DNA of 64,000 nucleotides from the NCBI RefSeq assembly GCF_004362895.1, contig NZ_SNXI01000001.1:62001-126000 (forward strand), written 5' to 3'. Both the position numbers and the translations under genes were made by a program. How positions within the stretch are numbered: position 1 is the stretch's first letter; each line of letters starts with the position of its first letter. This document shows, one piece after another, positions 1-64,000 of this stretch. The stretch is from Idiomarina aquatica. GTDB taxonomy: Bacteria > Pseudomonadota > Gammaproteobacteria > Enterobacterales > Alteromonadaceae. A model generated the notes under the pieces. The model was not told the origin of the DNA. It made no database searches and worked only from the letters and a program-made list of their open reading frames with translations.

Positions 1-407
1 TTATTAACTGCGTCGGCCAACGCCTGTAACTCATCAGCAAAGCCCGGCAGGTCGCGAGCTTCAAACGCGCTTACCAAACCAGCGTATAATTCGTCACCGG
101 GGTGCTTCATATGGGTTTTAGCCATATCGATGTGGCCCTGCTCATAAAGTTTCATACCGACCCAGAGGTGACCACGGATGAGACCGAGCTGGGCAAGAAA
201 TTGCGCGTCATTCTCGGCTAAATTGACACTGACCGCACCTTCGCCTTCACCTTCTCCGCCTTCGCCTTCCATCACCGGACCAGGCGCAACGACTGCGGTG
301 GATGGACTGTAATGAGTGGGGCTGTCAGCTACTGCCTGACCAGTAACCAGCGTGCTGGCAAGAGCAGAACCAACGCCTAACCAGACTTTACGCTTCTCGT
401 TCATCAT
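1..407 (-). CDS. Exported Gly/Glu-rich protein, iron-linked context (3' end off window)
   Basis: The reading frame runs off the left edge; about 135 codons are visible from ATG-ATG at 407/404, preceded by a GAGGA ribosome site. The N-terminus (MMNEKRKVWLGVGSALAST, ending near AVADS) looks like a Sec signal peptide. A low-complexity acidic run alternating Glu and Gly follows at about residues 48-58, then a helical-looking domain with LGLIRGHLWVGMKLYEQG and HIDMAKTHMKHPGDELYAGL. I do not recognise the family. It is divergent from a PiuC-type hydroxylase with a Fur-like box between them, so an iron-related periplasmic role is inferred from context only. The His/Met/Glu-rich segments could bind metal, which is speculative. 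Confidence 0.75.
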   Translation of the reverse strand, partial: MMNEKRKVWLGVGSALASTLVTGQAVADSPTHYSPSTAVVAPGPVMEGEGGEGEGEGAVSVNLAENDAQFLAQLGLIRGHLWVGMKLYEQGHIDMAKTHMKHPGDELYAGLVSAFEARDLPGFADELQALADAVN

Positions 408-468
408 AGAATCCTCGTTATTGTTTGTTAAGGTAGGTTTACCTTTTAACTCGCGGTATAATCTCAGA

Positions 469-487
469 AATGAGAACGATTCGCAAA
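469..487. promoter_or_regulatory. Probable Fur box between divergent genes
   Basis: AATGAGAACGATTCGCAAA closely resembles the gammaproteobacterial Fur operator form AATGAGAATNATTCTCATT. Its core TGAGAAC-G-ATTCGCA is an imperfect 7-1-7 inverted repeat. It lies 31 bases before the hydroxylase start and 61 bases before the exported-protein start, so it could repress both when iron is plentiful. PiuC-type hydroxylases commonly sit in iron-regulated loci, which supports the call. Confidence 0.65.
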
Positions 488-518
488 TAATCGCTTAACC
501 TAACAGGTAGCTTGAACT

Positions 519-1175
519 ATGATCCTTCACTTAAAACAGGTTATTGATCCGGGTACTCTGACTGCCGTGCGCGAAAAACTGGCCGGGCAGACGTTTACCG
601 ACGGCAAACTAACCGCCGGGTGGGCAGCTAAAGAGCTAAAAAATAATCAGCAACTAGAAAAAACTAAGGCGGCCGACGGTATTATCGAGCTACTACTAAA
701 ACGAATGCGCGCCGCGTCAGGCGTTGATTCAGCCATGCGGCCTAAACAGTTTGCCCGCGTTATGATCAACCGGTATGCGGAAGGAGAGTTTTATGGAATG
801 CACATGGATGATGCATTAATGGCGGGCATCCGTACTGACATTTCATTTACCCTGGGTCTTACCTCGTTGCAGGATTATACAGGTGGAGCGCTGACGATTG
901 ACGATAGTTCGGGTCAACGCAGCTGGCGGCTGGATGCCGGCGATTTATTAATTTATCCCTCGCATTATTTGCATCAAGTTGAGCCTGTCGAACACGGCGA
1001 GCGCTTAGCGATGGTGGGTTGGGTACAAAGTCTGGTGCGCGATCCGCAGCAACGCGAAATTCTTTTTGATCTGCAGGCTGCAGTAAAAACAGAGCATGAA
1101 TTGAACGGCCACAGCGAACAATTTTTCCGCCTAACCAAAAGCTACCAGAATCTGTTACGACGGTGGGTATCATGA
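519..1175 (+). CDS. piuC: Fe(II)/2-oxoglutarate PKHD-type hydroxylase, PiuC/YbiX family
   Basis: This is a 218-residue 2-oxoglutarate dioxygenase of the PiuC/YbiX family, usual length about 225. The iron triad is visible as His95-x-Asp97 (YGMHMDD) and His152 (YLHQVEPV), with Arg162 (GERLAMVGW) as the 2-oxoglutarate-binding Arg. The physiological substrate of the family is not established. Members are typically encoded beside TonB-dependent siderophore receptors and are iron-repressed. Here a Fur-like box lies just upstream and an exported protein is divergent. The next gene starts inside its stop codon (ATGA), so the two are probably co-transcribed. Confidence 0.9.
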   Translation: MILHLKQVIDPGTLTAVREKLAGQTFTDGKLTAGWAAKELKNNQQLEKTKAADGIIELLLKRMRAASGVDSAMRPKQFARVMINRYAEGEFYGMHMDDALMAGIRTDISFTLGLTSLQDYTGGALTIDDSSGQRSWRLDAGDLLIYPSHYLHQVEPVEHGERLAMVGWVQSLVRDPQQREILFDLQAAVKTEHELNGHSEQFFRLTKSYQNLLRRWVS

Positions 1176-1675
1176 TAGAAACGGAACGTTTACTGATTAA
1201 GCCGCTGACTAAAGAGGACGGGGCGTTTATCTTACGACTATTAAACGAACCAACGTTTATCGAAAATATTGCTGATCGCGGTGTCCGAACCCAAGCCGAT
1301 GCGATTGATTATATTGCAAAAGGGCCTCAGGCAAGTTACCGGCAATATGGAATCGGTTTATGGAAAGTTGAACTGCGTGATAGCGGAGAAGCGATTGGAT
1401 TGGCCGGCTTGTTGCAACGCGATTACTTGCCTGAGCCGGATCTGGGGTATGCGCTTTTACCCGAATTTACCGGCAAAGGCCTGGCGTTTGAGGCCAACCA
1501 GGCGGTAGTAAACTGGGCTAAAGCGCAGGCCTACGGTTCGTTATTTGCGATCTGCAATCCGACCAATACGGCATCAATTGGACTGTTGTATCGGCTCGGC
1601 TTTGTGCTCGACGGAGAGGTCGTGCCGCCCGGTGAGGCACAACCGATCAATCGTTATTATTTGTCGCTAACCTAG
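1172..1675 (+). CDS. GNAT family N-acetyltransferase (RimJ/RimL-like)
   Basis: This 167-residue protein opens with MIETERLLIKPLTKEDGAFI, the usual start of RimJ/RimL-type acetyltransferases. It contains the acetyl-CoA-binding stretch around YALLPEFTGKGLAFEA and the C-terminal CNPTNTASIGLLYRLGF motif. It should transfer acetyl from acetyl-CoA to a protein N-terminus or small molecule; the substrate cannot be read from sequence. The ATG at 1172 overlaps the hydroxylase stop as ATGA, which favours it over an in-frame GTG at 1163. It converges on ilvE with a four-base gap and no clear terminator. Confidence 0.88.
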   Translation: MIETERLLIKPLTKEDGAFILRLLNEPTFIENIADRGVRTQADAIDYIAKGPQASYRQYGIGLWKVELRDSGEAIGLAGLLQRDYLPEPDLGYALLPEFTGKGLAFEANQAVVNWAKAQAYGSLFAICNPTNTASIGLLYRLGFVLDGEVVPPGEAQPINRYYLSLT

Positions 1676-1679
1676 CAAC

Positions 1680-2678
1680 TCAGTTAACACGCGTTAACCA
1701 GCCGTGTGTATCCTCAGCTTCGCCCCACTGAATCGCATTTAACGCTTTGCGCAACTTCTCAGTGACTGGGCCACCTTCGCCGCTACCGACGGTTATCGTT
1801 TTATTGTTGTGTATCAGTGAGCCGACCGGCGTCAGCACCGCAGCTGTGCCGGATAGCGCCGCTTCGGTGTTGGGTTTAGCAGCTCGTTCAATCAATTCAT
1901 CAACGCTCAATGCACGTTCACTCACTGTCATCCCCAGATCGCGGGCTAACGTCAGGATTGAGTCTCTTGTAATGCCATGTAAAAAGCTACTGTCGAGGTC
2001 TTTGGTGATAATTTGGTTATCGTCGATCAGTAAGAAGTTCGCGGCACCGGTTTCTTGTACATCGCCGCCGGGACAAAACAGCACCTGGTCGGCTTTATGT
2101 TGTTGCCGGGCGGCTAAAATAGGTCCTAACGCACTGGCATAGTTGCCGCCGCTTTTAATCATGCCCATGTGCGCGGCGCAACGAGAGCCGTTTTCCTCTA
2201 TAAGTAACTTAAGTGGTTTAATACCACCGGAAAAATAATCACCAACCGGTGACAGCAGCACATAAAGCAACGACTGTTGAGTCGGGCTGGCCGCCTTGCC
2301 AATGGCTGGTTCAGTACCGATATGGGTTGGGCGGATATACATCGATCCGGGTGGGCTGGGTACTTGTTCAGTGAAGCTGCCGACGGCATCGATAATCATC
2401 TGCTCAAGCAGGGCTGAGTCTACCTCAGGTAAAGCCAGTAGCCGACTGCTTTGCTGCATGCGGGCGATATTCTGATCCATGCGAAAAATATGCACGCTGC
2501 CATCGGCGTGTTTAAACGCTTTTAAGCCCTCAAAGCAGGTGCTGGAGTAATGCAGAACATGCGCACCCGGATGTAGTTCAATACGATCGGAACTGACCAT
2601 GTTGTGATAGGTCCAGTGTGCATCTTTAAATTCTGCCAAACTCATTTGAGGCATAAATACGGTGCCGAATGCCGCCAT
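1680..2678 (-). CDS. ilvE: Branched-chain amino-acid aminotransferase
   Basis: A 332-residue fold-type IV PLP aminotransferase of the longer BCAT class. It interconverts leucine, isoleucine and valine with their 2-oxo acids using glutamate/2-oxoglutarate. The PLP lysine is Lys175 in MGMIKSGGNYA, and the substrate-pocket regions HYSSTCFEGLKAFK and CPGGDVQETGAANFLL are intact. It is the last gene of a minus-strand run after a small membrane protein (10-base gap) and a TauE-like permease. In an amino-acid-consuming organism it can serve both biosynthesis and catabolism. No isoleucine/valine synthesis genes are nearby. Confidence 0.93.
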   Translation of the reverse strand: MAAFGTVFMPQMSLAEFKDAHWTYHNMVSSDRIELHPGAHVLHYSSTCFEGLKAFKHADGSVHIFRMDQNIARMQQSSRLLALPEVDSALLEQMIIDAVGSFTEQVPSPPGSMYIRPTHIGTEPAIGKAASPTQQSLLYVLLSPVGDYFSGGIKPLKLLIEENGSRCAAHMGMIKSGGNYASALGPILAARQQHKADQVLFCPGGDVQETGAANFLLIDDNQIITKDLDSSFLHGITRDSILTLARDLGMTVSERALSVDELIERAAKPNTEAALSGTAAVLTPVGSLIHNNKTITVGSGEGGPVTEKLRKALNAIQWGEAEDTHGWLTRVN

Positions 2679-2687
2679 GATGTGTCC

Positions 2688-2984
2688 TTATTTAAATCGA
2701 ATATTATGTTTTTTGATGTACCAGATCGCGACGGGGGTTTCTAATACAATGTAGATAATCAGCGTGTACCAAAACCAATTAAGCGGAATGCCCAGCAGAT
2801 AAAAAACAAAGCCGGTCCCCCAATACTTGTAGCCCACGATAAACAAGGCCAGGCCAGCCATTAACCCATCGTAAGACGCCAGTTTATTAAAATTTTTACC
2901 GGCAACCTTGGGGTATACTTGTAAATAGCCCACCAAGATCATGATCAGACATAGCATTACCACTAAAAACTCAGCTGCGATCAT
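2688..2984 (-). CDS. Small inner-membrane protein, unrecognised family
   Basis: This 98-residue, very hydrophobic protein has three to four predicted membrane segments: about residues 3-22, 38-52, 57-70 and 71-88. It ends in a basic cytoplasmic-looking tail (WYIKKHNIRFK). I do not recognise a named family. It sits 10 bases after the TauE-like permease and 10 bases before ilvE on the same strand, so all three are probably one transcript. Partnership with the permease is possible but rests only on position. Confidence 0.7.
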   Translation of the reverse strand: MIAAEFLVVMLCLIMILVGYLQVYPKVAGKNFNKLASYDGLMAGLALFIVGYKYWGTGFVFYLLGIPLNWFWYTLIIYIVLETPVAIWYIKKHNIRFK

Positions 2985-2993
2985 AGGTTTTCC

Positions 2994-3713
2994 TTACAGG
3001 CTTTGAAGGCTCACTATGATACCTGACAACAGCATTAATCCAATAGTCAGCTGCCGAAAACGGTACTCTGAGACATGGTGTTGGAGTCTCTGGCCCAGCG
3101 CGGCGCCTATTATTGCACAGGGGAGTAGCACAGCAATTAGGCCAAGGTGCGTTTCGGTATAGAGTCCCTGACGACTAAAATTAAGCACATTAGCCAGTGC
3201 AATACACAAGAAAAATAGACTCAAGGTGGCTCTGAACTGTGTCTTAGGCAAGCGGGCATTGGCCAAAAACAGCACGATCGGAGGCCCACCTAATGTCATC
3301 AGTCCGTTCAATATGCCTGAACCTGTACCAATGGTGATGTAGCCCGGGGTATGTTCGGCTGTAGGTAGCTGACGACCACTGGCAATAATTAGCGCGACAG
3401 CGATAATGACAATACCCAAACACAATTTAAGCCACTGTTCGTTGATGGAAACTAATAGACTGCCGGCAATAAGTGACGCCACTACACCCGCAATAATCAG
3501 CCACTTCCATTGGCTGGGGCGCGCTGCATGTCGATTTTTCCAGTAAATTAGCGCGGCAACAAAGATATTTATTACCGACAGTGCCGGCGTCAGCAGCGTT
3601 AACGGGAACCATAATGCCAGTATCGGAACGGCGACCAAGCCGGAGCCAAAACCGCTGATTCCCTGTAAGGTTGTTGCAAAAAACAGCACTAAACCGGCAA
3701 AAATAATGTCCAT
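2994..3713 (-). CDS. TauE/SafE (DUF81) family membrane permease
   Basis: A 239-residue integral membrane protein with about seven to eight hydrophobic helices in two repeats. It shows the family hallmarks GISGFGSGLVAVPIL near the N-terminus and GSGILNGLMTLGGPPIVLFL in the second half. TauE/SafE proteins export sulfite, sulfoacetate or related organic anions; the substrate here is unknown. The start MDIIFAGLVL at 3713 is preferred because AAAAGG precedes it. A longer frame from 3776 would overlap the divergent ftsB start. It heads a likely operon with the small membrane protein and ilvE. Confidence 0.87.
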   Translation of the reverse strand: MDIIFAGLVLFFATTLQGISGFGSGLVAVPILALWFPLTLLTPALSVINIFVAALIYWKNRHAARPSQWKWLIIAGVVASLIAGSLLVSINEQWLKLCLGIVIIAVALIIASGRQLPTAEHTPGYITIGTGSGILNGLMTLGGPPIVLFLANARLPKTQFRATLSLFFLCIALANVLNFSRQGLYTETHLGLIAVLLPCAIIGAALGQRLQHHVSEYRFRQLTIGLMLLSGIIVSLQSL

Positions 3714-3774
3714 AGCCTTTTCACACTGACCATAAGTATTCATAATACAAAGTATAATAATAACGGAGCAACGC

Positions 3775-4110
3775 ATGCGAGTGGTGATATTGCTGCTATT
3801 GACCGTTTTGGTGGCGCTACAATACCGTTTATGGTTAGGAAAGAACAGTCTTCCTGATTATTGGCGCCTACAAAAAGAGGTCGACAGTCAGCAGACAACC
3901 AACGACAACCTCAAGCGTCGTAATCAGGTTTTATATGCCGATATCGAGGATCTTCGCGAAGGCGAGGATGCGCTGGAGGAACGTGCGCGTAATGAGTTAG
4001 GTATGATTAAAAAGGACGAAGTTTTTTTTCGCGTTATTCCCAGTCGAGTTCCGGACTCACTTCCGGCTCAGGACACCTACTCCCGTGACAACGGACAGGA
4101 GTTGAATTAA
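3775..4110 (+). CDS. ftsB: Cell division protein FtsB
   Basis: A 111-residue bitopic protein, slightly longer than the roughly 103-residue E. coli FtsB. One membrane helix (residues 2-19) is followed by a periplasmic coiled coil around QTTNDNLKRRNQVLYADIED and the conserved ERARNELGMIKKDEVFFRVI. FtsB joins FtsQ and FtsL at the division septum. The neighbour ispD starts inside the stop region, which is the classical ftsB-ispD-ispF order. A GGAG ribosome site precedes the ATG. The C-terminal tail after residue 90 is unconserved. Confidence 0.95.
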   Translation: MRVVILLLLTVLVALQYRLWLGKNSLPDYWRLQKEVDSQQTTNDNLKRRNQVLYADIEDLREGEDALEERARNELGMIKKDEVFFRVIPSRVPDSLPAQDTYSRDNGQELN

Positions 4111-4796
4111 TGCCTGCAGAGCCGAAAATCGCGGCAGTTATTCCCGCAGCAGGTAGTGGGTCACGGATGCGCAGCGATGTGCCCAAACAATATCTGGCGG
4201 TGCATGGCAAGACACTGCTGCAATATGCAGTAGAAGCCGTGCAAAACGACCCGCGAGTAGCGCATGTATTTATCGCTGTTAATGAACAACAACACCCCAT
4301 TAGCGCAAAGAGTGTTGCCGATATATCGTTTGTTGCCGGTGGCAAAACGCGCGCAGAATCGGTGTTGTCAGGTGTCCTGCATGCAATTAATCAGGGTTAT
4401 AGTCACGTTCTGGTGCACGATGCTGCGCGACCCGGACTACCGGCGTCGATTCTAACCGAGGTTATCGATGTTGGTGTAAGCAGTGATAACGGCGCGATTG
4501 TGGCGATGCCGGTTCGTGACTCGTTAAAACGCAGCGAGCCTGACCAAACGATAATTTCGCAAAGCGTTGCCAGAGACGATTTATGGCAGGCGCAGACCCC
4601 CCAAATTTTTGCTGCTGAACTACTTGCTGACGCGATTAGTGAAGTGGGAATTGATAACCCGAACTTAACTGATGAAGCTTCAGCAATGGAGGCTATGGGC
4701 TATCATCCGCGGTTGGTGATGGGCTCTCTTGATAATATAAAAGTTACCCACCCCGATGATCTCCGTTGGGTAGCAACGATTCTTAAGCCATCATAG
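4110..4796 (+). CDS. ispD: 2-C-methyl-D-erythritol 4-phosphate cytidylyltransferase
   Basis: IspD is the third step of the MEP isoprenoid pathway, joining MEP and CTP to give CDP-methylerythritol. The 228-residue protein has the nucleotide-binding signature IPAAGSGSRMRSDVPKQYL at the N-terminus, then VLVHDAARPG and RDDLWQAQTPQIF. Its ATG overlaps the last base of ftsB, implying translational coupling. ispF follows after 24 bases with an AAGGAG ribosome site. Length and motifs are normal for the family, and nothing in it looks degraded. Confidence 0.96.
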   Translation: MPAEPKIAAVIPAAGSGSRMRSDVPKQYLAVHGKTLLQYAVEAVQNDPRVAHVFIAVNEQQHPISAKSVADISFVAGGKTRAESVLSGVLHAINQGYSHVLVHDAARPGLPASILTEVIDVGVSSDNGAIVAMPVRDSLKRSEPDQTIISQSVARDDLWQAQTPQIFAAELLADAISEVGIDNPNLTDEASAMEAMGYHPRLVMGSLDNIKVTHPDDLRWVATILKPS

Positions 4797-4820
4797 ATGT
4801 GCTTTTACAAGGAGTTTTAA

Positions 4821-5303
4821 ATGCAATTTAGGGTAGGTCATGGTTATGACGTGCATAAGTGGGGATCTGATAAACCCCTGGTTCTTGGCGGCGTAACCAT
4901 ACCCAGCGAGCGAGGCCTGCTAGCGCATTCAGACGGCGATGTGGTGCTACATGCGATAACTGACGCGGTGTTGGGGGCGGTAGCCTTAGGCGATATTGGG
5001 CGACATTTTCCTGACACCGATGAGCGCTTCGCCAATGCCGACAGTATGTTACTGCTAAAACATGCGGTTGAGCTGGCTGCAAAAGAAGGTTACCGGGTCG
5101 GTAATGCGGACATAACGATCGTGGCGCAATCACCTAAAATGGCACCCTATATCGAGCCAATGCAAGTCTCCATCGCTAGCGGTCTCGGCACGGCCAGTAA
5201 AGCAGTTAATGTTAAGGCGACAACGACCGAAAAACTCGGTTTTGTAGGACGTGAAGAAGGCCTGGCCTGCCACTGCGTGATACTAATGCAGGCGGTACAG
5301 TAA
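4821..5303 (+). CDS. ispF: 2-C-methyl-D-erythritol 2,4-cyclodiphosphate synthase
   Basis: IspF cyclises CDP-methylerythritol phosphate in the MEP pathway as a homotrimer. The 160-residue protein carries the metal ligands Asp10 and His12 (GYDVHKW) and His44 ([14 protein letters not shown]). It also has [11 protein letters not shown] and the C-terminal [20 protein letters not shown]. It directly follows ispD and precedes truD by two bases, so all are one transcript. Length and motifs match the family. Confidence 0.97.
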
Positions 5304-5305
5304 CC

Positions 5306-6370
5306 ATGAGCTCAATATCTGAACCGTTTCAACTTAGCTGGCCAACGCTCAATCAACAAAAAACTACTGCCTCATTTAAGCAGCAACCGGCTGATTTTCG
5401 GGTGCGAGAAGTACTGGATGTCGATGACGAGGGCGAAGGTGAACACCAGTGGTTATGGATAAAGAAAACCGGTGCCAACACACGATTTGTTGCCGAACAA
5501 CTCGCTAAGTTTGCCGGCGTTCACCCGCGTAATGTGAGTTTTTCCGGAATGAAAGACCGCAACGCGGTAACCTGGCAGTGGTTTTCTATTCAGTTACCCG
5601 GCAAAGACACGCTTGACTGGCAGCAAATGATGCTGGAAGGGGTCGAGGTTGAACGGGTGATCCGCCGTACTAAAAAATTAAAAACCGGATTTCACAAAGC
5701 TAATGCCTTCACTATTCGGTTACGCGATGTCGCTGATACCGAGCGTTTTGAAAAAAACTGGCAAGCACTGTGTTCGCAGGGCACGCTCAATTATTTTGGG
5801 GCGCAGCGGTTTGGTTTTAACGGGAGTAATTTGTTGAACGGGCGCCAATGGATTAGCGCTGAGCGCCCGGCAAAAATTGCTAAAGGTAAACGCAGTATCT
5901 GGCTGTCGGCTATGCGCTCCTATCTTTTTAATCAGGTAGTTGCAGCTCGATACCAGCAGTATCAGTTCATGCCACTCGCTGGTGACTGTGTGATGTTGCA
6001 GGGATCACAGTCGGTGTTTATTGCTGAGCAATGGGACGATGAGTTGCTTAGTCGTTTAGCTTCAGCGGATATCCAATTGACCGGGCCGATGCCGGGTGAA
6101 GACGGGGTAGGCAACGTTACTACCGATGCGTTGCAGTTTGAGACCAGCCAACTAGCGCAATTTGATGACTGGATTGCTGACTTTGCTAAGGTACGATTAA
6201 AAGCTGCGCGCAGACCTTACCGGTTGTTGCTGCAGCAACCGGAATTAATGTGGCAAAACCAGGATGCAATAATTAGCTTCACCTTACCCACAGGTAGTTT
6301 CGCGACAGCCTGTATCAATGAACTTATCGATTTAGCGGTGACCGAAAATGATGAAAATTCTGTTGAGTAA
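5306..6370 (+). CDS. truD: tRNA pseudouridine(13) synthase
   Basis: TruD isomerises uridine 13 of tRNA-Glu to pseudouridine. The 354-residue protein contains the catalytic motif FSGMKDRNAVTWQWFS with Asp84 as nucleophile. It also has the family motif LNYFGAQRFGFNG and a C-terminal core around RPYRLLLQQPE. The start at 5306 lies two bases after ispF. Its 3' end overlaps the start of surE by about 20 bases, the usual ispF-truD-surE arrangement in gammaproteobacteria. Confidence 0.95.
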   Translation: MSSISEPFQLSWPTLNQQKTTASFKQQPADFRVREVLDVDDEGEGEHQWLWIKKTGANTRFVAEQLAKFAGVHPRNVSFSGMKDRNAVTWQWFSIQLPGKDTLDWQQMMLEGVEVERVIRRTKKLKTGFHKANAFTIRLRDVADTERFEKNWQALCSQGTLNYFGAQRFGFNGSNLLNGRQWISAERPAKIAKGKRSIWLSAMRSYLFNQVVAARYQQYQFMPLAGDCVMLQGSQSVFIAEQWDDELLSRLASADIQLTGPMPGEDGVGNVTTDALQFETSQLAQFDDWIADFAKVRLKAARRPYRLLLQQPELMWQNQDAIISFTLPTGSFATACINELIDLAVTENDENSVE

Positions 6371-7109
6371 CGATGACGGGGTTCATGCCCCGGGTATTCA
6401 CGCGCTGTACCGCGCATTAAAAGAGGTGGCAGACGTGCGGGTGATTGCACCTGACAGAAATTGTAGCGGCGCTTCTAACTCGTTGACATTACACAACCCG
6501 TTGCGGTTACAAAAACTGGATAATGGTTTTTATTCGCTTAACGGGACACCGACAGACTGTGTGCATTTAGGCACTAATTCGCCGTTTGCGGACGAAGTTG
6601 ATCTCGTTGTATCAGGAATTAATGATAGCCCCAATATGGGCGATGACGTGTTTTACTCGGGCACGGTTGCCGCAGCAATGGAAGGGCGTTTTAAAGGACT
6701 CCCTGCTATAGCCGTATCAATGGGCGGTAAAGGCCATGATTACTACGATACCGCGGGGCGTGTGGTAGCAGAGATGGTAGCGGCGATGGAAAAAGACCCG
6801 CTGCGCCTTGATACTGTATTGAATGTAAACGTTCCTTATATGACTTATGAGCAATTAAAAGGAACGCGGGTGACGCGTCTTGGGCGTCGTCACCGTGCCG
6901 AGACAATGGTGCATGATCGTGATCCTTTTGGCCGTGAAATTTTCTGGTATGGGCCGATTGGTCATCATGCTGATGATGCGCCCGATACTGATTTTACAGC
7001 TGTTCACGAGGGCTATGTATCCATTACCCCGCTGAGTCTGGACATGACTGCCAAGCGACATCAGGATACCCTGAATGACTGGCTTAACGCAGGTGAACTA
7101 AAAGATTAA
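6351..7109 (+). CDS. surE: 5'/3'-nucleotidase SurE
   Basis: SurE is a divalent-metal phosphatase acting on nucleoside 5'- and 3'-monophosphates and linked to stationary-phase survival. About 252 residues are read from the second of two adjacent ATGs (MKILLSNDDGVHAPG). Metal-site residues lie in SNDDG and in GINDSPNMGDDVFYSGTVAAAMEG, and the GTPTDCVHLG motif is intact. The start sits inside truD, implying coupled translation. It is followed three bases later by pcm, the conserved surE-pcm-nlpD-rpoS stress cluster. Confidence 0.96.
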   Translation: MKILLSNDDGVHAPGIHALYRALKEVADVRVIAPDRNCSGASNSLTLHNPLRLQKLDNGFYSLNGTPTDCVHLGTNSPFADEVDLVVSGINDSPNMGDDVFYSGTVAAAMEGRFKGLPAIAVSMGGKGHDYYDTAGRVVAEMVAAMEKDPLRLDTVLNVNVPYMTYEQLKGTRVTRLGRRHRAETMVHDRDPFGREIFWYGPIGHHADDAPDTDFTAVHEGYVSITPLSLDMTAKRHQDTLNDWLNAGELKD

Positions 7110-7112
7110 ACC

Positions 7113-7751
7113 ATGACAGCTTTTTCATCTTCTGGCCCGGCACGCCGCTTAGTTTCGGTATTGCGTCAGGCGGGTATTACTAACACAGATGTTCTCTCGG
7201 TTATCGAAACCACGCCGCGGCAATTGTTTATGCCGGAGTCGCTGGCACATAAGGCTTATGAGAACACAGCATTACCCATTGGCAATGGACAAACGATATC
7301 GCAGCCGCTGATGGTAGCAACGATGACGCAATTGCTGATGCAGCATGAGTGTAAAAGTGTCCTGGAAATTGGCACGGGGTCGGGTTATCAGACAGCCATT
7401 TTAGCTCAGTTGATCGATAAGGTATTTAGCGTGGAGCGTATTGCGCAATTGCAATATCAGGCAAAGCGCCGGCTGCGTAACCTGGATTTGCACAACGTCA
7501 GCATGCGCCATGGTGATGGCTGGGAAGGCTGGCGCAGTAAGGCGCCGTTTGATGGCATTATTGTAACCGCAGCGGCGGCGCAAATACCGCAAGCGCTGGT
7601 TGAGCAACTGGCGGATGGCGGTGTGATGATTATTCCGGTAGGCGAGCAACAACAAACTTTGGTTGTACTCAGGCGTTTTGGCGAACAAATTGAACAGCAA
7701 CGGATTGGTGATGTTCGATTTGTGCCATTAGTAAAAGGTGAATTACTTTGA
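7113..7751 (+). CDS. pcm: Protein-L-isoaspartate O-methyltransferase
   Basis: Pcm repairs isoaspartyl residues in aged proteins by S-adenosylmethionine-dependent methylation. The 212-residue protein has the substrate-site motif [19 protein letters not shown] and SAM motif [16 protein letters not shown]. It also has the acidic motif VFSVERI and the post-motif [17 protein letters not shown]. It lies between surE and a yqaA-like gene whose start overlaps its stop codon. Length is close to the E. coli enzyme (208 residues). Confidence 0.96.
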
Positions 7752-8335
7752 AGTTATTTTCTGCATTATATGATCGGGTGCTCAGCTGGACGAAACACCC
7801 AAAGGCAGATTGGTTACTAGGGTTAATTAGTTTTACGGAATCAGTGATTTTTCCGATCCCGCCTGATGTTATGTTGGCTCCCATGGCGATGACGCAGCCG
7901 CAGCGTGCGTGGCGACTGGCTGCGTTAACTACCCTATGTTCTGTTGCAGGCGGGGCGCTGGGATACTTGCTGGGTTACTGGGCATACGATGCAGCGGTGC
8001 TGCCCATGGTAGAAGCATTGGGGTATCAGGATAAATTAGCCCGTGTCAGCGACTGGTTCACTGAGTATGGAATCTGGATCGTATTTATTGCCGGCTTTTC
8101 ACCTATTCCTTATAAACTGTTTACGGTGACCGCCGGGGTCATGCAAATGATGTTCTTACCCTTTATTATTGCGTCGGCAGTCAGTCGTGGATTACGTTTT
8201 TATCTAGTTGCCTGGTTACTTAAAACCGGTGGGCCGGCAATGGCACTTAAATTACGTCGTTATGTCGACTTTATCGGTTGGAGTGTTGTAGTCGTAGCTG
8301 TACTCGGTTATTTTATTTATCAATGGGTTAACTAA
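7748..8335 (+). CDS. yqaA: YqaA family (DedA/SNARE-associated) membrane protein
   Basis: A 195-residue inner-membrane protein of the YqaA branch of the DedA/VTT superfamily. It has several hydrophobic helices and the family segments [20 protein letters not shown] and [16 protein letters not shown]. DedA-type proteins are implicated in lipid carrier or phospholipid flipping; YqaA itself is uncharacterised. The start is a TTG at 7748 giving [14 protein letters not shown]. It overlaps the pcm stop (TTGA) and follows AAAGGTG. It sits between pcm and nlpD, as in related genomes. Confidence 0.9.
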
Positions 8336-8349
8336 AGGTTTTCGTAACG

Positions 8350-9273
8350 ATGGCTGAACGGCAAAGGTACTTATGCGTATTGCTGGCCGTTTTAATAACC
8401 GCTGTGCTCAGCAGTGGTTGTAGTAGCCGTAGTACACCGGCGCCGGTCGAAGAACTCTACACCGGCAAGACCTACCGTGATTTTGAAGCCAATTCATTGC
8501 GCGGCGAAACCTACCAGGTTCAGCAAGGTGAAACCCTCTATTCTATCGCATTCCGGGCAAATCAGGACGTAAAATCGATTGCCCGTATCAACAATCTACG
8601 CGAGCCATACACCATTTATCCAGGTCAGACGATCAAATTATCCGCTGATCGCGCACAAGCGCGTCCGTCAAAATCAGTTGCTCAAACTAAAGCGCATAAC
8701 AATACTGTTGAAAACTCAAAAAAAGATATAACTGAGCCCGTTGCCAAGCCCAAACAGAAAGAGTATGGTCAAAAAGTAGACACTAGAAAAAAGGTTGCAA
8801 AACAACCAGCTAGGCCAAAAAATAAAACGCCTGCTACGGCCAAATCTGTCGCTATAAAGCCATTAAAACGCCGTCAGAGTGTTAACGTTGAGAGCAAGGA
8901 TATTCAGTGGCAATGGCCGTCAGAGGGGCAAATTATTGCGTCGTTTTCTACTGCAGAACTGGGCAATAAAGGGTTAGATTTTGCCGGTGAGCGCGGTGAT
9001 CCGGTAACAGCGGCGGCAGCTGGTAAAGTGGTTTATGTCGGTGATGCGTTACGGGCTTTTGGCCAGTTAATCATTTTGAAACACAACGATGATTATATTA
9101 CGGCTTATGCGCACAACGATAAGATTCTTGTTAAGGAACAAGATTGGGTAGATGTAGGTGAGGTTATTGCTGAAATGGGCGATTCAGGTACGCAGCGGGT
9201 AAAGCTGCACTTTGAAGTTCGTTATCGGGGCAAATCTGTTAACCCACGGCATTATTTACCGCAAACTCGCTAG
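8350..9273 (+). CDS. nlpD: Murein hydrolase activator NlpD (LysM + degenerate M23 lipoprotein)
   Basis: An outer-membrane lipoprotein of 307 residues. The lipobox is LSSGC at about Cys24, and a LysM peptidoglycan-binding domain follows at about residues 55-98 (YQVQQGETLYSIAFRANQD). A Lys/Pro/Ala-rich linker leads to a C-terminal LytM/M23 domain (residues about 185-305). The zinc ligands are lost: NKGLDF replaces HxxxD, and KLHFEV replaces HxH. This is the non-enzymatic form expected of NlpD, which activates the amidase AmiC at the septum. It is directly upstream of rpoS, whose main promoter in enterobacteria lies inside nlpD. Confidence 0.94.
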   Translation: MAERQRYLCVLLAVLITAVLSSGCSSRSTPAPVEELYTGKTYRDFEANSLRGETYQVQQGETLYSIAFRANQDVKSIARINNLREPYTIYPGQTIKLSADRAQARPSKSVAQTKAHNNTVENSKKDITEPVAKPKQKEYGQKVDTRKKVAKQPARPKNKTPATAKSVAIKPLKRRQSVNVESKDIQWQWPSEGQIIASFSTAELGNKGLDFAGERGDPVTAAAAGKVVYVGDALRAFGQLIILKHNDDYITAYAHNDKILVKEQDWVDVGEVIAEMGDSGTQRVKLHFEVRYRGKSVNPRHYLPQTR

Positions 9274-9354
9274 TGAAAGCGGGCGATAATAATAAAAAAG
9301 ATAAGGATATCAGCGTGTCATTTGTCACGAATATGCAGACATGGGGAAGTTGTT

Positions 9355-10353
9355 ATGAGCAGGACAAAGCAAGAACAAGATCAGCAAGTCGACGATATCA
9401 TTGAGGAGGAACTTGATGAGTCGCAAGTAGCCGAATTGCAGGCTACTAAACGTGATGCTGCTGAAGAGGAAAGTGCGCTCGAAGAAGCGTTAGCCTCAAG
9501 TTCGCAGTATCAACGTAAAATGGATGCGACACAAATGTATCTCGGCGAGATTGGTTTTTCGCCATTGCTGACAGCTGCCGAAGAGGTTTTTTACTCACGA
9601 CGGGCATTGAAGGGCGACCAAGCCGCGCGCCGACGCATGATCGAGAGTAATTTGCGGTTGGTTGTAAAAATAGCCCGCCGCTACAACAATCGTGGTTTAG
9701 CACTGCTCGACCTCATCGAAGAAGGCAACTTAGGTCTGATTCGGGCCGTTGAAAAATTTGATCCTGAACGTGGCTTTCGGTTTTCTACTTATGCGACCTG
9801 GTGGATTAGACAAACCATCGAGCGCGCCATTATGAACCAAACGCGTACTATTCGACTGCCTATTCATGTGGTCAAAGAGCTTAACGTGTACCTGCGCGCT
9901 GCCCGTGAACTGGCACACAAACTTGACCATGAACCGACTGCAGAAGACATTGCGCGTAGCTTGAATAAACCCGTCGCAGACATCAATAAAATGCTTCGTT
10001 TAAACGAACGCATTGCGTCGGTTGATATGCCAATGGGCGGCGATGGTGATAAGGCATTATTAGATCTGCTAACCGATGAAAATGGTAACAGTCCTGAGGG
10101 TATCCTGCAGGATGGAGACTTAAAAGAGCGCATCACTGAATGGTTGGATGCCTTAAGCCCTAAACAAAAAGAGGTATTGGCGCGTCGCTTTGGCTTGTTG
10201 GGTTATGAACCGTCTACGTTAGAGGATGTCGGTCACGAAATCGGTTTAACGCGGGAGCGTGTCCGGCAGATACAAGTTGAAGCATTGCGTAAGCTAAGAG
10301 ATTTTTTAAAGCAGCGGGGCTTAACTCTGGATTCTTTGTTTACCGCTCAATAG
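9355..10353 (+). CDS. rpoS: RNA polymerase sigma factor RpoS (sigma-38)
   Basis: The stationary-phase and general stress sigma factor, 332 residues. Region 1.2 begins at [20 protein letters not shown]. Regions 2.1-2.4 include [20 protein letters not shown] and [19 protein letters not shown]. Region 4.2 is [19 protein letters not shown]. The ATG at 9355 follows GGGGAAG, so an upstream in-frame TTG at 9322 is not needed. Its 3' end faces mutS across only 25 bases, with a shared hairpin. Confidence 0.96.
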
Positions 10354-10372
10354 ACCGTTAAAACCCCAAACC

Positions 10373-10396
10373 AGGCGCTCAATCGAGCGCCTTTTT
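10373..10396 (+). terminator. Rho-independent terminator of rpoS, overlapping the mutS 3' end
   Basis: AGGCGCTC (10373-10380), loop AATC, GAGCGCCT (10385-10392), then a T run to 10396: a perfect 8-bp stem with a tetraloop. The left arm and loop include the stop codon of convergent mutS (10379-10381), so the 3' end of mutS doubles as the rpoS terminator. Confidence 0.85.
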
Positions 10397-12955
10397 CCAT
10401 TCATACAGCAGATCAAGTGCCTGTTTAGGCGTGACTTGTTCCAACTCGAGCATTTCTAATTGTTGTTGCAGTTTTTGCAGTTGCTCGTTGACGACGGGTT
10501 CAGTCGGTTGCTGTGGTTGCGTTAATGGCAGCGACGGCTGCACACGGCTTTCGTGTTCGAGTTGTTGCAGTTTTTGTTTAGCTGCTGCGATAACGTTGCC
10601 CGGAACTCCGGCTAATTTCGCAACCTGTAAGCCAAAGCTTTGGCTAGCCGCGCCTTCCGAAACACGGTGTAAAAAGACAATGTCATCGTTATGCTGTTGT
10701 GCCTCTACGTGAACGTTGACGGTTGCCGGTAGTTGCTCGGCAAGCTCAGTCAGCTCAAAATAGTGGGTTGCGAACAAGGTTAAACATTGTGTTTTTTGCG
10801 CAAGTTGTTCGGCCACAGCCCATGCCAGCGAGAGCCCGTCATAGGTTGAGGTGCCGCGGCCAATTTCGTCCATCAATACCAGGCTTTGCTTGCTGGCATT
10901 GTGCAGGATGTTGGCGGTTTCGGTCATTTCTACCATAAAGGTAGAACGTCCGGAGGCGATATCATCTGCGGCGCCAATACGAGTAAAGATACGATCAAAC
11001 TGGCCAATTTGAGCTGCTTCGGCGGGTACGTAACAGCCCATGTGAGCAAGAATAACGATCAATGCTGCCTGACGCATATAAGTCGATTTACCGCCCATAT
11101 TGGGCCCGGTAATCATCAGCATCTGGCGCTGCGGCGACAGCACGATATCATTAGCAATAAAGGGGTCGTCACTTAACCGTTCAATAACCGGGTGGCGGGC
11201 TTGAGTCAGTTGTAACTGATTCGTTTGTGGCAATAGTTGTGGACGACAATAATTTTGTTGTTGCGCCAACTTAGCGAAGGCTGCCAATGTGTCTAATTCG
11301 GATAACGCTGAGGCTGTTTGCTGCAATGCGTTAAGTTGCGGCAGACACTGATCAAACAATGCATCGTAGAGCCATTTCTCGCGAGCCAGCGAGCGCGCTT
11401 GAGCTGTAAGCACTTTTTCTTCGTGTTGCTTTAATTCGGGAATAATATAGCGCTCAGTATTTTTTAGCGTTTGGCGGCGCTGATAGTCAGCCGGGATATC
11501 CCCTGAAGCATTGCGGGAAACCTCGATAAAATAGCCATGCACTTTGTTATAGCCGACTTTTAACGTAGCAATCCCTGTTCGCTCCCGCTCGCGGCTTTCC
11601 AGTTGCTGCAGGTAGTCCGACGCGCCAGTTGCTAATGTACGTAGTTCGTCCAGCTCATCGTCATAGCCGGCGGCGATAACACCACCATCACGGATCAGCA
11701 TGGGGGGATTTTCGATGATCGCCTGGTTAAGTAATTGCTGTAGTGAATCAAAACGATCTATTTGTTTATTTAACTGCTGCAAGGCGTCGTCATGGCATAG
11801 CTCTTTCACGGAATCGATTAAGGTCAAGCTATCGCGTAAGCGTGCAAAATCACGTGGACGGGCGCTGCGCAGGCTAATTCGAGCAACAATACGCTCGATG
11901 TCAGCAAATTGCTTTAAAAGTTGCTGTACATCGTACCAACATTCGTTTTGTGATAGGGCATCAATAGCGTCGTATCGCGCTTCTAATACTTGCTGATTGC
12001 GAATGGGTCGTTGCAGCCAGCGTTGAAAATTACGGCTCCCCATCGCCGATACGGTCTCATCTAAGACCGCACTCAGATGGGTATCCCGCTGCGACAGGCT
12101 TTGTTGCAACTCAAGATTACGACGAGTTGCTGCATCAATAATAATGGCGTCCTGCGGTGGTTCGCGCAAAATGGATTGAATATGAGGTAATGCTGCGCGC
12201 TGGGTCTCCTGCACATAGTGGAGTACGGCACCCGCCGCGCTAATAACAGGATCGTTATCAGCTAGTCCGAACCCTTGTAAGTGCTGAGTACTGAATTGCC
12301 GGGTTAACAGTTGCAGTGCGGTCGCCACATCAAACTCCCACACGGCGCGGCGGCAGGTACGTGTGTTGGCCAGTGGTAAAGACGCGATATCCATTCCTTC
12401 CGGATACAGCATTTCAGCGGGCTGTAACCGCTGCAATTCGGCTGCGAGCTGTTCTTCACTTTGTGCTTCAGTCAGCCAAAAACGCCCGCTGCTTAACTCA
12501 AGCACGGCAATAGCATAGCCTTGCTTTAGCGGATTTATTGCCACTAATAAATTTAATTGACGATCATTAAGCAGCGATTCATCGGTAATGGTCCCCGGCG
12601 TCAGAATTCGCACCACCTGCCGCTCTACCGGGCCTTTACTGGTTGCCGGGTCACCAATTTGCTCACATATAGCTACTGACTCGCCTTTATTGACCAGCCT
12701 TGCTAAATAGTTCTCTGCTGCATGGTAGGGCACTCCTGCCATCGGAATAGGCTCGCCATTGCTGGCACCACGTTTGGTCAGTGAAATGTCGAGTAATTCG
12801 GCCGCGCGTTTAGCGTCGTCGTAAAAAAGTTCGTAAAAATCCCCCATCCGATAGAACAAAAGCATGTCAGCATGTTCGGCTTTTATACGCAGGTATTGCT
12901 GCATCATAGGGGTATGTGATTGGATCGTCTGTTCACTGATTGCTGAGGCTGGCAT
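10379..12955 (-). CDS. mutS: DNA mismatch repair protein MutS
   Basis: An 858-residue mismatch-recognition ATPase that recruits MutL. Domain I carries the Phe-x-Glu mismatch wedge ([12 protein letters not shown], near residue 38). The C-terminal ATPase has Walker [14 protein letters not shown], Walker [17 protein letters not shown] and the composite-site loop around [12 protein letters not shown]. The C-terminal tail is rich in Gln/Leu, consistent with the tetramerisation region. Length matches E. coli MutS (853). It is divergent from pncC and convergent with rpoS. Confidence 0.97.
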
Positions 12956-12991
12956 ACTCTAATAATCTATTTTAAAAGGGCTCTGAACACT

Positions 12992-13495
12992 ATGGTAACA
13001 AGCCGACAAAACTGGGCGCAACGGGTATCACTGGCTGCTGAGGTCGGGCAACGATTGCTCGACCGCGGACAAACCCTTAGCACCGCAGAATCTTGTACCG
13101 GTGGAGGTATAGGATACGTCATAACCGAAGTGGCGGGAAGCTCCGGCTGGTTTAATGGCGGTTTAATCACTTATACTAACGCGCTCAAGCAACAATGGTT
13201 AGAGGTGCCGGAATCGGTGTTGCGAACCCAGGGAGCGGTGTCACGAGAATGTGTAGAAGCAATGGCTATGGGCGCATGTAAAGCCGCCTCGTCGGATTGG
13301 GGGCTTGCTGTCAGTGGTGTTGCCGGCCCCGGCGGAGGAACGGCAGACAAACCTGTTGGCTTAGTTTGGATGGCGATAGCCTCAGGGCAGCAGGCCGATA
13401 GTTTTGCCGAGCGCTTTGAGGGCGACCGTGAAGCGGTGCGATTAGGCACCATAGACTGTATTTTGCAGCGTTTATTAAAAAAGTTGCAGGATTAA
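12992..13495 (+). CDS. pncC: Nicotinamide-nucleotide amidohydrolase PncC (CinA C-terminal domain)
   Basis: A 167-residue stand-alone CinA C-terminal domain protein. It deamidates nicotinamide mononucleotide to nicotinate mononucleotide for NAD recycling. Diagnostic motifs are STAESCTGGGIGYVITEVAG near residue 31, GGLITYTNALKQ, GAVSRECVEAMA and GVAGPGGGTADKPVGLVW. It lies directly upstream of recA, the usual gammaproteobacterial order. recA has its own SOS promoter in the 65-base gap. The older name is ygaD/cinA. Confidence 0.93.
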   Translation: MVTSRQNWAQRVSLAAEVGQRLLDRGQTLSTAESCTGGGIGYVITEVAGSSGWFNGGLITYTNALKQQWLEVPESVLRTQGAVSRECVEAMAMGACKAASSDWGLAVSGVAGPGGGTADKPVGLVWMAIASGQQADSFAERFEGDREAVRLGTIDCILQRLLKKLQD

Positions 13496-13496
13496 C

Positions 13497-13524
13497 TTGA
13501 TACTGTAAAAACATACAGTATACT
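13497..13524 (+). promoter_or_regulatory. Sigma-70 promoter of recA
   Basis: A -35 element TTGATA (13497-13502) and a -10 element TATACT (13519-13524) are separated by 16 bases. The spacer coincides with the CTGT...ACAG core of the first LexA box, so LexA binding would block polymerase directly. Confidence 0.8.
13501..13520. promoter_or_regulatory. LexA (SOS) box 1 of recA
   Basis: TACTGTAAAAACATACAGTA fits the LexA consensus TACTGTN8ACAGTA exactly at both conserved ends. It occupies the spacer of the recA promoter. Induction by DNA damage through LexA cleavage is expected from the family. Confidence 0.93.
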
Positions 13525-13540
13525 GTTTATAAAACCAGTA
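13521..13540. promoter_or_regulatory. LexA box 2, directly abutting box 1
   Basis: TACTGTTTATAAAACCAGTA matches the consensus except for one base in the right half (CCAG for ACAG). It follows box 1 with no gap and covers the likely transcription start. Two tandem sites suggest cooperative LexA binding. Confidence 0.7.
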
Positions 13541-13560
13541 ATTAATAGTTGGAGCATAGC

Positions 13561-14658
13561 ATGAGCAACGATCGTTCAAAAGCACTCGATGCAGCACTTG
13601 GACAAATTGAACGCCAATTCGGTAAAGGGTCAATTATGCGTCTGGGCGACAACCAGACAATGGATATTGACTCTGTCTCGACCGGTTCGCTTGGCCTTGA
13701 TGTTGCGTTAGGTATTGGCGGTTTGCCATACGGGCGTGTTGTAGAGATCTACGGTCCGGAGTCGAGTGGTAAGACGACACTAACATTGCAAGTCATAGCG
13801 GAAGCGCAAAAAGCGGGCAAAACCTGTGCTTTCGTTGATGCGGAGCATGCATTAGATCCAATCTATGCCGAGGCTTTGGGTGTTCAGGTTGACGACTTGT
13901 TAGTTTCACAGCCTGATACTGGTGAACAGGCGCTGGAAATTTGCGATATGTTAGTGCGCTCAGGTGCAGTTGATGTGGTTATTGTTGATTCCGTTGCAGC
14001 ATTGACACCTAAAGCTGAAATCGAAGGTGAGATGGGGGATAGCCATGTCGGTTTGCAAGCCCGTTTGATGTCGCAAGCATTGCGTAAGTTAACCTCGAAC
14101 ATTAAAAAATCAAATACCATGTGTATTTTCATCAACCAAATTCGGATGAAGATTGGTGTGATGTTTGGTAATCCGGAAACCACTACAGGTGGTAACGCGC
14201 TTAAGTTTTACTCCTCTGTTCGTCTTGATATCCGCCGTACTGGTGCGCTTAAAGAAGGCGATGAAGTTGTTGGTAACGAAACGCGCGTTAAAGTGGTTAA
14301 GAATAAGGTGGCGCCACCGTTTAAAGAAGCAAACTTCCAAATTCTTTATGGTCGTGGCATTTCCAAGGAAGGCGAACTAATTGACCTGGGTGTAAAACAC
14401 AAAATGGTTGATAAAGCCGGTGCCTGGTATAGCTATAACGGCGATAAGATCGGTCAGGGTAAAGCGAACTCGATGAAGTTCATGCAGGAAAACCCAGACA
14501 TTGCTAAGGAGTTAGAAGGTCGTTTGCGTGAACTGTTGTTAGCTAAACCGGTTAAAAAGACTAAGGAAGATCGAGCCGCGGAAAAAGCTGCTTTAGCCGA
14601 AAAAGAAAGCAAGAGTACGAGTAAAGCTGGGCTCGATGATGATTTGTCACTGACCTAA
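13561..14658 (+). CDS. recA: Recombinase RecA
   Basis: A 365-residue DNA strand-exchange ATPase and SOS co-protease. Motifs visible are Walker [14 protein letters not shown], Walker [13 protein letters not shown], loop L1 near [18 protein letters not shown] and loop L2 near [16 protein letters not shown]. The acidic C-terminal tail ends DDDLSLT. The start [13 protein letters not shown] at 13561 has a GGAG site seven bases upstream; an in-frame TTG at 13549 is rejected. recX, often the next gene, is absent here; a dGTPase-like gene converges instead. Confidence 0.98.
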
Positions 14659-14660
14659 AA

Positions 14661-16013
14661 CTAAGAATTGATGCGTAGCGGCGAGTTTACCGAGAACATT
14701 TCCTGGTGTAGTCTCGCTGCATAGGCATCGGTCATACCGGACAGGTAATCAGCAATAATGCGATAAGGGTTACCTGTTCCGTCTTCTTCCTGGCGACGTT
14801 GCTCTGTTAGATAGCGTTGCTGAGTATTAACGGGTAATAACCGTAGCGGATCGACAGCAAACGCATCAAAGATTTCCATCACCACTTGCTGCCCTTTAAA
14901 CTCCTGCACTTGCATTTCTGGCTTACGAATTACGAACCTAAAAATAAACGATTTTAATTGGTCTAATAACCGTTGTTCGGTTTGTCCTAAACATGTTTTA
15001 TATTGCAATAGTGGCGATTCAAACTGTAAGTCATTCGGTTCCAGTTGGGCAGAAGTAACCAGGCGGTTGACTAAACTTCCAATAGCCCGTTTGCGTTGGT
15101 AATGTTCTGGTGAGAACAGCTTATCAGTTAATGCGCTGGCACTAAAATCACTGAATTCACTATCGAGTTCAGATAAAAAATCATACATTTCAGCCATCCA
15201 TAGCTCGCGGGTGATTAATCCCACCACGATGGCATCCTCGAGATCATGAACGCCATAGGCAATATCGTCAGCAAGCTCCATGATTGCAGCATCTACGCTT
15301 TTAAACCGGCTTTTCCCATGTTGCTTGGGCGAAGGTTGTTCGGCAAGTTGTTGCAACGCCATTTTATCGTCATCACTCAATGGCGCTAACACCCAGTTAA
15401 AGGCCGCCTCATCGTCATGATAAAGCGCTTTTGCAGGTAGCCAGTCTCGTGTTGGCAGATGACGAAAATCACTGACATCAGCAGGTGATTGCAATCGCTG
15501 CACCTGCTGCATGAGTACCGGGTATTTGAGCAAGCCTAATAGTGTGCGGCGGCATAAGTTCATGCCGACATCTTCGGTGTAGGCCTCTAACCGTGTAACA
15601 ATACGAAAGGTCTGTCCATTGCCCTCAAAGTTTCCGTGGTTACGCATCATGTAATTTAACGCGATCTCACCGCCATGGCCGTAGGGCGGGTGACCAATGT
15701 CGTGAGCCAGACACAGAGACTCAATCAGAGCTTCTGATAATTGTAATTGCTTAGCTAACGCTGGCTGATGGTGTTGAAAGTGTATAACCAGGCCACTACC
15801 AATCTGACTTGCTTCAAGAGAATGAGTAAGACGTGTTCGCGGGAAGTCATGCATACCGATATACATGACTTGTGTTTTTGCTTGTAGGCGTCTAAATGCA
15901 GCTGAATGTAGAATGCGGGCTTTATCTTTTTGGTAGGGCGTACGCGTGTCCCCGGTTCTGGCGGAGGGGGTCGATGGGTGCTGCCTTGCGAACCAATGAT
16001 CTAACTGCTGCAT
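14661..16013 (-). CDS. dgt: dGTPase-like HD-domain triphosphohydrolase
   Basis: A 450-residue HD-superfamily protein related to deoxyguanosinetriphosphate triphosphohydrolase, which releases tripolyphosphate from dNTPs. The N-terminal RILHSAAFRRLQAKTQV and RLTHSLEASQIG supply the first histidine. LCLAHDIGHPPYGHGGE is the HD motif, and VDAAIMELADDIAYGVHDLEDA gives the distal Asp. Length fits the shorter dGTPase-like subfamily rather than E. coli Dgt (505). It converges on recA with a two-base gap. An EAL-HDOD gene lies immediately upstream and may be co-transcribed. Confidence 0.87.
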   Translation of the reverse strand: MQQLDHWFARQHPSTPSARTGDTRTPYQKDKARILHSAAFRRLQAKTQVMYIGMHDFPRTRLTHSLEASQIGSGLVIHFQHHQPALAKQLQLSEALIESLCLAHDIGHPPYGHGGEIALNYMMRNHGNFEGNGQTFRIVTRLEAYTEDVGMNLCRRTLLGLLKYPVLMQQVQRLQSPADVSDFRHLPTRDWLPAKALYHDDEAAFNWVLAPLSDDDKMALQQLAEQPSPKQHGKSRFKSVDAAIMELADDIAYGVHDLEDAIVVGLITRELWMAEMYDFLSELDSEFSDFSASALTDKLFSPEHYQRKRAIGSLVNRLVTSAQLEPNDLQFESPLLQYKTCLGQTEQRLLDQLKSFIFRFVIRKPEMQVQEFKGQQVVMEIFDAFAVDPLRLLPVNTQQRYLTEQRRQEEDGTGNPYRIIADYLSGMTDAYAARLHQEMFSVNSPLRINS

Positions 16014-16022
16014 TCGCCTTCC

Positions 16023-17240
16023 TTATTCGTCTCTGTTAACTGCGGCGGCCCAATTCGACGCCTCGTGATAAAGTGCAATTACTGCGCTACTGCTAAGCTT
16101 CAACTTATCAGCCGCGCGCTCAATATGTTGCCAGTCGATGCGCTCAATTGCTGCCGCAGTAGCCAGGAAAAAACTGATTGCACCGCGTTTTTCGATCAAA
16201 GCCTGCAGAATGGTTGGGCCTGCGTGGATATGACCGAGTATTTTAGATAGTTCATCATCCATCATTGCATCCAGCTTTGACAACAAACCTGACAGGAATG
16301 CAGCACCTGGCTCAGCGCCGTAACGCTTGTCTTTTAACGCTAATTGTTCGCAAAACCGTGCTCGAGTTATCGATAACCGAGTTAACTCGTTGGGTTTGGT
16401 TTCGCCAAGCGAGGCTGTGGCAATAATAGCAACAAACTTTCTAACTTCTTCCTGACCGAGACGAACCACTGCCTGTTTGAGTGACGTTATCTTAGAGCGC
16501 CGGGCAAAAAATGCGGAGTTAACGAAACGCAGCAGTTTAAATGACACGCCGGTATCGCGCTCCACGATATGTGCAATTTCGTCCGGGTTATATTGTTCAG
16601 CGGTTACCTTTTCTAGTAACTCCAGGTAGACCTTTTGCGATACCGACAGGGAGCGACGTTGGATAATTTCTGGTTTAGCAAAAAAGTAGCCCTGAAAATA
16701 ATCAAAACCAAGCTCATAGGACTGGTTAAATTCGTCATAGGATTCGACCTTTTCCGCCAGGTATTGACCCTCAAAGCCTTGGTGGCTCTTCATTTGCTGT
16801 TTAATTTGTGGCACCGACATCAAGCGAAAATCCATCTTTATAATATCGATATGGGGCATAAACCGTGCCCAGCGCGCGTCATACTCAAAGTCATCGAGTG
16901 CAACGGTGTAACCTTGCTCCTTTAAGGCGACAACAGCGTCATAAACCTCATCGGTTGGCTGTACGGTTTCCAATAATTCAACAACAATGCTGTTCTTTGG
17001 TAGCACCTGCGGCAGCTGTGAACAAATCGCTCGTTCAGTAAAGTTGATAAAGGCCTTATTATTGGCGGTGAGAGCATCAATTCCGCTACTAAACTCACTG
17101 TTTTCTACTAACCGTTCGGTCGCTTCATTGGAGTCGACATTAGGGAATGCGTTGGCAAAACCGTCACGGAACAATAACTCATAGGCAACAAGTTTTTTCT
17201 GGCGGTCAAAAATAGGCTGTCGCGCAATATAAAAAATCAC
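16023..17240 (-). CDS. EAL-HDOD signalling protein (YuxH/CdgJ type)
   Basis: A 405-residue two-domain protein with an N-terminal EAL domain (about residues 1-190) and a C-terminal HDOD domain (about 195-390). EAL residues retained include YELLFRDG (ExLxR), FINFTER, IIKMDF, YLAEKVES and YFQGYFFAKP. The usual DDFGTG loop is DDFEYD, as in other EAL-HDOD proteins. It may hydrolyse or only sense cyclic di-GMP; homologues affect motility and biofilm. It ends nine bases before the dGTPase-like gene and is divergent from rssA. Confidence 0.88.
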   Translation of the reverse strand: MIFYIARQPIFDRQKKLVAYELLFRDGFANAFPNVDSNEATERLVENSEFSSGIDALTANNKAFINFTERAICSQLPQVLPKNSIVVELLETVQPTDEVYDAVVALKEQGYTVALDDFEYDARWARFMPHIDIIKMDFRLMSVPQIKQQMKSHQGFEGQYLAEKVESYDEFNQSYELGFDYFQGYFFAKPEIIQRRSLSVSQKVYLELLEKVTAEQYNPDEIAHIVERDTGVSFKLLRFVNSAFFARRSKITSLKQAVVRLGQEEVRKFVAIIATASLGETKPNELTRLSITRARFCEQLALKDKRYGAEPGAAFLSGLLSKLDAMMDDELSKILGHIHAGPTILQALIEKRGAISFFLATAAAIERIDWQHIERAADKLKLSSSAVIALYHEASNWAAAVNRDE

Positions 17241-17327
17241 CTAAGTTTCCTTATAGGAATCAATCGATTTATGCTACAAAGGACATACTTCAGTGTACGG
17301 ATAAATCAGGGAATTGGGAAGAACTAC

Positions 17328-18302
17328 ATGTCGGAAGTAAAAGTTGCCTTGGCATTAGGATCAGGCGCTGCCCGCGGCTGGTCTCATATTGGTGTTATCA
17401 AAGCGCTAGAGGAAATGGGCGTGCGCATAAACATGGTCGCCGGCACCTCTATTGGGTCGCTGGTGGGCGCTGGGTACGCATCGGGGCGGTTAGCCGAAAT
17501 CGAAGATTGGGTGGTTAACATGGGCCGCTGGGAAGTCTGGAATCTATTGGACTTTGGCTTTAATCAGGGCGGCTTAATCGGTGGTGAAAAAGTATTTAAC
17601 GAGGCGCGGGAACAATTTGGAGCCAAGCAAATCGAGGACCTCCCGATAACCTATGGTGCAGTTGCTACCGATTTATACAGTGGTCGCGAGATTTGGTTAA
17701 GAAAAGGCGACTTGTATGATGCCTCGCGTGCATCCTGCGCGATGCCCGGTATCCTGGCGCCAATGGCTGTAGATGGTCGCTGGTTAATCGATGGCGGGCT
17801 GGTTAACCCGGTACCGGTTTCCTTGTGCCGTGCTTTAGGCGCTGACTTTGTTATCGCCGTTCATCTTAATTCGCAGTTAAACTCTAAAGTGATTGAACAG
17901 CGGGGCCGTAATATTCCGCCGCAAACCGAGGCCGAACAAGCGCAAAAGCAACAATTGGCTAATAAACACAAACATGATGAGTCTGGCTTTTTTGAAAATT
18001 TCTGGTCCAGCAGTCAACACTACTTCGACAACATAAAAGACCGGTTTAAGGCTAATCCCCACAAACCGCCGGGTATGTTCAGTGTCATGTCCAGCTCTAT
18101 TGATATTATGCAGGAGCGTATTACCAAAGCACGGATGGCGGGCGATCCTCCCGATATATTGGTTCAGCCAAAACTCGGCCATATTGGAATTATGGAGTTC
18201 GATCGTGGTAATGAGGGCATTGATATTGGCTATGAGACCACGCACCGGATGCGTGATCTCATTATGGAAGAAATTGATTTGTACCGTGAGCGGCGGGGCT
18301 AA
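17328..18302 (+). CDS. rssA: Patatin-like phospholipase RssA
   Basis: A 324-residue patatin-fold serine hydrolase. The oxyanion loop is LALGSGAARGWSH, the nucleophile is Ser41 in GTSIGS, and the dyad aspartate lies in LIDGGLVNPVPV. The start at 17328 (MSEVKVALALG) has GGGAAG upstream; a longer frame from 17271 adds an unlikely leader. In E. coli rssA precedes rssB, the adaptor that delivers RpoS to ClpXP. No rssB is present here. Its stop overlaps the ggt stop on the other strand by four bases. Confidence 0.9.
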   Translation: MSEVKVALALGSGAARGWSHIGVIKALEEMGVRINMVAGTSIGSLVGAGYASGRLAEIEDWVVNMGRWEVWNLLDFGFNQGGLIGGEKVFNEAREQFGAKQIEDLPITYGAVATDLYSGREIWLRKGDLYDASRASCAMPGILAPMAVDGRWLIDGGLVNPVPVSLCRALGADFVIAVHLNSQLNSKVIEQRGRNIPPQTEAEQAQKQQLANKHKHDESGFFENFWSSSQHYFDNIKDRFKANPHKPPGMFSVMSSSIDIMQERITKARMAGDPPDILVQPKLGHIGIMEFDRGNEGIDIGYETTHRMRDLIMEEIDLYRERRG

Positions 18303-18313
18303 TAGCCCGCCGC
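18290..18313. other. GC-rich stem-loop covering both convergent stop codons
   Basis: Arms at 18290-18300 and 18304-18313 pair over ten bases with one bulged G and a three-base AAT loop. The loop region contains the rssA stop and overlaps the ggt stop. No T run follows on either strand, so it is not a classic intrinsic terminator. It may still shield the 3' ends of both mRNAs or slow convergent polymerases. Confidence 0.6.
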
Positions 18314-20002
18314 ATGGCCGTCTTTACGACTTTCTGATGCGCCGTAGTAAACGTCCTCCTGGTGGTTTTTCCAAATAGCCTGATAGCCGCCAAATGGTCC
18401 AACCGCTTCTTGCAGCGTATGGCCCATTTTAATCAACTCCCGGCGGGTATGTTTAGAAAAGCCGTTTTCTAAGTGTACTGTACCACCATCATTCATTTCG
18501 GCGCCGGTAGGTTGACCCGATCCGGTATGCAGTATTCTGGGGGCGTCACCGGCTTCCTGCAGGTTCATGCCAAAGTCAATGATGTTAATGAGGATTTGCG
18601 CGTGCATTTGTGGCTGCGTCGCGCCACCCATCACACCATAACTCATAACAGGTTTACCATCTTTAGTCACAAACGCTGGAATAATTGTATGGAAAGGGCG
18701 TTTGCCGGGTTCGAATACGTTGTTATGGTTAGGATCTAAATTAAATAACTCGCCACGGTTTTGTAGTACAAAACCTAAACCAGCGGGCGTTACGCCAGAA
18801 CCCATGCCACGGTAATTACTTTGAATCAGCGACACCATGTTGCCGGCTTCGTCTGCTGTGGTTAAATAAATGGTATCGCCTTCGGTTGGCGGATTGCCGG
18901 GCTCGACCGCTTTCGCAGGCTTACTCGGATCAATAAGCTGAGCGCGCTCACGCGCGTAGTCTTTGTCTAACAGACCCTCTACAGGAACGTCGTTAAAAGC
19001 CGGGTCAGAGTAGTATTTGGCGCGGTCTTCAAATGCCAGTTTTTTCGCCTCGACAAAATGGTGAATGTACTCGGGGCTATCAAAACCCATAGCTGCGATA
19101 TCAAAATTCTCAAGCATGTTCAGAATTTGCTGTGCCGCAATACCCTGTGTATTTGGCGGCAGTTCCCACAGGTCATAGCCACGGTAGTTTGAAGAAACAG
19201 GGTCTACCCATGTCGATTCATGAGAAGCCAGATCGTCATAGGACAGAAAGCCACCATTGTCCTGAACAAAGTCGCTTATAGTGCGTGCAATGTCGCCTTC
19301 ATAAAAAACATCACGACCTTGTTCTGCAATTGTCTGGTAAGTATTGGCTAAGTCCGGATTAGTAAATCGCTCGCCTTTTTGCGGCATATCACCGTCTTTC
19401 ATAAATACATCGGCAAAGCCCGGGTAGTCTTGCAGAACTTCGCCATTGCGTTCAAAGTAATAAGCAATAACTTCGGTTACCGGAAAGCCTTTACGGGCAT
19501 ACTCGATGGCTGGAGCCAAAACGTCTTTCATGTCCAGCTGGCCAAAACGTTCGTGTAGTTCAAACCACCCATCGACGGTTCCGGGGACCGAAATAGGTAG
19601 CACACCCCGGGCTGGTATGCTGTCGTAACCGTTCTCGACAAAATATTCACGAGTGAGTGACTTTGGCGAGCGTCCGGATGCGTTGAGTCCGAACAGACGC
19701 TTGCTCTCTGCGTCCCAGACAATAGCAAATAAATCACCACCAATGCCGTTACCGGTAGGCTCAACCAGCCCTAAAACCGCATTAGCTGCGATGGCGGCAT
19801 CAATAGCGTTGCCGCCTTGTTGCATAATGTCCAGTGCTACCTGAGTTGCCAGGGGTTGACTGGTCGCTGCCATTGCATTGGGTGCCATGGCTTCGGAACG
19901 AGTAGCAAAATGGTGGCCGGTAATACGATCGGCGGCCGCCGTTGTATTGGCGATAACGCTTAAGCCAAGAGCGACGGTACAGGTTAATAGAGTCGACTTC
20001 AT
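18299..20002 (-). CDS. ggt: Gamma-glutamyltransferase (periplasmic)
   Basis: A 567-residue N-terminal-nucleophile hydrolase that cleaves gamma-glutamyl bonds of glutathione and related peptides in the periplasm. A Sec signal peptide occupies about residues 1-23 (ending NTTAAAD). GGNAIDAAIAANAVLGLVEP and GNGIGGDLFA mark the large subunit. The autocatalytic Thr begins the small subunit at EGDTIYLTTADEAGNMVSLI. An AGGAG site lies upstream of the ATG. putP is upstream on the same strand but separated by a strong terminator. A second, lipoprotein GGT is encoded at 43547. Confidence 0.94.
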   Translation of the reverse strand: MKSTLLTCTVALGLSVIANTTAAADRITGHHFATRSEAMAPNAMAATSQPLATQVALDIMQQGGNAIDAAIAANAVLGLVEPTGNGIGGDLFAIVWDAESKRLFGLNASGRSPKSLTREYFVENGYDSIPARGVLPISVPGTVDGWFELHERFGQLDMKDVLAPAIEYARKGFPVTEVIAYYFERNGEVLQDYPGFADVFMKDGDMPQKGERFTNPDLANTYQTIAEQGRDVFYEGDIARTISDFVQDNGGFLSYDDLASHESTWVDPVSSNYRGYDLWELPPNTQGIAAQQILNMLENFDIAAMGFDSPEYIHHFVEAKKLAFEDRAKYYSDPAFNDVPVEGLLDKDYARERAQLIDPSKPAKAVEPGNPPTEGDTIYLTTADEAGNMVSLIQSNYRGMGSGVTPAGLGFVLQNRGELFNLDPNHNNVFEPGKRPFHTIIPAFVTKDGKPVMSYGVMGGATQPQMHAQILINIIDFGMNLQEAGDAPRILHTGSGQPTGAEMNDGGTVHLENGFSKHTRRELIKMGHTLQEAVGPFGGYQAIWKNHQEDVYYGASESRKDGHAAGY

Positions 20003-20043
20003 GGATAATCTCCTGATGAGAAAGATAACTACAGCTTAGCGAT

Positions 20044-20069
20044 AAAAAAGGGTCGCGTTAAGCGACCCT
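20044..20069 (-). terminator. Rho-independent terminator of putP
   Basis: Read on the minus strand, AGGGTCGC, loop TTAAC, GCGACCCT form a perfect 8-bp stem followed by TTTTT. It lies 29 bases after the putP stop and before ggt, so ggt has its own promoter. Confidence 0.88.
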
Positions 20070-20097
20070 CCTTAGCATGACTTCAGTCTACTACCGA

Positions 20098-21621
20098 TTA
20101 CTTCTGAGTATGGTAGTAATCGTCGATGACTTTTTCCATTTCATCGAATTTGTCCTGCAATGCCTGGTCAGGTTCTGCTGTTAGCTTACTGAAGATAACG
20201 ATAGCTAACACAGATACAATGAAGCCGGGCACGATTTCATAAACGTAACCGCTTAGTGGCTGGCCACCGAATTCAGGGCCGTAGATCCAGAATAATACGG
20301 TTAACGCACCCAGGATCATACCGGCGAGAGCACCGTGACGGTTCATTCGCTTCCAGAACAAGCTCAGAATAACCACTGGACCAAATGCCGCGCCAAAGCC
20401 TGCCCATGCATTAGATACCAGAGTCAGTACCGTATTCTCCGGGTTCCAGGCAAGCCAGATAGCTACCAGCGATACTACCAGTACCGAAATACGACCTACT
20501 GCGACCAGTTCTTTCTGGCTAGCGTCTTTGCGCAAGAATGCTTTGTAGAAATCCTCTGTCAGTGAACTTGAGCTAACCAACAGTTGTGACGAAATGGTAC
20601 TCATGATGGCTGCCAAAATAGCTGCCAGCAAGAAGCCGCCAATTAACGGATGGAACAAGAACTGAGAGAAAATGATAAAGATCGTCTCGGCATCGTTCAG
20701 TGTCATTTGGGTTTCGTTAACATAGGCAATACCAACAAAACCGGTTGCCATGGAACCGATGATCGATACGAACATCCAGCTAATACCAATGCGGCGCGCG
20801 TTTTTAATATCGCTCACCGAGCGTATCGCCATAAAACGGACGATGATATGTGGCTGGCCAAAGTAACCAAGACCCCAGGCCAATAGGGATATAATCCCGA
20901 GAGCAGCCAAACTTTCGCCCGTATTGCCGTCCTTAAAGAAATCCAGGAATGACGGATTAATATCCTTAACCTGGCCGACGACGTCACTGTAGCCACCTAA
21001 CGCAGAGAAGGCGACAAGTGGCACCAGCACCAGCGCGACAAACATAATACAGCCCTGCACGAAGTCGGTCATACTTACCGCCAGGAAGCCACCAAACAGC
21101 GTATAAGCACAAACGACGCCTGCTGTTACCCAGAGGCCGGTGGTATAATCCATCCCGAACGAGCTGTCGAATAACTTACCGCCGGCAACCAAGCTGGCAG
21201 AAGTGTACAAGGTAAAGAAGATGATAATGACCACCGACGAGAAGATCCGCAGTTTACGGCCTTTGTCGTTAAACCGGTTGGCAAAGTAATCCGGGATCGT
21301 TATCGAGTCATTAGCAACTTCGGTATAGGTCCGCAGACGCGGTGCGACGATGACGTAGTTAAGGTATGCGCCAATGAGCAAACCCACAGCAATCCACAGC
21401 TGCGAAACACCTGAGACGTAAATCGCTCCGGGTAGACCCATCAACATCCAACCACTCATGTCAGAAGCGCCGGCTGATAGCGCGGTTACCGCGGGACCAA
21501 GCCCACGTCCACCGAGCATGTAGCCAGAGACCGAGTCAGTCGCTTTTTTGTAGGCATAAAGACCAATGCCCAACATGACAATAAAATACAGCGCTAGCGA
21601 TATCAGAGTACCTGTTTCCAC
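20098..21621 (-). CDS. putP: Sodium/proline symporter PutP
   Basis: A 507-residue sodium:solute symporter family protein with about 13 membrane helices. PutP-specific features include YMLGGRGLGPAVTALSAGASDMSGWMLMG at the sodium site region, TYTEVANDSITIPDYFANRF and GWGLGYFGQPHIIVRFMAI-like sequence. It imports proline with Na+, fitting a marine amino-acid user. The start codon is GTG, seven bases after GGGAG. No putA lies in the window. A terminator follows it. Confidence 0.94.
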   Translation of the reverse strand: METGTLISLALYFIVMLGIGLYAYKKATDSVSGYMLGGRGLGPAVTALSAGASDMSGWMLMGLPGAIYVSGVSQLWIAVGLLIGAYLNYVIVAPRLRTYTEVANDSITIPDYFANRFNDKGRKLRIFSSVVIIIFFTLYTSASLVAGGKLFDSSFGMDYTTGLWVTAGVVCAYTLFGGFLAVSMTDFVQGCIMFVALVLVPLVAFSALGGYSDVVGQVKDINPSFLDFFKDGNTGESLAALGIISLLAWGLGYFGQPHIIVRFMAIRSVSDIKNARRIGISWMFVSIIGSMATGFVGIAYVNETQMTLNDAETIFIIFSQFLFHPLIGGFLLAAILAAIMSTISSQLLVSSSSLTEDFYKAFLRKDASQKELVAVGRISVLVVSLVAIWLAWNPENTVLTLVSNAWAGFGAAFGPVVILSLFWKRMNRHGALAGMILGALTVLFWIYGPEFGGQPLSGYVYEIVPGFIVSVLAIVIFSKLTAEPDQALQDKFDEMEKVIDDYYHTQK

Positions 21622-21689
21622 ATTAAACTCCCTTAGTTTTAGTTTTAGCGACGTTAGCGCTTGTGTCGCTTTAGGTTTAAGTGTTCTGT

Positions 21690-22454
21690 TTAAAGATGTT
21701 CATGCAACAATTGTTCTACGTAAGGTTGTTGCGGTTTGTTTAACAAGTGTTCAGTTTTTTCAAACGTAATCATTTTACCACGATACAAAATTAAGATCTT
21801 GTCAGCAATATGTTTAACGATTTGCGGCGAATGTGTAACGAAAATATACGAAATACCCATATCTTGCTGCAAATCCAGCATTAGGTTAATGATTTGAGCT
21901 CTAACTGATGGGTCAAGCGCAACCAGCGCTTCGTCGGCAACGATGATTTGTGGCTCAAGCGATATAGCGCGGGCGATAGCAACTCGTTGCTTCTGACCGG
22001 TAGAGAGCATATGCGGGTAAAATTCATAATGCTCTGCTAATAGCCCCACTTTGCGTAAAGTCTGTTTTACGGTGTTTTGCCGCTCTTGTGCCGTTTGTCG
22101 GGTATTAAAAATCAGCGGCTCTTCTAACTGTTGGCCAATGGTGCGCTGACTATTTAGCGATTTTTCGCTGTCCTGAAAGATCATGCGGATATTTTGACAG
22201 CGTTGTTTGGTATTGGCGTCATAAAGCTTCTGGCCATTAAGATAAATGTCGCCGCTGGTTGGGTTATCAACGCCGGCAACCAGTTTTGCCAGGGTCGATT
22301 TACCGGAACCGGTTTCGCCCATGATAGCTAGTGTTTCGCCAGCGGCTAGCGTAAATGACGTGGGCTCTAAAGCCACCGACTTAGGTGACCAGGGCCAGTC
22401 ACGGCGGCCTCGAAACGATTTACTGAGATTCTTCACCTCCAAAATAGATGTCAT
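21690..22454 (-). CDS. sapF: Peptide ABC transporter ATP-binding protein SapF
   Basis: A 254-residue ABC ATPase with Walker A GETGSGKSTLAKLV, signature LSTGQKQRVAIARA, Walker B IIVADEAL and the H-loop VTHSPQ. It is the last gene of sapABCDF and its ATG overlaps the sapD stop. Sap is linked to antimicrobial-peptide resistance, and SapBCDF to putrescine export in E. coli. The signature LSTGQ differs slightly from the canonical LSGGQ, as is usual for SapF. No clear terminator follows before the putP promoter region. Confidence 0.92.
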   Translation of the reverse strand: MTSILEVKNLSKSFRGRRDWPWSPKSVALEPTSFTLAAGETLAIMGETGSGKSTLAKLVAGVDNPTSGDIYLNGQKLYDANTKQRCQNIRMIFQDSEKSLNSQRTIGQQLEEPLIFNTRQTAQERQNTVKQTLRKVGLLAEHYEFYPHMLSTGQKQRVAIARAISLEPQIIVADEALVALDPSVRAQIINLMLDLQQDMGISYIFVTHSPQIVKHIADKILILYRGKMITFEKTEHLLNKPQQPYVEQLLHEHL

Positions 22455-23443
22455 GATGTCGGCTCGTTTAAAGGGTAATGACAGTGGAATAATTGTTGCT
22501 CGCGCGTTGCCGCCGGCGGCGCTTTAACGCATTGCTTTTGCGCGTAGGGGCAACGTGGGCCCAGACGGCAACCGATAGGCATATGTCGAAGCGTCGGTAC
22601 GGCTCCGGGTAACGTTGGCAAACGTGATTTTCGCGGTAATTCATGCTGACTTTGCAAGGACATATCGATCATTGATTGGGTATACGGGTGCGCCGGCGCT
22701 TGCAGTAACGCCGAAGCCTTACCCGTTTCCATCAACTGGCCACAGTAGAGTAGGGTCAAATACTGCGTCGCTGGTAAGATCGAGGCGACATCCTGTGTGA
22801 TGAGTAATACCGACATATCCTGACTCATTGCTAACTTAGTAATCAGCCGCTGGATTTGGTCGCGCGTGGATGGCTCCATGGCGGTTGTTGGCTCATCAGC
22901 AATCAACAGTTTTGGTCGGTGTGCAATCGCAATAGCAATACTGACTTTTTGTGCGATGCCCTCAGACAGCTCGAACGGATAGCTTTTTAATACCTTTTCG
23001 TGATCGCGTACACCAACGCGATGCAGTAATTGCCTTACCCTCGTTTTACGATCGATGCGCCGGCGCAAAAAGGTACCGGTAACATCTCCGCTCGGGATAG
23101 CCTCGTTGATTTGTTGCTCGATAGTATTATTAGGATCTAAATAAGCTGCCGGGTCCTGAAAAATCATCGCCATGTCACGACCGGTAACGAACCGGCGGGC
23201 TTTTGCGTCCATCGCCAGCAAGTCCTGACCGTTCCACCATAAACGATCAGCGGTTACGCGCCAGGCAGGATTAATCACGCCAATAATGGCTTTGGCTAAT
23301 AAACTTTTGCCCGAACCTGACTCGCCGACAATAGAATGAATTTCGCCTGCCTTTAATTGCAGGTTAACGCGATCCAGTATCCGCACCCGGCCTTGTGGCA
23401 TATCCAGTTCGATAGTGAGGTTGCGAATGTCCAGCATGTCCAT
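22451..23443 (-). CDS. sapD: Peptide ABC transporter ATP-binding protein SapD
   Basis: A 330-residue ABC ATPase of the oligopeptide class: Walker A GESGSGKSLLAKAI, signature-equivalent ELSEGIAQKVSIAIAIA and Walker B LLIADEPTTAMEP. The C-terminal oligopeptide-transporter domain is Cys-rich (CRLGPRCPYAQKQCVKAPP), the typical iron-sulfur-like extension of Opp/DppD proteins. SapD has also been connected to potassium uptake by Trk in E. coli. It overlaps sapF by four bases and follows sapC by six. Its start may be three residues downstream (MLDIRNL). Confidence 0.92.
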   Translation of the reverse strand: MDMLDIRNLTIELDMPQGRVRILDRVNLQLKAGEIHSIVGESGSGKSLLAKAIIGVINPAWRVTADRLWWNGQDLLAMDAKARRFVTGRDMAMIFQDPAAYLDPNNTIEQQINEAIPSGDVTGTFLRRRIDRKTRVRQLLHRVGVRDHEKVLKSYPFELSEGIAQKVSIAIAIAHRPKLLIADEPTTAMEPSTRDQIQRLITKLAMSQDMSVLLITQDVASILPATQYLTLLYCGQLMETGKASALLQAPAHPYTQSMIDMSLQSQHELPRKSRLPTLPGAVPTLRHMPIGCRLGPRCPYAQKQCVKAPPAATREQQLFHCHYPLNEPTS

Positions 23444-23449
23444 AACAGG

Positions 23450-24343
23450 TTACCCATCCATCCGTTGTTTGATTGCCCGACGCAAGCTATCACCGACAAT
23501 ATTGATAGCGGTAATGGTAATAAATAGTGCGAGACCGGGTAGCACCATCGACCAGGGCGATAAATAGACTTCATCCAGGCTGCGAGCCAGCATGCTTCCC
23601 CATTCAGGGGTTGGCGCTTGCACGCCTAGACCAAGAAAGCTCAGTGCCGCAATATCCATAATGGCTACTGATAGCGCCACAGTAAACTGCATCACCATTG
23701 CCGGTGTGATATTGGGGAAAATCACCCGATACATTAAATAGGTGTCCGAACAGCCGTTAAGCCGTGATGCTGTCACATAATCTTTTTTCCACTCACTTTG
23801 TACGGCATTGCGGGTCACGTAGACAAACTGCGGAATTAGCGAGAGCGTAATGGCGATAATGGCGTTACCCAGACCCGGTCCCAGAATCGCAATAATAACC
23901 AAGGCTAGCAAAAACGAAGGAATGGTTAATACACGGTCGAACACCTGCCCGAACAAGCGATATTTTGCATTGCGATCAATACCCGCAATAGCACCGGTAA
24001 AAATGCCAAATGACGATGCCACAATGACGATAACGAGAGGTAAGGCGAAGCTGTAAGCAGCCCCGATAAGTAATCGAGACAGCATGTCTCTACCCAGATC
24101 GTCGGTACCAAATAAAAAGGCCATGTTGCCGTCGGCGGTCCAGGACGGCGGTAATGATAACGCGTCCGAGAATTGCTGTACCGGATCGTAAGGCGCCAAA
24201 AGATAAGAGGCTAAGGTGACCACCAGCAAAATAATTAAGAACCATAACGCAATCATTGCCGCAGTGCGCTCGCGGAACGAATACCAGACTAGCTGCAACG
24301 GCGATGGGTTACGGTCTTGATAATACAGATCATGCTGAGCCAT
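23450..24343 (-). CDS. sapC: Peptide ABC transporter permease SapC
   Basis: A 297-residue DppC-type permease with a cytoplasmic N-terminus, about six membrane helices and the EAA-loop region around SRLNGCSDTYLMYRVIFPNI. The start MAQHDLYYQDRNPSPLQLVW at 24343 follows a strong GGGAGGAG. A longer frame to 24421 would overlap sapB more and lacks such a site. Its first codons overlap the end of sapB by 14 bases. It pairs with SapB to form the channel. Confidence 0.92.
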   Translation of the reverse strand: MAQHDLYYQDRNPSPLQLVWYSFRERTAAMIALWFLIILLVVTLASYLLAPYDPVQQFSDALSLPPSWTADGNMAFLFGTDDLGRDMLSRLLIGAAYSFALPLVIVIVASSFGIFTGAIAGIDRNAKYRLFGQVFDRVLTIPSFLLALVIIAILGPGLGNAIIAITLSLIPQFVYVTRNAVQSEWKKDYVTASRLNGCSDTYLMYRVIFPNITPAMVMQFTVALSVAIMDIAALSFLGLGVQAPTPEWGSMLARSLDEVYLSPWSMVLPGLALFITITAINIVGDSLRRAIKQRMDG

Positions 24344-25358
24344 AGCGCTCCTCCCGGACAATTGGGAACCGCCAGCCGCGATAAATTTCAAATAGGAAGT
24401 TGGCAAACAATGTGGTCGCAACCAACAGTAGCAATGCGGCCTGAATAACAGGGTAGTCGCGATCCAGAATAGCCTTTAACAACCAGGAACCAATACCAGG
24501 CCAGTTGAAAATAGACTCGACGATAACGGCATTGGCTAACATCAGACCGAAAATAAACGTCAGTTGTTGCAGAATACCCTGCATTGCATTGGGCACCGCA
24601 TGCTGCATAACAACTCGGTAGGGAGGCAGACCGCGCGCGCGCACCGCTTTAATATAGGGTTGCTGCATAATTTCTACGGTTGTATTGCGCATCATCCGCA
24701 GCAGCAACATGGCCGGCAAACTGGCCAGTACCACAATCGGCAACACCATATGGGCTAACGCATTTTGATAGGCAGATGCCTTATAGGCTGAGTCACTCAG
24801 AGCAATGTCGAGTAACACTGAGCCGGTTTGCGGCTCAATCAAATAAAGTGGGTCAATTTGTCCGGTAATGGGCAGCCAACGTAAATTAACGGCAAAAAAC
24901 AGGATTAATAGCTGCGCTAACCAGAATACGGGAATCGAATAGCCGCCAACCGCAAACGAAACGATGGTTTTATCCAGCGGAGCCTTGTACCAGGCCGCGG
25001 ATAAAGCGCCGAGCGGTACACCAATCAGCAAAGCTAAAAGCAACGCCAACAGGAGAATTTCAGCCGTTGCCATAAAGGTACGTGAGCCTTCCAGCCAAAC
25101 AGGTTGCTGGGTTACCAGCGAATAGCCCCAATTCAGGTTAATGAGGTTTTGCAGGTAATACGCGTACTGAACAAAAAGGTTGGTATCGCCGCCGCGCAGT
25201 GCAAACTCTTCACCATAGGCTTCTGTGGCCACTCGTATGCCCGACATGTTGGTAATGACATCGCCGGGGAATAACCAGTTTAAAAAGAAGCTGAATACCG
25301 TCAGTAGCCATAACGCCAGCACAAAATAGAGCAGCCGGTTGATGATAAAACGCGTCAT
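24330..25358 (-). CDS. sapB: Peptide ABC transporter permease SapB
   Basis: A 342-residue DppB-type inner-membrane permease. It has an N-terminal helix (about residues 9-29), a periplasmic loop, then five further helices. The EAA loop lies near KAVRARGLPPYRVVMQHAVPNA. It starts within the sapA stop (overlap of four bases) and ends 14 bases inside sapC, so the operon is tightly coupled. Length is close to E. coli SapB (321). Confidence 0.92.
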   Translation of the reverse strand: MTRFIINRLLYFVLALWLLTVFSFFLNWLFPGDVITNMSGIRVATEAYGEEFALRGGDTNLFVQYAYYLQNLINLNWGYSLVTQQPVWLEGSRTFMATAEILLLALLLALLIGVPLGALSAAWYKAPLDKTIVSFAVGGYSIPVFWLAQLLILFFAVNLRWLPITGQIDPLYLIEPQTGSVLLDIALSDSAYKASAYQNALAHMVLPIVVLASLPAMLLLRMMRNTTVEIMQQPYIKAVRARGLPPYRVVMQHAVPNAMQGILQQLTFIFGLMLANAVIVESIFNWPGIGSWLLKAILDRDYPVIQAALLLLVATTLFANFLFEIYRGWRFPIVREERYGSA

Positions 25359-26974
25359 TGCGCTAACTCCTTACCGGCACGGCGGAAGCTAATACCACCA
25401 TAAGGCGGCAGCTCAACACCGGTGACAAAATCTTGCTGGGCCTGATAGCGCATCGAGTGGGCAATAGGTAATAAGGGAACCTGCTGATTGAGCAAATCCT
25501 GCGCCGAACGATACAATTGACGGCGCTCAGCGGTGTCGGTAGTGGCGATGGCTTGTAACAAAATCTGGTCAAACCCGGGGTGACACCAGTTAGCGCGGTT
25601 ACTGCCGGTGGCAACAGCGGCACAACTCAACAGTGGTCGAAAGAAATTATCCGGATCCGCATTGTCGGCGTACCAGCCAATCAGGGCGGTGTCATGTTCG
25701 CCACGACTTAATCTACGCCTAAAGCTATTCCACTCGTAACTGACAATGCGTACATTAATTCCCACCTGCGCCAAATCAGACTGCATAAGTTCAGCCATGC
25801 GGCGAGCATTGGGATTGTATACACGTTGCACTGGCATGGCCCAGATGGTCATCTCAAAGCCAGCTGTGATACCGGCTTCATCTAACAAAGCGCGGGCTTT
25901 TTCAGGATCATACTGATAATTGATTTGCGCTTCGCGGAAGGCCCAGGATGTCGGCGGCAATACCGATTCTGCTTGCTCAGCACTGCCGTAATAGATGGCA
26001 TCAATAATAGCCCGCCGATTAATCGCATAGCTCAACGCCTGACGCACCTGCGGGTTATCAAAGGGTTTTTTCTGGGTATTAAATGCCCAGAAAGATACAT
26101 TAGGGCTAACCTCTGATTTAACTTCTATTTGCGCCTGGTTCAACGACCGCAATTTACTGACCAGCGGATAGGGTATGACATCACACTCGCCGGTAACCAA
26201 CTTCAGCATGCGCTTATTCGCATTCGGCGTAATGGAGTAAACCAAGTGTTCAATATCGGGACCTTCACGCCAGTAATCCGGATTGCGTGAGTAACGGATG
26301 TAATAATCCTTACGATAAGCTTCAAACCGAAATGGCCCGGTTCCAATGGGTTGCTGATCAATCAGCTCCGGTTGGTTTGCAATATCCAGCTTATGCGCAT
26401 ATTCAGCCGATAAGATCACCGCAAAGTCGGTAGCCAGATTGGCCAAAAATGAACTATCGGCATTATTGAGCACGATATCGATAGTGTGAGGTCCGACTTT
26501 GACCACACGGTTGATCAGACGATCCAGTCCGGTCGCCGTAAAAAAGGGGTAGCTGCCGCCGCCTACCGGGTGATAAAGCGCGGTAGAGTCTAGCCAGCGG
26601 TTAAAACTAAAAATAACGTCATCGGCATTTAAGTTACGGCTGGGCGTAAAAAAATTCGTTGTATGAAAGGCAACATCGTCGCGCAGTTTAAAGCGATACC
26701 TTGTGCCATCGTCCAGTGCCTGCCATTCGGTGGCCAGCGCAGGTACGAAGGCTTGCTCACTGGCATCGTAGTCAATTAGCCGGTCGTAAAGTTGGGCGGC
26801 AGTGGCGTCAACCGTGGTACCCGAGGTTATCCGCTGTGGATTAAATCCCTCAGGGTTGCCCTCGGAACAATACACCAAACCTTTTTGCAGTGGCTCAGGT
26901 AGTTCACGTTCGCTGCTGCAGCCGATGCTAATTAGGCTCAATAATATAGGCAAACTGGCACGCAAGTTAATCAT
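25355..26974 (-). CDS. sapA: Peptide-binding lipoprotein SapA
   Basis: A 539-residue solute-binding protein of the SBP_bac_5 (Opp/Dpp) family. The N-terminus LPILLSLISIGCSSERELPE has a lipobox with Cys19, so it is probably lipid-anchored rather than free as in E. coli. Family landmarks are YCSEGNPEGFNPQRITSGTT, the cluster-5 signature region near FRLKDDVAFHTTNFFTPSRN and GGGSYPFF. It delivers peptides to SapBCDF. It overlaps the pspF stop by eight bases, which puts pspF and the sap operon on one transcript. Confidence 0.93.
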   Translation of the reverse strand: MINLRASLPILLSLISIGCSSERELPEPLQKGLVYCSEGNPEGFNPQRITSGTTVDATAAQLYDRLIDYDASEQAFVPALATEWQALDDGTRYRFKLRDDVAFHTTNFFTPSRNLNADDVIFSFNRWLDSTALYHPVGGGSYPFFTATGLDRLINRVVKVGPHTIDIVLNNADSSFLANLATDFAVILSAEYAHKLDIANQPELIDQQPIGTGPFRFEAYRKDYYIRYSRNPDYWREGPDIEHLVYSITPNANKRMLKLVTGECDVIPYPLVSKLRSLNQAQIEVKSEVSPNVSFWAFNTQKKPFDNPQVRQALSYAINRRAIIDAIYYGSAEQAESVLPPTSWAFREAQINYQYDPEKARALLDEAGITAGFEMTIWAMPVQRVYNPNARRMAELMQSDLAQVGINVRIVSYEWNSFRRRLSRGEHDTALIGWYADNADPDNFFRPLLSCAAVATGSNRANWCHPGFDQILLQAIATTDTAERRQLYRSAQDLLNQQVPLLPIAHSMRYQAQQDFVTGVELPPYGGISFRRAGKELAQ

Positions 26975-28055
26975 TATCGCCGTTCGTTCCTTCCAGTAAC
27001 TGGTATTTTTTTAAATAGCCACGCAGTTGGTGGTAAGTAAGGCCTAAATGTTTAGCCGTTTTCTTTTGGTTAAACTGACAGTGTTTCAGGGCATCTTGCA
27101 ATAGTTTTATTTCGAAGTTTTGCGATGCCTGCTTTAAATCCAGTGGTTCCGTAACGTCGGGTGCGGCCGCAGTGGTTGAGCTTGGTTCAGCAGCCATGCC
27201 CGGCGAATCTTGCGCAGTATGTTGCTGAGTGTCAACAGCTCGTGTTTCAGCAGGTGTTGATGGTTTGGGACGAAACGGACTATCGAACGGGTCCAGTACG
27301 ATCTCAGATACCGGGATGTGACCATTGCCCACCCGATAAACACTGCGCTCGACCACGTTTTTAAGTTCACGCACGTTTCCGGGCCAGTGGTAGTCCAGCA
27401 GCAGGCGCTTGGCCTTTTCAGTAAAACCACTGAATAGCTCGTATTGTAATTCGCGCGCCATGGCAATGGCGAAATGTTCAGCTAGTACCATAATATCTTC
27501 ACGCCGCTCACGCAAAGGCGGTAGTGTAATCACATCAAATGCTAAGCGATCGAGCAGATCGTGGCGAAACTTTCCCTGCCGTGCCAGCGACGGCAAGTCC
27601 TCGTTGGTGGCAGCAATAAGTCGTGTATCAACTTTAACGGGACGGGAACCACCGACGCGTTCGAACTCACCATACTCAATAACGCGTAGTAGCTTTTCTT
27701 GCACCAGCATCGAGGTGTTGGCCAACTCATCCAGAAACAAAGAACCGTTGTCGGCTCTCTCAAACCGGCCTTCGTGCCGTTTACTGGCACCGGTAAAGGC
27801 GCCGGCCTCATGGCCAAACAATTCACTTTCCAGTAAGTTATCGTTAAGCGACGCACAGTTAAGGGTTATGTACTTTTGATCCCAACGCTGGGATAAAAAA
27901 TGACAGCGTTGCGCAATCAATTCCTTGCCGGTCCCACGCTCGCCAATTATAAGGATAGGCTTGTTCAGTGGGGCAACCTGTGACACATGCTCTAATACAT
28001 CAACAAAGCTGTTAGACTGGCCAATGAGGTTGTCCGTTGGGCGAAATTGGCTCAT
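26967..28055 (-). CDS. pspF: Sigma-54 activator PspF (phage-shock regulator)
   Basis: A 362-residue AAA+ enhancer-binding protein without a receiver domain. Walker A is GERGTGKELIAQ, the sigma-54 contact loop is GAFTGA (HEAGAFTGASKRH), and Walker B is GSLFLDELANT. A Fis-type HTH lies at the C-terminus (KKTAKHLGLTYHQLRGYLKK). A Pro/Thr/Ala-rich linker of about 60 residues makes it longer than E. coli PspF (325). It is divergent from pspA, which carries a sigma-54-like promoter. PspA is expected to hold PspF inactive until membrane stress. Confidence 0.95.
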   Translation of the reverse strand: MSQFRPTDNLIGQSNSFVDVLEHVSQVAPLNKPILIIGERGTGKELIAQRCHFLSQRWDQKYITLNCASLNDNLLESELFGHEAGAFTGASKRHEGRFERADNGSLFLDELANTSMLVQEKLLRVIEYGEFERVGGSRPVKVDTRLIAATNEDLPSLARQGKFRHDLLDRLAFDVITLPPLRERREDIMVLAEHFAIAMARELQYELFSGFTEKAKRLLLDYHWPGNVRELKNVVERSVYRVGNGHIPVSEIVLDPFDSPFRPKPSTPAETRAVDTQQHTAQDSPGMAAEPSSTTAAAPDVTEPLDLKQASQNFEIKLLQDALKHCQFNQKKTAKHLGLTYHQLRGYLKKYQLLEGTNGDND

Positions 28056-28186
28056 GTTAGGAAAAATCCCGTTTTTATAGTTATTTTTGCCAATTATTAG
28101 TTTATTTTACAAATTGGCGCAAGTTTTAATATGGCACAACAAAGTAAAAAACTAACAAAAACAGCGTGTTAAGTCGAATTTAAAAG

Positions 28187-28203
28187 TTGGCCTAATTGTT
28201 GAA
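28187..28203 (+). promoter_or_regulatory. Sigma-54-type promoter of the psp operon
   Basis: TTGGCCTAATTGTTGAA matches the -24/-12 layout (TTGGC...TTG) with correct spacing, though the -12 element is TTGA rather than TTGC. It lies 61 bases upstream of the pspA ATG. PspF, its expected activator, is encoded divergently. The AT-rich 100 bases between it and pspF could hold PspF and IHF sites, which I cannot define exactly. Confidence 0.65.
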
Positions 28204-28263
28204 TGCCTATAACCAGAGACCAATTAGGTCACTTATTCGATTAAACACTGTGAGGTAATGATT

Positions 28264-28941
28264 ATGGGTATTTTTTCACGTTTTAGCGATATCGTGAACT
28301 CGAATATCAACGCATTGTTAGATAAAGCGGAAGATCCGCAAAAAATGGTACGCCTGATTATCCAGGAAATGGAAGACACATTAGTCGAGGTTCGCTCAAC
28401 GTCAGCGCGTTTAATCGCCGAGAAAAAAGACGTTCAGCGCCAACAACAGCGTGCCGAGCACGAAGTGCTGGACTGGGAAAGCAAAGCTGAATTAGCGTTG
28501 TCTAAAGAGCGTGAAGACTTGGCTAAGCAAGCGCTGATCGAAAAGCAAAAAGCGCAACAGGTGGTTGATTCGCTGCAACAGGAAATTGACCGTATCAACG
28601 AGAGTCTGGACAAATTAAATAGTGAAATTGGCCAGTTACAAGAAAAACTGGCGGATGCCAAAGCGCGTCAAAAGACCATTTTAATGCGCCAAAAAACGGC
28701 AACCAGCCGGCTTGCAGTTAAACAGCAAGTTGACAGCAATAAAGTTAACGATGCCATGGAAAAGTTTGACCGCTATGAGTCAAAAATTGATGACATCGAA
28801 GCGCAGGTCGAATCGTACGACTTAGGCAAACGTACCTTACGAGATGAATTTGCTGACCTGGAAAACGAAGGAAAAGTTAATGACGAGCTGGAAGCATTGA
28901 AAGCACGCATGAAAGCCAAAGAGAAAAAAGGCGACGAGTAA
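28264..28941 (+). CDS. pspA: Phage shock protein PspA
   Basis: A 225-residue PspA/IM30 (ESCRT-III-like) coiled-coil protein opening MGIFSRFSDIVNSNINALLD, with EDPQKMVRLIIQEMEDTLVEVR and long Lys/Glu/Gln-rich helices to residue 200. PspA binds damaged inner membrane and also inhibits PspF. The ATG at 28264 is chosen over 28258 because it has better spacing from GAGG at 28252. It is the first gene of pspABC-ycjXF. Confidence 0.96.
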   Translation: MGIFSRFSDIVNSNINALLDKAEDPQKMVRLIIQEMEDTLVEVRSTSARLIAEKKDVQRQQQRAEHEVLDWESKAELALSKEREDLAKQALIEKQKAQQVVDSLQQEIDRINESLDKLNSEIGQLQEKLADAKARQKTILMRQKTATSRLAVKQQVDSNKVNDAMEKFDRYESKIDDIEAQVESYDLGKRTLRDEFADLENEGKVNDELEALKARMKAKEKKGDE

Positions 28942-28984
28942 TCTCGTTGCCCACTCTTCAACATTGATCGGTTAGGAACTGACT

Positions 28985-29224
28985 ATGGAAATGGAAGGAA
29001 TTATTGCACTACTGGTAACGCCACTCATCCTTTTTATGATCTTTGTGGCGCCTGTCTGGCTTATTCTTCACTATCGCAGTAAAAAGCAGGTGAACAAGGG
29101 ATTAAGCGAAGACGAGAGAACACAATTAAATATGATGGCGGAAAAAGTTGAAAAAATGCGTGAACGGGTAAAAACACTAGAACGTATCTTGGATGCTGAC
29201 TCGCCAAACTGGAGGAGCCAATAA
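28985..29224 (+). CDS. pspB: Phage shock protein PspB
   Basis: A 79-residue inner-membrane protein. It has an N-terminal helix (about residues 5-27, IIALLVTPLILFMIFVAPVW) and a cytoplasmic, heptad-rich region ending DADSPNWRSQ, all typical of PspB. With PspC it relays envelope stress to PspA and so frees PspF. Its last base is the first base of the pspC ATG, giving translational coupling. pspA lies 43 bases upstream. Confidence 0.94.
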   Translation: MEMEGIIALLVTPLILFMIFVAPVWLILHYRSKKQVNKGLSEDERTQLNMMAEKVEKMRERVKTLERILDADSPNWRSQ

Positions 29225-29595
29225 TGACCTCGATTAAACGTGAATTATGTCGCAATACCGAAAAGGGTAAATTAGCGGGTGTATGTGCGGGTCTGGCGGA
29301 CTATTTGAATATCGAAGCATGGATAGTACGTGTGGTGTTTTTTACCGGCCTGATTTTTTCCAGTGGCTTCTTCTTTATCCTTTACGTTGCCGGCTGGTTA
29401 ATTTTGGATAAGAAACCAACGCAGCCGCACCATATGAATGTTAAAACCGGTGTTTACCAGGCAGGAGAACCGCCGCACAGAGCGTTTCGCGAATTAAACA
29501 CCGAGTTAGAAGAACTTGAGCATACGTTGCAAAAAATGGAGCGCTACGTAACCTCGGAACAATACAACCTGCATAGGGAATTCAGCAAACTGTGA
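29224..29595 (+). CDS. pspC: Phage shock protein PspC
   Basis: A 123-residue PspC-domain membrane protein. The hallmark ELCRNTEKGKLAGVCAGLAD is at the N-terminus, followed by a membrane helix around VVFFTGLIFSSGFFFILYVA. The C-terminal cytoplasmic tail has a leucine-zipper-like stretch (ELNTELEELEHTLQKMERYV). It works with PspB as the stress sensor. It overlaps pspB by one base and ycjX by four. No pspD or pspE follows. Confidence 0.94.
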   Translation: MTSIKRELCRNTEKGKLAGVCAGLADYLNIEAWIVRVVFFTGLIFSSGFFFILYVAGWLILDKKPTQPHHMNVKTGVYQAGEPPHRAFRELNTELEELEHTLQKMERYVTSEQYNLHREFSKL

Positions 29596-30974
29596 GTCGA
29601 ACCGATAAGCTGACCCGAAAAGTATCGCAACGAGCCCGTGATTTAGTCGATCGCGGGCTCGATCGTCATATCAGGCTGGCCGTTACCGGCTTAAGTGGCG
29701 CCGGTAAGACGGCCTTATTAACCGGCATGCTGGAACAGCTATTGTATGCCAACGACAATCCGACCCTGCCTTATTTAAACGTCCATTCGCAGCAGCGCTT
29801 ACACGGTGTCAGATTGGTACCCAGCCCCAATTGGTCGGTCGCACGGTTTGATTATGAAGCGGCCATTAATGCCTTAACCAGTGAACCGTCCAACTGGCCT
29901 CAGTCGACTCGCGATGTCGCAGAAATTCGCGTCGAGATTAATTATAAGCCGTCGCGGGGTCTGGCGAGTAAGTTAAGTGACAGCCGCCGTTTAACACTCG
30001 ATCTGGTTGATTACCCCGGTGAATGGTTATTGGATTTACCGATGCTTGATCAGGATTATAACGACTGGAGTCAGCAACAGTCGCGGTTAGCGAGGCAACC
30101 ACTTCGCAGTGACATTTTTGCGGACTGGCACCAGCGGGTCGAAAATAGTATTCGCAACAACGATGATATCGACAAGACGCTGCGCCGCTTAGCGAATGAT
30201 TATCAGCAGCAACTGCAACGCTGCAAAAATGAATTTGGCTTATACTTTTTGCAGCCAGGGCGACACTTGTTACCGGGTGAGCTGGCCGGAGCACCGGCGC
30301 TGGATTTTTTCCCCTGGCCGAGCCATTTAACCATGCCCGAATCATGGCGCCCGGTACTGGAAAGTAAGTACCGTTATTACCAGGACAAGGTCATAAAGCC
30401 CTTTTACAAAGAATACTTTCAGAATTATAACCGTCAGGTAGTGCTGGTGGACGTGTTATCTGCCTTGCAGGCTGGTGAAAATGCACTAGCTGAACTTAAG
30501 CTGGCATTGAATGAGCTGATGAAGAGCTTTGATTACGGCCACAACAGCCTGCTGAAGCGTTTGGTCGCGCCGCAAATTGACAAAGTCGCACTGGTTGCGG
30601 CCAAAGCTGACCATGTGGCGCCGCCGCAGCACGCCAATATGCGTCAGCTATTAGCCCAGTTAATGCAACAAAGCAGTCAGCAACTCTCGTTTGAACGTAT
30701 TCAGTATCAATTATTCGCCACCGCCGGCGTGGCGGTTTCGCAGTCAGGAGAGCGACCCGACGGCACACTGGTTTTGGACGGCTATGACGATACCGGCGAA
30801 CGGGTTCGTATTAAAGCGCCGCAGGTGCCGGCAACCTGGCCGAGTTCACAACAATGGCAACAAGGTTTTGCGTATCCGCGCTTTCACCCTCACTTTAGCA
30901 GTGGTCAGTCGCCGTTACCGCATATCCGTCTGGACCAGTTACTGGAATTTTTATTAGGAGATAAGTTGCGATGA
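29592..30974 (+). CDS. ycjX: YcjX family P-loop NTPase (DUF463)
   Basis: A 460-residue predicted GTPase of the YcjX family. It has a Walker A VTGLSGAGKTALLTGML near residue 33, a switch-like DLVDYPGEWLLDLPML and a NTPase-style KADHVAPP. The role is not settled; it belongs to the Psp regulon in enterobacteria. The start is a GTG overlapping the pspC stop (GTGA), and ycjF starts inside its stop (ATGA), so the unit is fully coupled. Confidence 0.9.
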   Translation: MSRTDKLTRKVSQRARDLVDRGLDRHIRLAVTGLSGAGKTALLTGMLEQLLYANDNPTLPYLNVHSQQRLHGVRLVPSPNWSVARFDYEAAINALTSEPSNWPQSTRDVAEIRVEINYKPSRGLASKLSDSRRLTLDLVDYPGEWLLDLPMLDQDYNDWSQQQSRLARQPLRSDIFADWHQRVENSIRNNDDIDKTLRRLANDYQQQLQRCKNEFGLYFLQPGRHLLPGELAGAPALDFFPWPSHLTMPESWRPVLESKYRYYQDKVIKPFYKEYFQNYNRQVVLVDVLSALQAGENALAELKLALNELMKSFDYGHNSLLKRLVAPQIDKVALVAAKADHVAPPQHANMRQLLAQLMQQSSQQLSFERIQYQLFATAGVAVSQSGERPDGTLVLDGYDDTGERVRIKAPQVPATWPSSQQWQQGFAYPRFHPHFSSGQSPLPHIRLDQLLEFLLGDKLR

Positions 30975-31966
30975 GGCAGCAGTCACAACAACCTAAACAA
31001 GGAACGGCAGAGCTGGAATACCTGGATCCAGACGATGATGCCGTTAAACCCGTGACCGTCGAGCCTGCCGAGGTGCGGGAGCCCTTGCCGGGGCGGCCGC
31101 AAAAACGACGTCATCTTAGCCGCTGGTTGCTACTCGGTATGCTACTGCTGTTGGCAGCGGTAACCATTGAGTCAGCCTTACTCATTGTCGAGAGTTTTAA
31201 TCAACACTGGCTGCTGGGCGTGTTATGGAGCGGCGGCTTAAGCATCTTATTGCTATTACTTATTATCTTTGTTGGCCGCGAATTTCTGCTGCTGCGTAAA
31301 CTAAAACGACGCTGGCGCCGGGATACGCAAACAGCACAGCCACAACAGTTATTGAATGAGTTAAAACATCCCGATTTGGCGCAGGCGTGGCAACAGCTCG
31401 AGCAACCCTACTGGAACGAGCAAGAACGAGCAGAGCGCTTCGAGAAAGATATTCTCAGCCGGGTGGATCAGCAGGCACAGCGTATTATCAGCAAACGCGC
31501 CGCAGAAACTGCCGCCTTAGTCGCGGTCAGCCCCAGTTCGGTTGCGGATATGTTGTTATTGTTGTGGCGCAATCAGCGCATGATTGCTGATGTAGCTGCC
31601 TGTTATGGTGTCGAATTAGGTTATTGGAGTCGGCTACGACTTTGGCGTCAAACACTAGCGAATTTGGCTTATGCGGGCTTAAGCGAATTAGCGGTGGATC
31701 TGGGCGCTCAATGGCTCAGTGCAGAGCTGATGACAAAACTGTCCGCACGCGCAGGGCAGGGCCTTGGTGCTGGCCTTTTGACTGCGCGACTGGGTTATCA
31801 GGCCGTTAATTTAACGCGGCCATTGCCATTTCACTACACCAAGCGCCCGGGCTATGCGCGCCTGCAAAAAGATATTTTAACGCAATTGAGTCAGCTGTTA
31901 CCTGGTATTTACCGACGCTCGAAAGGCACCGAAAACGAACCGCAAAAGGCCGGTGAGACGTCCTGA
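30971..31966 (+). CDS. ycjF: YcjF family inner-membrane protein (DUF697)
   Basis: A 331-residue membrane protein. It has a hydrophilic Gln/Pro/Glu-rich N-terminus, two membrane helices (about residues 53-73 and 80-100) and a DUF697-type C-terminal domain (about 175-300), seen in AAETAALVAVSPSSVADMLL and LSARAGQGLGAGLLTARLGY. The biochemical role is unknown. It is last in the psp operon and is followed by an intrinsic terminator. Confidence 0.88.
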   Translation: MRQQSQQPKQGTAELEYLDPDDDAVKPVTVEPAEVREPLPGRPQKRRHLSRWLLLGMLLLLAAVTIESALLIVESFNQHWLLGVLWSGGLSILLLLLIIFVGREFLLLRKLKRRWRRDTQTAQPQQLLNELKHPDLAQAWQQLEQPYWNEQERAERFEKDILSRVDQQAQRIISKRAAETAALVAVSPSSVADMLLLLWRNQRMIADVAACYGVELGYWSRLRLWRQTLANLAYAGLSELAVDLGAQWLSAELMTKLSARAGQGLGAGLLTARLGYQAVNLTRPLPFHYTKRPGYARLQKDILTQLSQLLPGIYRRSKGTENEPQKAGETS

Positions 31967-32000
31967 ATAATTGCCACTGGAAAATTTACGTTACACAACA

Positions 32001-32025
32001 GCCTGCGCTTGTCGCGGGCTTTTTT
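32001..32025 (+). terminator. Rho-independent terminator of pspABC-ycjXF
   Basis: GCCTGCG, loop CTTGT, CGCGGGC (7-bp stem with one T-G wobble) followed by six T residues. It lies 34 bases after the ycjF stop and before the methionine gamma-lyase gene. Confidence 0.85.
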
Positions 32026-32113
32026 ATTGCCTTAACGCCCGCCTTCAATGCACTCTTAGAATTAATAAACGTGGTAACAAGTTTTTAATAACATAGGTGA
32101 AAAACGCATCACT

Positions 32114-33340
32114 ATGGCTAATTCTGATAACAATAATAAAACAGCCTGGCAGATGGCTACACAAGTTATCCATGCCGGCAGTGGGCACGATGATCCTCAT
32201 GGTGCGCTGGCGGCTCCGTTGTATCAAACGTCAACCTTTAAGTTTGCCAATACCGAGCAAGGCTCAGCTCGCTTTGCCGGGGAAGAAGGCGGCTATATTT
32301 ACAGTCGGCTGGGTAATCCCACTACGCATGAGTTAGAAACGCGTGTCGCGGTGCTGGAAGGTTACGATGCCGCTGCAGCCACTGCCACCGGAATGGGTGC
32401 CATTGCCGCAACGACTATGGCGTTTGTTAAGGCCGGTGATCACATTGTAGTTTCTGATGCGATTTATGGCTGTAGTTTCGCCCTGTTCAGTGAGTTATTT
32501 GAACGTTTTGGCGTGCATGCCGATTTTGTCGACTTAACTGACGCTGATGCGCTAACCACGGCGCTTAAAGACAACACGCGATTGGTGTTTTTGGAAAGCC
32601 CGGCTAACCCGCATTTAAAGCTGGTAGATATCGAAGCAGTGAGTCAAATACTAGCCGGCCGCGATATCAAGCTGATTGTCGACAACACGTTTATGACACC
32701 GTTATTACAGCAACCAAAACAACTGGGTGCTGATCTGGTTATTCACAGCGCCACTAAATTTTTGAATGGTCACGGTGACGTTGTCGCCGGCATCGTTTGC
32801 GGCAGCGCTGATGACATTGCGCTGATCAAAGGCACGACGCTAAAAGATATGGGTGCAACCATTAGCCCGCACGATGCCTGGCTAATTTTAAGAGGTTTAA
32901 AAACGTTAGATGTGCGGATGCAGCGGCATTGTGAAAATGCAGAAAAAGTCGCTGACTTTTTGCATAAGCATAGCTTAGTGCGCAAGGTTTACTACCCGGG
33001 ATTAGCTGAACACCCGAATCACAGCTTAATCGGCACGCAGATGCGCCATGCCGGAGCCGTTATTGCGTTCGAGCTTGATGGCGATGAAGCACAGTCGCGT
33101 TACTTTTTAAATCAGCTACAGATGATACCGCTGGCAGTGAGTCTGGGGGATGCAGAAACCTTGATACAGCATCCGGCGTCAATGACCCACTCGCCTTATA
33201 CCCCGGAGGCACGTCAAAAAGCCGGTATTAGCGATACGCTGGTTCGCATTGCGGTAGGGCTGGAAGCTGCTCAGGACATCATTGCTGATCTTAGCCAGGC
33301 ACTGCAGTCGAGTCAGCAGCGCTGGCAACGAAGCGCATAA
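32114..33340 (+). CDS. megL: Methionine gamma-lyase
   Basis: A 408-residue Cys/Met-metabolism PLP enzyme. PLP binds Lys215 in HSATKFLNGHGDVVAG. Cys120 (AIYGCSFALF) is the residue characteristic of true methionine gamma-lyases, absent from most cystathionine lyases. It splits methionine to 2-oxobutyrate, ammonia and methanethiol. phhA follows after 31 bases, so sulfur and aromatic amino-acid breakdown may share a transcript. Cystathionine gamma-lyase is the main alternative, less likely given the Cys. Confidence 0.88.
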   Translation: MANSDNNNKTAWQMATQVIHAGSGHDDPHGALAAPLYQTSTFKFANTEQGSARFAGEEGGYIYSRLGNPTTHELETRVAVLEGYDAAAATATGMGAIAATTMAFVKAGDHIVVSDAIYGCSFALFSELFERFGVHADFVDLTDADALTTALKDNTRLVFLESPANPHLKLVDIEAVSQILAGRDIKLIVDNTFMTPLLQQPKQLGADLVIHSATKFLNGHGDVVAGIVCGSADDIALIKGTTLKDMGATISPHDAWLILRGLKTLDVRMQRHCENAEKVADFLHKHSLVRKVYYPGLAEHPNHSLIGTQMRHAGAVIAFELDGDEAQSRYFLNQLQMIPLAVSLGDAETLIQHPASMTHSPYTPEARQKAGISDTLVRIAVGLEAAQDIIADLSQALQSSQQRWQRSA

Positions 33341-33371
33341 AAAATTACGACTAACACAACAAGAGGAAGGT

Positions 33372-34175
33372 ATGGGTAAACAGAGTCAATACGTATCCAA
33401 GCAGCCGGACGAGAATGGCATCATTCATTGGACCGACGAGGAGAATGCAATCTGGCATGATTTAGTTGAGCGCCAGTTAAAATGTATTCCCGGAAAAGCC
33501 TGTGACGAGTATATGAAAGGACTCGAGTTACTCGATCTACCGACAGACCGCTTACCGCAGTTACACGAACTCAATGAGGTGCTTGAGCGCGAGACCGGCT
33601 GGCAAGTGGCCGCGGTGCCGGCGCTTATTCCGTTCGACGAATTTTTCCGGCTACTGGCTAATAAGCAATTCCCGGTAGCAACCTTTATTCGTACACGGGA
33701 AGAGTTTGACTACCTGCAAGAGCCAGATATCTTCCACGAGATTTTTGGCCATTGCCCGTTGTTAACGAACCCGGCCTTCGCTCACTTTACCCATCAATAC
33801 GGTAAGCTGGGTTATGCTGCCTCACCTAAAGAGCGTGTATACTTAGCGCGTTTATATTGGTTTACCGTGGAATTTGGTTTGATGAAAACCAAAGAAGGTT
33901 TACGCATTTATGGTGGCGGTATTTTATCGTCACCGGCAGAAACCGAGTACGCCGTAAACAGCGATAAGCCCGAACGTAAGCCGCTGAAAGCGCTGGACGC
34001 GCTACGCACGCCATACCGCATTGATATTATTCAGCCGGTGTACTACACCATCGAAAGTGTTGATGAACTATTTGAAATTTCCGACATGGATATTATGGCG
34101 TTGGTTCAAGAAGCAATGGAGCTCGGCTTGTTTGAGCCGAAATTTCCGCCAAAGCCAAAAACCGATGTCGCATAA
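33372..34175 (+). CDS. phhA: Phenylalanine-4-hydroxylase
   Basis: A 267-residue monomeric aromatic amino-acid hydroxylase that converts phenylalanine to tyrosine using tetrahydropterin and O2. Iron ligands are His122 and His127 (HEIFGH) and Glu167 (YWFTVEFGL). The start MGKQSQYVSKQPDENG at 33372 follows AGAGGAAGG; an upstream in-frame start inside megL is rejected. It lacks the eukaryotic regulatory domain. phhB follows after 61 bases containing a strong hairpin. Confidence 0.96.
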   Translation: MGKQSQYVSKQPDENGIIHWTDEENAIWHDLVERQLKCIPGKACDEYMKGLELLDLPTDRLPQLHELNEVLERETGWQVAAVPALIPFDEFFRLLANKQFPVATFIRTREEFDYLQEPDIFHEIFGHCPLLTNPAFAHFTHQYGKLGYAASPKERVYLARLYWFTVEFGLMKTKEGLRIYGGGILSSPAETEYAVNSDKPERKPLKALDALRTPYRIDIIQPVYYTIESVDELFEISDMDIMALVQEAMELGLFEPKFPPKPKTDVA

Positions 34176-34190
34176 GACATAAATCCAGTA

Positions 34191-34211
34191 ACTTGCGCCT
34201 CTGGCGCAAGT
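34191..34211. other. Perfect stem-loop between phhA and phhB
   Basis: ACTTGCGCC, loop TCT, GGCGCAAGT: a perfect 9-bp stem with a three-base loop, starting 16 bases after the phhA stop. The sequence after it is A-rich, not T-rich, so it is not an intrinsic terminator for plus-strand transcription. A role in mRNA stability or differential phhA/phhB dosage is an inference. Confidence 0.65.
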
Positions 34212-34236
34212 CAAAAAATAAACCAAAGGAGCAACA

Positions 34237-34575
34237 ATGTCTCTAGATAGCGAAAAATGCGAAGCCTGTCGTGGCGACGTGCCAAAAGTAAGCGACGACG
34301 AGCTTAAAGAGTTAATGCGTGAAATCCCCGAGTGGACCCCAATCACCCGTGACGGCGTGATGATGCTACAACGCGAATATAAGTTCAAAAACTTCCGTCA
34401 GGCTCTAGCCTTCACTAATCGCGTCGGCGAGCTTGCCGAAGAAGAAAAGCACCATCCGGAGATCACCACAGAGTGGGGCAAAACAACCGTTATCTGGTGG
34501 ACGCACGCAATTGACGGTCTGCATCGCAATGATTTTATTATGGCGGCAAAGACCGATAAGGTTGTTGAAGCGTAA
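34237..34575 (+). CDS. phhB: Pterin-4a-carbinolamine dehydratase
   Basis: A 112-residue enzyme that dehydrates 4a-hydroxytetrahydropterin, recycling the PhhA cofactor. The signature is [20 protein letters not shown] with the following [12 protein letters not shown]. An AAGGAG site precedes the ATG. It lies between phhA and tyrR and is followed by a clear terminator. Length is typical (about 110-118). Confidence 0.95.
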
Positions 34576-34605
34576 TTAATTTACGTAGCTTTCGACCAAT
34601 GGAAT

Positions 34606-34633
34606 AAAACCCCAGCCGAGTGCTGGGGTTTTT
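34606..34633 (+). terminator. Rho-independent terminator after phhB
   Basis: ACCCCAGC, loop CGAGT, GCTGGGGT is flanked by AAA and TTTT, giving an extended stem followed by T residues. It separates phhB from tyrR. Confidence 0.87.
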
Positions 34634-34656
34634 GCTATCTGTCGGGGGCCAGATGC

Positions 34657-34674
34657 TGTATTATTTGCTTTACA
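34657..34674. promoter_or_regulatory. TyrR-box-like site upstream of tyrR
   Basis: TGTATTATTTGCTTTACA fits TGTAAA-N6-TTTACA with two mismatches, both in the left half. It lies 40 bases before the tyrR start, in the right place for autoregulation. Confidence 0.5.
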
Positions 34675-34714
34675 AACATTCGATGATTTGACGTGAGAGT
34701 TAAACGCCAGGGTT

Positions 34715-36268
34715 ATGAGACTAGAGATTACATGCGACGACCGTTTAGGAATCTGTCAGGACGTTTTACAGATACTGCGCGATCAGGAGATTGATTTACG
34801 CGGCATAGAAGTTGATCCGCGCGGTAAAATATTCCTCAACTTCCCGGAGTTGGCATTCGAAGACTTTAGTTATTTAATGCCGCAGATTCGTCGTATCCCC
34901 AACGTTAAAGATGTTAAGACGATCCCCTACATGCCATTTGAGCGTGAGCACTTTGAGTTTAGCTTGCTGTTGAGTACCTTGCCGGATCCGGTGTTATCCA
35001 TAGACAGCAAAGGCCAAATCGATATTATCAACGATGCTGGTGTGCAGTTACTAGCAGGTAACAATGAACAGCTCAAAGGCGAACTCATCAATCAGTATAT
35101 CCATGGTTTTTCGATTTTGCGCTGGTTAGATAAGGAGCCCAAAGAGCCCACTTACGAGGCGATTCTTATTGGGCAAAGTGAATATCACGCGCAGTTATTA
35201 CCGATTTGGGTCACAGCAGAGGATGGCGGTGAAACCTTTGCCGGAGCGGTTATTACCTGTAAAACCGAACCGATCACAGCCACTTGGCAGCGTGGCGACA
35301 ATCAATCAGCGTTTGGTGGCATTTTAACCGAACACGCGAGTATAAAGCGTGTGCTTAAAGACGCACAGCGTATGGCAGAACTCGATGCGCCGTTATTGAT
35401 AGAAGGCGAAACCGGCTCGGGGAAAGAGTTGTTAGCCAAGGCCTGCCACTGTGCCAGCGCGCGCTTTGAAAAACCATTTTTGGCGATTAACTGTGCGGCG
35501 CTACCGGATAACGTTGCCGAGAGTGAATTATTTGGTCACGGTGAGGGTAGTCTGAGTCATCAAAGTGCACGAAAAACCGGGGTTTTGGAGCAAGCTGCCG
35601 GCGGTACCGTGTTACTGGACTCCGTGGGTGAAATGTCCATAAGCTTGCAGGCCAAATTATTGCGCTTTTTAGAGGATGGCGTATTTCGTCGCATTGGTGA
35701 GGAGCAGGAAGTCAGTGTTGATGTGCGGGTAATTTGTACCGCTCAGGACCAATTGTATGCATTGGTGGAGCAGGGTAAGTTCCGTGAAGATTTATATTAT
35801 CGCCTGAACGTCTTATCGCTAAACCTGCCGCCGTTGCGAGAGCGTGGGGCAGATGTTCTGTTGTTGGCGGAACATTTTATTAATCAAGCCTGCAAAACCT
35901 TGGGTAGAAGCCAGGTTAAGCTGGGTCGCGCGACACGCGAAAAGTTACGACGTTATCAATGGCCGGGTAATGTCAGACAACTTGAAAACACCATGTTCCG
36001 CTCAGTATCGATGCTTGAAGGCGACGTTCTTGAGCCCGGCGATGTACGTTTGCCTGAACTAAAACAATCTGATGAGCCCTTAGCCATCGATATGGATGAT
36101 CTGAGTTTAGATGATGCCGTGCGGCAGTTTGAAGCCAACATCCTAAAACGCTTGTATCCTAGCTTCCCCAGTACGCGGCAACTAGCTAAGCGGTTGGGCC
36201 TTTCACATACCGCTGTTGCTAATAAGTTACGAGACTATGGCATTGGAAAACAACGCAAGCGTAAATAA
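34715..36268 (+). CDS. tyrR: Aromatic amino-acid regulator TyrR/PhhR
   Basis: A 517-residue TyrR-family regulator. It has an N-terminal ACT domain (MRLEITCDDRLGICQDVLQI), a PAS region (about 85-190), an AAA+ domain with Walker A GETGSGKELLAKAC, and a C-terminal Fis-type HTH (TRQLAKRLGLSHTAVANKLR). The sigma-54 contact motif GAFTGA is replaced by HGEGSLSHQ, so like E. coli TyrR it should act with sigma-70. It sits between phhAB and the hpd operon, which it probably controls, with TyrR-box-like sites nearby. Confidence 0.94.
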   Translation: MRLEITCDDRLGICQDVLQILRDQEIDLRGIEVDPRGKIFLNFPELAFEDFSYLMPQIRRIPNVKDVKTIPYMPFEREHFEFSLLLSTLPDPVLSIDSKGQIDIINDAGVQLLAGNNEQLKGELINQYIHGFSILRWLDKEPKEPTYEAILIGQSEYHAQLLPIWVTAEDGGETFAGAVITCKTEPITATWQRGDNQSAFGGILTEHASIKRVLKDAQRMAELDAPLLIEGETGSGKELLAKACHCASARFEKPFLAINCAALPDNVAESELFGHGEGSLSHQSARKTGVLEQAAGGTVLLDSVGEMSISLQAKLLRFLEDGVFRRIGEEQEVSVDVRVICTAQDQLYALVEQGKFREDLYYRLNVLSLNLPPLRERGADVLLLAEHFINQACKTLGRSQVKLGRATREKLRRYQWPGNVRQLENTMFRSVSMLEGDVLEPGDVRLPELKQSDEPLAIDMDDLSLDDAVRQFEANILKRLYPSFPSTRQLAKRLGLSHTAVANKLRDYGIGKQRKRK

Positions 36269-36289
36269 AAGCGGACACTAAAAAACGGC

Positions 36290-36307
36290 TGTAAAAATAA
36301 GTTTACA
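36290..36307. promoter_or_regulatory. TyrR box (perfect consensus)
   Basis: TGTAAAAATAAGTTTACA matches TGTAAA-N6-TTTACA exactly. It lies 21 bases after the tyrR stop and upstream of the tyrR terminator, about 225 bases before hpd. Regulation of hpd from this distance, or in cooperation with a weaker box at 36375, is inferred. Confidence 0.8.
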
Positions 36308-36322
36308 ATCAAAATCAATCAA

Positions 36323-36359
36323 AAACGCGCTCATTGTAACGACTCGAGCGCGTTTTTTT
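36323..36359 (+). terminator. Rho-independent terminator of tyrR
   Basis: AAACGCGCTC (36323-36332) pairs with GAGCGCGTTT (36346-36355) over ten bases with a 13-base loop and a T run to 36359. It isolates tyrR from the hpd operon. Confidence 0.85.
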
Positions 36360-36374
36360 GTGCCTGCTTCCGCC

Positions 36375-36392
36375 TGTAAAAAAAACGCTACA
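36375..36392. promoter_or_regulatory. Second TyrR-box-like site upstream of hpd
   Basis: TGTAAAAAAAACGCTACA has a perfect left half and two mismatches in the right half of TGTAAA-N6-TTTACA. It lies beyond the tyrR terminator, about 140 bases before hpd, within the presumed hpd promoter region. Confidence 0.5.
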
Positions 36393-36531
36393 GCGGCCGT
36401 GCCGACTTCGCAAAAATCTGTGTGTGTCAGAAGCTCGCCAAGTTCCGGCCATCCTTCTAAAGTAAGCTGACAAACAACAACATTACAAATGACATAAAGT
36501 CATGAAACCGAACACGAGGAAGGAACACACT

Positions 36532-37605
36532 ATGTCAGAACAAATGACTAATCCCCTGAATACCGATGGTTTTGAATTCGTTGAGTACACGGCTCCGGAT
36601 CAAAAGGGTATCGACGCGTTAAAAGACTTATTTGATAAGCTGGGCTTTACAGAAGTGGCCAAGCACAAATCTAAGCAAGCTTGGTTATACAAACAAAACG
36701 ATATTAACTTTGTGGTAAATGCGGAGCCCGGCGGTCAGGCTGAAGAGTTTGCACAAGATCACGGGCCCAGCGTTTGTGGTATGGCTTGGCGTGTTAAAGA
36801 TGCTAGCCACGCATTGAAGCATTCATTAGAGAATGGCGCGAAAGCGTTTCCGGACGACAAAGGTGTTATTGAAAACATTCCTGCGGTTTTCGGCATTGGT
36901 GAAAGTGCGTTGTACTTTGTCGACAACTATCAAAATAACGAAATCTACCAGCAACATTTTGATTTCTACGATAGCTGGGAAAACAAAATGAAAGACCACG
37001 CGGCAGGTCTGTACGAAATTGACCACCTGACGCATAACGTATTCCGCGGCAACATGGATACCTGGGCAGGCTTTTATGAGCGCATTGGTAACTTCCGCGA
37101 AATCCGTTACTTCGACATTGAAGGTAAGCTGACAGGTCTGCTAAGCCGTGCAATGACTGCACCTTGCGGCAAAATCCGTATTCCAATTAACGAGTCGCAC
37201 GACGACAAATCACAAATTGAAGAATACCTGCGTGAATACAAAGGCGAGGGCATTCAGCACATTGCACTCACCTCAGACAACATCTACAAAACCGTTGAAG
37301 ACCTGCGCTCAATTGGTATGGAATTCATGGACACGCCGGACACCTATTACGACAAAATCAACGAGCGTGTTGAAGGCCATGACGAAGACGTTGACGCGCT
37401 ACGCAAGCAACGCATTCTGATTGACGGAGCGCCAATGAAAGACGGTATTTTGCTGCAAATCTTCACGCAAACTGTGATTGGTCCGGTATTCTTCGAGATC
37501 ATTCAGCGTAAAGGTAACGAAGGCTTTGGCGAAGGTAACTTTAAAGCGCTGTTTGAGAGCATTGAAGAAGACCAAATTCGCCGGGGAGTATTAGACGATG
37601 CGTAA
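36532..37605 (+). CDS. hpd: 4-Hydroxyphenylpyruvate dioxygenase
   Basis: A 357-residue Fe(II) dioxygenase that turns 4-hydroxyphenylpyruvate into homogentisate. It has two glyoxalase-like halves; iron ligands are the histidines of IDHLTHNVF and GIQHIALTS and the glutamate of VFFEIIQRKG. The start at 36532 follows GAGGAAGGAA; an upstream ATG at 36502 lacks a ribosome site. The 260-base upstream gap carries TyrR-box-like sites. It is first in hpd-hmgA-fah-maiA, with an 8-base overlap into hmgA. Confidence 0.96.
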   Translation: MSEQMTNPLNTDGFEFVEYTAPDQKGIDALKDLFDKLGFTEVAKHKSKQAWLYKQNDINFVVNAEPGGQAEEFAQDHGPSVCGMAWRVKDASHALKHSLENGAKAFPDDKGVIENIPAVFGIGESALYFVDNYQNNEIYQQHFDFYDSWENKMKDHAAGLYEIDHLTHNVFRGNMDTWAGFYERIGNFREIRYFDIEGKLTGLLSRAMTAPCGKIRIPINESHDDKSQIEEYLREYKGEGIQHIALTSDNIYKTVEDLRSIGMEFMDTPDTYYDKINERVEGHDEDVDALRKQRILIDGAPMKDGILLQIFTQTVIGPVFFEIIQRKGNEGFGEGNFKALFESIEEDQIRRGVLDDA

Positions 37606-38728
37606 ATGGATCAGCTTCCCGAAGCAGGAAGGGACGTCGTCACGACAAGCCCATGCTGACTTTCCGGAGCAGGCCATTTATGAGCGCGAAGCGGGTCGCA
37701 GCGGCTTTTTTGGCCCTGCGACACACTTCCATCATCAACATGCGCCGACCGGTTGGTCGGAATGGGAAGGTCCGCTTAAACCGCGTGCCTTTGATTTTAA
37801 CCAGCTTACCGAGCAAGCGCCGGAAAATCCGTGGTTAACGCCGGATTTGCTGTCAAACAACAGTTGTAAGTTCCGTATCTGGCACTGCTCAGAGAATATG
37901 CCGTATTTGGTGCGCAATGCTGACGGCGACGATCTGTTGTTTGTGCATGAAGGCAGCGGTCACTTGTATTGCGACTATGGCCATATTCACCTGGTTAAGG
38001 GTGACTACTTCTTAGTGCCGCGTTCGACCAACTGGCGCTTAGAGCCCGGCGAGAAAATGGAATTGCTGATGATTGAAACCACCAATGGTTCGTATCAGCT
38101 GCCGGAGAAGGGCATTGTCGGTAACCATGCGGTATTCGACCCGGCGGTTCTGGATACGCCTGCCATTGATGACGAGTTTAAAGCACAGTACAGCGAAGAC
38201 AGCTGGAAAGTGTATGTTAAGCGTCATCAGCAAGTCAGCGTTATTACTTATCCGTATAACCCGTTGGATGCCATTGGCTGGCACGGTGATTTAGCCCCCG
38301 TGCGTTTGAACTGGCGTGACATACGGCCACTAATGAGTCACCGGTATCACTTACCGCCGTCAGCACACACAACGTTTGTTGCTGAACGTTTCGTGGTGTG
38401 TACTTTTGTGCCACGTCCTATCGAGTCTGATCCTGGCGCACTTAAAGTGCCGTTTTATCACAACAACGATGATTATGACGAGGTGTTGTTCTACCACGAG
38501 GGTGACTTCTTTAGCCGCGATAATATTGACCGTGGTATGGTAACCTTCCATCCGGCAGGATTTACCCATGGCCCACACCCGAAAGCTTTCAAGGCGGGTC
38601 GGGAACATAAAAAGAAATTCACTGACGAAGTCGCAGTCATGCTGGATACACGCGACGCATTGCAAATGAGCGACGCGGCGATGAAAGTCGAGAATCCAGA
38701 TTATGTCTACAGCTGGCAGGAGAAATAA
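37598..38728 (+). CDS. hmgA: Homogentisate 1,2-dioxygenase (short form)
   Basis: A 376-residue cupin-type ring-cleaving enzyme producing 4-maleylacetoacetate. Conserved segments include RAFDFNQLTEQ, FVHEGSGHLYCDYGHI, GDYFLVPRSTNWRLEPGE, the metal region FYHNNDDYDEVLFYHEGDFFSR and TFHPAGFTHGPHPKAF. It is shorter than the classical 430-440-residue enzymes, a form known in some marine gammaproteobacteria and other bacteria. It overlaps hpd and precedes the fumarylacetoacetase by six bases. Confidence 0.92.
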   Translation: MRKWISFPKQEGTSSRQAHADFPEQAIYEREAGRSGFFGPATHFHHQHAPTGWSEWEGPLKPRAFDFNQLTEQAPENPWLTPDLLSNNSCKFRIWHCSENMPYLVRNADGDDLLFVHEGSGHLYCDYGHIHLVKGDYFLVPRSTNWRLEPGEKMELLMIETTNGSYQLPEKGIVGNHAVFDPAVLDTPAIDDEFKAQYSEDSWKVYVKRHQQVSVITYPYNPLDAIGWHGDLAPVRLNWRDIRPLMSHRYHLPPSAHTTFVAERFVVCTFVPRPIESDPGALKVPFYHNNDDYDEVLFYHEGDFFSRDNIDRGMVTFHPAGFTHGPHPKAFKAGREHKKKFTDEVAVMLDTRDALQMSDAAMKVENPDYVYSWQEK

Positions 38729-38734
38729 CAACTT

Positions 38735-39760
38735 ATGAAATTAGCCACTTATAGAAATGGAACGCGTGACGGCCAGTTAATGGTAGTCAGCAAAGACTTA
38801 ACCCGAGCGGTTGCAGTACCGGCAATTGCTTCATGTATGCAAGAAGCAATTGATAACTGGGACGATGTTGAGTCAAAGCTTAATGACGTTTACACGCAAC
38901 TGAATAAAGGTAGCGTTGATGGTGAAGTGACTTTTGAGCAAGTCATGTGTGAGTCGCCATTGCCTCGCGCGTATCAGTGGGCCGACGGCAGCGCGTATGT
39001 CAACCACGTTGAATTGGTACGTAAAGCACGTGGTGCCGAAATGCCACCGAGCTTCTGGGAAGATCCACTGATGTATCAAGGTGGCTCGGATGACTTCTTA
39101 GGTCCACATGATGAAATTCAAATGGCGAGCACCGAGTGGGGTATTGATTTTGAAGGCGAAATTGCTGTAGTTACTGACGACGTACCTATGGGTATCGATG
39201 CGAAGTCGGCTGCAAGTCACATTAAACTACTTATGTTGGTTAACGATGTGTCATTGCGTGGCCTTATTCCGGGCGAACTCGGCAAAGGCTTTGGCTTTTT
39301 CCAGAGTAAACCATCGTCTGCGTTCTCGCCTGTGGCGGTAACGCCGGACGAGCTGGGCAGTGCCTGGAAGGACAGTAAAGTTCACTTACCGCTATTGTCA
39401 GAATATAACGGCAAGCCGTTTGGTAAGCCAAACGCGGGCGAAGACATGACCTTTGACTTTGGTCAGTTAGTTGCGCATGCGGCTAAAACTCGAAACCTGG
39501 GGGCGGGCGCTATTATTGGTTCGGGTACGGTGTCGAATAAACAAGGTACAGACCACGGAACCGCTATTGCTGAGGGTGGCGTTGGTTATAGCTGTATCGC
39601 CGAAGTCCGTATGATCGAAACCATTCGCGATGGCAAGCCGACCACTGAGTTCATGAAATTTGGTGACACTATCCACATGGAAATGAAAAATGCTGATGGC
39701 GAGTCCATCTTTGGTGCTATCGATCAAAAAGTGGTTGAATACAAAGGACCTTCAGCATGA
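38735..39760 (+). CDS. fahA: Fumarylacetoacetase (FAH family)
   Basis: A 341-residue FAH-fold hydrolase that should split fumarylacetoacetate into fumarate and acetoacetate. Metal-site and catalytic segments include WGIDFEGEIAVVTDDVPMG, GKGFGFFQSKPSSAFSPVAV and GAGAIIGSGTVSNKQGTDHG. Position between hmgA and maiA supports this over other FAH-family activities. Its stop overlaps the maiA start by four bases (ATGA). Confidence 0.93.
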   Translation: MKLATYRNGTRDGQLMVVSKDLTRAVAVPAIASCMQEAIDNWDDVESKLNDVYTQLNKGSVDGEVTFEQVMCESPLPRAYQWADGSAYVNHVELVRKARGAEMPPSFWEDPLMYQGGSDDFLGPHDEIQMASTEWGIDFEGEIAVVTDDVPMGIDAKSAASHIKLLMLVNDVSLRGLIPGELGKGFGFFQSKPSSAFSPVAVTPDELGSAWKDSKVHLPLLSEYNGKPFGKPNAGEDMTFDFGQLVAHAAKTRNLGAGAIIGSGTVSNKQGTDHGTAIAEGGVGYSCIAEVRMIETIRDGKPTTEFMKFGDTIHMEMKNADGESIFGAIDQKVVEYKGPSA

Positions 39761-40398
39761 TGAAGCTCTATGGATACTGGCGCTCTAGCGCCAGTTTTCG
39801 TGTCAGGCTGGCGCTTTATTTAAAAGAGCTGCCGTTTGAATACCATCCGGTGCACCTGGTAAAAGATGGTGGCGAGCAGCATACCCCCGAATATCGCAAG
39901 TTGAACCCTGCCGGACTGGTACCGACCTTTGTCGACGATGACGTGACGCTTAACCAGTCACTGGCGATAATCGAGTACCTGGATGAACGTTATGCGACCA
40001 ACCCGCTGCTGCCGTCGGCGACTGTCGATCGGGCGCGTGCGCGTGCGTTGGCTTATGATCTGGCTTGCGAGCTACAGCCGGTAACTAACCTGCGCGTATT
40101 AAAATATTTAACCGGTGAGCTTAATTGCAGTGACGAACAGCGCACGGGCTGGATACATCATTGGGTAACGACCACGTTCACCGCATTTGAACAACGCCTG
40201 ACCGAAACAGCAGGTGATTATTGCTATGGAGATTCGGTAACATTAGCGGATATTTGCTTGTTACCGCAAGTGTACAATGCCGAGCGTTTTAAGGTACCGT
40301 TAGATAACTACCCAACGCTGGTTGCAGTGCATGACCGCTTACAACAATTAAACGCGGTACAGCAGGCACGCCCAGAGAATCAGCCAGACGCACAATAA
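39757..40398 (+). CDS. maiA: Maleylacetoacetate isomerase
   Basis: A 213-residue zeta-class glutathione S-transferase that isomerises maleylacetoacetate to fumarylacetoacetate using glutathione. The active-site motif YWRSSASFRVRLAL and the GSH-binding NQSLAIIEYLDERY are present, as is the C-terminal QVYNAERFKV. It completes the hpd-hmgA-fah-maiA operon. The next gene, an S9 peptidase, starts 12 bases later, so read-through is likely. Confidence 0.95.
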   Translation: MMKLYGYWRSSASFRVRLALYLKELPFEYHPVHLVKDGGEQHTPEYRKLNPAGLVPTFVDDDVTLNQSLAIIEYLDERYATNPLLPSATVDRARARALAYDLACELQPVTNLRVLKYLTGELNCSDEQRTGWIHHWVTTTFTAFEQRLTETAGDYCYGDSVTLADICLLPQVYNAERFKVPLDNYPTLVAVHDRLQQLNAVQQARPENQPDAQ

Positions 40399-40409
40399 GG
40401 AATAACAAC

Positions 40410-42902
40410 ATGCTAAAATCACGTTTAGTGATAGCAATAGGGGCGGCATTAATGGCCGCCTCTTGCGCATCTACAACACCAGCTAATGACTCCGCTAACA
40501 CATCTAATGCAACCGCACCACAGGTACAAACCTTAAGTGCGAACCCGCTTGCCTCTGCACAAGGCACGGCTGAATTAACCATAGAACAGATCATGGCCGA
40601 TCCGGACTGGATGGGGCGTTTTCCGGAAAATGCTTTCTGGAGCATGGATGGTGAACACATTCTGTTTTATCAGAAGCGCGAAGGCAGTGAAATCCGTGAC
40701 CTGATGATTATCAACAATGCTGAAGGCGAAGCCAGTAAAGTGGCGCTGTCGGACTATCACCTGTATGTGGCGGACGAAAAAGAGCAGTCCGTTGCCGGTA
40801 ATTGGCTGGCCTACACTTTTGAGGGCAATGTGTTTGCCCGCTTTGGCGACGGCAGTGTTAAGCAACTGACCCGTGACGAAGCCCGTCAACATAACCTGCA
40901 GGCGATGACCGACGGCAGTTTAAGCTACCAGCAAGGCAATGATTTCTATGTCGTCGATGTGAACTCTGGCCTGACGCGTCAGGTGGCTTCGATCAAGTTT
41001 GCCGATGCACCCAAAGCGAATGAAGCGCCAAAAGATTACTTAGCGAAAGAAGAACAACAGCTGATTCAGTACGTGCAGAAAGAGCGTAAAGCGGCTGAAG
41101 AGCGTTTTGAACGTCAACAACAGTTACAGTCTCAAAACGCCAGCCTGGCTCCTAAGCCTTTTTATCTGGATAAGTCGAAGCAGTTAGTTCAGGCACGTTT
41201 GTCACCGCGCGGCGATAAAATTGTTGCGGCGATTAGCGAGCCGAACAAATGGCGTGAAGACGGCGATATCATGCCAAACTACATTAACGAAGACGGCCGA
41301 GTTTCCAGCGAACAGGTACGCCGCCGTGTCGCTGATGCGCTGCCAGATGAAGATCAGTTAGTAATCCTGGATTTAGAAAACCACACTGATACGGCTCTGA
41401 CTTACAATACGTTGCCGGGCTGGAATGAGGATGTACTGGCTGACGTTAAGCGTGAGAACCATCAAGCGCGTGGCGAAACCTATGAATCAGAACAAAAACC
41501 ACGTCCAATTCATTTAATGGCCGATTGGGGCTGGGAAAATGGTGCGATTCAGTGGAATGACAACGGCACTGAGTTGGCGGTTATGCTGGAAGCCTGGGAC
41601 AACAAAGATCGCTGGATTGCGACTGTTGATTTCGGCGGCAAAAAATTAGTGCCACAGGATCGCCTGCACGATGATGCCTGGATTAACTATACTCACAACG
41701 AGTTTGGTTGGTTAAACGACGAGAGCCTGTGGTTCATGTCTGAAGCCGATGGTTATTCGCATTTGTATGTGAAGCCGCTGAACGGTGACACTCAGCAGCT
41801 CACCGAAGGCAACTATGTCGTCGAAACGGCGGAGTTAAGCAACGACGCTGAGTACCTTTACTTTCAGGCCAATATTGAGCACCCGGGTATTTACGAAGTT
41901 TACCGTGTAAAAACTGACGGTAGCTCAGAGCCGGAAGCGATGACGGATTTAGACGGCATGACGGCGTTTGAGTTAAGCCCGCAAGCAGACGAGCTGATTC
42001 TGACCCACTCAACGCCATTAATGCCGCCTGAGCTTTATCATAAAGAGGCTAACGTCAGCGATGTGCCTGAACGGATGACGCATACGGTGTCAGAGAAGTT
42101 CCTTAGCATCGACTGGACAGCGCCGGATGTTGTCGGCGTTGAGTCGAACCATGTTGATGAGCCTGTTTACACGCGTATCTACACGCCGGAAGGTTTTGAT
42201 GCCGAGCGTGCAGAAGAATACCCGGCAGTGGTGTTTATCCATGGTGCTGGCTACTTGCAAAATGCGCACATGGGCTGGTCTGGTTACTTCCGTGAGTTTA
42301 TGTTCCATAGCCTGCTGAACAAGCACGGCTACGTGGTCGCGGATCTTGATTATCGAGGCTCTAAAGGCTACGGACGCGACTGGCGTACGGCCATTTATCG
42401 CCAAATGGGCACGCCGGAAGTAGAAGATTTAGTCGATGTGGCGAGCTATCTGGAAACCAACCTGAACGTTGATGGTGACCGCCTTGGCACGTACGGTGGC
42501 TCCTATGGTGGCTTCTTAACCTTTATGGCGCTGTTTAAAGAACCGGGATTATTTGAAGCCGGCTCTGCATTGCGTCCGGTCACTGACTGGGCACATTACA
42601 ATGTCGGTTATACGTCCAACATTCTGAACCTGCCTCAGGACGATACCATTGCGTACCGTCAAAGCTCGCCTATCTACTTTGCTGAGGGCTTAGAAGATGC
42701 GTTGCTGATCAATTCACCGATGATTGATGACAATGTATTTTTCCAGGACAGCGTACGGTTGGTACAGCGTTTAATCGAGCTGAAGAAAGAAGACTGGGAA
42801 ACAGCTATTTACCCGGTTGAACCGCACGGTTTCCGCCAGCCGGAAAGCTGGCTGAACGAATACCGTCGGATTTTCAAACTGTTCGAGGAAAACCTAAAGT
42901 AA
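40410..42902 (+). CDS. S9 family (prolyl oligopeptidase/DPP4-like) peptidase, lipoprotein
   Basis: An 830-residue serine peptidase. A lipobox AASCAS (Cys19) makes it a likely lipoprotein. A long beta-propeller region (about residues 60-560) precedes the alpha/beta-hydrolase domain, with the nucleophile in YGGSYGGFLTF. The His is in VEPHGFRQPESW. It probably removes dipeptides from oligopeptides at the cell surface. It follows maiA by 12 bases with its own AAGGAA site. Its 3' side forms a perfect hairpin inside the convergent rhombosortase gene. Confidence 0.92.
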   Translation: MLKSRLVIAIGAALMAASCASTTPANDSANTSNATAPQVQTLSANPLASAQGTAELTIEQIMADPDWMGRFPENAFWSMDGEHILFYQKREGSEIRDLMIINNAEGEASKVALSDYHLYVADEKEQSVAGNWLAYTFEGNVFARFGDGSVKQLTRDEARQHNLQAMTDGSLSYQQGNDFYVVDVNSGLTRQVASIKFADAPKANEAPKDYLAKEEQQLIQYVQKERKAAEERFERQQQLQSQNASLAPKPFYLDKSKQLVQARLSPRGDKIVAAISEPNKWREDGDIMPNYINEDGRVSSEQVRRRVADALPDEDQLVILDLENHTDTALTYNTLPGWNEDVLADVKRENHQARGETYESEQKPRPIHLMADWGWENGAIQWNDNGTELAVMLEAWDNKDRWIATVDFGGKKLVPQDRLHDDAWINYTHNEFGWLNDESLWFMSEADGYSHLYVKPLNGDTQQLTEGNYVVETAELSNDAEYLYFQANIEHPGIYEVYRVKTDGSSEPEAMTDLDGMTAFELSPQADELILTHSTPLMPPELYHKEANVSDVPERMTHTVSEKFLSIDWTAPDVVGVESNHVDEPVYTRIYTPEGFDAERAEEYPAVVFIHGAGYLQNAHMGWSGYFREFMFHSLLNKHGYVVADLDYRGSKGYGRDWRTAIYRQMGTPEVEDLVDVASYLETNLNVDGDRLGTYGGSYGGFLTFMALFKEPGLFEAGSALRPVTDWAHYNVGYTSNILNLPQDDTIAYRQSSPIYFAEGLEDALLINSPMIDDNVFFQDSVRLVQRLIELKKEDWETAIYPVEPHGFRQPESWLNEYRRIFKLFEENLK

Positions 42903-42912
42903 GCACCTAAGC

Positions 42913-43500
42913 TTAGTCTTTATGGGGAACGGCGTCGCTTAACCGACGCCGTTCTAATTTTAACAACACGGCAGCACTTATTAGTCCGGCAGCGTGAATT
43001 AGTGCCACATCGTCACCAACAAAGTGAGCCGGTCGCCAGCCGAGTAATTCAGCAATAACTTTTATCACCAGTAATACACTGACGCCCCATAACCAGCGGT
43101 GCTGTTTGGCGTCTCGGACCAGGCAATAAAGCAATAGCCCGTGAATAACCCCCGATAAACCAACAAATTGCACTTCGAACGGCAGTAGCAGCAGGCTAAT
43201 GGTTACCCCGCTTAACAGCGTCGCATTAATCAGCCACCGACTGGATAACAAATCTCTCCAAATGACCACGATAACCGCTAGTGCCAAATAATTGAACAGG
43301 GCATGCGACCAGTCCAAATGCAGCAAATGAGCCGCTATTAGCGGCCAGCCCTGACTAATGGCAGTGTCGCTATTATAGGTGAGGGCCTGGTGCCACTGTG
43401 GATTTAGCTGCAGTACCGCCATAACGAGAAGCAGTAGAATTAATCCAAAAATACCGTGTTCAAGCTTTTGCATGATTGATCTCATTGCACCTGTGGTCAT
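42913..43500 (-). CDS. rrtA: Rhombosortase-like rhomboid protease
   Basis: A roughly 195-residue intramembrane serine protease of the rhombosortase type. The HLLHLDWSHALFNYLAL motif, catalytic Ser in VGLSGVIHGLLLY and His in ALIHAAGLISA are all visible across six hydrophobic helices. Rhombosortases process proteins bearing a C-terminal GlyGly-CTERM tail. No protein in this window ends with one, so its substrates lie elsewhere. The start is uncertain: 43500, 43485 or 43473 are possible, and a longer frame would overlap the divergent GGT gene. Confidence 0.85.
   Translation of the reverse strand: MTTGAMRSIMQKLEHGIFGLILLLLVMAVLQLNPQWHQALTYNSDTAISQGWPLIAAHLLHLDWSHALFNYLALAVIVVIWRDLLSSRWLINATLLSGVTISLLLLPFEVQFVGLSGVIHGLLLYCLVRDAKQHRWLWGVSVLLVIKVIAELLGWRPAHFVGDDVALIHAAGLISAAVLLKLERRRLSDAVPHKD
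42927..42961 (+). terminator. Terminator-like hairpin after the S9 peptidase, inside rrtA
   Basis: GAACGGCGTCG, loop CTTAAC, CGACGCCGTTC make a perfect 11-bp stem followed by TAATTTT. It lies 24 bases after the peptidase stop and within the last codons of the convergent rhombosortase gene. The T run is short, so efficiency is uncertain. Confidence 0.65.
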
Positions 43501-43546
43501 GGGTTCGTATGATAGAGGCAAAATGCTGTAACAGAAAAGGGATTGT

Positions 43547-45349
43547 ATGAAAATTAATGTCAGGTACACGATAGTCGCATCAGTTTTGTCATCATTGTTG
43601 CTGGCTTGTAGTCCACAGTCGCAAGAGTCGTCGCAAACCAGTACAGCAAAGACAAAAGCGCCGGAGAAAGCCTCTGTTGAAGTCCGTGAACCTGAAGCAG
43701 CAACGGGATTTGCTGATAAAAAAGCCGTTCATAGCAAAAACTTTATGGTGGCTGCCGCCAACCCTCATGCGGTTAATGCCGGTTACGAGGTGTTGAAAGA
43801 TGGTGGTAGTGCGGTTGATGCGGCGATTGCCGTGCAAACTATGCTGGGATTAACCGAACCACAGTCGTCAGGCATTGGTGGTGGCGCGTTTATTTTGTAT
43901 TGGGACAACACTGAGCAAAAGCTCTATACGGTTGATGCTCGTGAGACGGCGCCGATGAGTGCCACTGATGAGTTATTTTTAGATGAACAAGGCAATGCGC
44001 CGAGTTGGATTGATGCTGTGGTTGGCGGCCGCTCAGTCGGTACTCCCGGTGTATTGCGCGGGCTGGAGCTGGCGCATCAACGTTGGGGGAAAAAGTCATG
44101 GTCCAGTTTATTTGACGATGCAATCAGTTTAGCCGAGCAGGGCTTTGAAGTATCGCCACGGCTGGCTAAGCTAGTTGAGATGGAAATAAACCCGGGCGTC
44201 AAGAAAATGCCCGCTGCAAGCGCTTATTTCTTCCCTGATGGTGAGCCGCTGCAAGCAGGTGAACTGTTGAAAAACCCTGACTATGCAAACAGCTTGTCAT
44301 TAATAGCCGAGCAGGGCGCTGATGCGTTTTACACAGGTCCCCTGGCGGAAAAAATTGTTGATGCGGTACAAAACAGTGCCATTGCACCGGGTAAGTTAAG
44401 TTTAAAGGATTTGGCCAATTATGAGGCAAAAATTCGTCAGCCGGTGTGCGATAACTACCGCCAGTTTCAGGTGTGCGGTATGGGGCCACCAAGCTCCGGT
44501 GGTTTGACGACATTGCAGACACTGGGTGTTTTAGCCAACTTTGAGTTAGCAGAAATGCCGATTAACGGTTTGGAACCTACACACTTGTTTACTCAGGCTT
44601 CACGTATGGCATTCGCTGACCGTAACCAATGGATTGCCGACCCGGACTTTGTTGATGTACCCGTTGCTGCCATGCTGGATGACGATTACCTGGCGTCGCG
44701 CGCGCAACAAATTAGCGGCGACGATATGGGCAAAGCTAGCCCCGGCTTATACCTGCAGCCAGAGTACCGTCAGGATATTGCTTATGAACGTCCTAATACC
44801 AGCCATATGAGTATCGTTGATGCCGAAGGTAATGTAGTATCAATGACGACCAGTATTGAGATGGGCTTTGGCTCGACCGTCATGGCAGGCGGATTCTTGT
44901 TAAACAATCAGTTGACTGACTTTTCGTTAGTGCCAATGGCTGGTGATACGCCGATTGCTAACCGGGTTGAGCCGGGCAAACGTCCGCGCAGTTCGATGTC
45001 GCCGACAATAATACTGGATGAACAAGGCAAGCAAGTTGTGCATGCTGTTGGGTCACCTGGCGGTAGCCGCATCATTAATTATGTGACGCAAAGCATTGTC
45101 GGGTTGATTGACTGGCAGCTGGATATGCAGCAAGCGATGAATATTGGTCACGTAACAAACCGTAACGACTATACATCGCTGGAGAAAGGCATGGCGATCG
45201 AAAAGCACGCCGAAGCACTTAAAAAACGAGGTCATGACGTGCGTGTTATGGATTTAAATAGCGGTTTACATGGCATAACGATTAACCCGGATGGAACATT
45301 AACGGGCGGTGCGGACCCGCGTCGCGAAGGCACTGTAAAGGGAGAGTAG
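43547..45349 (+). CDS. ggt: Gamma-glutamyltransferase, lipoprotein form
   Basis: A 600-residue Ntn hydrolase and the second GGT in the window. The N-terminus LSSLLLACSPQSQ has a lipobox (Cys21), then a Ser/Thr/Lys linker. GGSAVDAAIAVQTMLGLTEP and GIGGGAFILYWD mark the large subunit. The nucleophile Thr lies in ERPNTSHMSIVDAEGNVVSM. Membrane anchoring contrasts with the secreted GGT at 18299. A small lipoprotein gene follows two bases after its stop. Confidence 0.92.
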   Translation: MKINVRYTIVASVLSSLLLACSPQSQESSQTSTAKTKAPEKASVEVREPEAATGFADKKAVHSKNFMVAAANPHAVNAGYEVLKDGGSAVDAAIAVQTMLGLTEPQSSGIGGGAFILYWDNTEQKLYTVDARETAPMSATDELFLDEQGNAPSWIDAVVGGRSVGTPGVLRGLELAHQRWGKKSWSSLFDDAISLAEQGFEVSPRLAKLVEMEINPGVKKMPAASAYFFPDGEPLQAGELLKNPDYANSLSLIAEQGADAFYTGPLAEKIVDAVQNSAIAPGKLSLKDLANYEAKIRQPVCDNYRQFQVCGMGPPSSGGLTTLQTLGVLANFELAEMPINGLEPTHLFTQASRMAFADRNQWIADPDFVDVPVAAMLDDDYLASRAQQISGDDMGKASPGLYLQPEYRQDIAYERPNTSHMSIVDAEGNVVSMTTSIEMGFGSTVMAGGFLLNNQLTDFSLVPMAGDTPIANRVEPGKRPRSSMSPTIILDEQGKQVVHAVGSPGGSRIINYVTQSIVGLIDWQLDMQQAMNIGHVTNRNDYTSLEKGMAIEKHAEALKKRGHDVRVMDLNSGLHGITINPDGTLTGGADPRREGTVKGE

Positions 45350-45350
45350 C

Positions 45351-45806
45351 ATGCATAAAAAAGCGGGCGTATTGTCGTTGTGCGCGTTGGCCTTGGGTTT
45401 GCTTAGCGGCTGCGGAGAGGTAGAGCGGGGCTATGGTGATGGAGATGCTGAAACCGAAGAAGCACAAGTGATAAAAGGATTTTATCAATCCGTGTATCGT
45501 GATGATGATCTGAACAAGGCAAAACAGTTTGCGTCCGAGCGAATGGATGGCTTAATTGATCATTACGCGACCTTGAACGGAGTAGAACGTTATGTCTTGG
45601 GCCGCTATTTTGACCAGGTTGAATTGACCATCGAAGCAGAATCGATAGTTCCTTACCTGAACAAGAAGCAGGAGAGACGGGTGACGGTCATATTCGATGG
45701 TAAATATAATGATGAGACCGTTAAAGACAGTCGCGATGTCGTCTTGGTTCAGGAAGAAGGCCAGTGGCGCGTCGACCAAATTCTCGACGCGCGCTATCGA
45801 CCCTAA
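45351..45806 (+). CDS. Small lipoprotein, unrecognised
   Basis: A 151-residue protein with signal peptide and lipobox GLLSGC (about Cys21). An acidic stretch follows, then an alpha+beta domain around VIKGFYQSVYRDDDLNKAKQ and DVVLVQEEGQWRVDQILDAR. The C-terminal part resembles NTF2-like stress or lipid-associated domains, but I cannot assign a family with confidence. It starts two bases after the GGT stop with AAGGGAGAG upstream, so the two are co-transcribed. A functional link to GGT is inferred from position only. Confidence 0.8.
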   Translation: MHKKAGVLSLCALALGLLSGCGEVERGYGDGDAETEEAQVIKGFYQSVYRDDDLNKAKQFASERMDGLIDHYATLNGVERYVLGRYFDQVELTIEAESIVPYLNKKQERRVTVIFDGKYNDETVKDSRDVVLVQEEGQWRVDQILDARYRP

Positions 45807-45812
45807 TAGGTT

Positions 45813-45835
45813 AACGCGTCTATTAAGCGTTTTTT
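45813..45835 (+). terminator. Weak terminator-like hairpin after the small lipoprotein
   Basis: AACGC (45813-45817) pairs with GCGTT (45827-45831) across a nine-base loop and runs into six T residues. The stem is short. It overlaps the stop codon of the convergent hinT. Confidence 0.4.
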
Positions 45836-46191
45836 AATGTATCAGTGTAAGGTGGCCAGCCCATTGCTTTGCCTGCCAATAAATGCAGATGAATATGGTA
45901 AACGGTTTGGCCACCGTGTTCGTTACAATTCATAACACAGCGATAACCATCTTTGGCGAAACCGTGTTGCACAGCAAGCTTGCCGGCAACCACATACAGG
46001 TGGCCAACGATAGCAGCATCCTCGTCCTCGATATCATTAACGGTAGCAATAGGCTTTTTAGGAATAATCAGTAGGTGCACAGGCGCCTGTGGATTAATAT
46101 CTTTAAACGCCAGAGCGACATCATCTTCGTAGACGATGTCAGCGGGAATTTCGCGATTGATGATCTTGCTAAATATCGTTTCTTCGGCCAT
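45823..46191 (-). CDS. hinT: HIT-family purine nucleoside phosphoramidase
   Basis: A 122-residue histidine-triad protein of the HinT branch. The signature GGQTVYHIHLHLLAGKAMGW contains the HxHxH triad. It hydrolyses adenosine phosphoramidates and lysyl-AMP. The first residues ETIFSKIINREIPADIVYED are typical, and AAGGAA precedes the ATG. It converges on the small lipoprotein with 16 bases between. Confidence 0.95.
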   Translation of the reverse strand: MAEETIFSKIINREIPADIVYEDDVALAFKDINPQAPVHLLIIPKKPIATVNDIEDEDAAIVGHLYVVAGKLAVQHGFAKDGYRCVMNCNEHGGQTVYHIHLHLLAGKAMGWPPYTDTLKNA

Positions 46192-46281
46192 AACGCATTC
46201 CTTGATTTAATGACATAGGCTGTAACTTACTGAATTCCATGGTACTGATACAGCGCACATCGGGCAATCGTTCTGCGTTAT

Positions 46282-46626
46282 TTAGTTGATTTTATCCGCT
46301 AACACATAGTGGCCATGGCTGCGGCCGGAAAAAACCATATCAACCATCGGATGCTGAATGGCCTGTTCGGTAAAGTCAGGCTCCAGGCTGGATTCACAGA
46401 CATAGGTTTGGATGGACGAGTTATTTACCAGTACGTGATACCAGGGTTGTTGTTTTGAAGGCCGCGTGGTCGCCATACGCTCATACCAATCATTCGATAG
46501 ACTGAACTCTGGGTCGGCATCAATAATGACCCCACGGTAACCATAAAGTGAATGTGTAATCAGCTGACCGATAGCAAATTTAGCGCGAACCATAGCATGT
46601 GCACCCTGTTGTGAGACCGACATCAT
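46282..46626 (-). CDS. hspQ: Heat shock protein HspQ
   Basis: A 114-residue YccV-like protein with the core FAIGQLITHSLYGYRGVIIDAD and QPWYHVLVNNSSIQTYVCES. HspQ binds hemimethylated DNA in vitro and acts as a Lon specificity enhancer in enterobacteria. The start MMSVSQQG has AGGGAAAAT just upstream. No sigma-32 consensus is evident to me in the 86 bases before it. It is divergent from the PilZ gene. Confidence 0.92.
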   Translation of the reverse strand: MMSVSQQGAHAMVRAKFAIGQLITHSLYGYRGVIIDADPEFSLSNDWYERMATTRPSKQQPWYHVLVNNSSIQTYVCESSLEPDFTEQAIQHPMVDMVFSGRSHGHYVLADKIN

Positions 46627-46712
46627 ATTTTCCCTAATTTGATTGCTGTTTTCTTATCGGCACGAGCGTGCTAAAACTGAACTATAAAAATGTAAAGTTT
46701 AAGGAAAGAGTC

Positions 46713-47015
46713 ATGCTAAATAACGATGAAAACCGGGATTTTATGCGTATGTCGGTGAATGCTGAGGCAAAAGTTATTGTTGGCTATGATGAAGGGGGCG
46801 ATCACGAGCAGGTATTGGATGCAATATGCCTGGACTTGAGTGCAACAGGAGCATCGTTGCATTTGCAGAGCCCTGTCGAGCAAGGCGAGTCAGTTGTTAT
46901 TTATATAAAAGCCGGAAAGGTGCCGGCATTTAAAGCCAAAGCCGAAGTCGTACGTAGCCAACGTCTCGAAGAGGGCGGCTATCAGCTCGGCTGTAAGATA
47001 ACCGAGCTGTTATAG
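46713..47015 (+). CDS. PilZ domain protein (cyclic di-GMP receptor)
   Basis: A 100-residue single-domain PilZ protein. The arginine motif is RDFMRM near the N-terminus and the second motif is DLSATGASLHL, the two parts of the cyclic di-GMP site. The C-terminal VVRSQRLEEGGYQLGCKITEL is typical. The ATG at 46713 follows AAGGAAAGAG; a longer GTG frame is rejected. The target it regulates is unknown. The EAL-HDOD protein at 16023 is another cyclic di-GMP-linked gene in the window. Confidence 0.87.
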   Translation: MLNNDENRDFMRMSVNAEAKVIVGYDEGGDHEQVLDAICLDLSATGASLHLQSPVEQGESVVIYIKAGKVPAFKAKAEVVRSQRLEEGGYQLGCKITELL

Positions 47016-47025
47016 CCCAAGACTG

Positions 47026-49065
47026 TTACATCACTCGCATGCCGGGCTTGGCACCATCATGCGGATTAAGAATGTAAATTTCGTCCTTCCCGGGGCCTGC
47101 TGCCAGCACCATACCTTCGGACATACCAAAACGCATTTTGCGTGGCGCCAGGTTGGCGACCATTACCGTCAACTGGCCAATCAATTTTTCCGGCGCATAA
47201 GCGGACTTTATTCCGGCAAATACCTGACGCTGCTCACCGCCTAAATCCAGTGTCAGCTTTAACAACTTGTCTGCGCCTTCGACGTGTTCAGCATTCGCAA
47301 TAAGCGCGACGCGCAGATCAACCTTGGCAAATTCGTCAAAACTGATTTGTTCTGCCAGTGGTTCTTTCTTTAATTCATCATTAGCAACGGCCGGTGCTAC
47401 TGATGCTTGATCCTGCTGTTGTTCTTTAGACGCCTCTAACATAGCGTTAATATTATCCATTTCGACGCGTTGCATTAACGCTTTAAATTTATTAATCGGG
47501 TGATTAGTCAAAGCGCTACGATGACTGTCCCAACTAAAGCTATCATTTAAAAAGTTCTGCACTGATTTAGATAATTCCGGCACCACCGGCGTCAAATAGA
47601 TCATTAGCAGACGGAATAGGTTAATGCCCAGCGAGCAAATGTCATGAACTTCGTTCTCATGATCCGGCTGTTTGATTAACTGCCATGGCTCTTTGTCGGC
47701 AATATACTGGTTGGCGCGATCGGCCAGTGCCATGATGTCGCGCATCGCTTTAGCAAATTCGCGCTGCTCGTAATACTCAGCAATTTGCGTACCTGCTTGC
47801 TGAAAGTCTTCCAACAAGGTCGCATCGGCGATGTCGCTGGATAAACGGCCATCGAACTTTTTGCTGATAAAACCGGCGCAGCGGCTGGCAATATTAATAA
47901 CTTTACCGACCAGATCTGAGTTAACTCGTTGCGCAAAGTCAGTTAGGTTTAAATCCAAATCGTCGATACGGCTGGTTAGCTTGGCTGCAAAGTAATAGCG
48001 CAGATACTCCGGGTTTAAGTGGTCAAGGTAGGTACGCGCTTTTATAAAGGTGCCCTTCGACTTCGACATTTTGGTACCGTTGACGGTGATGAAACCGTGC
48101 GCCCAGACGTTGGTTGGCTGGCGGAAGTCTGCGCCCTTTAACATCGCTGGCCAGAACAAGCTGTGGAAGTATATGATGTCCTTGCCAATGAAGTGATAAA
48201 CTTCGGCTTGACTGTCCGCTTGCCAGTAGTCGTCCCAAACCGCTTTGCCGGTAGTATCGCAGTAATTCTTAAAGCTACTCATATAGCCGATAGGGGCGTC
48301 CAGCCAAACGTAAAAGTATTTATTTTCGGTGCCCGGAATTTTAAAGCCGAAATAGGGCGCGTCGCGCGAAATATCCCAACGTTGTAGTCCTTGCTCGAAC
48401 CATTCGTTTAACTTGTTTGCCATTTCGCTTTGCAGCGAGCCGGAACGAGTCCAGCTTTTAAGCATGTCGCCAAACGCCGGTAAATCGAAAAAGTAATGCT
48501 CGGATTGACGCATTTCCGGGGTTGCTCCCGAAACCACGGAACGAGGATTCTTTAAATCCGTAGGCGCATAAGTTGCACCACAGACGTCGCAGTTATCACC
48601 ATACTGATCATCAGCACCACAATCCGGACATTCGCCTTTTACAAAACGATCCGGCAAAAACATTTCTTTTTGCGGATCGTAAAGCTGCTCAATGACCTCG
48701 GTTTTGATGTGCCCGGCTTTGTCTAAGCGTGTGTATATGGTTTCGGCTAACTCGCGGTTTTCCTCACTATGGGTGCTGTAATAATGGTCAAAGCCAATAT
48801 TAAAGCCGGCAAAGTCGTCTTCATGTGACTTTTGCATGTCGCCGATCATTTGCTCAGGGGTAATACCTAATTGCTGCGCCTTAAGCATGATGGGCGTGCC
48901 GTGTGCATCATCGGCACACATATAATGACACTCGTTACCGCGCAGCTTTTGAAAGCGCACCCAAATATCCGCCTGGATGTAGCCCAATAAATGGCCAATA
49001 TGGATAGGCCCGTTGGCATAGGGCAAAGCATTGGTCACTAAAATTTTACGTTCGCTATGGCTCAT
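47026..49065 (-). CDS. metG: Methionine--tRNA ligase
   Basis: A 679-residue class I aminoacyl-tRNA synthetase. Motifs are PIHIGHLLG (HIGH), the zinc-knuckle [19 protein letters not shown] and KMSKSKGT. The C-terminal tRNA-binding (EMAP/Trbp111-like) domain runs from about [20 protein letters not shown]. The start [18 protein letters not shown] at 49065 is preferred; an in-frame ATG six codons upstream has no ribosome site. It is divergent from apbC, the common metG/mrp arrangement. Confidence 0.97.
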
Positions 49066-49155
49066 GCGAGAATCTGCTTCCATTACGGTTAATTAATTTA
49101 CGTCGTAAAATATTATCATAGGACGCGCATGATACACAGAGCCAAGAGGTGGCTG

Positions 49156-50154
49156 ATGGCACAGTTTTCTGAAAATTCTATCGACTTACCCGCTGGTATA
49201 TCCAATCAATGGGTCAGCGTGGATAATGACCGCAGGCAAGCGACTTTGACACTGCCATTTGCCGCTGATATCGAGGCGGTTAACGCACAACTCAATCAGC
49301 ATCCCGGTAGCAGCGATTATGATTGGGAGGTTAAGGTAAATATAAAAAAAATGCCTAACTCGCAGCCTGAACTGCCACTGACAACGGGCAACGTGATCGT
49401 GGTTTCGTCAGGTAAAGGCGGTGTCGGTAAATCGTCTGTTAGTGTTGCGCTGGCGTTAGGCGTGCAGCAGCTTGGTGCCCGCGTTGGGCTGCTGGATGCC
49501 GATATTTATGGACCCTCGATACCGACTATGCTGGGGCGTGATGACCATGAGCTAGTTATCAACGAGCGCAATAAAATGGTGCCAATGGAACGCTTTGGCG
49601 TGCAGGTAAACTCGCTCGGCTATTTGGTTAAGGATGATGACGCCACTATCTGGCGGGGGCCCATGGCCAGTAGCGCACTGCAGCAGCTTTATCGTGATAC
49701 GCAGTGGCAACCACTGGACTATTTAATCGTGGATATGCCGCCGGGCACCGGGGATATCCAGTTGACCATGGCACAAAAGCTACCGGTAACGGCAGCTGTG
49801 GTTGTTACAACGCCGCAAACGGTAGCTTTGCGGGATGCTGAAAAGGGCATAGCGATGTTTGACAAACTGAATATTCCATTACTGGGGGTGCTGGAGAATA
49901 TGAGCTTTTATGAATGCAGCCAGTGCGGTCATCAGGAGGCAATATTTGGCAGCGGGGGTGGTGCTAATATAGCTGCGTCACACGGCGTGGAATTGTTAGC
50001 CCAGTGGCCTTTAACAACCGCGTTTCGTGATAGTCTGGACCACGAGCGGCCGTTGCTTATTGAGCAACCGGAGCACGACTTCAGTCAACTAATTAAGCAA
50101 ACCGCCGCCAAAATAGCAGCAAGAATTTACCATCAAGCCGACAAAAATGTGTAA
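49156..50154 (+). CDS. apbC: Iron-sulfur carrier ATPase ApbC/Mrp
   Basis: A 332-residue Mrp/NBP35 P-loop ATPase that carries and delivers iron-sulfur clusters. The deviant Walker A is SSGKGGVGKSSVSVALA. The cluster-binding CxxC is in YECSQCGHQEAIFGSGGG, and DADIYGPSIPTMLG and DMPPGTGDIQLT are family marks. The start MAQFSENSID at 49156 follows GAGGTGG; an upstream ATG at 49129 is less likely. dcd follows after 33 bases. Confidence 0.94.
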   Translation: MAQFSENSIDLPAGISNQWVSVDNDRRQATLTLPFAADIEAVNAQLNQHPGSSDYDWEVKVNIKKMPNSQPELPLTTGNVIVVSSGKGGVGKSSVSVALALGVQQLGARVGLLDADIYGPSIPTMLGRDDHELVINERNKMVPMERFGVQVNSLGYLVKDDDATIWRGPMASSALQQLYRDTQWQPLDYLIVDMPPGTGDIQLTMAQKLPVTAAVVVTTPQTVALRDAEKGIAMFDKLNIPLLGVLENMSFYECSQCGHQEAIFGSGGGANIAASHGVELLAQWPLTTAFRDSLDHERPLLIEQPEHDFSQLIKQTAAKIAARIYHQADKNV

Positions 50155-50187
50155 TATCGACAACAATCGGTTATTTAGGGAAGCGCC

Positions 50188-50775
50188 ATGCGATTAAATG
50201 ATAAAGAAATTGAACAGTTTTTAGAGCAAGGCATTATTGGTGTTGAGCCGGCGCCACAGAAACAAAATATTTCGGGCGTAACACTGGATATTCATCTGGG
50301 CTCTGAGTTTCGTGTGTTGCAGGATCACACGGCGCCTTACATCGATATTAGTGGCTCGCGGGAAGCCATTGAACAGGCAATTCAGGAAGTCATGAGTGAC
50401 GAAATTAAATTGCGGCCTGAACAAGCATTTTTTATCCACCCGGGGGAATTTGCCCTGGCTGTTACGCATGAGTCCATCCGCCTGCCGGAAGACATGGTGG
50501 GTTGGCTTGATGGTCGCTCTTCGTTGGCAAGACTGGGACTCATGGTTCACGTTACCGCGCATCGTATCGACCCGGGCTGGTCTGGTCAAATTGTGTTGGA
50601 GTTTTATAACAGCGGCAAGTTACCGTTGGCGTTACGACCCGGTATGAAAATCGGCGCAATTAGCTTTGAACGTCTCAGCGGACCATGCGAACGCCCCTAC
50701 AACAAACGCGTTGATGCAAAATACCGCGATCAGCATGGTGCCGTGGCATCGCGGATTTCGGCTGATGGTGGTTAA
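50188..50775 (+). CDS. dcd: dCTP deaminase
   Basis: A 195-residue trimeric enzyme that deaminates dCTP to dUTP, feeding dTMP synthesis. Conserved segments are [14 protein letters not shown], the active-site region [27 protein letters not shown] (Glu/Arg/Ser part) and [24 protein letters not shown] precedes the ATG. It follows apbC on the same strand, as in E. coli where metG, apbC, udk and dcd cluster. It converges on the YvcK-like gene. Confidence 0.95.
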
Positions 50776-50792
50776 CTACAGCTGCGGCTAGC

Positions 50793-51689
50793 TCAAGCAC
50801 TCTGGCGAAACAACGTGGCCACGGCCCGGTCGAGCTGCTGTAGTAACGACTCGGGTGCGTGCCGGTAGTGCACCTCCGGGTCGGCGGTAAGCCCGTCAAT
50901 CCGCGGTTTTTTAAGCTCGGTGTCGTGGTGGTTGGATAACACTAAGTCAACCACGTCATGACCAATATGTGCGTTCAGAAACTCCAGTTTTTCACTCACA
51001 CTCAAGGCGCCGGCTGGACCTTTTTCGTGCACCAGGTTATCGATAAAAACAACTTTACCCTGAGTTTTGCGCAGAGCCTCGGCAATATCAGCCACCAGTA
51101 ATGGCGGAAGTACCGAGGTTAAAAAGCTACCTGGTCCCAAAATAATTAATTCACTGTTGTATAAGTGCCGTACTGCTTCAGGGGTAGCGTGAGCTTGCGC
51201 CGACAGACTTAACCTCTTCGGCATATGCTCCAATTTATCGATAAGGATTTCGCCGTGGCACTCAAAGTCTTCGGCCGTTGTTGCAACCAGGTCAGTAGGG
51301 CACTCAGACATAGGTAAAAGGCGCGTGTTAACGTTAAGCAAGCGACTCAGTAACTGGATGCCGTCAATGGGACGTGCACTAACCTGATCCAGCGTATACA
51401 ACAATAAATTGCCCAAATTGTGCCCGGCAAGGGAGGTTTCGCCCTCAAAACGAAAGTTTAGCACGTCCGCTGCCAGCGGTTGCTCGACTAATTGCGACAG
51501 ACAATTGCGGATATCCCCCCAGGCAATGGTATGATGGGATTCACGTAATAAGCCGGTAGCGCCGCCGTTATCGGTGGTAGTCACAACGCCGACTAATCTG
51601 TGCTTTAAAAACGCCAGCGTAGAGAGTACGCGGCCTAAACCGTGACCGCCACCAATCGCTGTTATGCGGCGTAACGCCGTAATTTGCAT
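50793..51689 (-). CDS. YvcK/CofD-like family protein (YbhK type)
   Basis: A 298-residue protein of the YvcK/gluconeogenesis-factor family, equivalent to E. coli YbhK. Hallmarks are ITAIGGGHGLGRVLSTL, VTTTDNGGATGLLR, WGDIRNCLSQL and GPGSFLTSVLPPLL. Homologues bind UDP-sugars (YvcK binds UDP-GlcNAc) and influence carbon flow and cell shape; no enzymatic role is proven. A nucleotide-sugar-binding role is inferred from family. It is divergent from selO. Confidence 0.88.
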   Translation of the reverse strand: MQITALRRITAIGGGHGLGRVLSTLAFLKHRLVGVVTTTDNGGATGLLRESHHTIAWGDIRNCLSQLVEQPLAADVLNFRFEGETSLAGHNLGNLLLYTLDQVSARPIDGIQLLSRLLNVNTRLLPMSECPTDLVATTAEDFECHGEILIDKLEHMPKRLSLSAQAHATPEAVRHLYNSELIILGPGSFLTSVLPPLLVADIAEALRKTQGKVVFIDNLVHEKGPAGALSVSEKLEFLNAHIGHDVVDLVLSNHHDTELKKPRIDGLTADPEVHYRHAPESLLQQLDRAVATLFRQSA

Positions 51690-51762
51690 GCAACAATCCT
51701 TTTGCTGTTTTGTCGTAAGCAGGTAATGCTAAACAGTTTATTATCCAGCAAGAAAAGAGTCT

Positions 51763-53169
51763 ATGAGTTTACAGTTTGTTAACGAATATGGAAAAAAGTT
51801 CCCGGCGCTGGTTCATCAACAGAGCATTGTTGCTGACGGCGAATCGACTTCAGTGTTGTTTAATCACTCACTTTGGCGCGAATTAGGCGGGGATGACATC
51901 AAACCTGCGCAACTTGTGGCGCAGCTAGATGGAGAAATACCCTGGCCGGCGCTCGCGCCTTTAGCTCAGAAATATGCAGGCCATCAATTTGGCCACTTTA
52001 ATCCGTATCTGGGCGATGGTCGTGGACTGTTGCTGGGTGAAATTAAAACCCCCGATGGATACTATCGAGACCTGCACCTTAAAGGCTCAGGCCCGACGCC
52101 GTACGGGCGTGGTGGTGATGGCCGTGCGGTGTTACGCTCGTCGATACGGGAATATCTGGCCAGTGAAGCCTTTGCCGCGTTAGGTATACCGACCACACGG
52201 GCGTTGCTATTGACCCGCACCGGGGGACAAATACAACGCGAGCAGCTGGAGCCCGGCGCGATGCTGCTGCGTGTTGCCTCTACCCACGTGCGTTTTGGTC
52301 ATTTTGAACATTGTTATTACCGGAACCTTGCGGATACCCAACTGCAGCTGTGGGATTACGTTGTCGAGCGCCACTGGCCATCGCTTAAAAATTCGACGCG
52401 AAAACAGCAATTTCGCCAGGTTATGCAAAGTACCGCAGTTATGATTGCGCTGTGGCAGGCCTACGGTTTTATCCATGGAGTAATGAATACCGATAATATG
52501 AGTTTAGTGGGCGAGACCTTTGATTTCGGCCCGTATGCCATGTTTGATCGGTACCTGCCCGATAAGATTTTTAATCATACCGATCAGGGCGGTCGTTACG
52601 GCTTTATGCAGCAACCGGGTATCGGCCGTTGGAACTTACAGCGGCTGCAGGTTGCTTTAAGCGCTAGTATGGATGTGACTGAGTTTACCGAGGTGCTGGA
52701 CGAATACGAACCTTTTATACAGCAGTGCTATTTTAACCAGATGCGGCAACGGCTGGGGCTTACATCGGTGGAAAGGGATCAGGCAAAGCCATTGATTGCA
52801 AGCTGGCTAGCGTTACTAGAGCAGGAGCAATTAGATTATAACCGCAGCTTTGTTGAGTTAGAGCAACTGCTGCAACACCCCGATAAAGTTAACGAATTGG
52901 CGTTAGTCGCTAAAGACTGGCTGGCAGACTATCGAGCGGCAGTCGACGAGCCGGATATTAAATCGATGCAGGCGGCGAATCCCGTGGTGACCTTACGCAC
53001 TCATTTGTTAACTCAAGTAATTATTGCGGCAGAGCAGGGTGATGAAGCGCCACTGAATCAGTATTTGCAGGCGTTAACGACACCTTTTGATCGCAGGCAT
53101 CTGGACACCCACTGGGCCCAACCTCCGGCAGAGGAGATTGAAGCGGGCAGTCTGTCATGCTCCAGTTAG
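51763..53169 (+). CDS. selO: Protein adenylyltransferase SelO (YdiU)
   Basis: A 468-residue pseudokinase-fold enzyme that transfers AMP to protein Ser/Thr/Tyr. Seen are AQKYAGHQFGHFNPYLGDGRG, HLKGSGPTPYGRGGDGRAVL with the nucleotide-site Lys/Arg, and the loop HGVMNTDNMSLVGETFDFGPYA. It ends in Cys-Ser-Ser, the place where animal SelO has selenocysteine. Targets in bacteria include proteins of redox homeostasis. It is a little shorter than E. coli YdiU (478). Confidence 0.94.
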   Translation: MSLQFVNEYGKKFPALVHQQSIVADGESTSVLFNHSLWRELGGDDIKPAQLVAQLDGEIPWPALAPLAQKYAGHQFGHFNPYLGDGRGLLLGEIKTPDGYYRDLHLKGSGPTPYGRGGDGRAVLRSSIREYLASEAFAALGIPTTRALLLTRTGGQIQREQLEPGAMLLRVASTHVRFGHFEHCYYRNLADTQLQLWDYVVERHWPSLKNSTRKQQFRQVMQSTAVMIALWQAYGFIHGVMNTDNMSLVGETFDFGPYAMFDRYLPDKIFNHTDQGGRYGFMQQPGIGRWNLQRLQVALSASMDVTEFTEVLDEYEPFIQQCYFNQMRQRLGLTSVERDQAKPLIASWLALLEQEQLDYNRSFVELEQLLQHPDKVNELALVAKDWLADYRAAVDEPDIKSMQAANPVVTLRTHLLTQVIIAAEQGDEAPLNQYLQALTTPFDRRHLDTHWAQPPAEEIEAGSLSCSS

Positions 53170-53238
53170 GCTGGATGTTGCGCATTAGGGGTGTATAGTA
53201 CAAAATCGAACACAAATAATAATATTATGGGCGGGCAC

Positions 53239-53760
53239 ATGACCGTTGTTAGAACAAGTACAATCGCGATTGTTTTAAGTGTTTTTTCGTCTTGGGTAGC
53301 GGCACAGCAATGGCAGGTACCTGCACCACAATCGTTTGATACGACAAATATTTGCCTGGGCAATTTACAGCAACCTTTAACGGTTGAGTTGGCTGATACG
53401 ACGGCGCAACATGCACGTGGACTAATGCAGCGGGAATCGCTGGGAACGTTTGAAGGGATGTTGTTTCGTTATCCTCAGGTGCGTCCGGGCAGCTCCGGGT
53501 TTTGGATGTACCAAACACTGATTCCACTGGATATTGCTTATTTAAACGCACGTGGCGAAGTCGTTAAGACTTTTACCATGCTCCCCTGTGGCAGTGATGA
53601 TCCCAGCCAGTGCCGTAGTTATGCGCCGGGTAAAAACTATCAATATGCGTTGGAGATGAACGCGGGATTTTTTGCCGACAATGATATTCGGCTTGGCGAC
53701 CGCGTAACCATTGTTGGCTCAGTCGAGGACGGCCAGCAATGCGACGAACTTTTGCAGTAA
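53239..53760 (+). CDS. DUF192 family exported protein
   Basis: A 173-residue DUF192 protein with a Sec signal peptide (MTVVRTSTIAIVLSVFSSWV, cleavage near AAQQW). Family marks are LADTTAQHARGLMQRESL, GMLFRYPQ, SGFWMYQTLIPLDIAYLN and the final LGDRVTIVG. The function of DUF192 is unknown. Two Cys residues (PCGSDDPSQC) could form a disulfide. The start is chosen at 53239; in-frame ATG at 53227 is also possible. The M28 peptidase follows after 30 bases. Confidence 0.85.
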   Translation: MTVVRTSTIAIVLSVFSSWVAAQQWQVPAPQSFDTTNICLGNLQQPLTVELADTTAQHARGLMQRESLGTFEGMLFRYPQVRPGSSGFWMYQTLIPLDIAYLNARGEVVKTFTMLPCGSDDPSQCRSYAPGKNYQYALEMNAGFFADNDIRLGDRVTIVGSVEDGQQCDELLQ

Positions 53761-53790
53761 CACCATGATAAAAATAAAGGACCAGGGACA

Positions 53791-55503
53791 ATGATGAGAA
53801 CATTTATTTTCACAGCCATTGCTGCCAGTGTATTGGCCGCTTGCGGTCAGCAGCAAACCAGTGAAGCACAATCAGAAACTTCCGTTGCAGAGCCTGAACA
53901 GCAAAGCCAGACGGCGCAACAACCGGATCTGGAAGGCTCAGCATTTAACCCCAATTACCGTGACTACCTTGAAACAATCTCAGCAGACGAATTCGCCGGG
54001 CGGGAACCGTCAACCGAGGGTGAAGAGAAGGTCGTGTCGTTTATCGAAAATCACTTTAAAGAGTGGGGCTTGAAGCCTTATAACAGTGAAACTGGCAGCT
54101 ATCGGCAGTCAGTACCGCTAGTCAAGATTATGCCTTACCAGGTCAGCGACATGACTTTTAGCGGTGAAAACGCGCCGGACACCATGAAATACCGCACCGA
54201 AATGATGGCCTGGACGATGCAGGTTACCGACGAGGTAGCGGTAGAAAACAGCGACATGGTATTTGTTGGATACGGGATTGTGGCGCCGGAGTACAATTGG
54301 AATGACTACGAGGGGCTTGATGTAGAAGGCAAAACGGTGGTGATGTTCGTTAATGACCCCGGTTATGCCACGCAAGATCCTGAACTGTTTAATGGCAACG
54401 CCATGACCTACTATGGTCGTTGGACTTATAAATATGAAGAAGCAGCACGACAAGGCGCTGCCGGGGCTATTATCATTCACGAGACCGGTCCGGCAGGTTA
54501 TGGCTGGGGCGTTGTTGCCAGCGGTTCGCCGGTGCGCTATGACCTGAAGAAAGAAAACAACAATATGGATCGGGCTAAAGTTGAGGGTTGGATGACACTG
54601 GACAGCGCGCAAGACTTGTTTGCACAGTTGGATATGTCTGTTGATGAAGCGCGGCAAATGGCCTTAAGCGAGGACTTTGAGGCAATGCCATTAAATGTCC
54701 AGGCTAACGTTTCGGTCAAAAATAAATTCGAAGAACTGAGCGCCTACAACGTGGTCGGTTATATCGAGGGTAGCAAGTATCCGGAAGAACACGTTATTTA
54801 CATGGCTCACCATGACCATCTGGGTACCGACCCGGTGCGCGAAGATGACCCAATCTATAATGGTGCTCAGGACAATGCGACCGGAACCGCGGGTTTGTTG
54901 GCATTGGCGGAAAAATTCTCGCAGCAGCCTCAGCCGGAACGTTCGATCGTGTTCCTTGCCGTTGGTGCTGAAGAAAGTGGTTTACTTGGTTCTAAATGGT
55001 ATGCAGAAGAGCCCATGTTGCCGCTGAGTCAGGCCGTTGGTGGTATCAATATGGATCTGATGAATGTTTATGGCCCGGTCAAAGACATGGTCGTTATCGG
55101 CTATGGCAACAGCGAAATGGATCAGTACCTTAAGCCTTACATAGAGGAACAGGATCGTTATTTAGCGCCGAATCCAACGCCGGAAGCTGGTTTCTTTTAC
55201 CGCTCAGACCATTTTAGTTTAGCCAAAAAAGGCGTGCCTATGCTGTATGCGGAAGGTGGCAATGATCACATAACTAAAGGCAAAGAGTGGACCGAAGAGC
55301 AGCGTGCGAAATATGTCGCTGAGGCTTATCACAAGCCCGCCGACGAGTATGATCCAAACTGGGATTTACGGGGTGCGCAGCAGGATATGTCTGCTTTCTT
55401 CAAACTGGGCTGGCAGTTGGCTAATTCACGCGATTGGCCGCAATGGACTGACGGTAATGAGTTTGAAGCGGCACGTAAAGAAACTGAAGAAGAACGCAAC
55501 TAG
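53791..55503 (+). CDS. M28 family zinc metallopeptidase, lipoprotein
   Basis: A 570-residue exported aminopeptidase-like protein. A lipobox lies in AASVLAACGQQQ (Cys17), followed by a Gln/Glu/Thr linker. A protease-associated (PA) insert is at about residues 145-280 (AARQGAAGAIIIHE). The M28 zinc site is MAHHDHLGTD, GAQDNATGTAGLLALAE and AVGAEESGLLGS, with the late HFSLAKKGVP His. It probably frees N-terminal amino acids from peptides. Downstream is a small membrane protein. Confidence 0.93.
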   Translation: MMRTFIFTAIAASVLAACGQQQTSEAQSETSVAEPEQQSQTAQQPDLEGSAFNPNYRDYLETISADEFAGREPSTEGEEKVVSFIENHFKEWGLKPYNSETGSYRQSVPLVKIMPYQVSDMTFSGENAPDTMKYRTEMMAWTMQVTDEVAVENSDMVFVGYGIVAPEYNWNDYEGLDVEGKTVVMFVNDPGYATQDPELFNGNAMTYYGRWTYKYEEAARQGAAGAIIIHETGPAGYGWGVVASGSPVRYDLKKENNNMDRAKVEGWMTLDSAQDLFAQLDMSVDEARQMALSEDFEAMPLNVQANVSVKNKFEELSAYNVVGYIEGSKYPEEHVIYMAHHDHLGTDPVREDDPIYNGAQDNATGTAGLLALAEKFSQQPQPERSIVFLAVGAEESGLLGSKWYAEEPMLPLSQAVGGINMDLMNVYGPVKDMVVIGYGNSEMDQYLKPYIEEQDRYLAPNPTPEAGFFYRSDHFSLAKKGVPMLYAEGGNDHITKGKEWTEEQRAKYVAEAYHKPADEYDPNWDLRGAQQDMSAFFKLGWQLANSRDWPQWTDGNEFEAARKETEEERN

Positions 55504-55520
55504 TCGTTGCGTTAACGCAA
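55493..55520 (+). other. Alternative hairpins at the M28 peptidase stop codon
   Basis: AACGCAAC (55493-55500) can pair with GTTGCGTT (55506-55513) around the TAG stop. The same TTGCGTT can pair instead with AACGCAA (55514-55520) to form a 14-base palindrome. The two structures exclude each other. No T run follows, so termination is not implied. Confidence 0.45.
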
Positions 55521-55595
55521 AAAACCGAGCGGCCAAGGTTGAACATGACGCCAATTCTGTGGTCTAGTAAGTAGAGACTGTTAACAGGAGTAGTC

Positions 55596-55973
55596 ATGAG
55601 CGATCAGCGAAGACAAGTTTATATTCGCTTCAACCAAGGCCGTTATTCGGGGTCAGGTGGACCAGGCGGTCCCAACAGAGGCTCCGGAGGTAACTGGCTC
55701 AGTCGCATACTGGGCCTTTTTTTATTGCTGGTATTTTTGGGATTAGCGGTCACCTTTGGTGTATTTATTCTCATTATTGGTGCCATCCTGATGATTCCCG
55801 TCATGTGGAAGCAACGCCATGCGATAAAGCAGTTTTGGCAATTACGGAAGCAGGCCAAAGCTCAGTTTGAAGAGAGTAAGCGGCAATATCAGCAACAACG
55901 GACACAAAATGAAAACGACCCGGATATTATTGAAGGGGAGTACGAAAAAATGGACGATGATAATAAACGTTAA
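55596..55973 (+). CDS. Small Gly-rich two-helix membrane protein
   Basis: A 125-residue protein with a Gly/Pro/Ser-rich N-terminus (about residues 16-32). Two close membrane helices follow (about 37-55 and 57-70), then a charged Gln/Lys/Arg coiled-coil-like tail ending with DPDIIEGEYEK. I do not recognise the family, though similar small proteins occur in Alteromonadales. An AGGAG site precedes the ATG. It is separated from the efflux operon by a strong terminator. Confidence 0.8.
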   Translation: MSDQRRQVYIRFNQGRYSGSGGPGGPNRGSGGNWLSRILGLFLLLVFLGLAVTFGVFILIIGAILMIPVMWKQRHAIKQFWQLRKQAKAQFEESKRQYQQQRTQNENDPDIIEGEYEKMDDDNKR

Positions 55974-55990
55974 TTATTATTAACCCATTA

Positions 55991-56024
55991 AAAAAACCCC
56001 GGGTGTGAAGCCCGGGGTTTTTTT
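55991..56024. terminator. Bidirectional Rho-independent terminator
   Basis: ACCCCGGG, loop TGTGAAG, CCCGGGGT, flanked by A6 on the left and T7 on the right. It can end plus-strand transcripts of the small membrane protein and minus-strand transcripts of the efflux operon, whose stop is at 56040. Confidence 0.92.
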
Positions 56025-56039
56025 ATTATCGGCAGAACC

Positions 56040-59000
56040 TTATTCCGTTTCTGTCTTAGGAGGGAAGATACGGCGTACCACATAAAAGAACATTGGTACG
56101 AAGAAGATAGCGAGTACTGTACCGCCAATCATGCCACCAATAACACTGGTACCAATAGCATTACGGCTGGCAGCACCGGCTCCCTCGCTTAGCGCAAGAG
56201 GCATAACGCCCATGATAAAAGCTAACGACGTCATTAGGATGGGACGTAAACGCAAGCGAACTGCTTCCAGTGTTGCATCCAACAGCTCTTTTCCCTGTTC
56301 CTGCAAGTCTTTGGCGAATTCAACAATAAGAATAGCGTTACGGGCCGACACACCCACTGTGGTCAGCAAACCAACCTGGAAGTATACATCGTTGGGAATA
56401 CCCCGCAGCATAACCGCGATCACTGCACCAAGAATACCCAGTGGTACTACTAACATGACTGAGAACGGTATTGACCAGCTTTCATAAAGTGCAGCCAAAC
56501 ACAGGAATACAACCACTAGCGAGATGGTGTATAGGATCGGAGCAAAATCACCTGATTGGCGTTCTTGCAGTGAGATCCCAGTCCACTCGTAGCCGGTGCC
56601 CTGAGGCAGTTGACTGACTAAGCGCTCCATTTCGGTCATCGCCACACCGGTACTCACGCCTTCAGCGGCCTGACCCTGAATATTCAGTGCTGGTACGCCA
56701 TTATAACTTTCTACACGTTGTGCACCATAAGTCCATTCCCAGCTAGAGAAGGAGCTAAATGGCACCATATCGCCCTGGTTATTGCGTACATACCACTCGT
56801 TGATATCCTGAGGCAGCATACGGTCATCCGCTTCGCCCTGTACATACACGCGTTTAACCCGACCGCGGTCAATAAAGTCATTTACGTAGGCGGAACCCCA
56901 TGCAGTGCTTAGCGTGTCGTTAATACTAGCGATGGTCAGACCTAGTGCTTGTGCTTTTTCGAAATCAATATCGATTTTAAGCTGCGGTGCGTCTTCCAGG
57001 CCATTAGGTCGAACCTGCGTCAGCAAATCACTCTGCGCCGCCATTCCCAGCAACTGATTACGCGCTTCCATGAGTTTTGCATGGCCAAGGTTGCCACGAT
57101 CCTGAAGATACATATCGAACCCACTGGCGGTGCCAAGTTCCGGAATAGGCGGTAAGTTAAAGGCAAAAATCATCGCTTCTTTAATACCAGCGAAGAAGCC
57201 GAAGGCGCGTCCAATAACAGCTTGTACACTCTGACTCTCGTCACGTTCCGACCAATCCTTTAACCGCACGAAAGCAATACCGTTGGCCTGACTGCGACCT
57301 GAGAAGCTAAAACCAACCACCGAGAATACCGATTGAACCGCATCTTCCTGGTCAAGATAGTAGTTCTCGATTTTATCCATCACAGCATTCGATTGCTCAA
57401 TGGTCGAGCCAACCGGTAAGTTCATTTGGGTTAAGAATACGCCGCGATCTTCCTCTGGTAAAAACGCAGACGGCAAGCGAGTGAATAAGAATGCCAGAAC
57501 CGCAATAATGCCCAGATACAGCAATCCGACGCGCAATGAACGGCGCAAAATACCGTGTACTGAGTTGGTATACTTGATGGTCGCTTTTTCCAGCGTGCGG
57601 TTAAACCAGCCAAGCGGACCCCAACCGTCGCTTTTGTTGTGTTTGACTGGTTTTAATAAGGTCGCGCACAAAGCTGGGGAGAATATAATTGCTACCAATA
57701 CGGATAGACCCATAGAGGTAATGATGGTTAATGAAAACTGCCGGTAAACCGCCCCGGTAGAGCCAGGGAAGAAGGCCATAGGTGCAAATACAGCCGCCAT
57801 AACGACACCGATGGCGACCAATGCACCGGTAATTTGTCCCATCGACTTAATGGTCGCTTGTTTGGGGGACAGTCCTTCTTCGGCCATCAGTCGTTCGACA
57901 TTTTCTACCACAACAATGGCATCATCAACCAACAAGCCAATTGACAGCACCATACCGAACATGGTTAGGGTATTTATCGAGAAGCCTGCCAGAGACAGCA
58001 CACCCATGGTGCCAAGAATGACCACCGGAATAGCTAGAGTAGGAACCAGCGTCGCTCTCAGGTTCTGCAAAAACACGAACATTAGCAGGAACACCAAAAT
58101 GATCGCTTCGATTAATACCTGCGCTACTTCCGAGATGGATATTTTAATAAACGGCGTGGTGTCATAGGCCGTTACCATTTCCATGCCATCCGGGAAAAAC
58201 TGCTCCAGCTCATCCAAGCGTGATTTCACGGCTTCTGCCGTTTCCAGTGCATTGGCACCTGTTTGTAGGTTAATAGCTAAGCCGGTTGCCGGTTTGCCGT
58301 TGTAATTAGCGTTAATGGAGTAGTTTTCCGCTCCCAGCTCAACCTCGGCAACATCGCGCATTCGTACTTGTGAACCATCAGGCAACACTTTCAGGGTAAT
58401 GTTTTCGAATTGCTCAGGATCGGACATCCGCGTTTGCGCAATAATCGTTGCGTTAAGACGCTGTCCCTCAACGGCCGGCGTACCGCCTAGCTCACCCGCG
58501 GCAACCTGCGCATTTTGGGCGCGGATAGCGTCTTTAATTTCTGCCATCGACAAGCCGTAATTGACCATCGCTGCCGGGTCGATCCAGATTCGCATTGCAT
58601 AAGGGGCACCGAATAGCTGTACGTTACCTACACCGCTGGTTCGCGAAATGGGATCTTGCAGGTTTGTCGCAATATAATCACTTAAATCCGTTTGGGTGAA
58701 GCGATCGTCATTGGCAACCAGAGCGACGACCATCAAAAACGAGCTACTGGACTTACTTACCGTAATACCCTGTGCCTGCACTTCCTGTGGCAATTGCGGG
58801 GTGGCCTGAGAGAGTTTATTCTGAACCTGTACCTGCGCAATGTCCGGATCAGTACCCGATGCAAATGTCAGACTGATGCTACCGTTGCCGTAGTTACTCT
58901 GCGAGGAAAAATATAACAGGTTATCAATACCCGTCATGTTTTGCTCAATAACCTTGGTTACGGTATTGGCCACGGTTTCTGCGTTAGCACCAGGATAGTT

Positions 59001-59141
59001 ATATTGAATCTCAACCGCCGGTGGTGCAATTGTTGGGTACTGTGCGATCGGCAATTGCAACATAGAAATTGCGCCTGCCATCATCGTCAACAATGCGATT
59101 ACCCAAGCAAAAATCGGCCTATTAATGAAAAATTTTGCCAT
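56040..59141 (-). CDS. acrB: RND multidrug efflux permease (AcrB/MexB type)
   Basis: A 1033-residue hydrophobe/amphiphile efflux-1 (HAE1) family pump. It has 12 membrane helices and two large periplasmic loops. The proton-relay pair is in [16 protein letters not shown], and the N-terminus [20 protein letters not shown] is canonical. It exports antibiotics, detergents and bile-like compounds with proton import. The adaptor gene lies 12 bases upstream; no outer-membrane TolC-like gene is nearby. Which of the AcrB/MexB paralogues it matches cannot be decided here. Confidence 0.94.
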
Positions 59142-59153
59142 GTCAGAACTCCC

Positions 59154-60314
59154 TTACTGCTGTTCTGTGCTTGAGTTATCAATACGGACCTGAGCACCGG
59201 GCTGAATATTCTGCAAGCCTGAAGTGATAACTTTTGTACCTGCCTTGATACCACTGCTGACCAGCCAGTCATTGCCGATGGCTCGCTCAGTTTCAATCAT
59301 ACGTTGTTCAACTTTGTTACCCTCAGCCACAACCATCACATAAGGAAGACCACGCGAGTTACGTGTAACTGCCTGCTGCGGAATTAACAGTGCCTGATTG
59401 AGCGTGCCTTCGCTGACAGCAGCGCGCACGAACATACCTGGGTACAATTGATTGTCCGGATTAGGGAATTTAGCGCGCAGCAGAATAGCGCCGGTATCTT
59501 CGTCGACGGTAACTTCAGAGAACAACAGTTCGCCTTCTTGGTCGTAATCCAGACCGTTGAGGTTCAAACGAACCGGCGCATTACCATTAGGGTTTGCTTG
59601 GATACGGCCGGATTCAATATCAGCTTTTAGTTGCAAAAAAGCTTTGCTTGACTGGCTAATGTCCACATATATCGGATCAAGTTGATTGATTGTAACCAAA
59701 GGGTCAGGCTGTGAGGCCGTCACTAAAGCACCTTCGGTAAAGTTTGAACGGCCGACAATACCGCTAATAGGGGCATTAACGTTAGTGTATTCAAGGTTAA
59801 TTTCCGCGCTTTTCAGTTGCGCTTCCGCCAGTGCAACTGCCGCTTTGTTTTCGAAGAAAGTAGCCTCAGCAGTATCAAACTCGTCCTGGCTCACCGCATT
59901 TTCCTGCAGCAGCTCTTCAAAGCGTTTGTAGCGAAGTTCAGAGCTACGCATAACAGCTTTTGCCCGTTCTACTTCGGCACGCGCACTGGCTACTTCGGCC
60001 TCATAGACCGCGGGGTCAATTTGGTAAAGTTGCTGGCCGCGCTCGACGTACGTACCTTCTTCAAATTTGCGTTCCAGTAGCACACCGCTGACCTGGGGAC
60101 GGACTTGCGCGACCCGATAAGCCGATGTACGCCCCGGTAACTGGGTTGAAACCTCCACCGCCTGTGGTTGCACTGTAATAATTTCCACGGCTGGGGCTGG
60201 GCGTTGTTGACCCTGCTGAGCCTGTGCTGCGCTATCATCACTGCACGCAGTCAATGTAGCCGTCGCAAATAGACCGGCGACAACAAGGGGTACGAGCTTT
60301 TGTCGTTTGTTCAT
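59154..60314 (-). CDS. acrA: RND efflux periplasmic adaptor (AcrA/MexA type)
   Basis: A 386-residue membrane-fusion protein. A lipobox is in FATATLTACSDDSA (Cys24), so it is a lipoprotein. The order is barrel-sandwich (QVRPQVSGVLLERKFEEGTY), alpha-hairpin coiled coil (about 100-165), lipoyl half (VNAPISGIVGRSNFTEGALV), then beta-barrel and membrane-proximal domain. It links AcrB to a TolC-type channel. GAGGTAATGG precedes the ATG. An operator-like palindrome sits in its promoter. Confidence 0.93.
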   Translation of the reverse strand: MNKRQKLVPLVVAGLFATATLTACSDDSAAQAQQGQQRPAPAVEIITVQPQAVEVSTQLPGRTSAYRVAQVRPQVSGVLLERKFEEGTYVERGQQLYQIDPAVYEAEVASARAEVERAKAVMRSSELRYKRFEELLQENAVSQDEFDTAEATFFENKAAVALAEAQLKSAEINLEYTNVNAPISGIVGRSNFTEGALVTASQPDPLVTINQLDPIYVDISQSSKAFLQLKADIESGRIQANPNGNAPVRLNLNGLDYDQEGELLFSEVTVDEDTGAILLRAKFPNPDNQLYPGMFVRAAVSEGTLNQALLIPQQAVTRNSRGLPYVMVVAEGNKVEQRMIETERAIGNDWLVSSGIKAGTKVITSGLQNIQPGAQVRIDNSSTEQQ

Positions 60315-60351
60315 CCATTACCTCTAGTTGATTCTCTGCTAATTAAATATG

Positions 60352-60380
60352 ATTATACATACATGACTGTATGTTTGTAA
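60352..60380 (-). promoter_or_regulatory. acrAB promoter with AcrR-like operator in the spacer
   Basis: On the minus strand, TTACAA (60375-60380) and TATAAT (60352-60357) form a sigma-70 promoter with a 17-base spacer. ACATACATGACTGTATGT (60357-60374), a perfect 7-bp inverted repeat with a four-base centre, fills that spacer. The ACATACA/TGTATGT half-sites resemble the E. coli AcrR operator. No TetR-family gene is present in the window. Confidence 0.7.
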
Positions 60381-60394
60381 AATTTAAATGTGGT

Positions 60395-61408
60395 TCAGAT
60401 TGGTTCTTGCGATACTGTTAAGGCGATTTTGCCAATCGTTTTACCTGATTCCACTTCAGCGTGTGCTCTAATTAAATTTGCTGCGTTTAGCTCACCCATA
60501 TTTTTACCTAAGGTTGAGCGTAACTGGCCGTTGTCGACTAACGCAGAAATTTGGCTCAGCAGACGCCCCTGAGCCTTAATATCATCGGTCTCAAACATGG
60601 CGCGGGTAAACATGAACTCCCAGTGCAAACTCAGGCTCTTTTGTTTTAGCCGCGTTATATCCAATGGTGAGGCCGGGTCATCAATAATGCCAATGCGTCC
60701 CTGCGGCTTGATTAGCTCAATCACGTCATCAAAATATTGGTCGCTGTGGGTTAGTAGTGCGACATCGGTTACTGTATCTTCTTCGCTAAGTTGTGCAGCG
60801 AGTGGGGCGCTATGGTCGATAACCAAATCGGCACCGAGTGCTGTTACCCACTGTTTTGACTCGGGTCGGGATGCGGTGGCAATAACACGTGCCGAAGTTA
60901 ATTGTTTGGCTAATTGCACCATAACCGAACCCACACCACCGGCAGCGCCAATGATTAGCAGCGTTCGTTCATTACTGTGCTGGTCAAGTTGTAAACGGTC
61001 GAACAGCAGCTCAAACGCAGTGATACTGGTTAACGGCATGGCAGCCGCCTGGCCATCATCCAGCGATGTTGGCGCGTGCGCGGCTATTCGGTAGTCAACT
61101 ACATGTTGCTGAGCGTTGCAGCCGGGGCGAGTGACATCGCCTGCGTACCAGACACGATCGCCGGGCTGGAAGCCGGTTACATTTTTACCCATATCGATAA
61201 CCTCGCCGACGGCGTCCCAACCCAATACTTTGTACCCATGCTCGGGGGCGGCGCGCTGGCGCACCTTGGTATCTACCGGATTAACTGCAACCGCAGAAAC
61301 TTTTACCAGCAAGTCATTGTCTGATGGCTCGGGAGCTTCGAGCTCAACATCAAGCAAGGCCTCAGGCTGATCGATGCGAAGAGATTGCTGGTATGCAACG
61401 GCTTTCAT
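60395..61408 (-). CDS. MDR-family quinone oxidoreductase-like protein
   Basis: A 337-residue medium-chain dehydrogenase/reductase of the zinc-less type. The N-terminal GroES-like domain includes LGWDAVGEVIDMGKNVTGFQ and the Rossmann domain IGAAGGVGSVMVQLAKQL. It should reduce quinones or enones with NADPH; the substrate is unknown. It lies upstream of acrA on the same strand, but the acrAB promoter begins after its stop. Its own promoter region holds a 14-base perfect palindrome shared with the divergent gene. Confidence 0.85.
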   Translation of the reverse strand: MKAVAYQQSLRIDQPEALLDVELEAPEPSDNDLLVKVSAVAVNPVDTKVRQRAAPEHGYKVLGWDAVGEVIDMGKNVTGFQPGDRVWYAGDVTRPGCNAQQHVVDYRIAAHAPTSLDDGQAAAMPLTSITAFELLFDRLQLDQHSNERTLLIIGAAGGVGSVMVQLAKQLTSARVIATASRPESKQWVTALGADLVIDHSAPLAAQLSEEDTVTDVALLTHSDQYFDDVIELIKPQGRIGIIDDPASPLDITRLKQKSLSLHWEFMFTRAMFETDDIKAQGRLLSQISALVDNGQLRSTLGKNMGELNAANLIRAHAEVESGKTIGKIALTVSQEPI

Positions 61409-61461
61409 TGTGTCTACTCCTGTGATTAACGTAAGCGTGGGTAAAAACCAAGAAACAAATG

Positions 61462-61475
61462 TATAAACGTTTATA
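61462..61475. promoter_or_regulatory. Perfect 14-bp palindrome in a divergent promoter region
   Basis: TATAAACGTTTATA is a perfect palindrome between the oxidoreductase and the divergent exported-protein gene. It overlaps a TATAAT (61472-61477) on the plus strand and a TATACA on the minus strand. It could be an operator controlling both; the regulator is unknown. Confidence 0.45.
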
Positions 61476-61546
61476 ATACGGTGAAATGACAGGTTTTCGA
61501 TCGATTAATGATAAAAAACCAAACCATAAAAAATAGAGATAAGTTA

Positions 61547-62314
61547 ATGAATCTAAAAGTTGCTACGGTTATCAGTGCCGGATTATTACTAAGCGCGGCC
61601 TCTGTTATGGCTTCTGATGCGCAGGTCGACAAAGCGAAGTCAGCCATTCAAAAGCTCAAAAGGCAAAGTGCGGTTGAATTTGCTTACCAGCGTCATTCCG
61701 ACTTTGGCGAGCGTACCATGCGTGAACGCTATCGGCCTTTGCCGGACAGTCATGGCTGGACGCTTCTGTCAGAAAATGATGAGAAACCAAGCGCGCAACG
61801 GTTAACTGAATATCAGCAGATGAAGTATGACGAGTGGCAGTCCGGGCAACAAACACAGGATACCGAGGATCAGGATCAGCAAAGTATCAAGTTGTCACTG
61901 AGCGATATGATCCAGGCAGATACACTGGTTTATGTGGGCGAGCAAGAGTGGCGGCAACAGCAGGTGCTGGCTTATACGTTTACGCCGTATCTAGATAAGT
62001 TCAGCGAGCATGACGATAAGTTACAGGGTAATCTTTATTTAAGTCCGAATAGCCACTCGCCCGCAGGGCTGAGTATCACACTTAAGGAGTCTTTTTCGCC
62101 GGCGATGTCTGTGACCCTGGAAAACTTCGAAATGCAGATTGAGCTAATGCCCATCACTGACAAGGGTACAACTTTTTATGTGCCCAAACAGACAGAAGAG
62201 AAAATGGCGGGCAGCTACCTTTATTTTAAGGATTTTAGCAACCACACCATTCGCGAATATACCGATTATTCGGTATTGGATACCGCATCAGTAAGTCGCG
62301 TCAGCGCCAACTGA
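61547..62314 (+). CDS. Exported protein of unknown family
   Basis: A 255-residue protein with a Sec signal peptide (MNLKVATVISAGLLLSAASV, cleavage near VMASDA). A hydrophilic helical region is followed by a Gln/Asp/Glu-rich stretch (about 95-120). A beta-rich C-terminal part follows (LVYVGEQEWRQQQVLAYTFT, MSVTLENFEMQIEL). No Cys residues are present. I do not recognise it. The ATG at 61547 is preferred over 61508 because AGAGATAAG precedes it. Its 3' end overlaps the convergent ArsA-like gene by 49 bases. Confidence 0.8.
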   Translation: MNLKVATVISAGLLLSAASVMASDAQVDKAKSAIQKLKRQSAVEFAYQRHSDFGERTMRERYRPLPDSHGWTLLSENDEKPSAQRLTEYQQMKYDEWQSGQQTQDTEDQDQQSIKLSLSDMIQADTLVYVGEQEWRQQQVLAYTFTPYLDKFSEHDDKLQGNLYLSPNSHSPAGLSITLKESFSPAMSVTLENFEMQIELMPITDKGTTFYVPKQTEEKMAGSYLYFKDFSNHTIREYTDYSVLDTASVSRVSAN

Positions 62315-63297
62315 GCAGCAAACGACTCGAGCGCTTCCAGGCCCTGCGGATCCTCAGTAAGTAAGGGTAATCGATGATTAGGCCAGTGCTTAAAGCGCTG
62401 GTCTATTTCCTCAAGATAGCTTTGCTGTTGAACCCGCCGTTTAGCCAAAAATTCACCGTCAGCATCGTCGGGTAAAATGCGGTTAATAATGACCCCGGCA
62501 ATGGGTAACTTCTCTTTGGCGAGAGCCTCTAATGCACGCTCGGTTTCCTGTATGGGCAGGCGTTCCGGCGTCAAAACAAACAAGATGCCGGTGTAATCCG
62601 GGTCTTGCAACAGCCGTCGCGTGCGTTGGAATAGCCGCTGACGCTCTAATAATTGCTCGGTTATAGCTTTAGTGCGATCGGTCATTCCTTCAGTGGCATG
62701 CTCATCAGGATTCGCCATTGGGTTAGCAACATCTTTACCGGCTTTAGGGGCAAGGTGTTTTAATACCCCCTCAAATTCCTCCGAGCGGTGTTGCGAACGT
62801 AACATACCCTGGGTCCAGGCTGCCATTGCTTCAGGCAACGTCAGCAAACGTAAGGTATGACCGGTTGGCGCGGTGTCAAAAATCAGTAAGTCATAGTCCC
62901 GTTCAGCCTGTTCAATGATCTGGCAAATCCGCTCCAGCAAGGCGGCTTCCTGCGCCCCCGGCGATTGCTGAGACAGTCGCATTTGCCGTTCAATTTCGGG
63001 AAATAACTCCGGCTTTGTAAACCGCTTCATTTGCTGAGTTACGCGTTGAATATGCGTTTTTACTTCTTTATCGGGGTCGATTTCCAGTGCATCAACACCG
63101 TCTTTTATCGTCGTTATGTTATCGCCAATGTTAGTACCAAACGCATCGGCCAAGCTGTGCGCAGGGTCAGTCGACACGATCAGCACACGTTTGCCCTGGC
63201 GCGCAGCTAAAATAGCTAATGCAGATGATACGGTGGTTTTGCCAACACCACCCTTGCCGCCGACAAGCAGCACTTTTCGATCAAGAGGTTGTGTCAT
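62266..63297 (-). CDS. ArsA/GET3-family ATPase
   Basis: A 343-residue single-domain SIMIBI ATPase with the deviant Walker A GGKGGVGKTTVSSALA, STDPAHSLADAFG and IFDTAPTGHTLRLL. It has only one Cys (ERICQ), so it lacks both the arsenite-site cysteines of plasmid ArsA and the CxxC zinc pair of Get3. No arsenic genes are nearby. It is the third gene of cstA, the CC-terminal protein and this ATPase, 29 bases after the small gene. A chaperone or metal-delivery role linked to CstA is inferred from context. Confidence 0.85.
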   Translation of the reverse strand: MTQPLDRKVLLVGGKGGVGKTTVSSALAILAARQGKRVLIVSTDPAHSLADAFGTNIGDNITTIKDGVDALEIDPDKEVKTHIQRVTQQMKRFTKPELFPEIERQMRLSQQSPGAQEAALLERICQIIEQAERDYDLLIFDTAPTGHTLRLLTLPEAMAAWTQGMLRSQHRSEEFEGVLKHLAPKAGKDVANPMANPDEHATEGMTDRTKAITEQLLERQRLFQRTRRLLQDPDYTGILFVLTPERLPIQETERALEALAKEKLPIAGVIINRILPDDADGEFLAKRRVQQQSYLEEIDQRFKHWPNHRLPLLTEDPQGLEALESFAAQLALTRLTDAVSNTE

Positions 63298-63326
63298 TGC
63301 TGATGTCCGTTAGTTTGCCTACTGCA

Positions 63327-63599
63327 TTAGCAGCAGCGGAAGTGATCAAGCGGGGAATGTTCCATGCCCATACGTTGATGCCATTCGTGAAAGCGTTCCA
63401 ACATCAGGGGTTGTAATTCGAGCGTGTAGTAAGCGGCCGGATTCGGCACGCCCATCATTTCGGAGAACACCAGTAACATGAACAAGTCATCCTCATCGCG
63501 CTTAGCTCGTGCAATCGCAGAGCGATAGGGCGCATTGTAAAACTCATTCATCAATTCGCTTGCACGACCAAACCAATGTCGAATCGAATGAATGTTCAT
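63327..63599 (-). CDS. Small CC-terminal protein (cory-CC-star type) beside CstA
   Basis: A 90-residue soluble protein ending in Cys-Cys-stop (DHFRCC). The N-terminal helix is IHSIRHWFGRASELMNEFYN, followed by an acidic stretch RAKRDEDDLFMLLVFSEMMG. The start at 63599 has GAGGAG seven bases upstream; an ATG five codons earlier overlaps that site. It matches what I recall as the cory-CC-star family near CstA and ArsA genes. E. coli YbdD and YjiX, also next to CstA-type transporters, likewise end in CC but look otherwise unrelated. Its function is unknown. Confidence 0.8.
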   Translation of the reverse strand: MNIHSIRHWFGRASELMNEFYNAPYRSAIARAKRDEDDLFMLLVFSEMMGVPNPAAYYTLELQPLMLERFHEWHQRMGMEHSPLDHFRCC

Positions 63600-63623
63600 G
63601 TTACGGCTCCTCATATTTTAAGC

Positions 63624-64000
63624 CTAACCAGCGGCTTTATTTTCTTTACTGACTTTAGATAGCGTAGCGGTCGCTTCCAGAATAATCCAGATAGCGGCGA
63701 TAAGTACCACGATATCCAAGAAGAATAAGAAATACTTCTCTTGCTCATAAAAGCCTTGCAGCTGAATAACCAGTGCAAAAACCGTCATGATCAGCAAGAA
63801 AATTAGTGGTAACAGAGTAACGTACATTGGGCGCCCCAAACGTACCAGCATTACCGTAATAACCATTAATGTCAGGCCTGCTAACAGCTGGTTAGTGGTA
63901 CCGAACAGCGGCCAAATTTGTAAGCCGCCTGAACCATCTGCACCACCAGCACCAAAGGCCAATAATAGACAGCTACCGACAGCTAACAAGGTTGCAACCG
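63624..64000 (-). CDS. cstA: CstA-type peptide/pyruvate transporter (5' part off window)
   Basis: Only the C-terminal 125 or so codons are visible; the gene continues beyond the right edge. Seen are the last membrane helices with FGAGGADGSGGLQIWPLFGT and TNQLLAGLTLMVITVMLVRL, typical of the CstA family. A C-terminal tail ends SKENKAAG. CstA-type carriers import peptides or pyruvate. It is first of a likely three-gene unit with the CC-terminal protein (24-base gap) and the ArsA-like ATPase. Confidence 0.92.
   Translation of the reverse strand, partial: VATLLAVGSCLLLAFGAGGADGSGGLQIWPLFGTTNQLLAGLTLMVITVMLVRLGRPMYVTLLPLIFLLIMTVFALVIQLQGFYEQEKYFLFFLDIVVLIAAIWIILEATATLSKVSKENKAAG

Follow-up and report, generated by a model that had tools for sequence, protein, structure and literature searches.

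What holds together a CstA-family transporter gene, a gene for a small protein ending in two cysteines and a gene for an ArsA-like ATPase? The three lie at the 3' end of the window, by which we mean the whole 64,000-nucleotide stretch of Idiomarina aquatica DNA that was analysed, and all are read from the minus strand:

63624..64000, minus strand: 3' end of cstA, of the short CstA type (PF02554, 57 bits for the 124-aa fragment)
63327..63599, minus strand: cory-CC-star small protein, 90 aa (NF041419, 143 bits), with three predicted helices and a loose Cys-Cys tail
62266..63297, minus strand: single-domain Get3/ArsA-type ATPase, 343 aa (TIGR00345, 280 bits)

The frames of the window agree with the layout described in the earlier note, three genes on one strand with gaps of 24 and 29 bases, when 63599 is taken as the start of the small gene. 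An alternative frame of 95 aa starts at 63614; the relatives align from 63599, and GAGGAG stands directly before the ATG there. The stop of cstA is at 63624. The window holds 124 aa of a protein of 557 aa, whose gene runs on to genome position C1:127297 (L002 5298; full frame, L002 3625-5298) and gives a PF02554 match of 377 bits at C1:126254-127294. The C-terminus of this CstA carries no CC. The small protein, called Cory below, ends in ...HFRCC and is by its score (cut-off, 80; residues 12-90 on profile positions 2-80) a member of the named family NF041419, CC_star_Cory; it had no Pfam match at E 1. The ATPase, far above the TIGR00345 cut-off of 135, has one P-loop in its 347-aa frame and, as had been counted before, a single cysteine.

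The genome searches gave 26 distinct places, and in every one of them (26 of 26) Cory was flanked by cstA and an ArsA-like gene. Among the best 80 of at least 555 relatives, a sample that leans to close relatives, the CC end was present and the ATPase gene was next in all 80, and cstA lay upstream in 79, across a 1.3-kb gap in one of them (L149); in the remaining locus (L152), the sequence starts 138 bases before the gene. Both Cory alignments showed C89 and C90 to be invariant; invariant His71, Trp73 and His74 precede the tail. The three genes are already annotated as cstA, cory-CC-star and ArsA family ATPase, in that order, in three plasmid records examined out of six matching. Plasmids were also searched with the Cory-like protein linked to the P1B pump and with one that lacks CC, and neither gave a match. 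The trio is therefore conserved and more than a chance association. The earlier note had taken it for an operon-like unit that would fall if the ArsA-like gene were not kept beside cstA in relatives; in the neighbourhood survey that gene was kept, and the unit outlives distance.

Frame clustering of the same best 80 of at least 555 loci revealed no further recurrent neighbour of the trio beyond clade-limited ones (at most 23 loci). Separately, ahpCF lies upstream of the trio in Pseudochrobactrum, and persulfide-type genes lie downstream of it in Cytobacillus.

Which of the three genes belong together most closely was apparent from two samples, each a single even draw. At E 0.001, TIGR00345 weakly matched 297 of 299 Pseudomonadota genomes, presumably through MinD-like and other P-loop proteins, and the comparison was therefore restricted to the 17 genomes above its cut-off. 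The single-P-loop ATPases above the cut-off were those of the six Cory genomes, plus one contig-truncated gene; the other 11 genomes comprised 10 with a two-P-loop ArsA and the one with the truncated gene. This exclusivity is valid only above the cut-off, since G114, which has no Cory match, carries a diverged single-domain Get3-like frame at 67 bits.

In the Acidobacteriota phylum, the ATPase adjoined a Cory-like gene in all 21 genomes with a Cory-like match, and in 6 of these a diverged pair had no CstA within 1.5 kb. In one of the 6, G409, a CC-ending Cory and its ATPase follow a zinc/cadmium-type P1B pump, with an ArsR-family regulator ahead and efflux-like genes behind (by eye). Some members above the NF041419 cut-off sit away from CstA. 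Three genomes (G015, G276 and G288) encode a short CstA 61-62% identical to that of the window with neither Cory nor an above-cut-off ATPase. Thus, the ATPase goes with Cory and not with CstA, and Cory and the ATPase are the constant unit. The CC tail proved not to be essential to this pair: 13 of the 21 Acidobacteriota-phylum genomes have Cory-like versions without CC, which score below the NF041419 cut-off, so whatever Cory and the ATPase do in these bacteria does not require the tail.

The ATPase is Get3-like and without the arsenite cysteines or a CXXC motif. In a tree, the Cory-linked ATPases, including those linked to CC-less versions, stood apart from both classical ArsA halves on a 100/99 branch that carries a long-branch warning. 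The closest solved folds are Get3/TRC40 proteins (archaeal 3zq6 and 3ug7), switch I reads DPAHS as in Get3, and TIGR00345 score, P-loop and fold all place the protein with Get3/TRC40. Its Gly114, invariant in 45 rows, aligns to Cys113 and Cys422 of E. coli ArsA, which we take to be the arsenite-binding cysteines. It scores 151 bits on TIGR04291, the two-domain ArsA model with a cut-off of 650, and inspection of the L002 frames by eye showed neither arsB nor arsD. With one domain and no arsenite cysteines, the earlier reading that the locus has no arsenic function held up.

Nowhere in the ATPase alignment does Cys occupy more than 20% of a column. In the best 80 of at least 555 loci, 67 linked ATPases were read over their whole length; 34 of them are free of Cys, and all lack a CXXC; the CEFC of 3zq6 aligns to GEFL in the window ATPase. 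According to PMC10248533, the zinc-binding CXXC is missing from some Get3 proteins too. Residues 183-206, which correspond to the TRC40 insert by position only and at low model confidence, are on average 24% AILMFVW across the linked ATPases that were aligned. In 45 linked ATPases the ATPase motifs do not vary, which makes it likely that hydrolysis is used.

Cory resembles the E. coli proteins YbdD and YjiX in its end, as the earlier note observed: both of these end in RCC, and btsT, yjiX and yjiA adjoin one another in E. coli. A wider homology, plausible by eye (GxP[DN]...Y and the RCC ends), did not withstand a comparison of profiles, whether built from shallow or from broad alignments, or the test against shuffled columns. 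The hhalign score of Cory against YbdD was 13.3 (E 0.075), and 60 shuffles reached 19.9; with a broad profile it was 13.2, against a maximum of 15.5 in 40 shuffles. The likeness in sequence thus did not extend beyond what shuffled controls give, and although a remote kinship may exist, function can be carried over from YbdD by analogy only. PF04328 (YbdD/YjiX) had no match in the genome of the window at E 0.001. Among the 299 Pseudomonadota genomes, Cory (6 genomes) and YbdD (50 genomes) were never found together, an exclusion that is not significant by itself because about one overlap was expected.

The AlphaFold2 model of Cory (mean pLDDT, 77; pTM, 0.53) has helices at residues 3-21, 26-49 and 63-76 and no predicted secondary structure in the tail, residues 77-90. 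A fold search with this small three-helix model, a weak test, returned nothing at E 0.001 or better. Searches by sequence gave no solved relatives of Cory, YbdD or CstA, the weak rows at E of about 0.1 to 1 being taken as chance. We found no published account of the function of cory-CC-star, or of CstA together with ArsA or YjiX together with BtsT; papers that use other words, or that lie outside those searched, may exist.

The two small proteins also differ in their company. COG0523 motifs occur within 1.5 kb downstream in 11 of 30 YbdD/YjiX loci and are missing from the other 19, no ArsA-type P-loop lies near any of the 30, and no NTPase gene adjoins cstA-ybdD in E. coli. Each small protein thus has its own NTPase habit. 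The suggestion that the NTPases are interchangeable survives in part: Cory stands with its ATPase in the 26 places, the best 80 of at least 555 loci and the 21 genomes, and COG0523 appears with YbdD/YjiX, but a swap was never seen.

The CC end itself turned up on further carriers. We defined long CstA by more than 640 bits to PF02554, adding two N-terminal fragments from the same genus as others. Thirteen sampled genomes had a long CstA and no PF04328 match; two of these CstA ends were cut by contig ends, and 10 of the 11 readable ones end in RCC themselves. The eleventh, in G114, has a CstA without RCC followed by a 52-aa orphan frame ending in CC. Sister CstA proteins in YbdD-bearing genomes had no CC end in 4 of 4 readable cases, and one YbdD ends in CPC. 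No CC-ending frame was found beside short CstA in 3 genomes of the family of the window or in 9 loci from other families of the phylum (L100-L108), nor next to the CstA paralogues of G222, G089, G199 and G258. The tail is thus portable, being carried by YbdD, by Cory, by the end of CstA itself and by the orphan frame.

According to PMC4607533, the last residue of YbdD-family proteins in some Campylobacterales is Sec, following Cys, and the authors go no further than to see in these relatives a hint of redox activity. The NCBIfam KCU-star selenoprotein model aligns at its end to E. coli YjiX with 62 bits, below its cut-off of 85. In PMC5847655, YbdD is described as of unknown function but is required for full pyruvate uptake by CstA in E. 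coli: uptake relative to the wild type was 20% without ybdD, 13% without cstA and 25% without both. When growth with 3-fluoropyruvate was tested, deleting ybdD had a weaker effect than deleting cstA (0.61 versus 0.96).

Our leading explanation, to which we would give somewhat less than an even chance, is that Cory is a thiol-tailed accessory subunit on short CstA, serviced by a dedicated Get3-like ATPase. Cory, small and cytosolic, would dock on the short-type CstA, and its loose Cys-Cys tail would do the work, as a reactive dithiol on the transporter's cytosolic side. This role is modelled on that of YbdD/YjiX with long CstA, to which Cory is not detectably related. Through an ATP-driven cycle of open and closed dimers, the ATPase may bind, load or deliver Cory for CstA, or reset its tail. 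CstA, Cory and the ATPase would accordingly be in physical contact, the tail may be a redox or thiol centre, the ATPase would have Cory, not CstA, as its target, and the window CstA may transport pyruvate. In favour of this we count the co-occurrence of Cory and the ATPase, the fall in pyruvate uptake without ybdD, the Sec end in the YbdD family, the RCC ends of long CstA where YbdD is missing, the unstructured predicted tail and the place of the linked ATPases in the tree. Against it stand the CC-less Cory-like versions, the short CstA and CstA paralogues with no CC-ending neighbour, the YbdD ending in CPC, the weaker ybdD effect with 3-fluoropyruvate, the G114 frame below the cut-off and the lack of detectable homology between Cory and YbdD. 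A bolder generalisation is possible but doubtful: that the CC tail is a portable working part for CstA-family transporters, with four or more carriers among which no kinship is detectable (YbdD, as Cys-Sec in some; Cory; the CstA C-terminus; the orphan 52-residue frame), and that the Cory carrier, with its dedicated servicing ATPase, puts the Get3 fold to a new use that recurs beside another pump.

The earlier note suggested a transporter assembly or metallation module. In the metallation reading, the tail would hold a soft metal loaded by the ATPase (or, with YbdD, by a COG0523 GTPase) and destined for the transporter; two vicinal cysteines are able to chelate metal. The case for it is circumstantial. 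The invariant His71, Trp73 and His74 ahead of the tail, the one zinc/cadmium-type pump operon in G409 and the COG0523 motifs near 11 of 30 YbdD loci agree with it; the linked ATPases, 34 of the 67 Cys-free and none with CXXC, have no conserved cysteine, and 19 YbdD loci have no COG0523 motif. The Sec at the YbdD tail (PMC4607533) favours redox, and a tail acting by redox or as a reactive thiol accounts for it no less well than metallation does. We regard this reading as unlikely.

Two other readings appear improbable to us. In the first, the ATPase, by way of Cory, would turn CstA into an ATP-driven pump or gate it, in the manner of ArsA and ArsB. The ATPase does share a fold family with ArsA, and the genes follow one another as transporter, small protein and ATPase. 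Against this, the pair is found without CstA nearby and behind a P-type pump, which is itself driven by ATP, a CstA 61-62% identical exists without an above-cut-off ATPase, and CstA uptake in E. coli depends on a proton gradient (PMC7730263). In the second, the tail would serve redox sensing or regulation with no role in assembly, the ATPase being only a scaffold. The Sec variant of the YbdD family (PMC4607533), the predicted looseness of the Cory tail and the ahpCF and persulfide-type neighbours speak for such a role, but the ATPase motifs are invariant in the 45 linked ATPases, and no further neighbour recurs outside related genera in the best 80 of at least 555 loci.

CstA is a many-span protein. 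Delivery of Cory or CstA to the membrane by a bacterial Get3-type targeting ATPase is the least probable reading, for all the DPAHS switch and the Get3/TRC40 folds, because Cory has no hydrophobic C-terminal helix in its predicted structure and neither it nor the many-span CstA looks by sequence like a tail-anchored client, and because GEFL replaces CXXC (which some Get3 proteins also lack) and the stretch at the insert position is hydrophilic.

Returning to Cory as a serviced subunit of CstA, the same CC end on a protein with no detectable kinship to YbdD, and on CstA itself in the absence of the small protein, singles out the last two residues as what matters. With Cory linked to a Get3-like ATPase, a bacterial Get3-type protein may have found its client, one that makes it something other than an arsenite pump or an ordinary tail-anchor factor. 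Cory and the ATPase would thus be an unstudied transporter-servicing pair, open to test.

Among known systems, the window protein shares its family score and CC end with NF041419 cory-CC-star. In E. coli CstA-YbdD and BtsT-YjiX-YjiA (PF04328; NF033934, KCU-star), a CstA-family transporter is likewise followed by a small CC-ending protein, and in the latter an NTPase is third, as in the window. The difference is that YbdD/YjiX goes with long CstA (about 700 aa), its NTPase, where present, being COG0523, whereas Cory goes with short CstA. The window ATPase falls far below the model cut-offs of mycobacterial BagB (85 bits versus 521) and BagA (75 versus 400; Rv3679/Rv3680, 6bs3). It differs from the arsenite-pump ATPase ArsA in having one P-loop domain instead of two and Gly114 for Cys113/Cys422, and from the Get3/TRC40 proteins 3zq6 and 3ug7 in its GEFL, its hydrophilic stretch at the insert position and its gene's linkage to Cory.

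The cstA gene, the small gene behind it (Cory), and the ArsA-type ATPase gene lie together in the window as follows.

62266-64000, reverse strand: 3' end of cstA, gene for a 90-aa Cys-Cys-ending protein, gene for a 343-aa single-domain ATPase

The intergenic gaps are 24 bases between cstA and the small gene and 29 bases between the small gene and the ATPase gene. Both this spacing on one strand and the Cys-Cys end, described in the earlier note, were seen. The small protein matched the NCBIfam profile NF041419, cory-CC-star (143 bits against a cut-off of 80), and the ATPase matched TIGR00345, GET3/ArsA/TRC40 (280 bits against a cut-off of 135). The predicted Cory structure (mean pLDDT, 77; pTM, 0.53) consists of three helices and a loose tail. 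A convergent 268-aa frame on the forward strand (61508-62314) shares the last 49 bases of the ATPase gene (62266-62314).

Six plasmid records matched Cory; the three examined (Cytobacillus, Paracoccus, and Pseudochrobactrum) are all annotated in the order cstA, cory-CC-star, ArsA family ATPase; one additional small gene separates cstA from Cory in Cytobacillus. Since these three records carry the annotation, the name cory-CC-star was already current before this work; in the literature searched, we met no use of the name and found no function for the family. On the Cytobacillus plasmid (L218, 7840-10258), a metal-sensitive regulator, TusA, a DsrE-like protein, and an MBL-fold hydrolase are annotated about 1.6 kb past the ATPase gene, a set resembling a persulfide-response operon.

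The gene order is conserved. In 26 of 26 distinct places, the window's own genome included, cstA was immediately upstream and the ATPase gene immediately downstream of Cory, and all 19 sampled genomes of the genus contained the trio. A scan of named genomes returned at least 555 Cory relatives; the best 80, by title from Gammaproteobacteria, Betaproteobacteria, and Acidobacteria, were kept. All of these best 80 ended in CC (58 RCC, 21 KCC, and 1 SCC) and were followed by the ATPase gene, with a median of 13 bases from the Cory stop to the ATPase start codon, as chosen by script. Within the same best 80, cstA was upstream in 79 loci, once across a 1.3-kb gap (L149); the sequence of the sole remaining locus (L152) starts at a contig end. 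In Natronospirillum operosum (L132), another cstA frame lies past the ATPase gene, placing the Cory/ATPase pair between two CstA genes (1740-3491 and 4915-6618). The control genome of Haloferax volcanii contained an NF041419 match below the cut-off; Cory-like proteins may therefore reach Archaea.

Cory and the ATPase form a single unit. NF041419 was found in 6 of 299 Pseudomonadota genomes and TIGR00345 above cut-off in 17, with weak matches in 297. The ATPase had a single P-loop in 6 of these 17 genomes, exactly the 6 with Cory. In 10 of the other 11, two P-loops lay in one frame, as in classical ArsA; in the last (G184), the gene was broken by a contig end. One genome without Cory (G114) encoded a diverged single-domain Get3-like frame (L237; 67 bits, under the TIGR00345 cut-off), away from its long CstA locus. 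In a second sample, 199 genomes of the Acidobacteriota phylum (that of the Vicinamibacterales genome G349), 21 had a Cory-like match, 7 of them above cut-off.

Gene arrangements in the 21 Acidobacteriota-phylum genomes with a Cory-like match
CstA, Cory with CC, ATPase: 3/21
Cory with CC, ATPase, CstA absent within 1.5 kb: 4/21
P1B zinc/cadmium-type pump, Cory with CC, ATPase: 1/21 (G409)
CstA, two tandem CC-less Cory-like genes, at least one ATPase frame: 8/21 (in G404, the two Cory-like genes are on two contigs)
Other CC-less forms: 5/21 (CstA in 4 of 5)

Thus, CC was missing in 13/21 and CstA was not seen within reach in 6/21, and the ArsA-type ATPase adjoined the Cory-like gene in 21/21 (in G404, on the second contig). 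In a tree of 56 rows, a 100/99 branch split Cory-linked ATPases, CC-less ones included, from both classical ArsA halves, at a point where the program warns of long branches meeting.

In G409 (L267, 0-7056), Cory, with its CC tail, and a Get3-like ATPase lie inside a heavy-metal efflux-like operon in the order ArsR-family regulator, HMA-bearing P1B ATPase, Cory, ATPase, 109-aa Cys-bearing protein, followed by genes that by eye resemble those for the outer-membrane and fusion components of an efflux pump. In the four genomes with CC-ending Cory and ATPase but no CstA within 1.5 kb (L192-L195), Cory ends PCC; in L192, genes that by eye encode a DUF5916 and a cytochrome c-like protein precede it. 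In L197-L199 and L201-L205, all near CstA, the tandem CC-less genes precede Get3-like ATPase frames with KGGLGKT, mostly plus a second with KGGVGKT, possibly a heterodimeric version.

To judge from the distribution of C termini, the CC tail itself appears to move between carriers. PF04328 (YbdD) was present in 50 and CstA in 156 of the 299 Pseudomonadota genomes; by manual comparison of the lists, CstA accompanied PF04328 in 49 of the 50 (exception, G125). Long-type CstA without a PF04328 match occurred in 13/299 genomes, and its end was readable in 11, being lost at contig ends in G097 and G153. Ten of the 11 ended in RCC after varying residues; one, checked against Pfam, was a full CstA. Since all 10 come from two families (f36 and f40), they may be the product of one event. 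The 11th, in G114, lacked a CC end and was directly followed by a 52-aa frame ending GCC (L272, 597-755), which matched no Pfam or NCBIfam model and may represent either an additional CC carrier or a YbdD that has diverged strongly. CC ends were absent from 4/4 readable sister CstA of YbdD-bearing genomes, from 29/29 other long CstA tails, and from all 80 CstA frames located by motif in Cory loci. Counting against a general CC rule are CstA paralogues in G222, G089, G199, and G258 with no adjoining CC-ending frame; a PF04328 protein with a CPC end (G178, L057, ~1459-1695); and, in three genomes, a short CstA 61 to 62% identical to the window's with neither Cory, an adjoining CC-ending frame, nor an above-cut-off ATPase.

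The earlier note had proposed a recurring transporter, CC protein, and interchangeable NTPase. E. coli btsT-yjiX-yjiA conforms to this pattern, but cstA-ybdD does not. In 30 YbdD loci examined out of 53 PF04328 matches listed, 29 had a CC ending, 11 had COG0523 motifs within 1.5 kb downstream (3 by a GCVCC motif alone), and none had an ArsA-type P-loop nearby. The NTPase is thus optional beside YbdD and present at every readable Cory locus (the 26 places, the best 80 of at least 555 relatives, and the 21 Acidobacteriota-phylum genomes). No swap between COG0523 and ArsA-type NTPases was seen.

The best-supported account, which we hold tentatively, is that Cory would serve short CstA as an accessory subunit, that its CC end would be reactive, and that the Get3-like ATPase would work on Cory; contact, chemistry, and substrate we infer. 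The CC-less relatives and CstA-less loci show a role of the Cory/ATPase pair wider than CstA alone, and our confidence stays limited for this reason. Three other accounts remain: metallation by Cory and the ATPase, energizing of the transporter with ATP by the ATPase, and membrane targeting by the ATPase. Uptake by E. coli CstA is reported to need a proton gradient (PMC7730263).

YbdD and YjiX, the E. coli small partners of CstA and BtsT, end in RCC like the window's Cory, although their sequences have no detectable relationship to it. Pyruvate uptake in E. coli was reported at 20% of wild type without ybdD, 13% without cstA, and 25% in the double deletion; in a 3-fluoropyruvate growth test, the ybdD deletion was weaker (0.61) than the cstA deletion (0.96) (PMC5847655). 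E. coli YjiX reaches the end of the NF033934 model in alignment, with a score under the cut-off; this model catalogs the selenocysteine-ending YbdD-family form as KCU-star (PMC9312934, PMC13188914). The YbdD-family protein of some Campylobacterales carries a selenocysteine as its final residue, preceded by Cys, which its discoverers interpreted as pointing to redox activity (PMC4607533).
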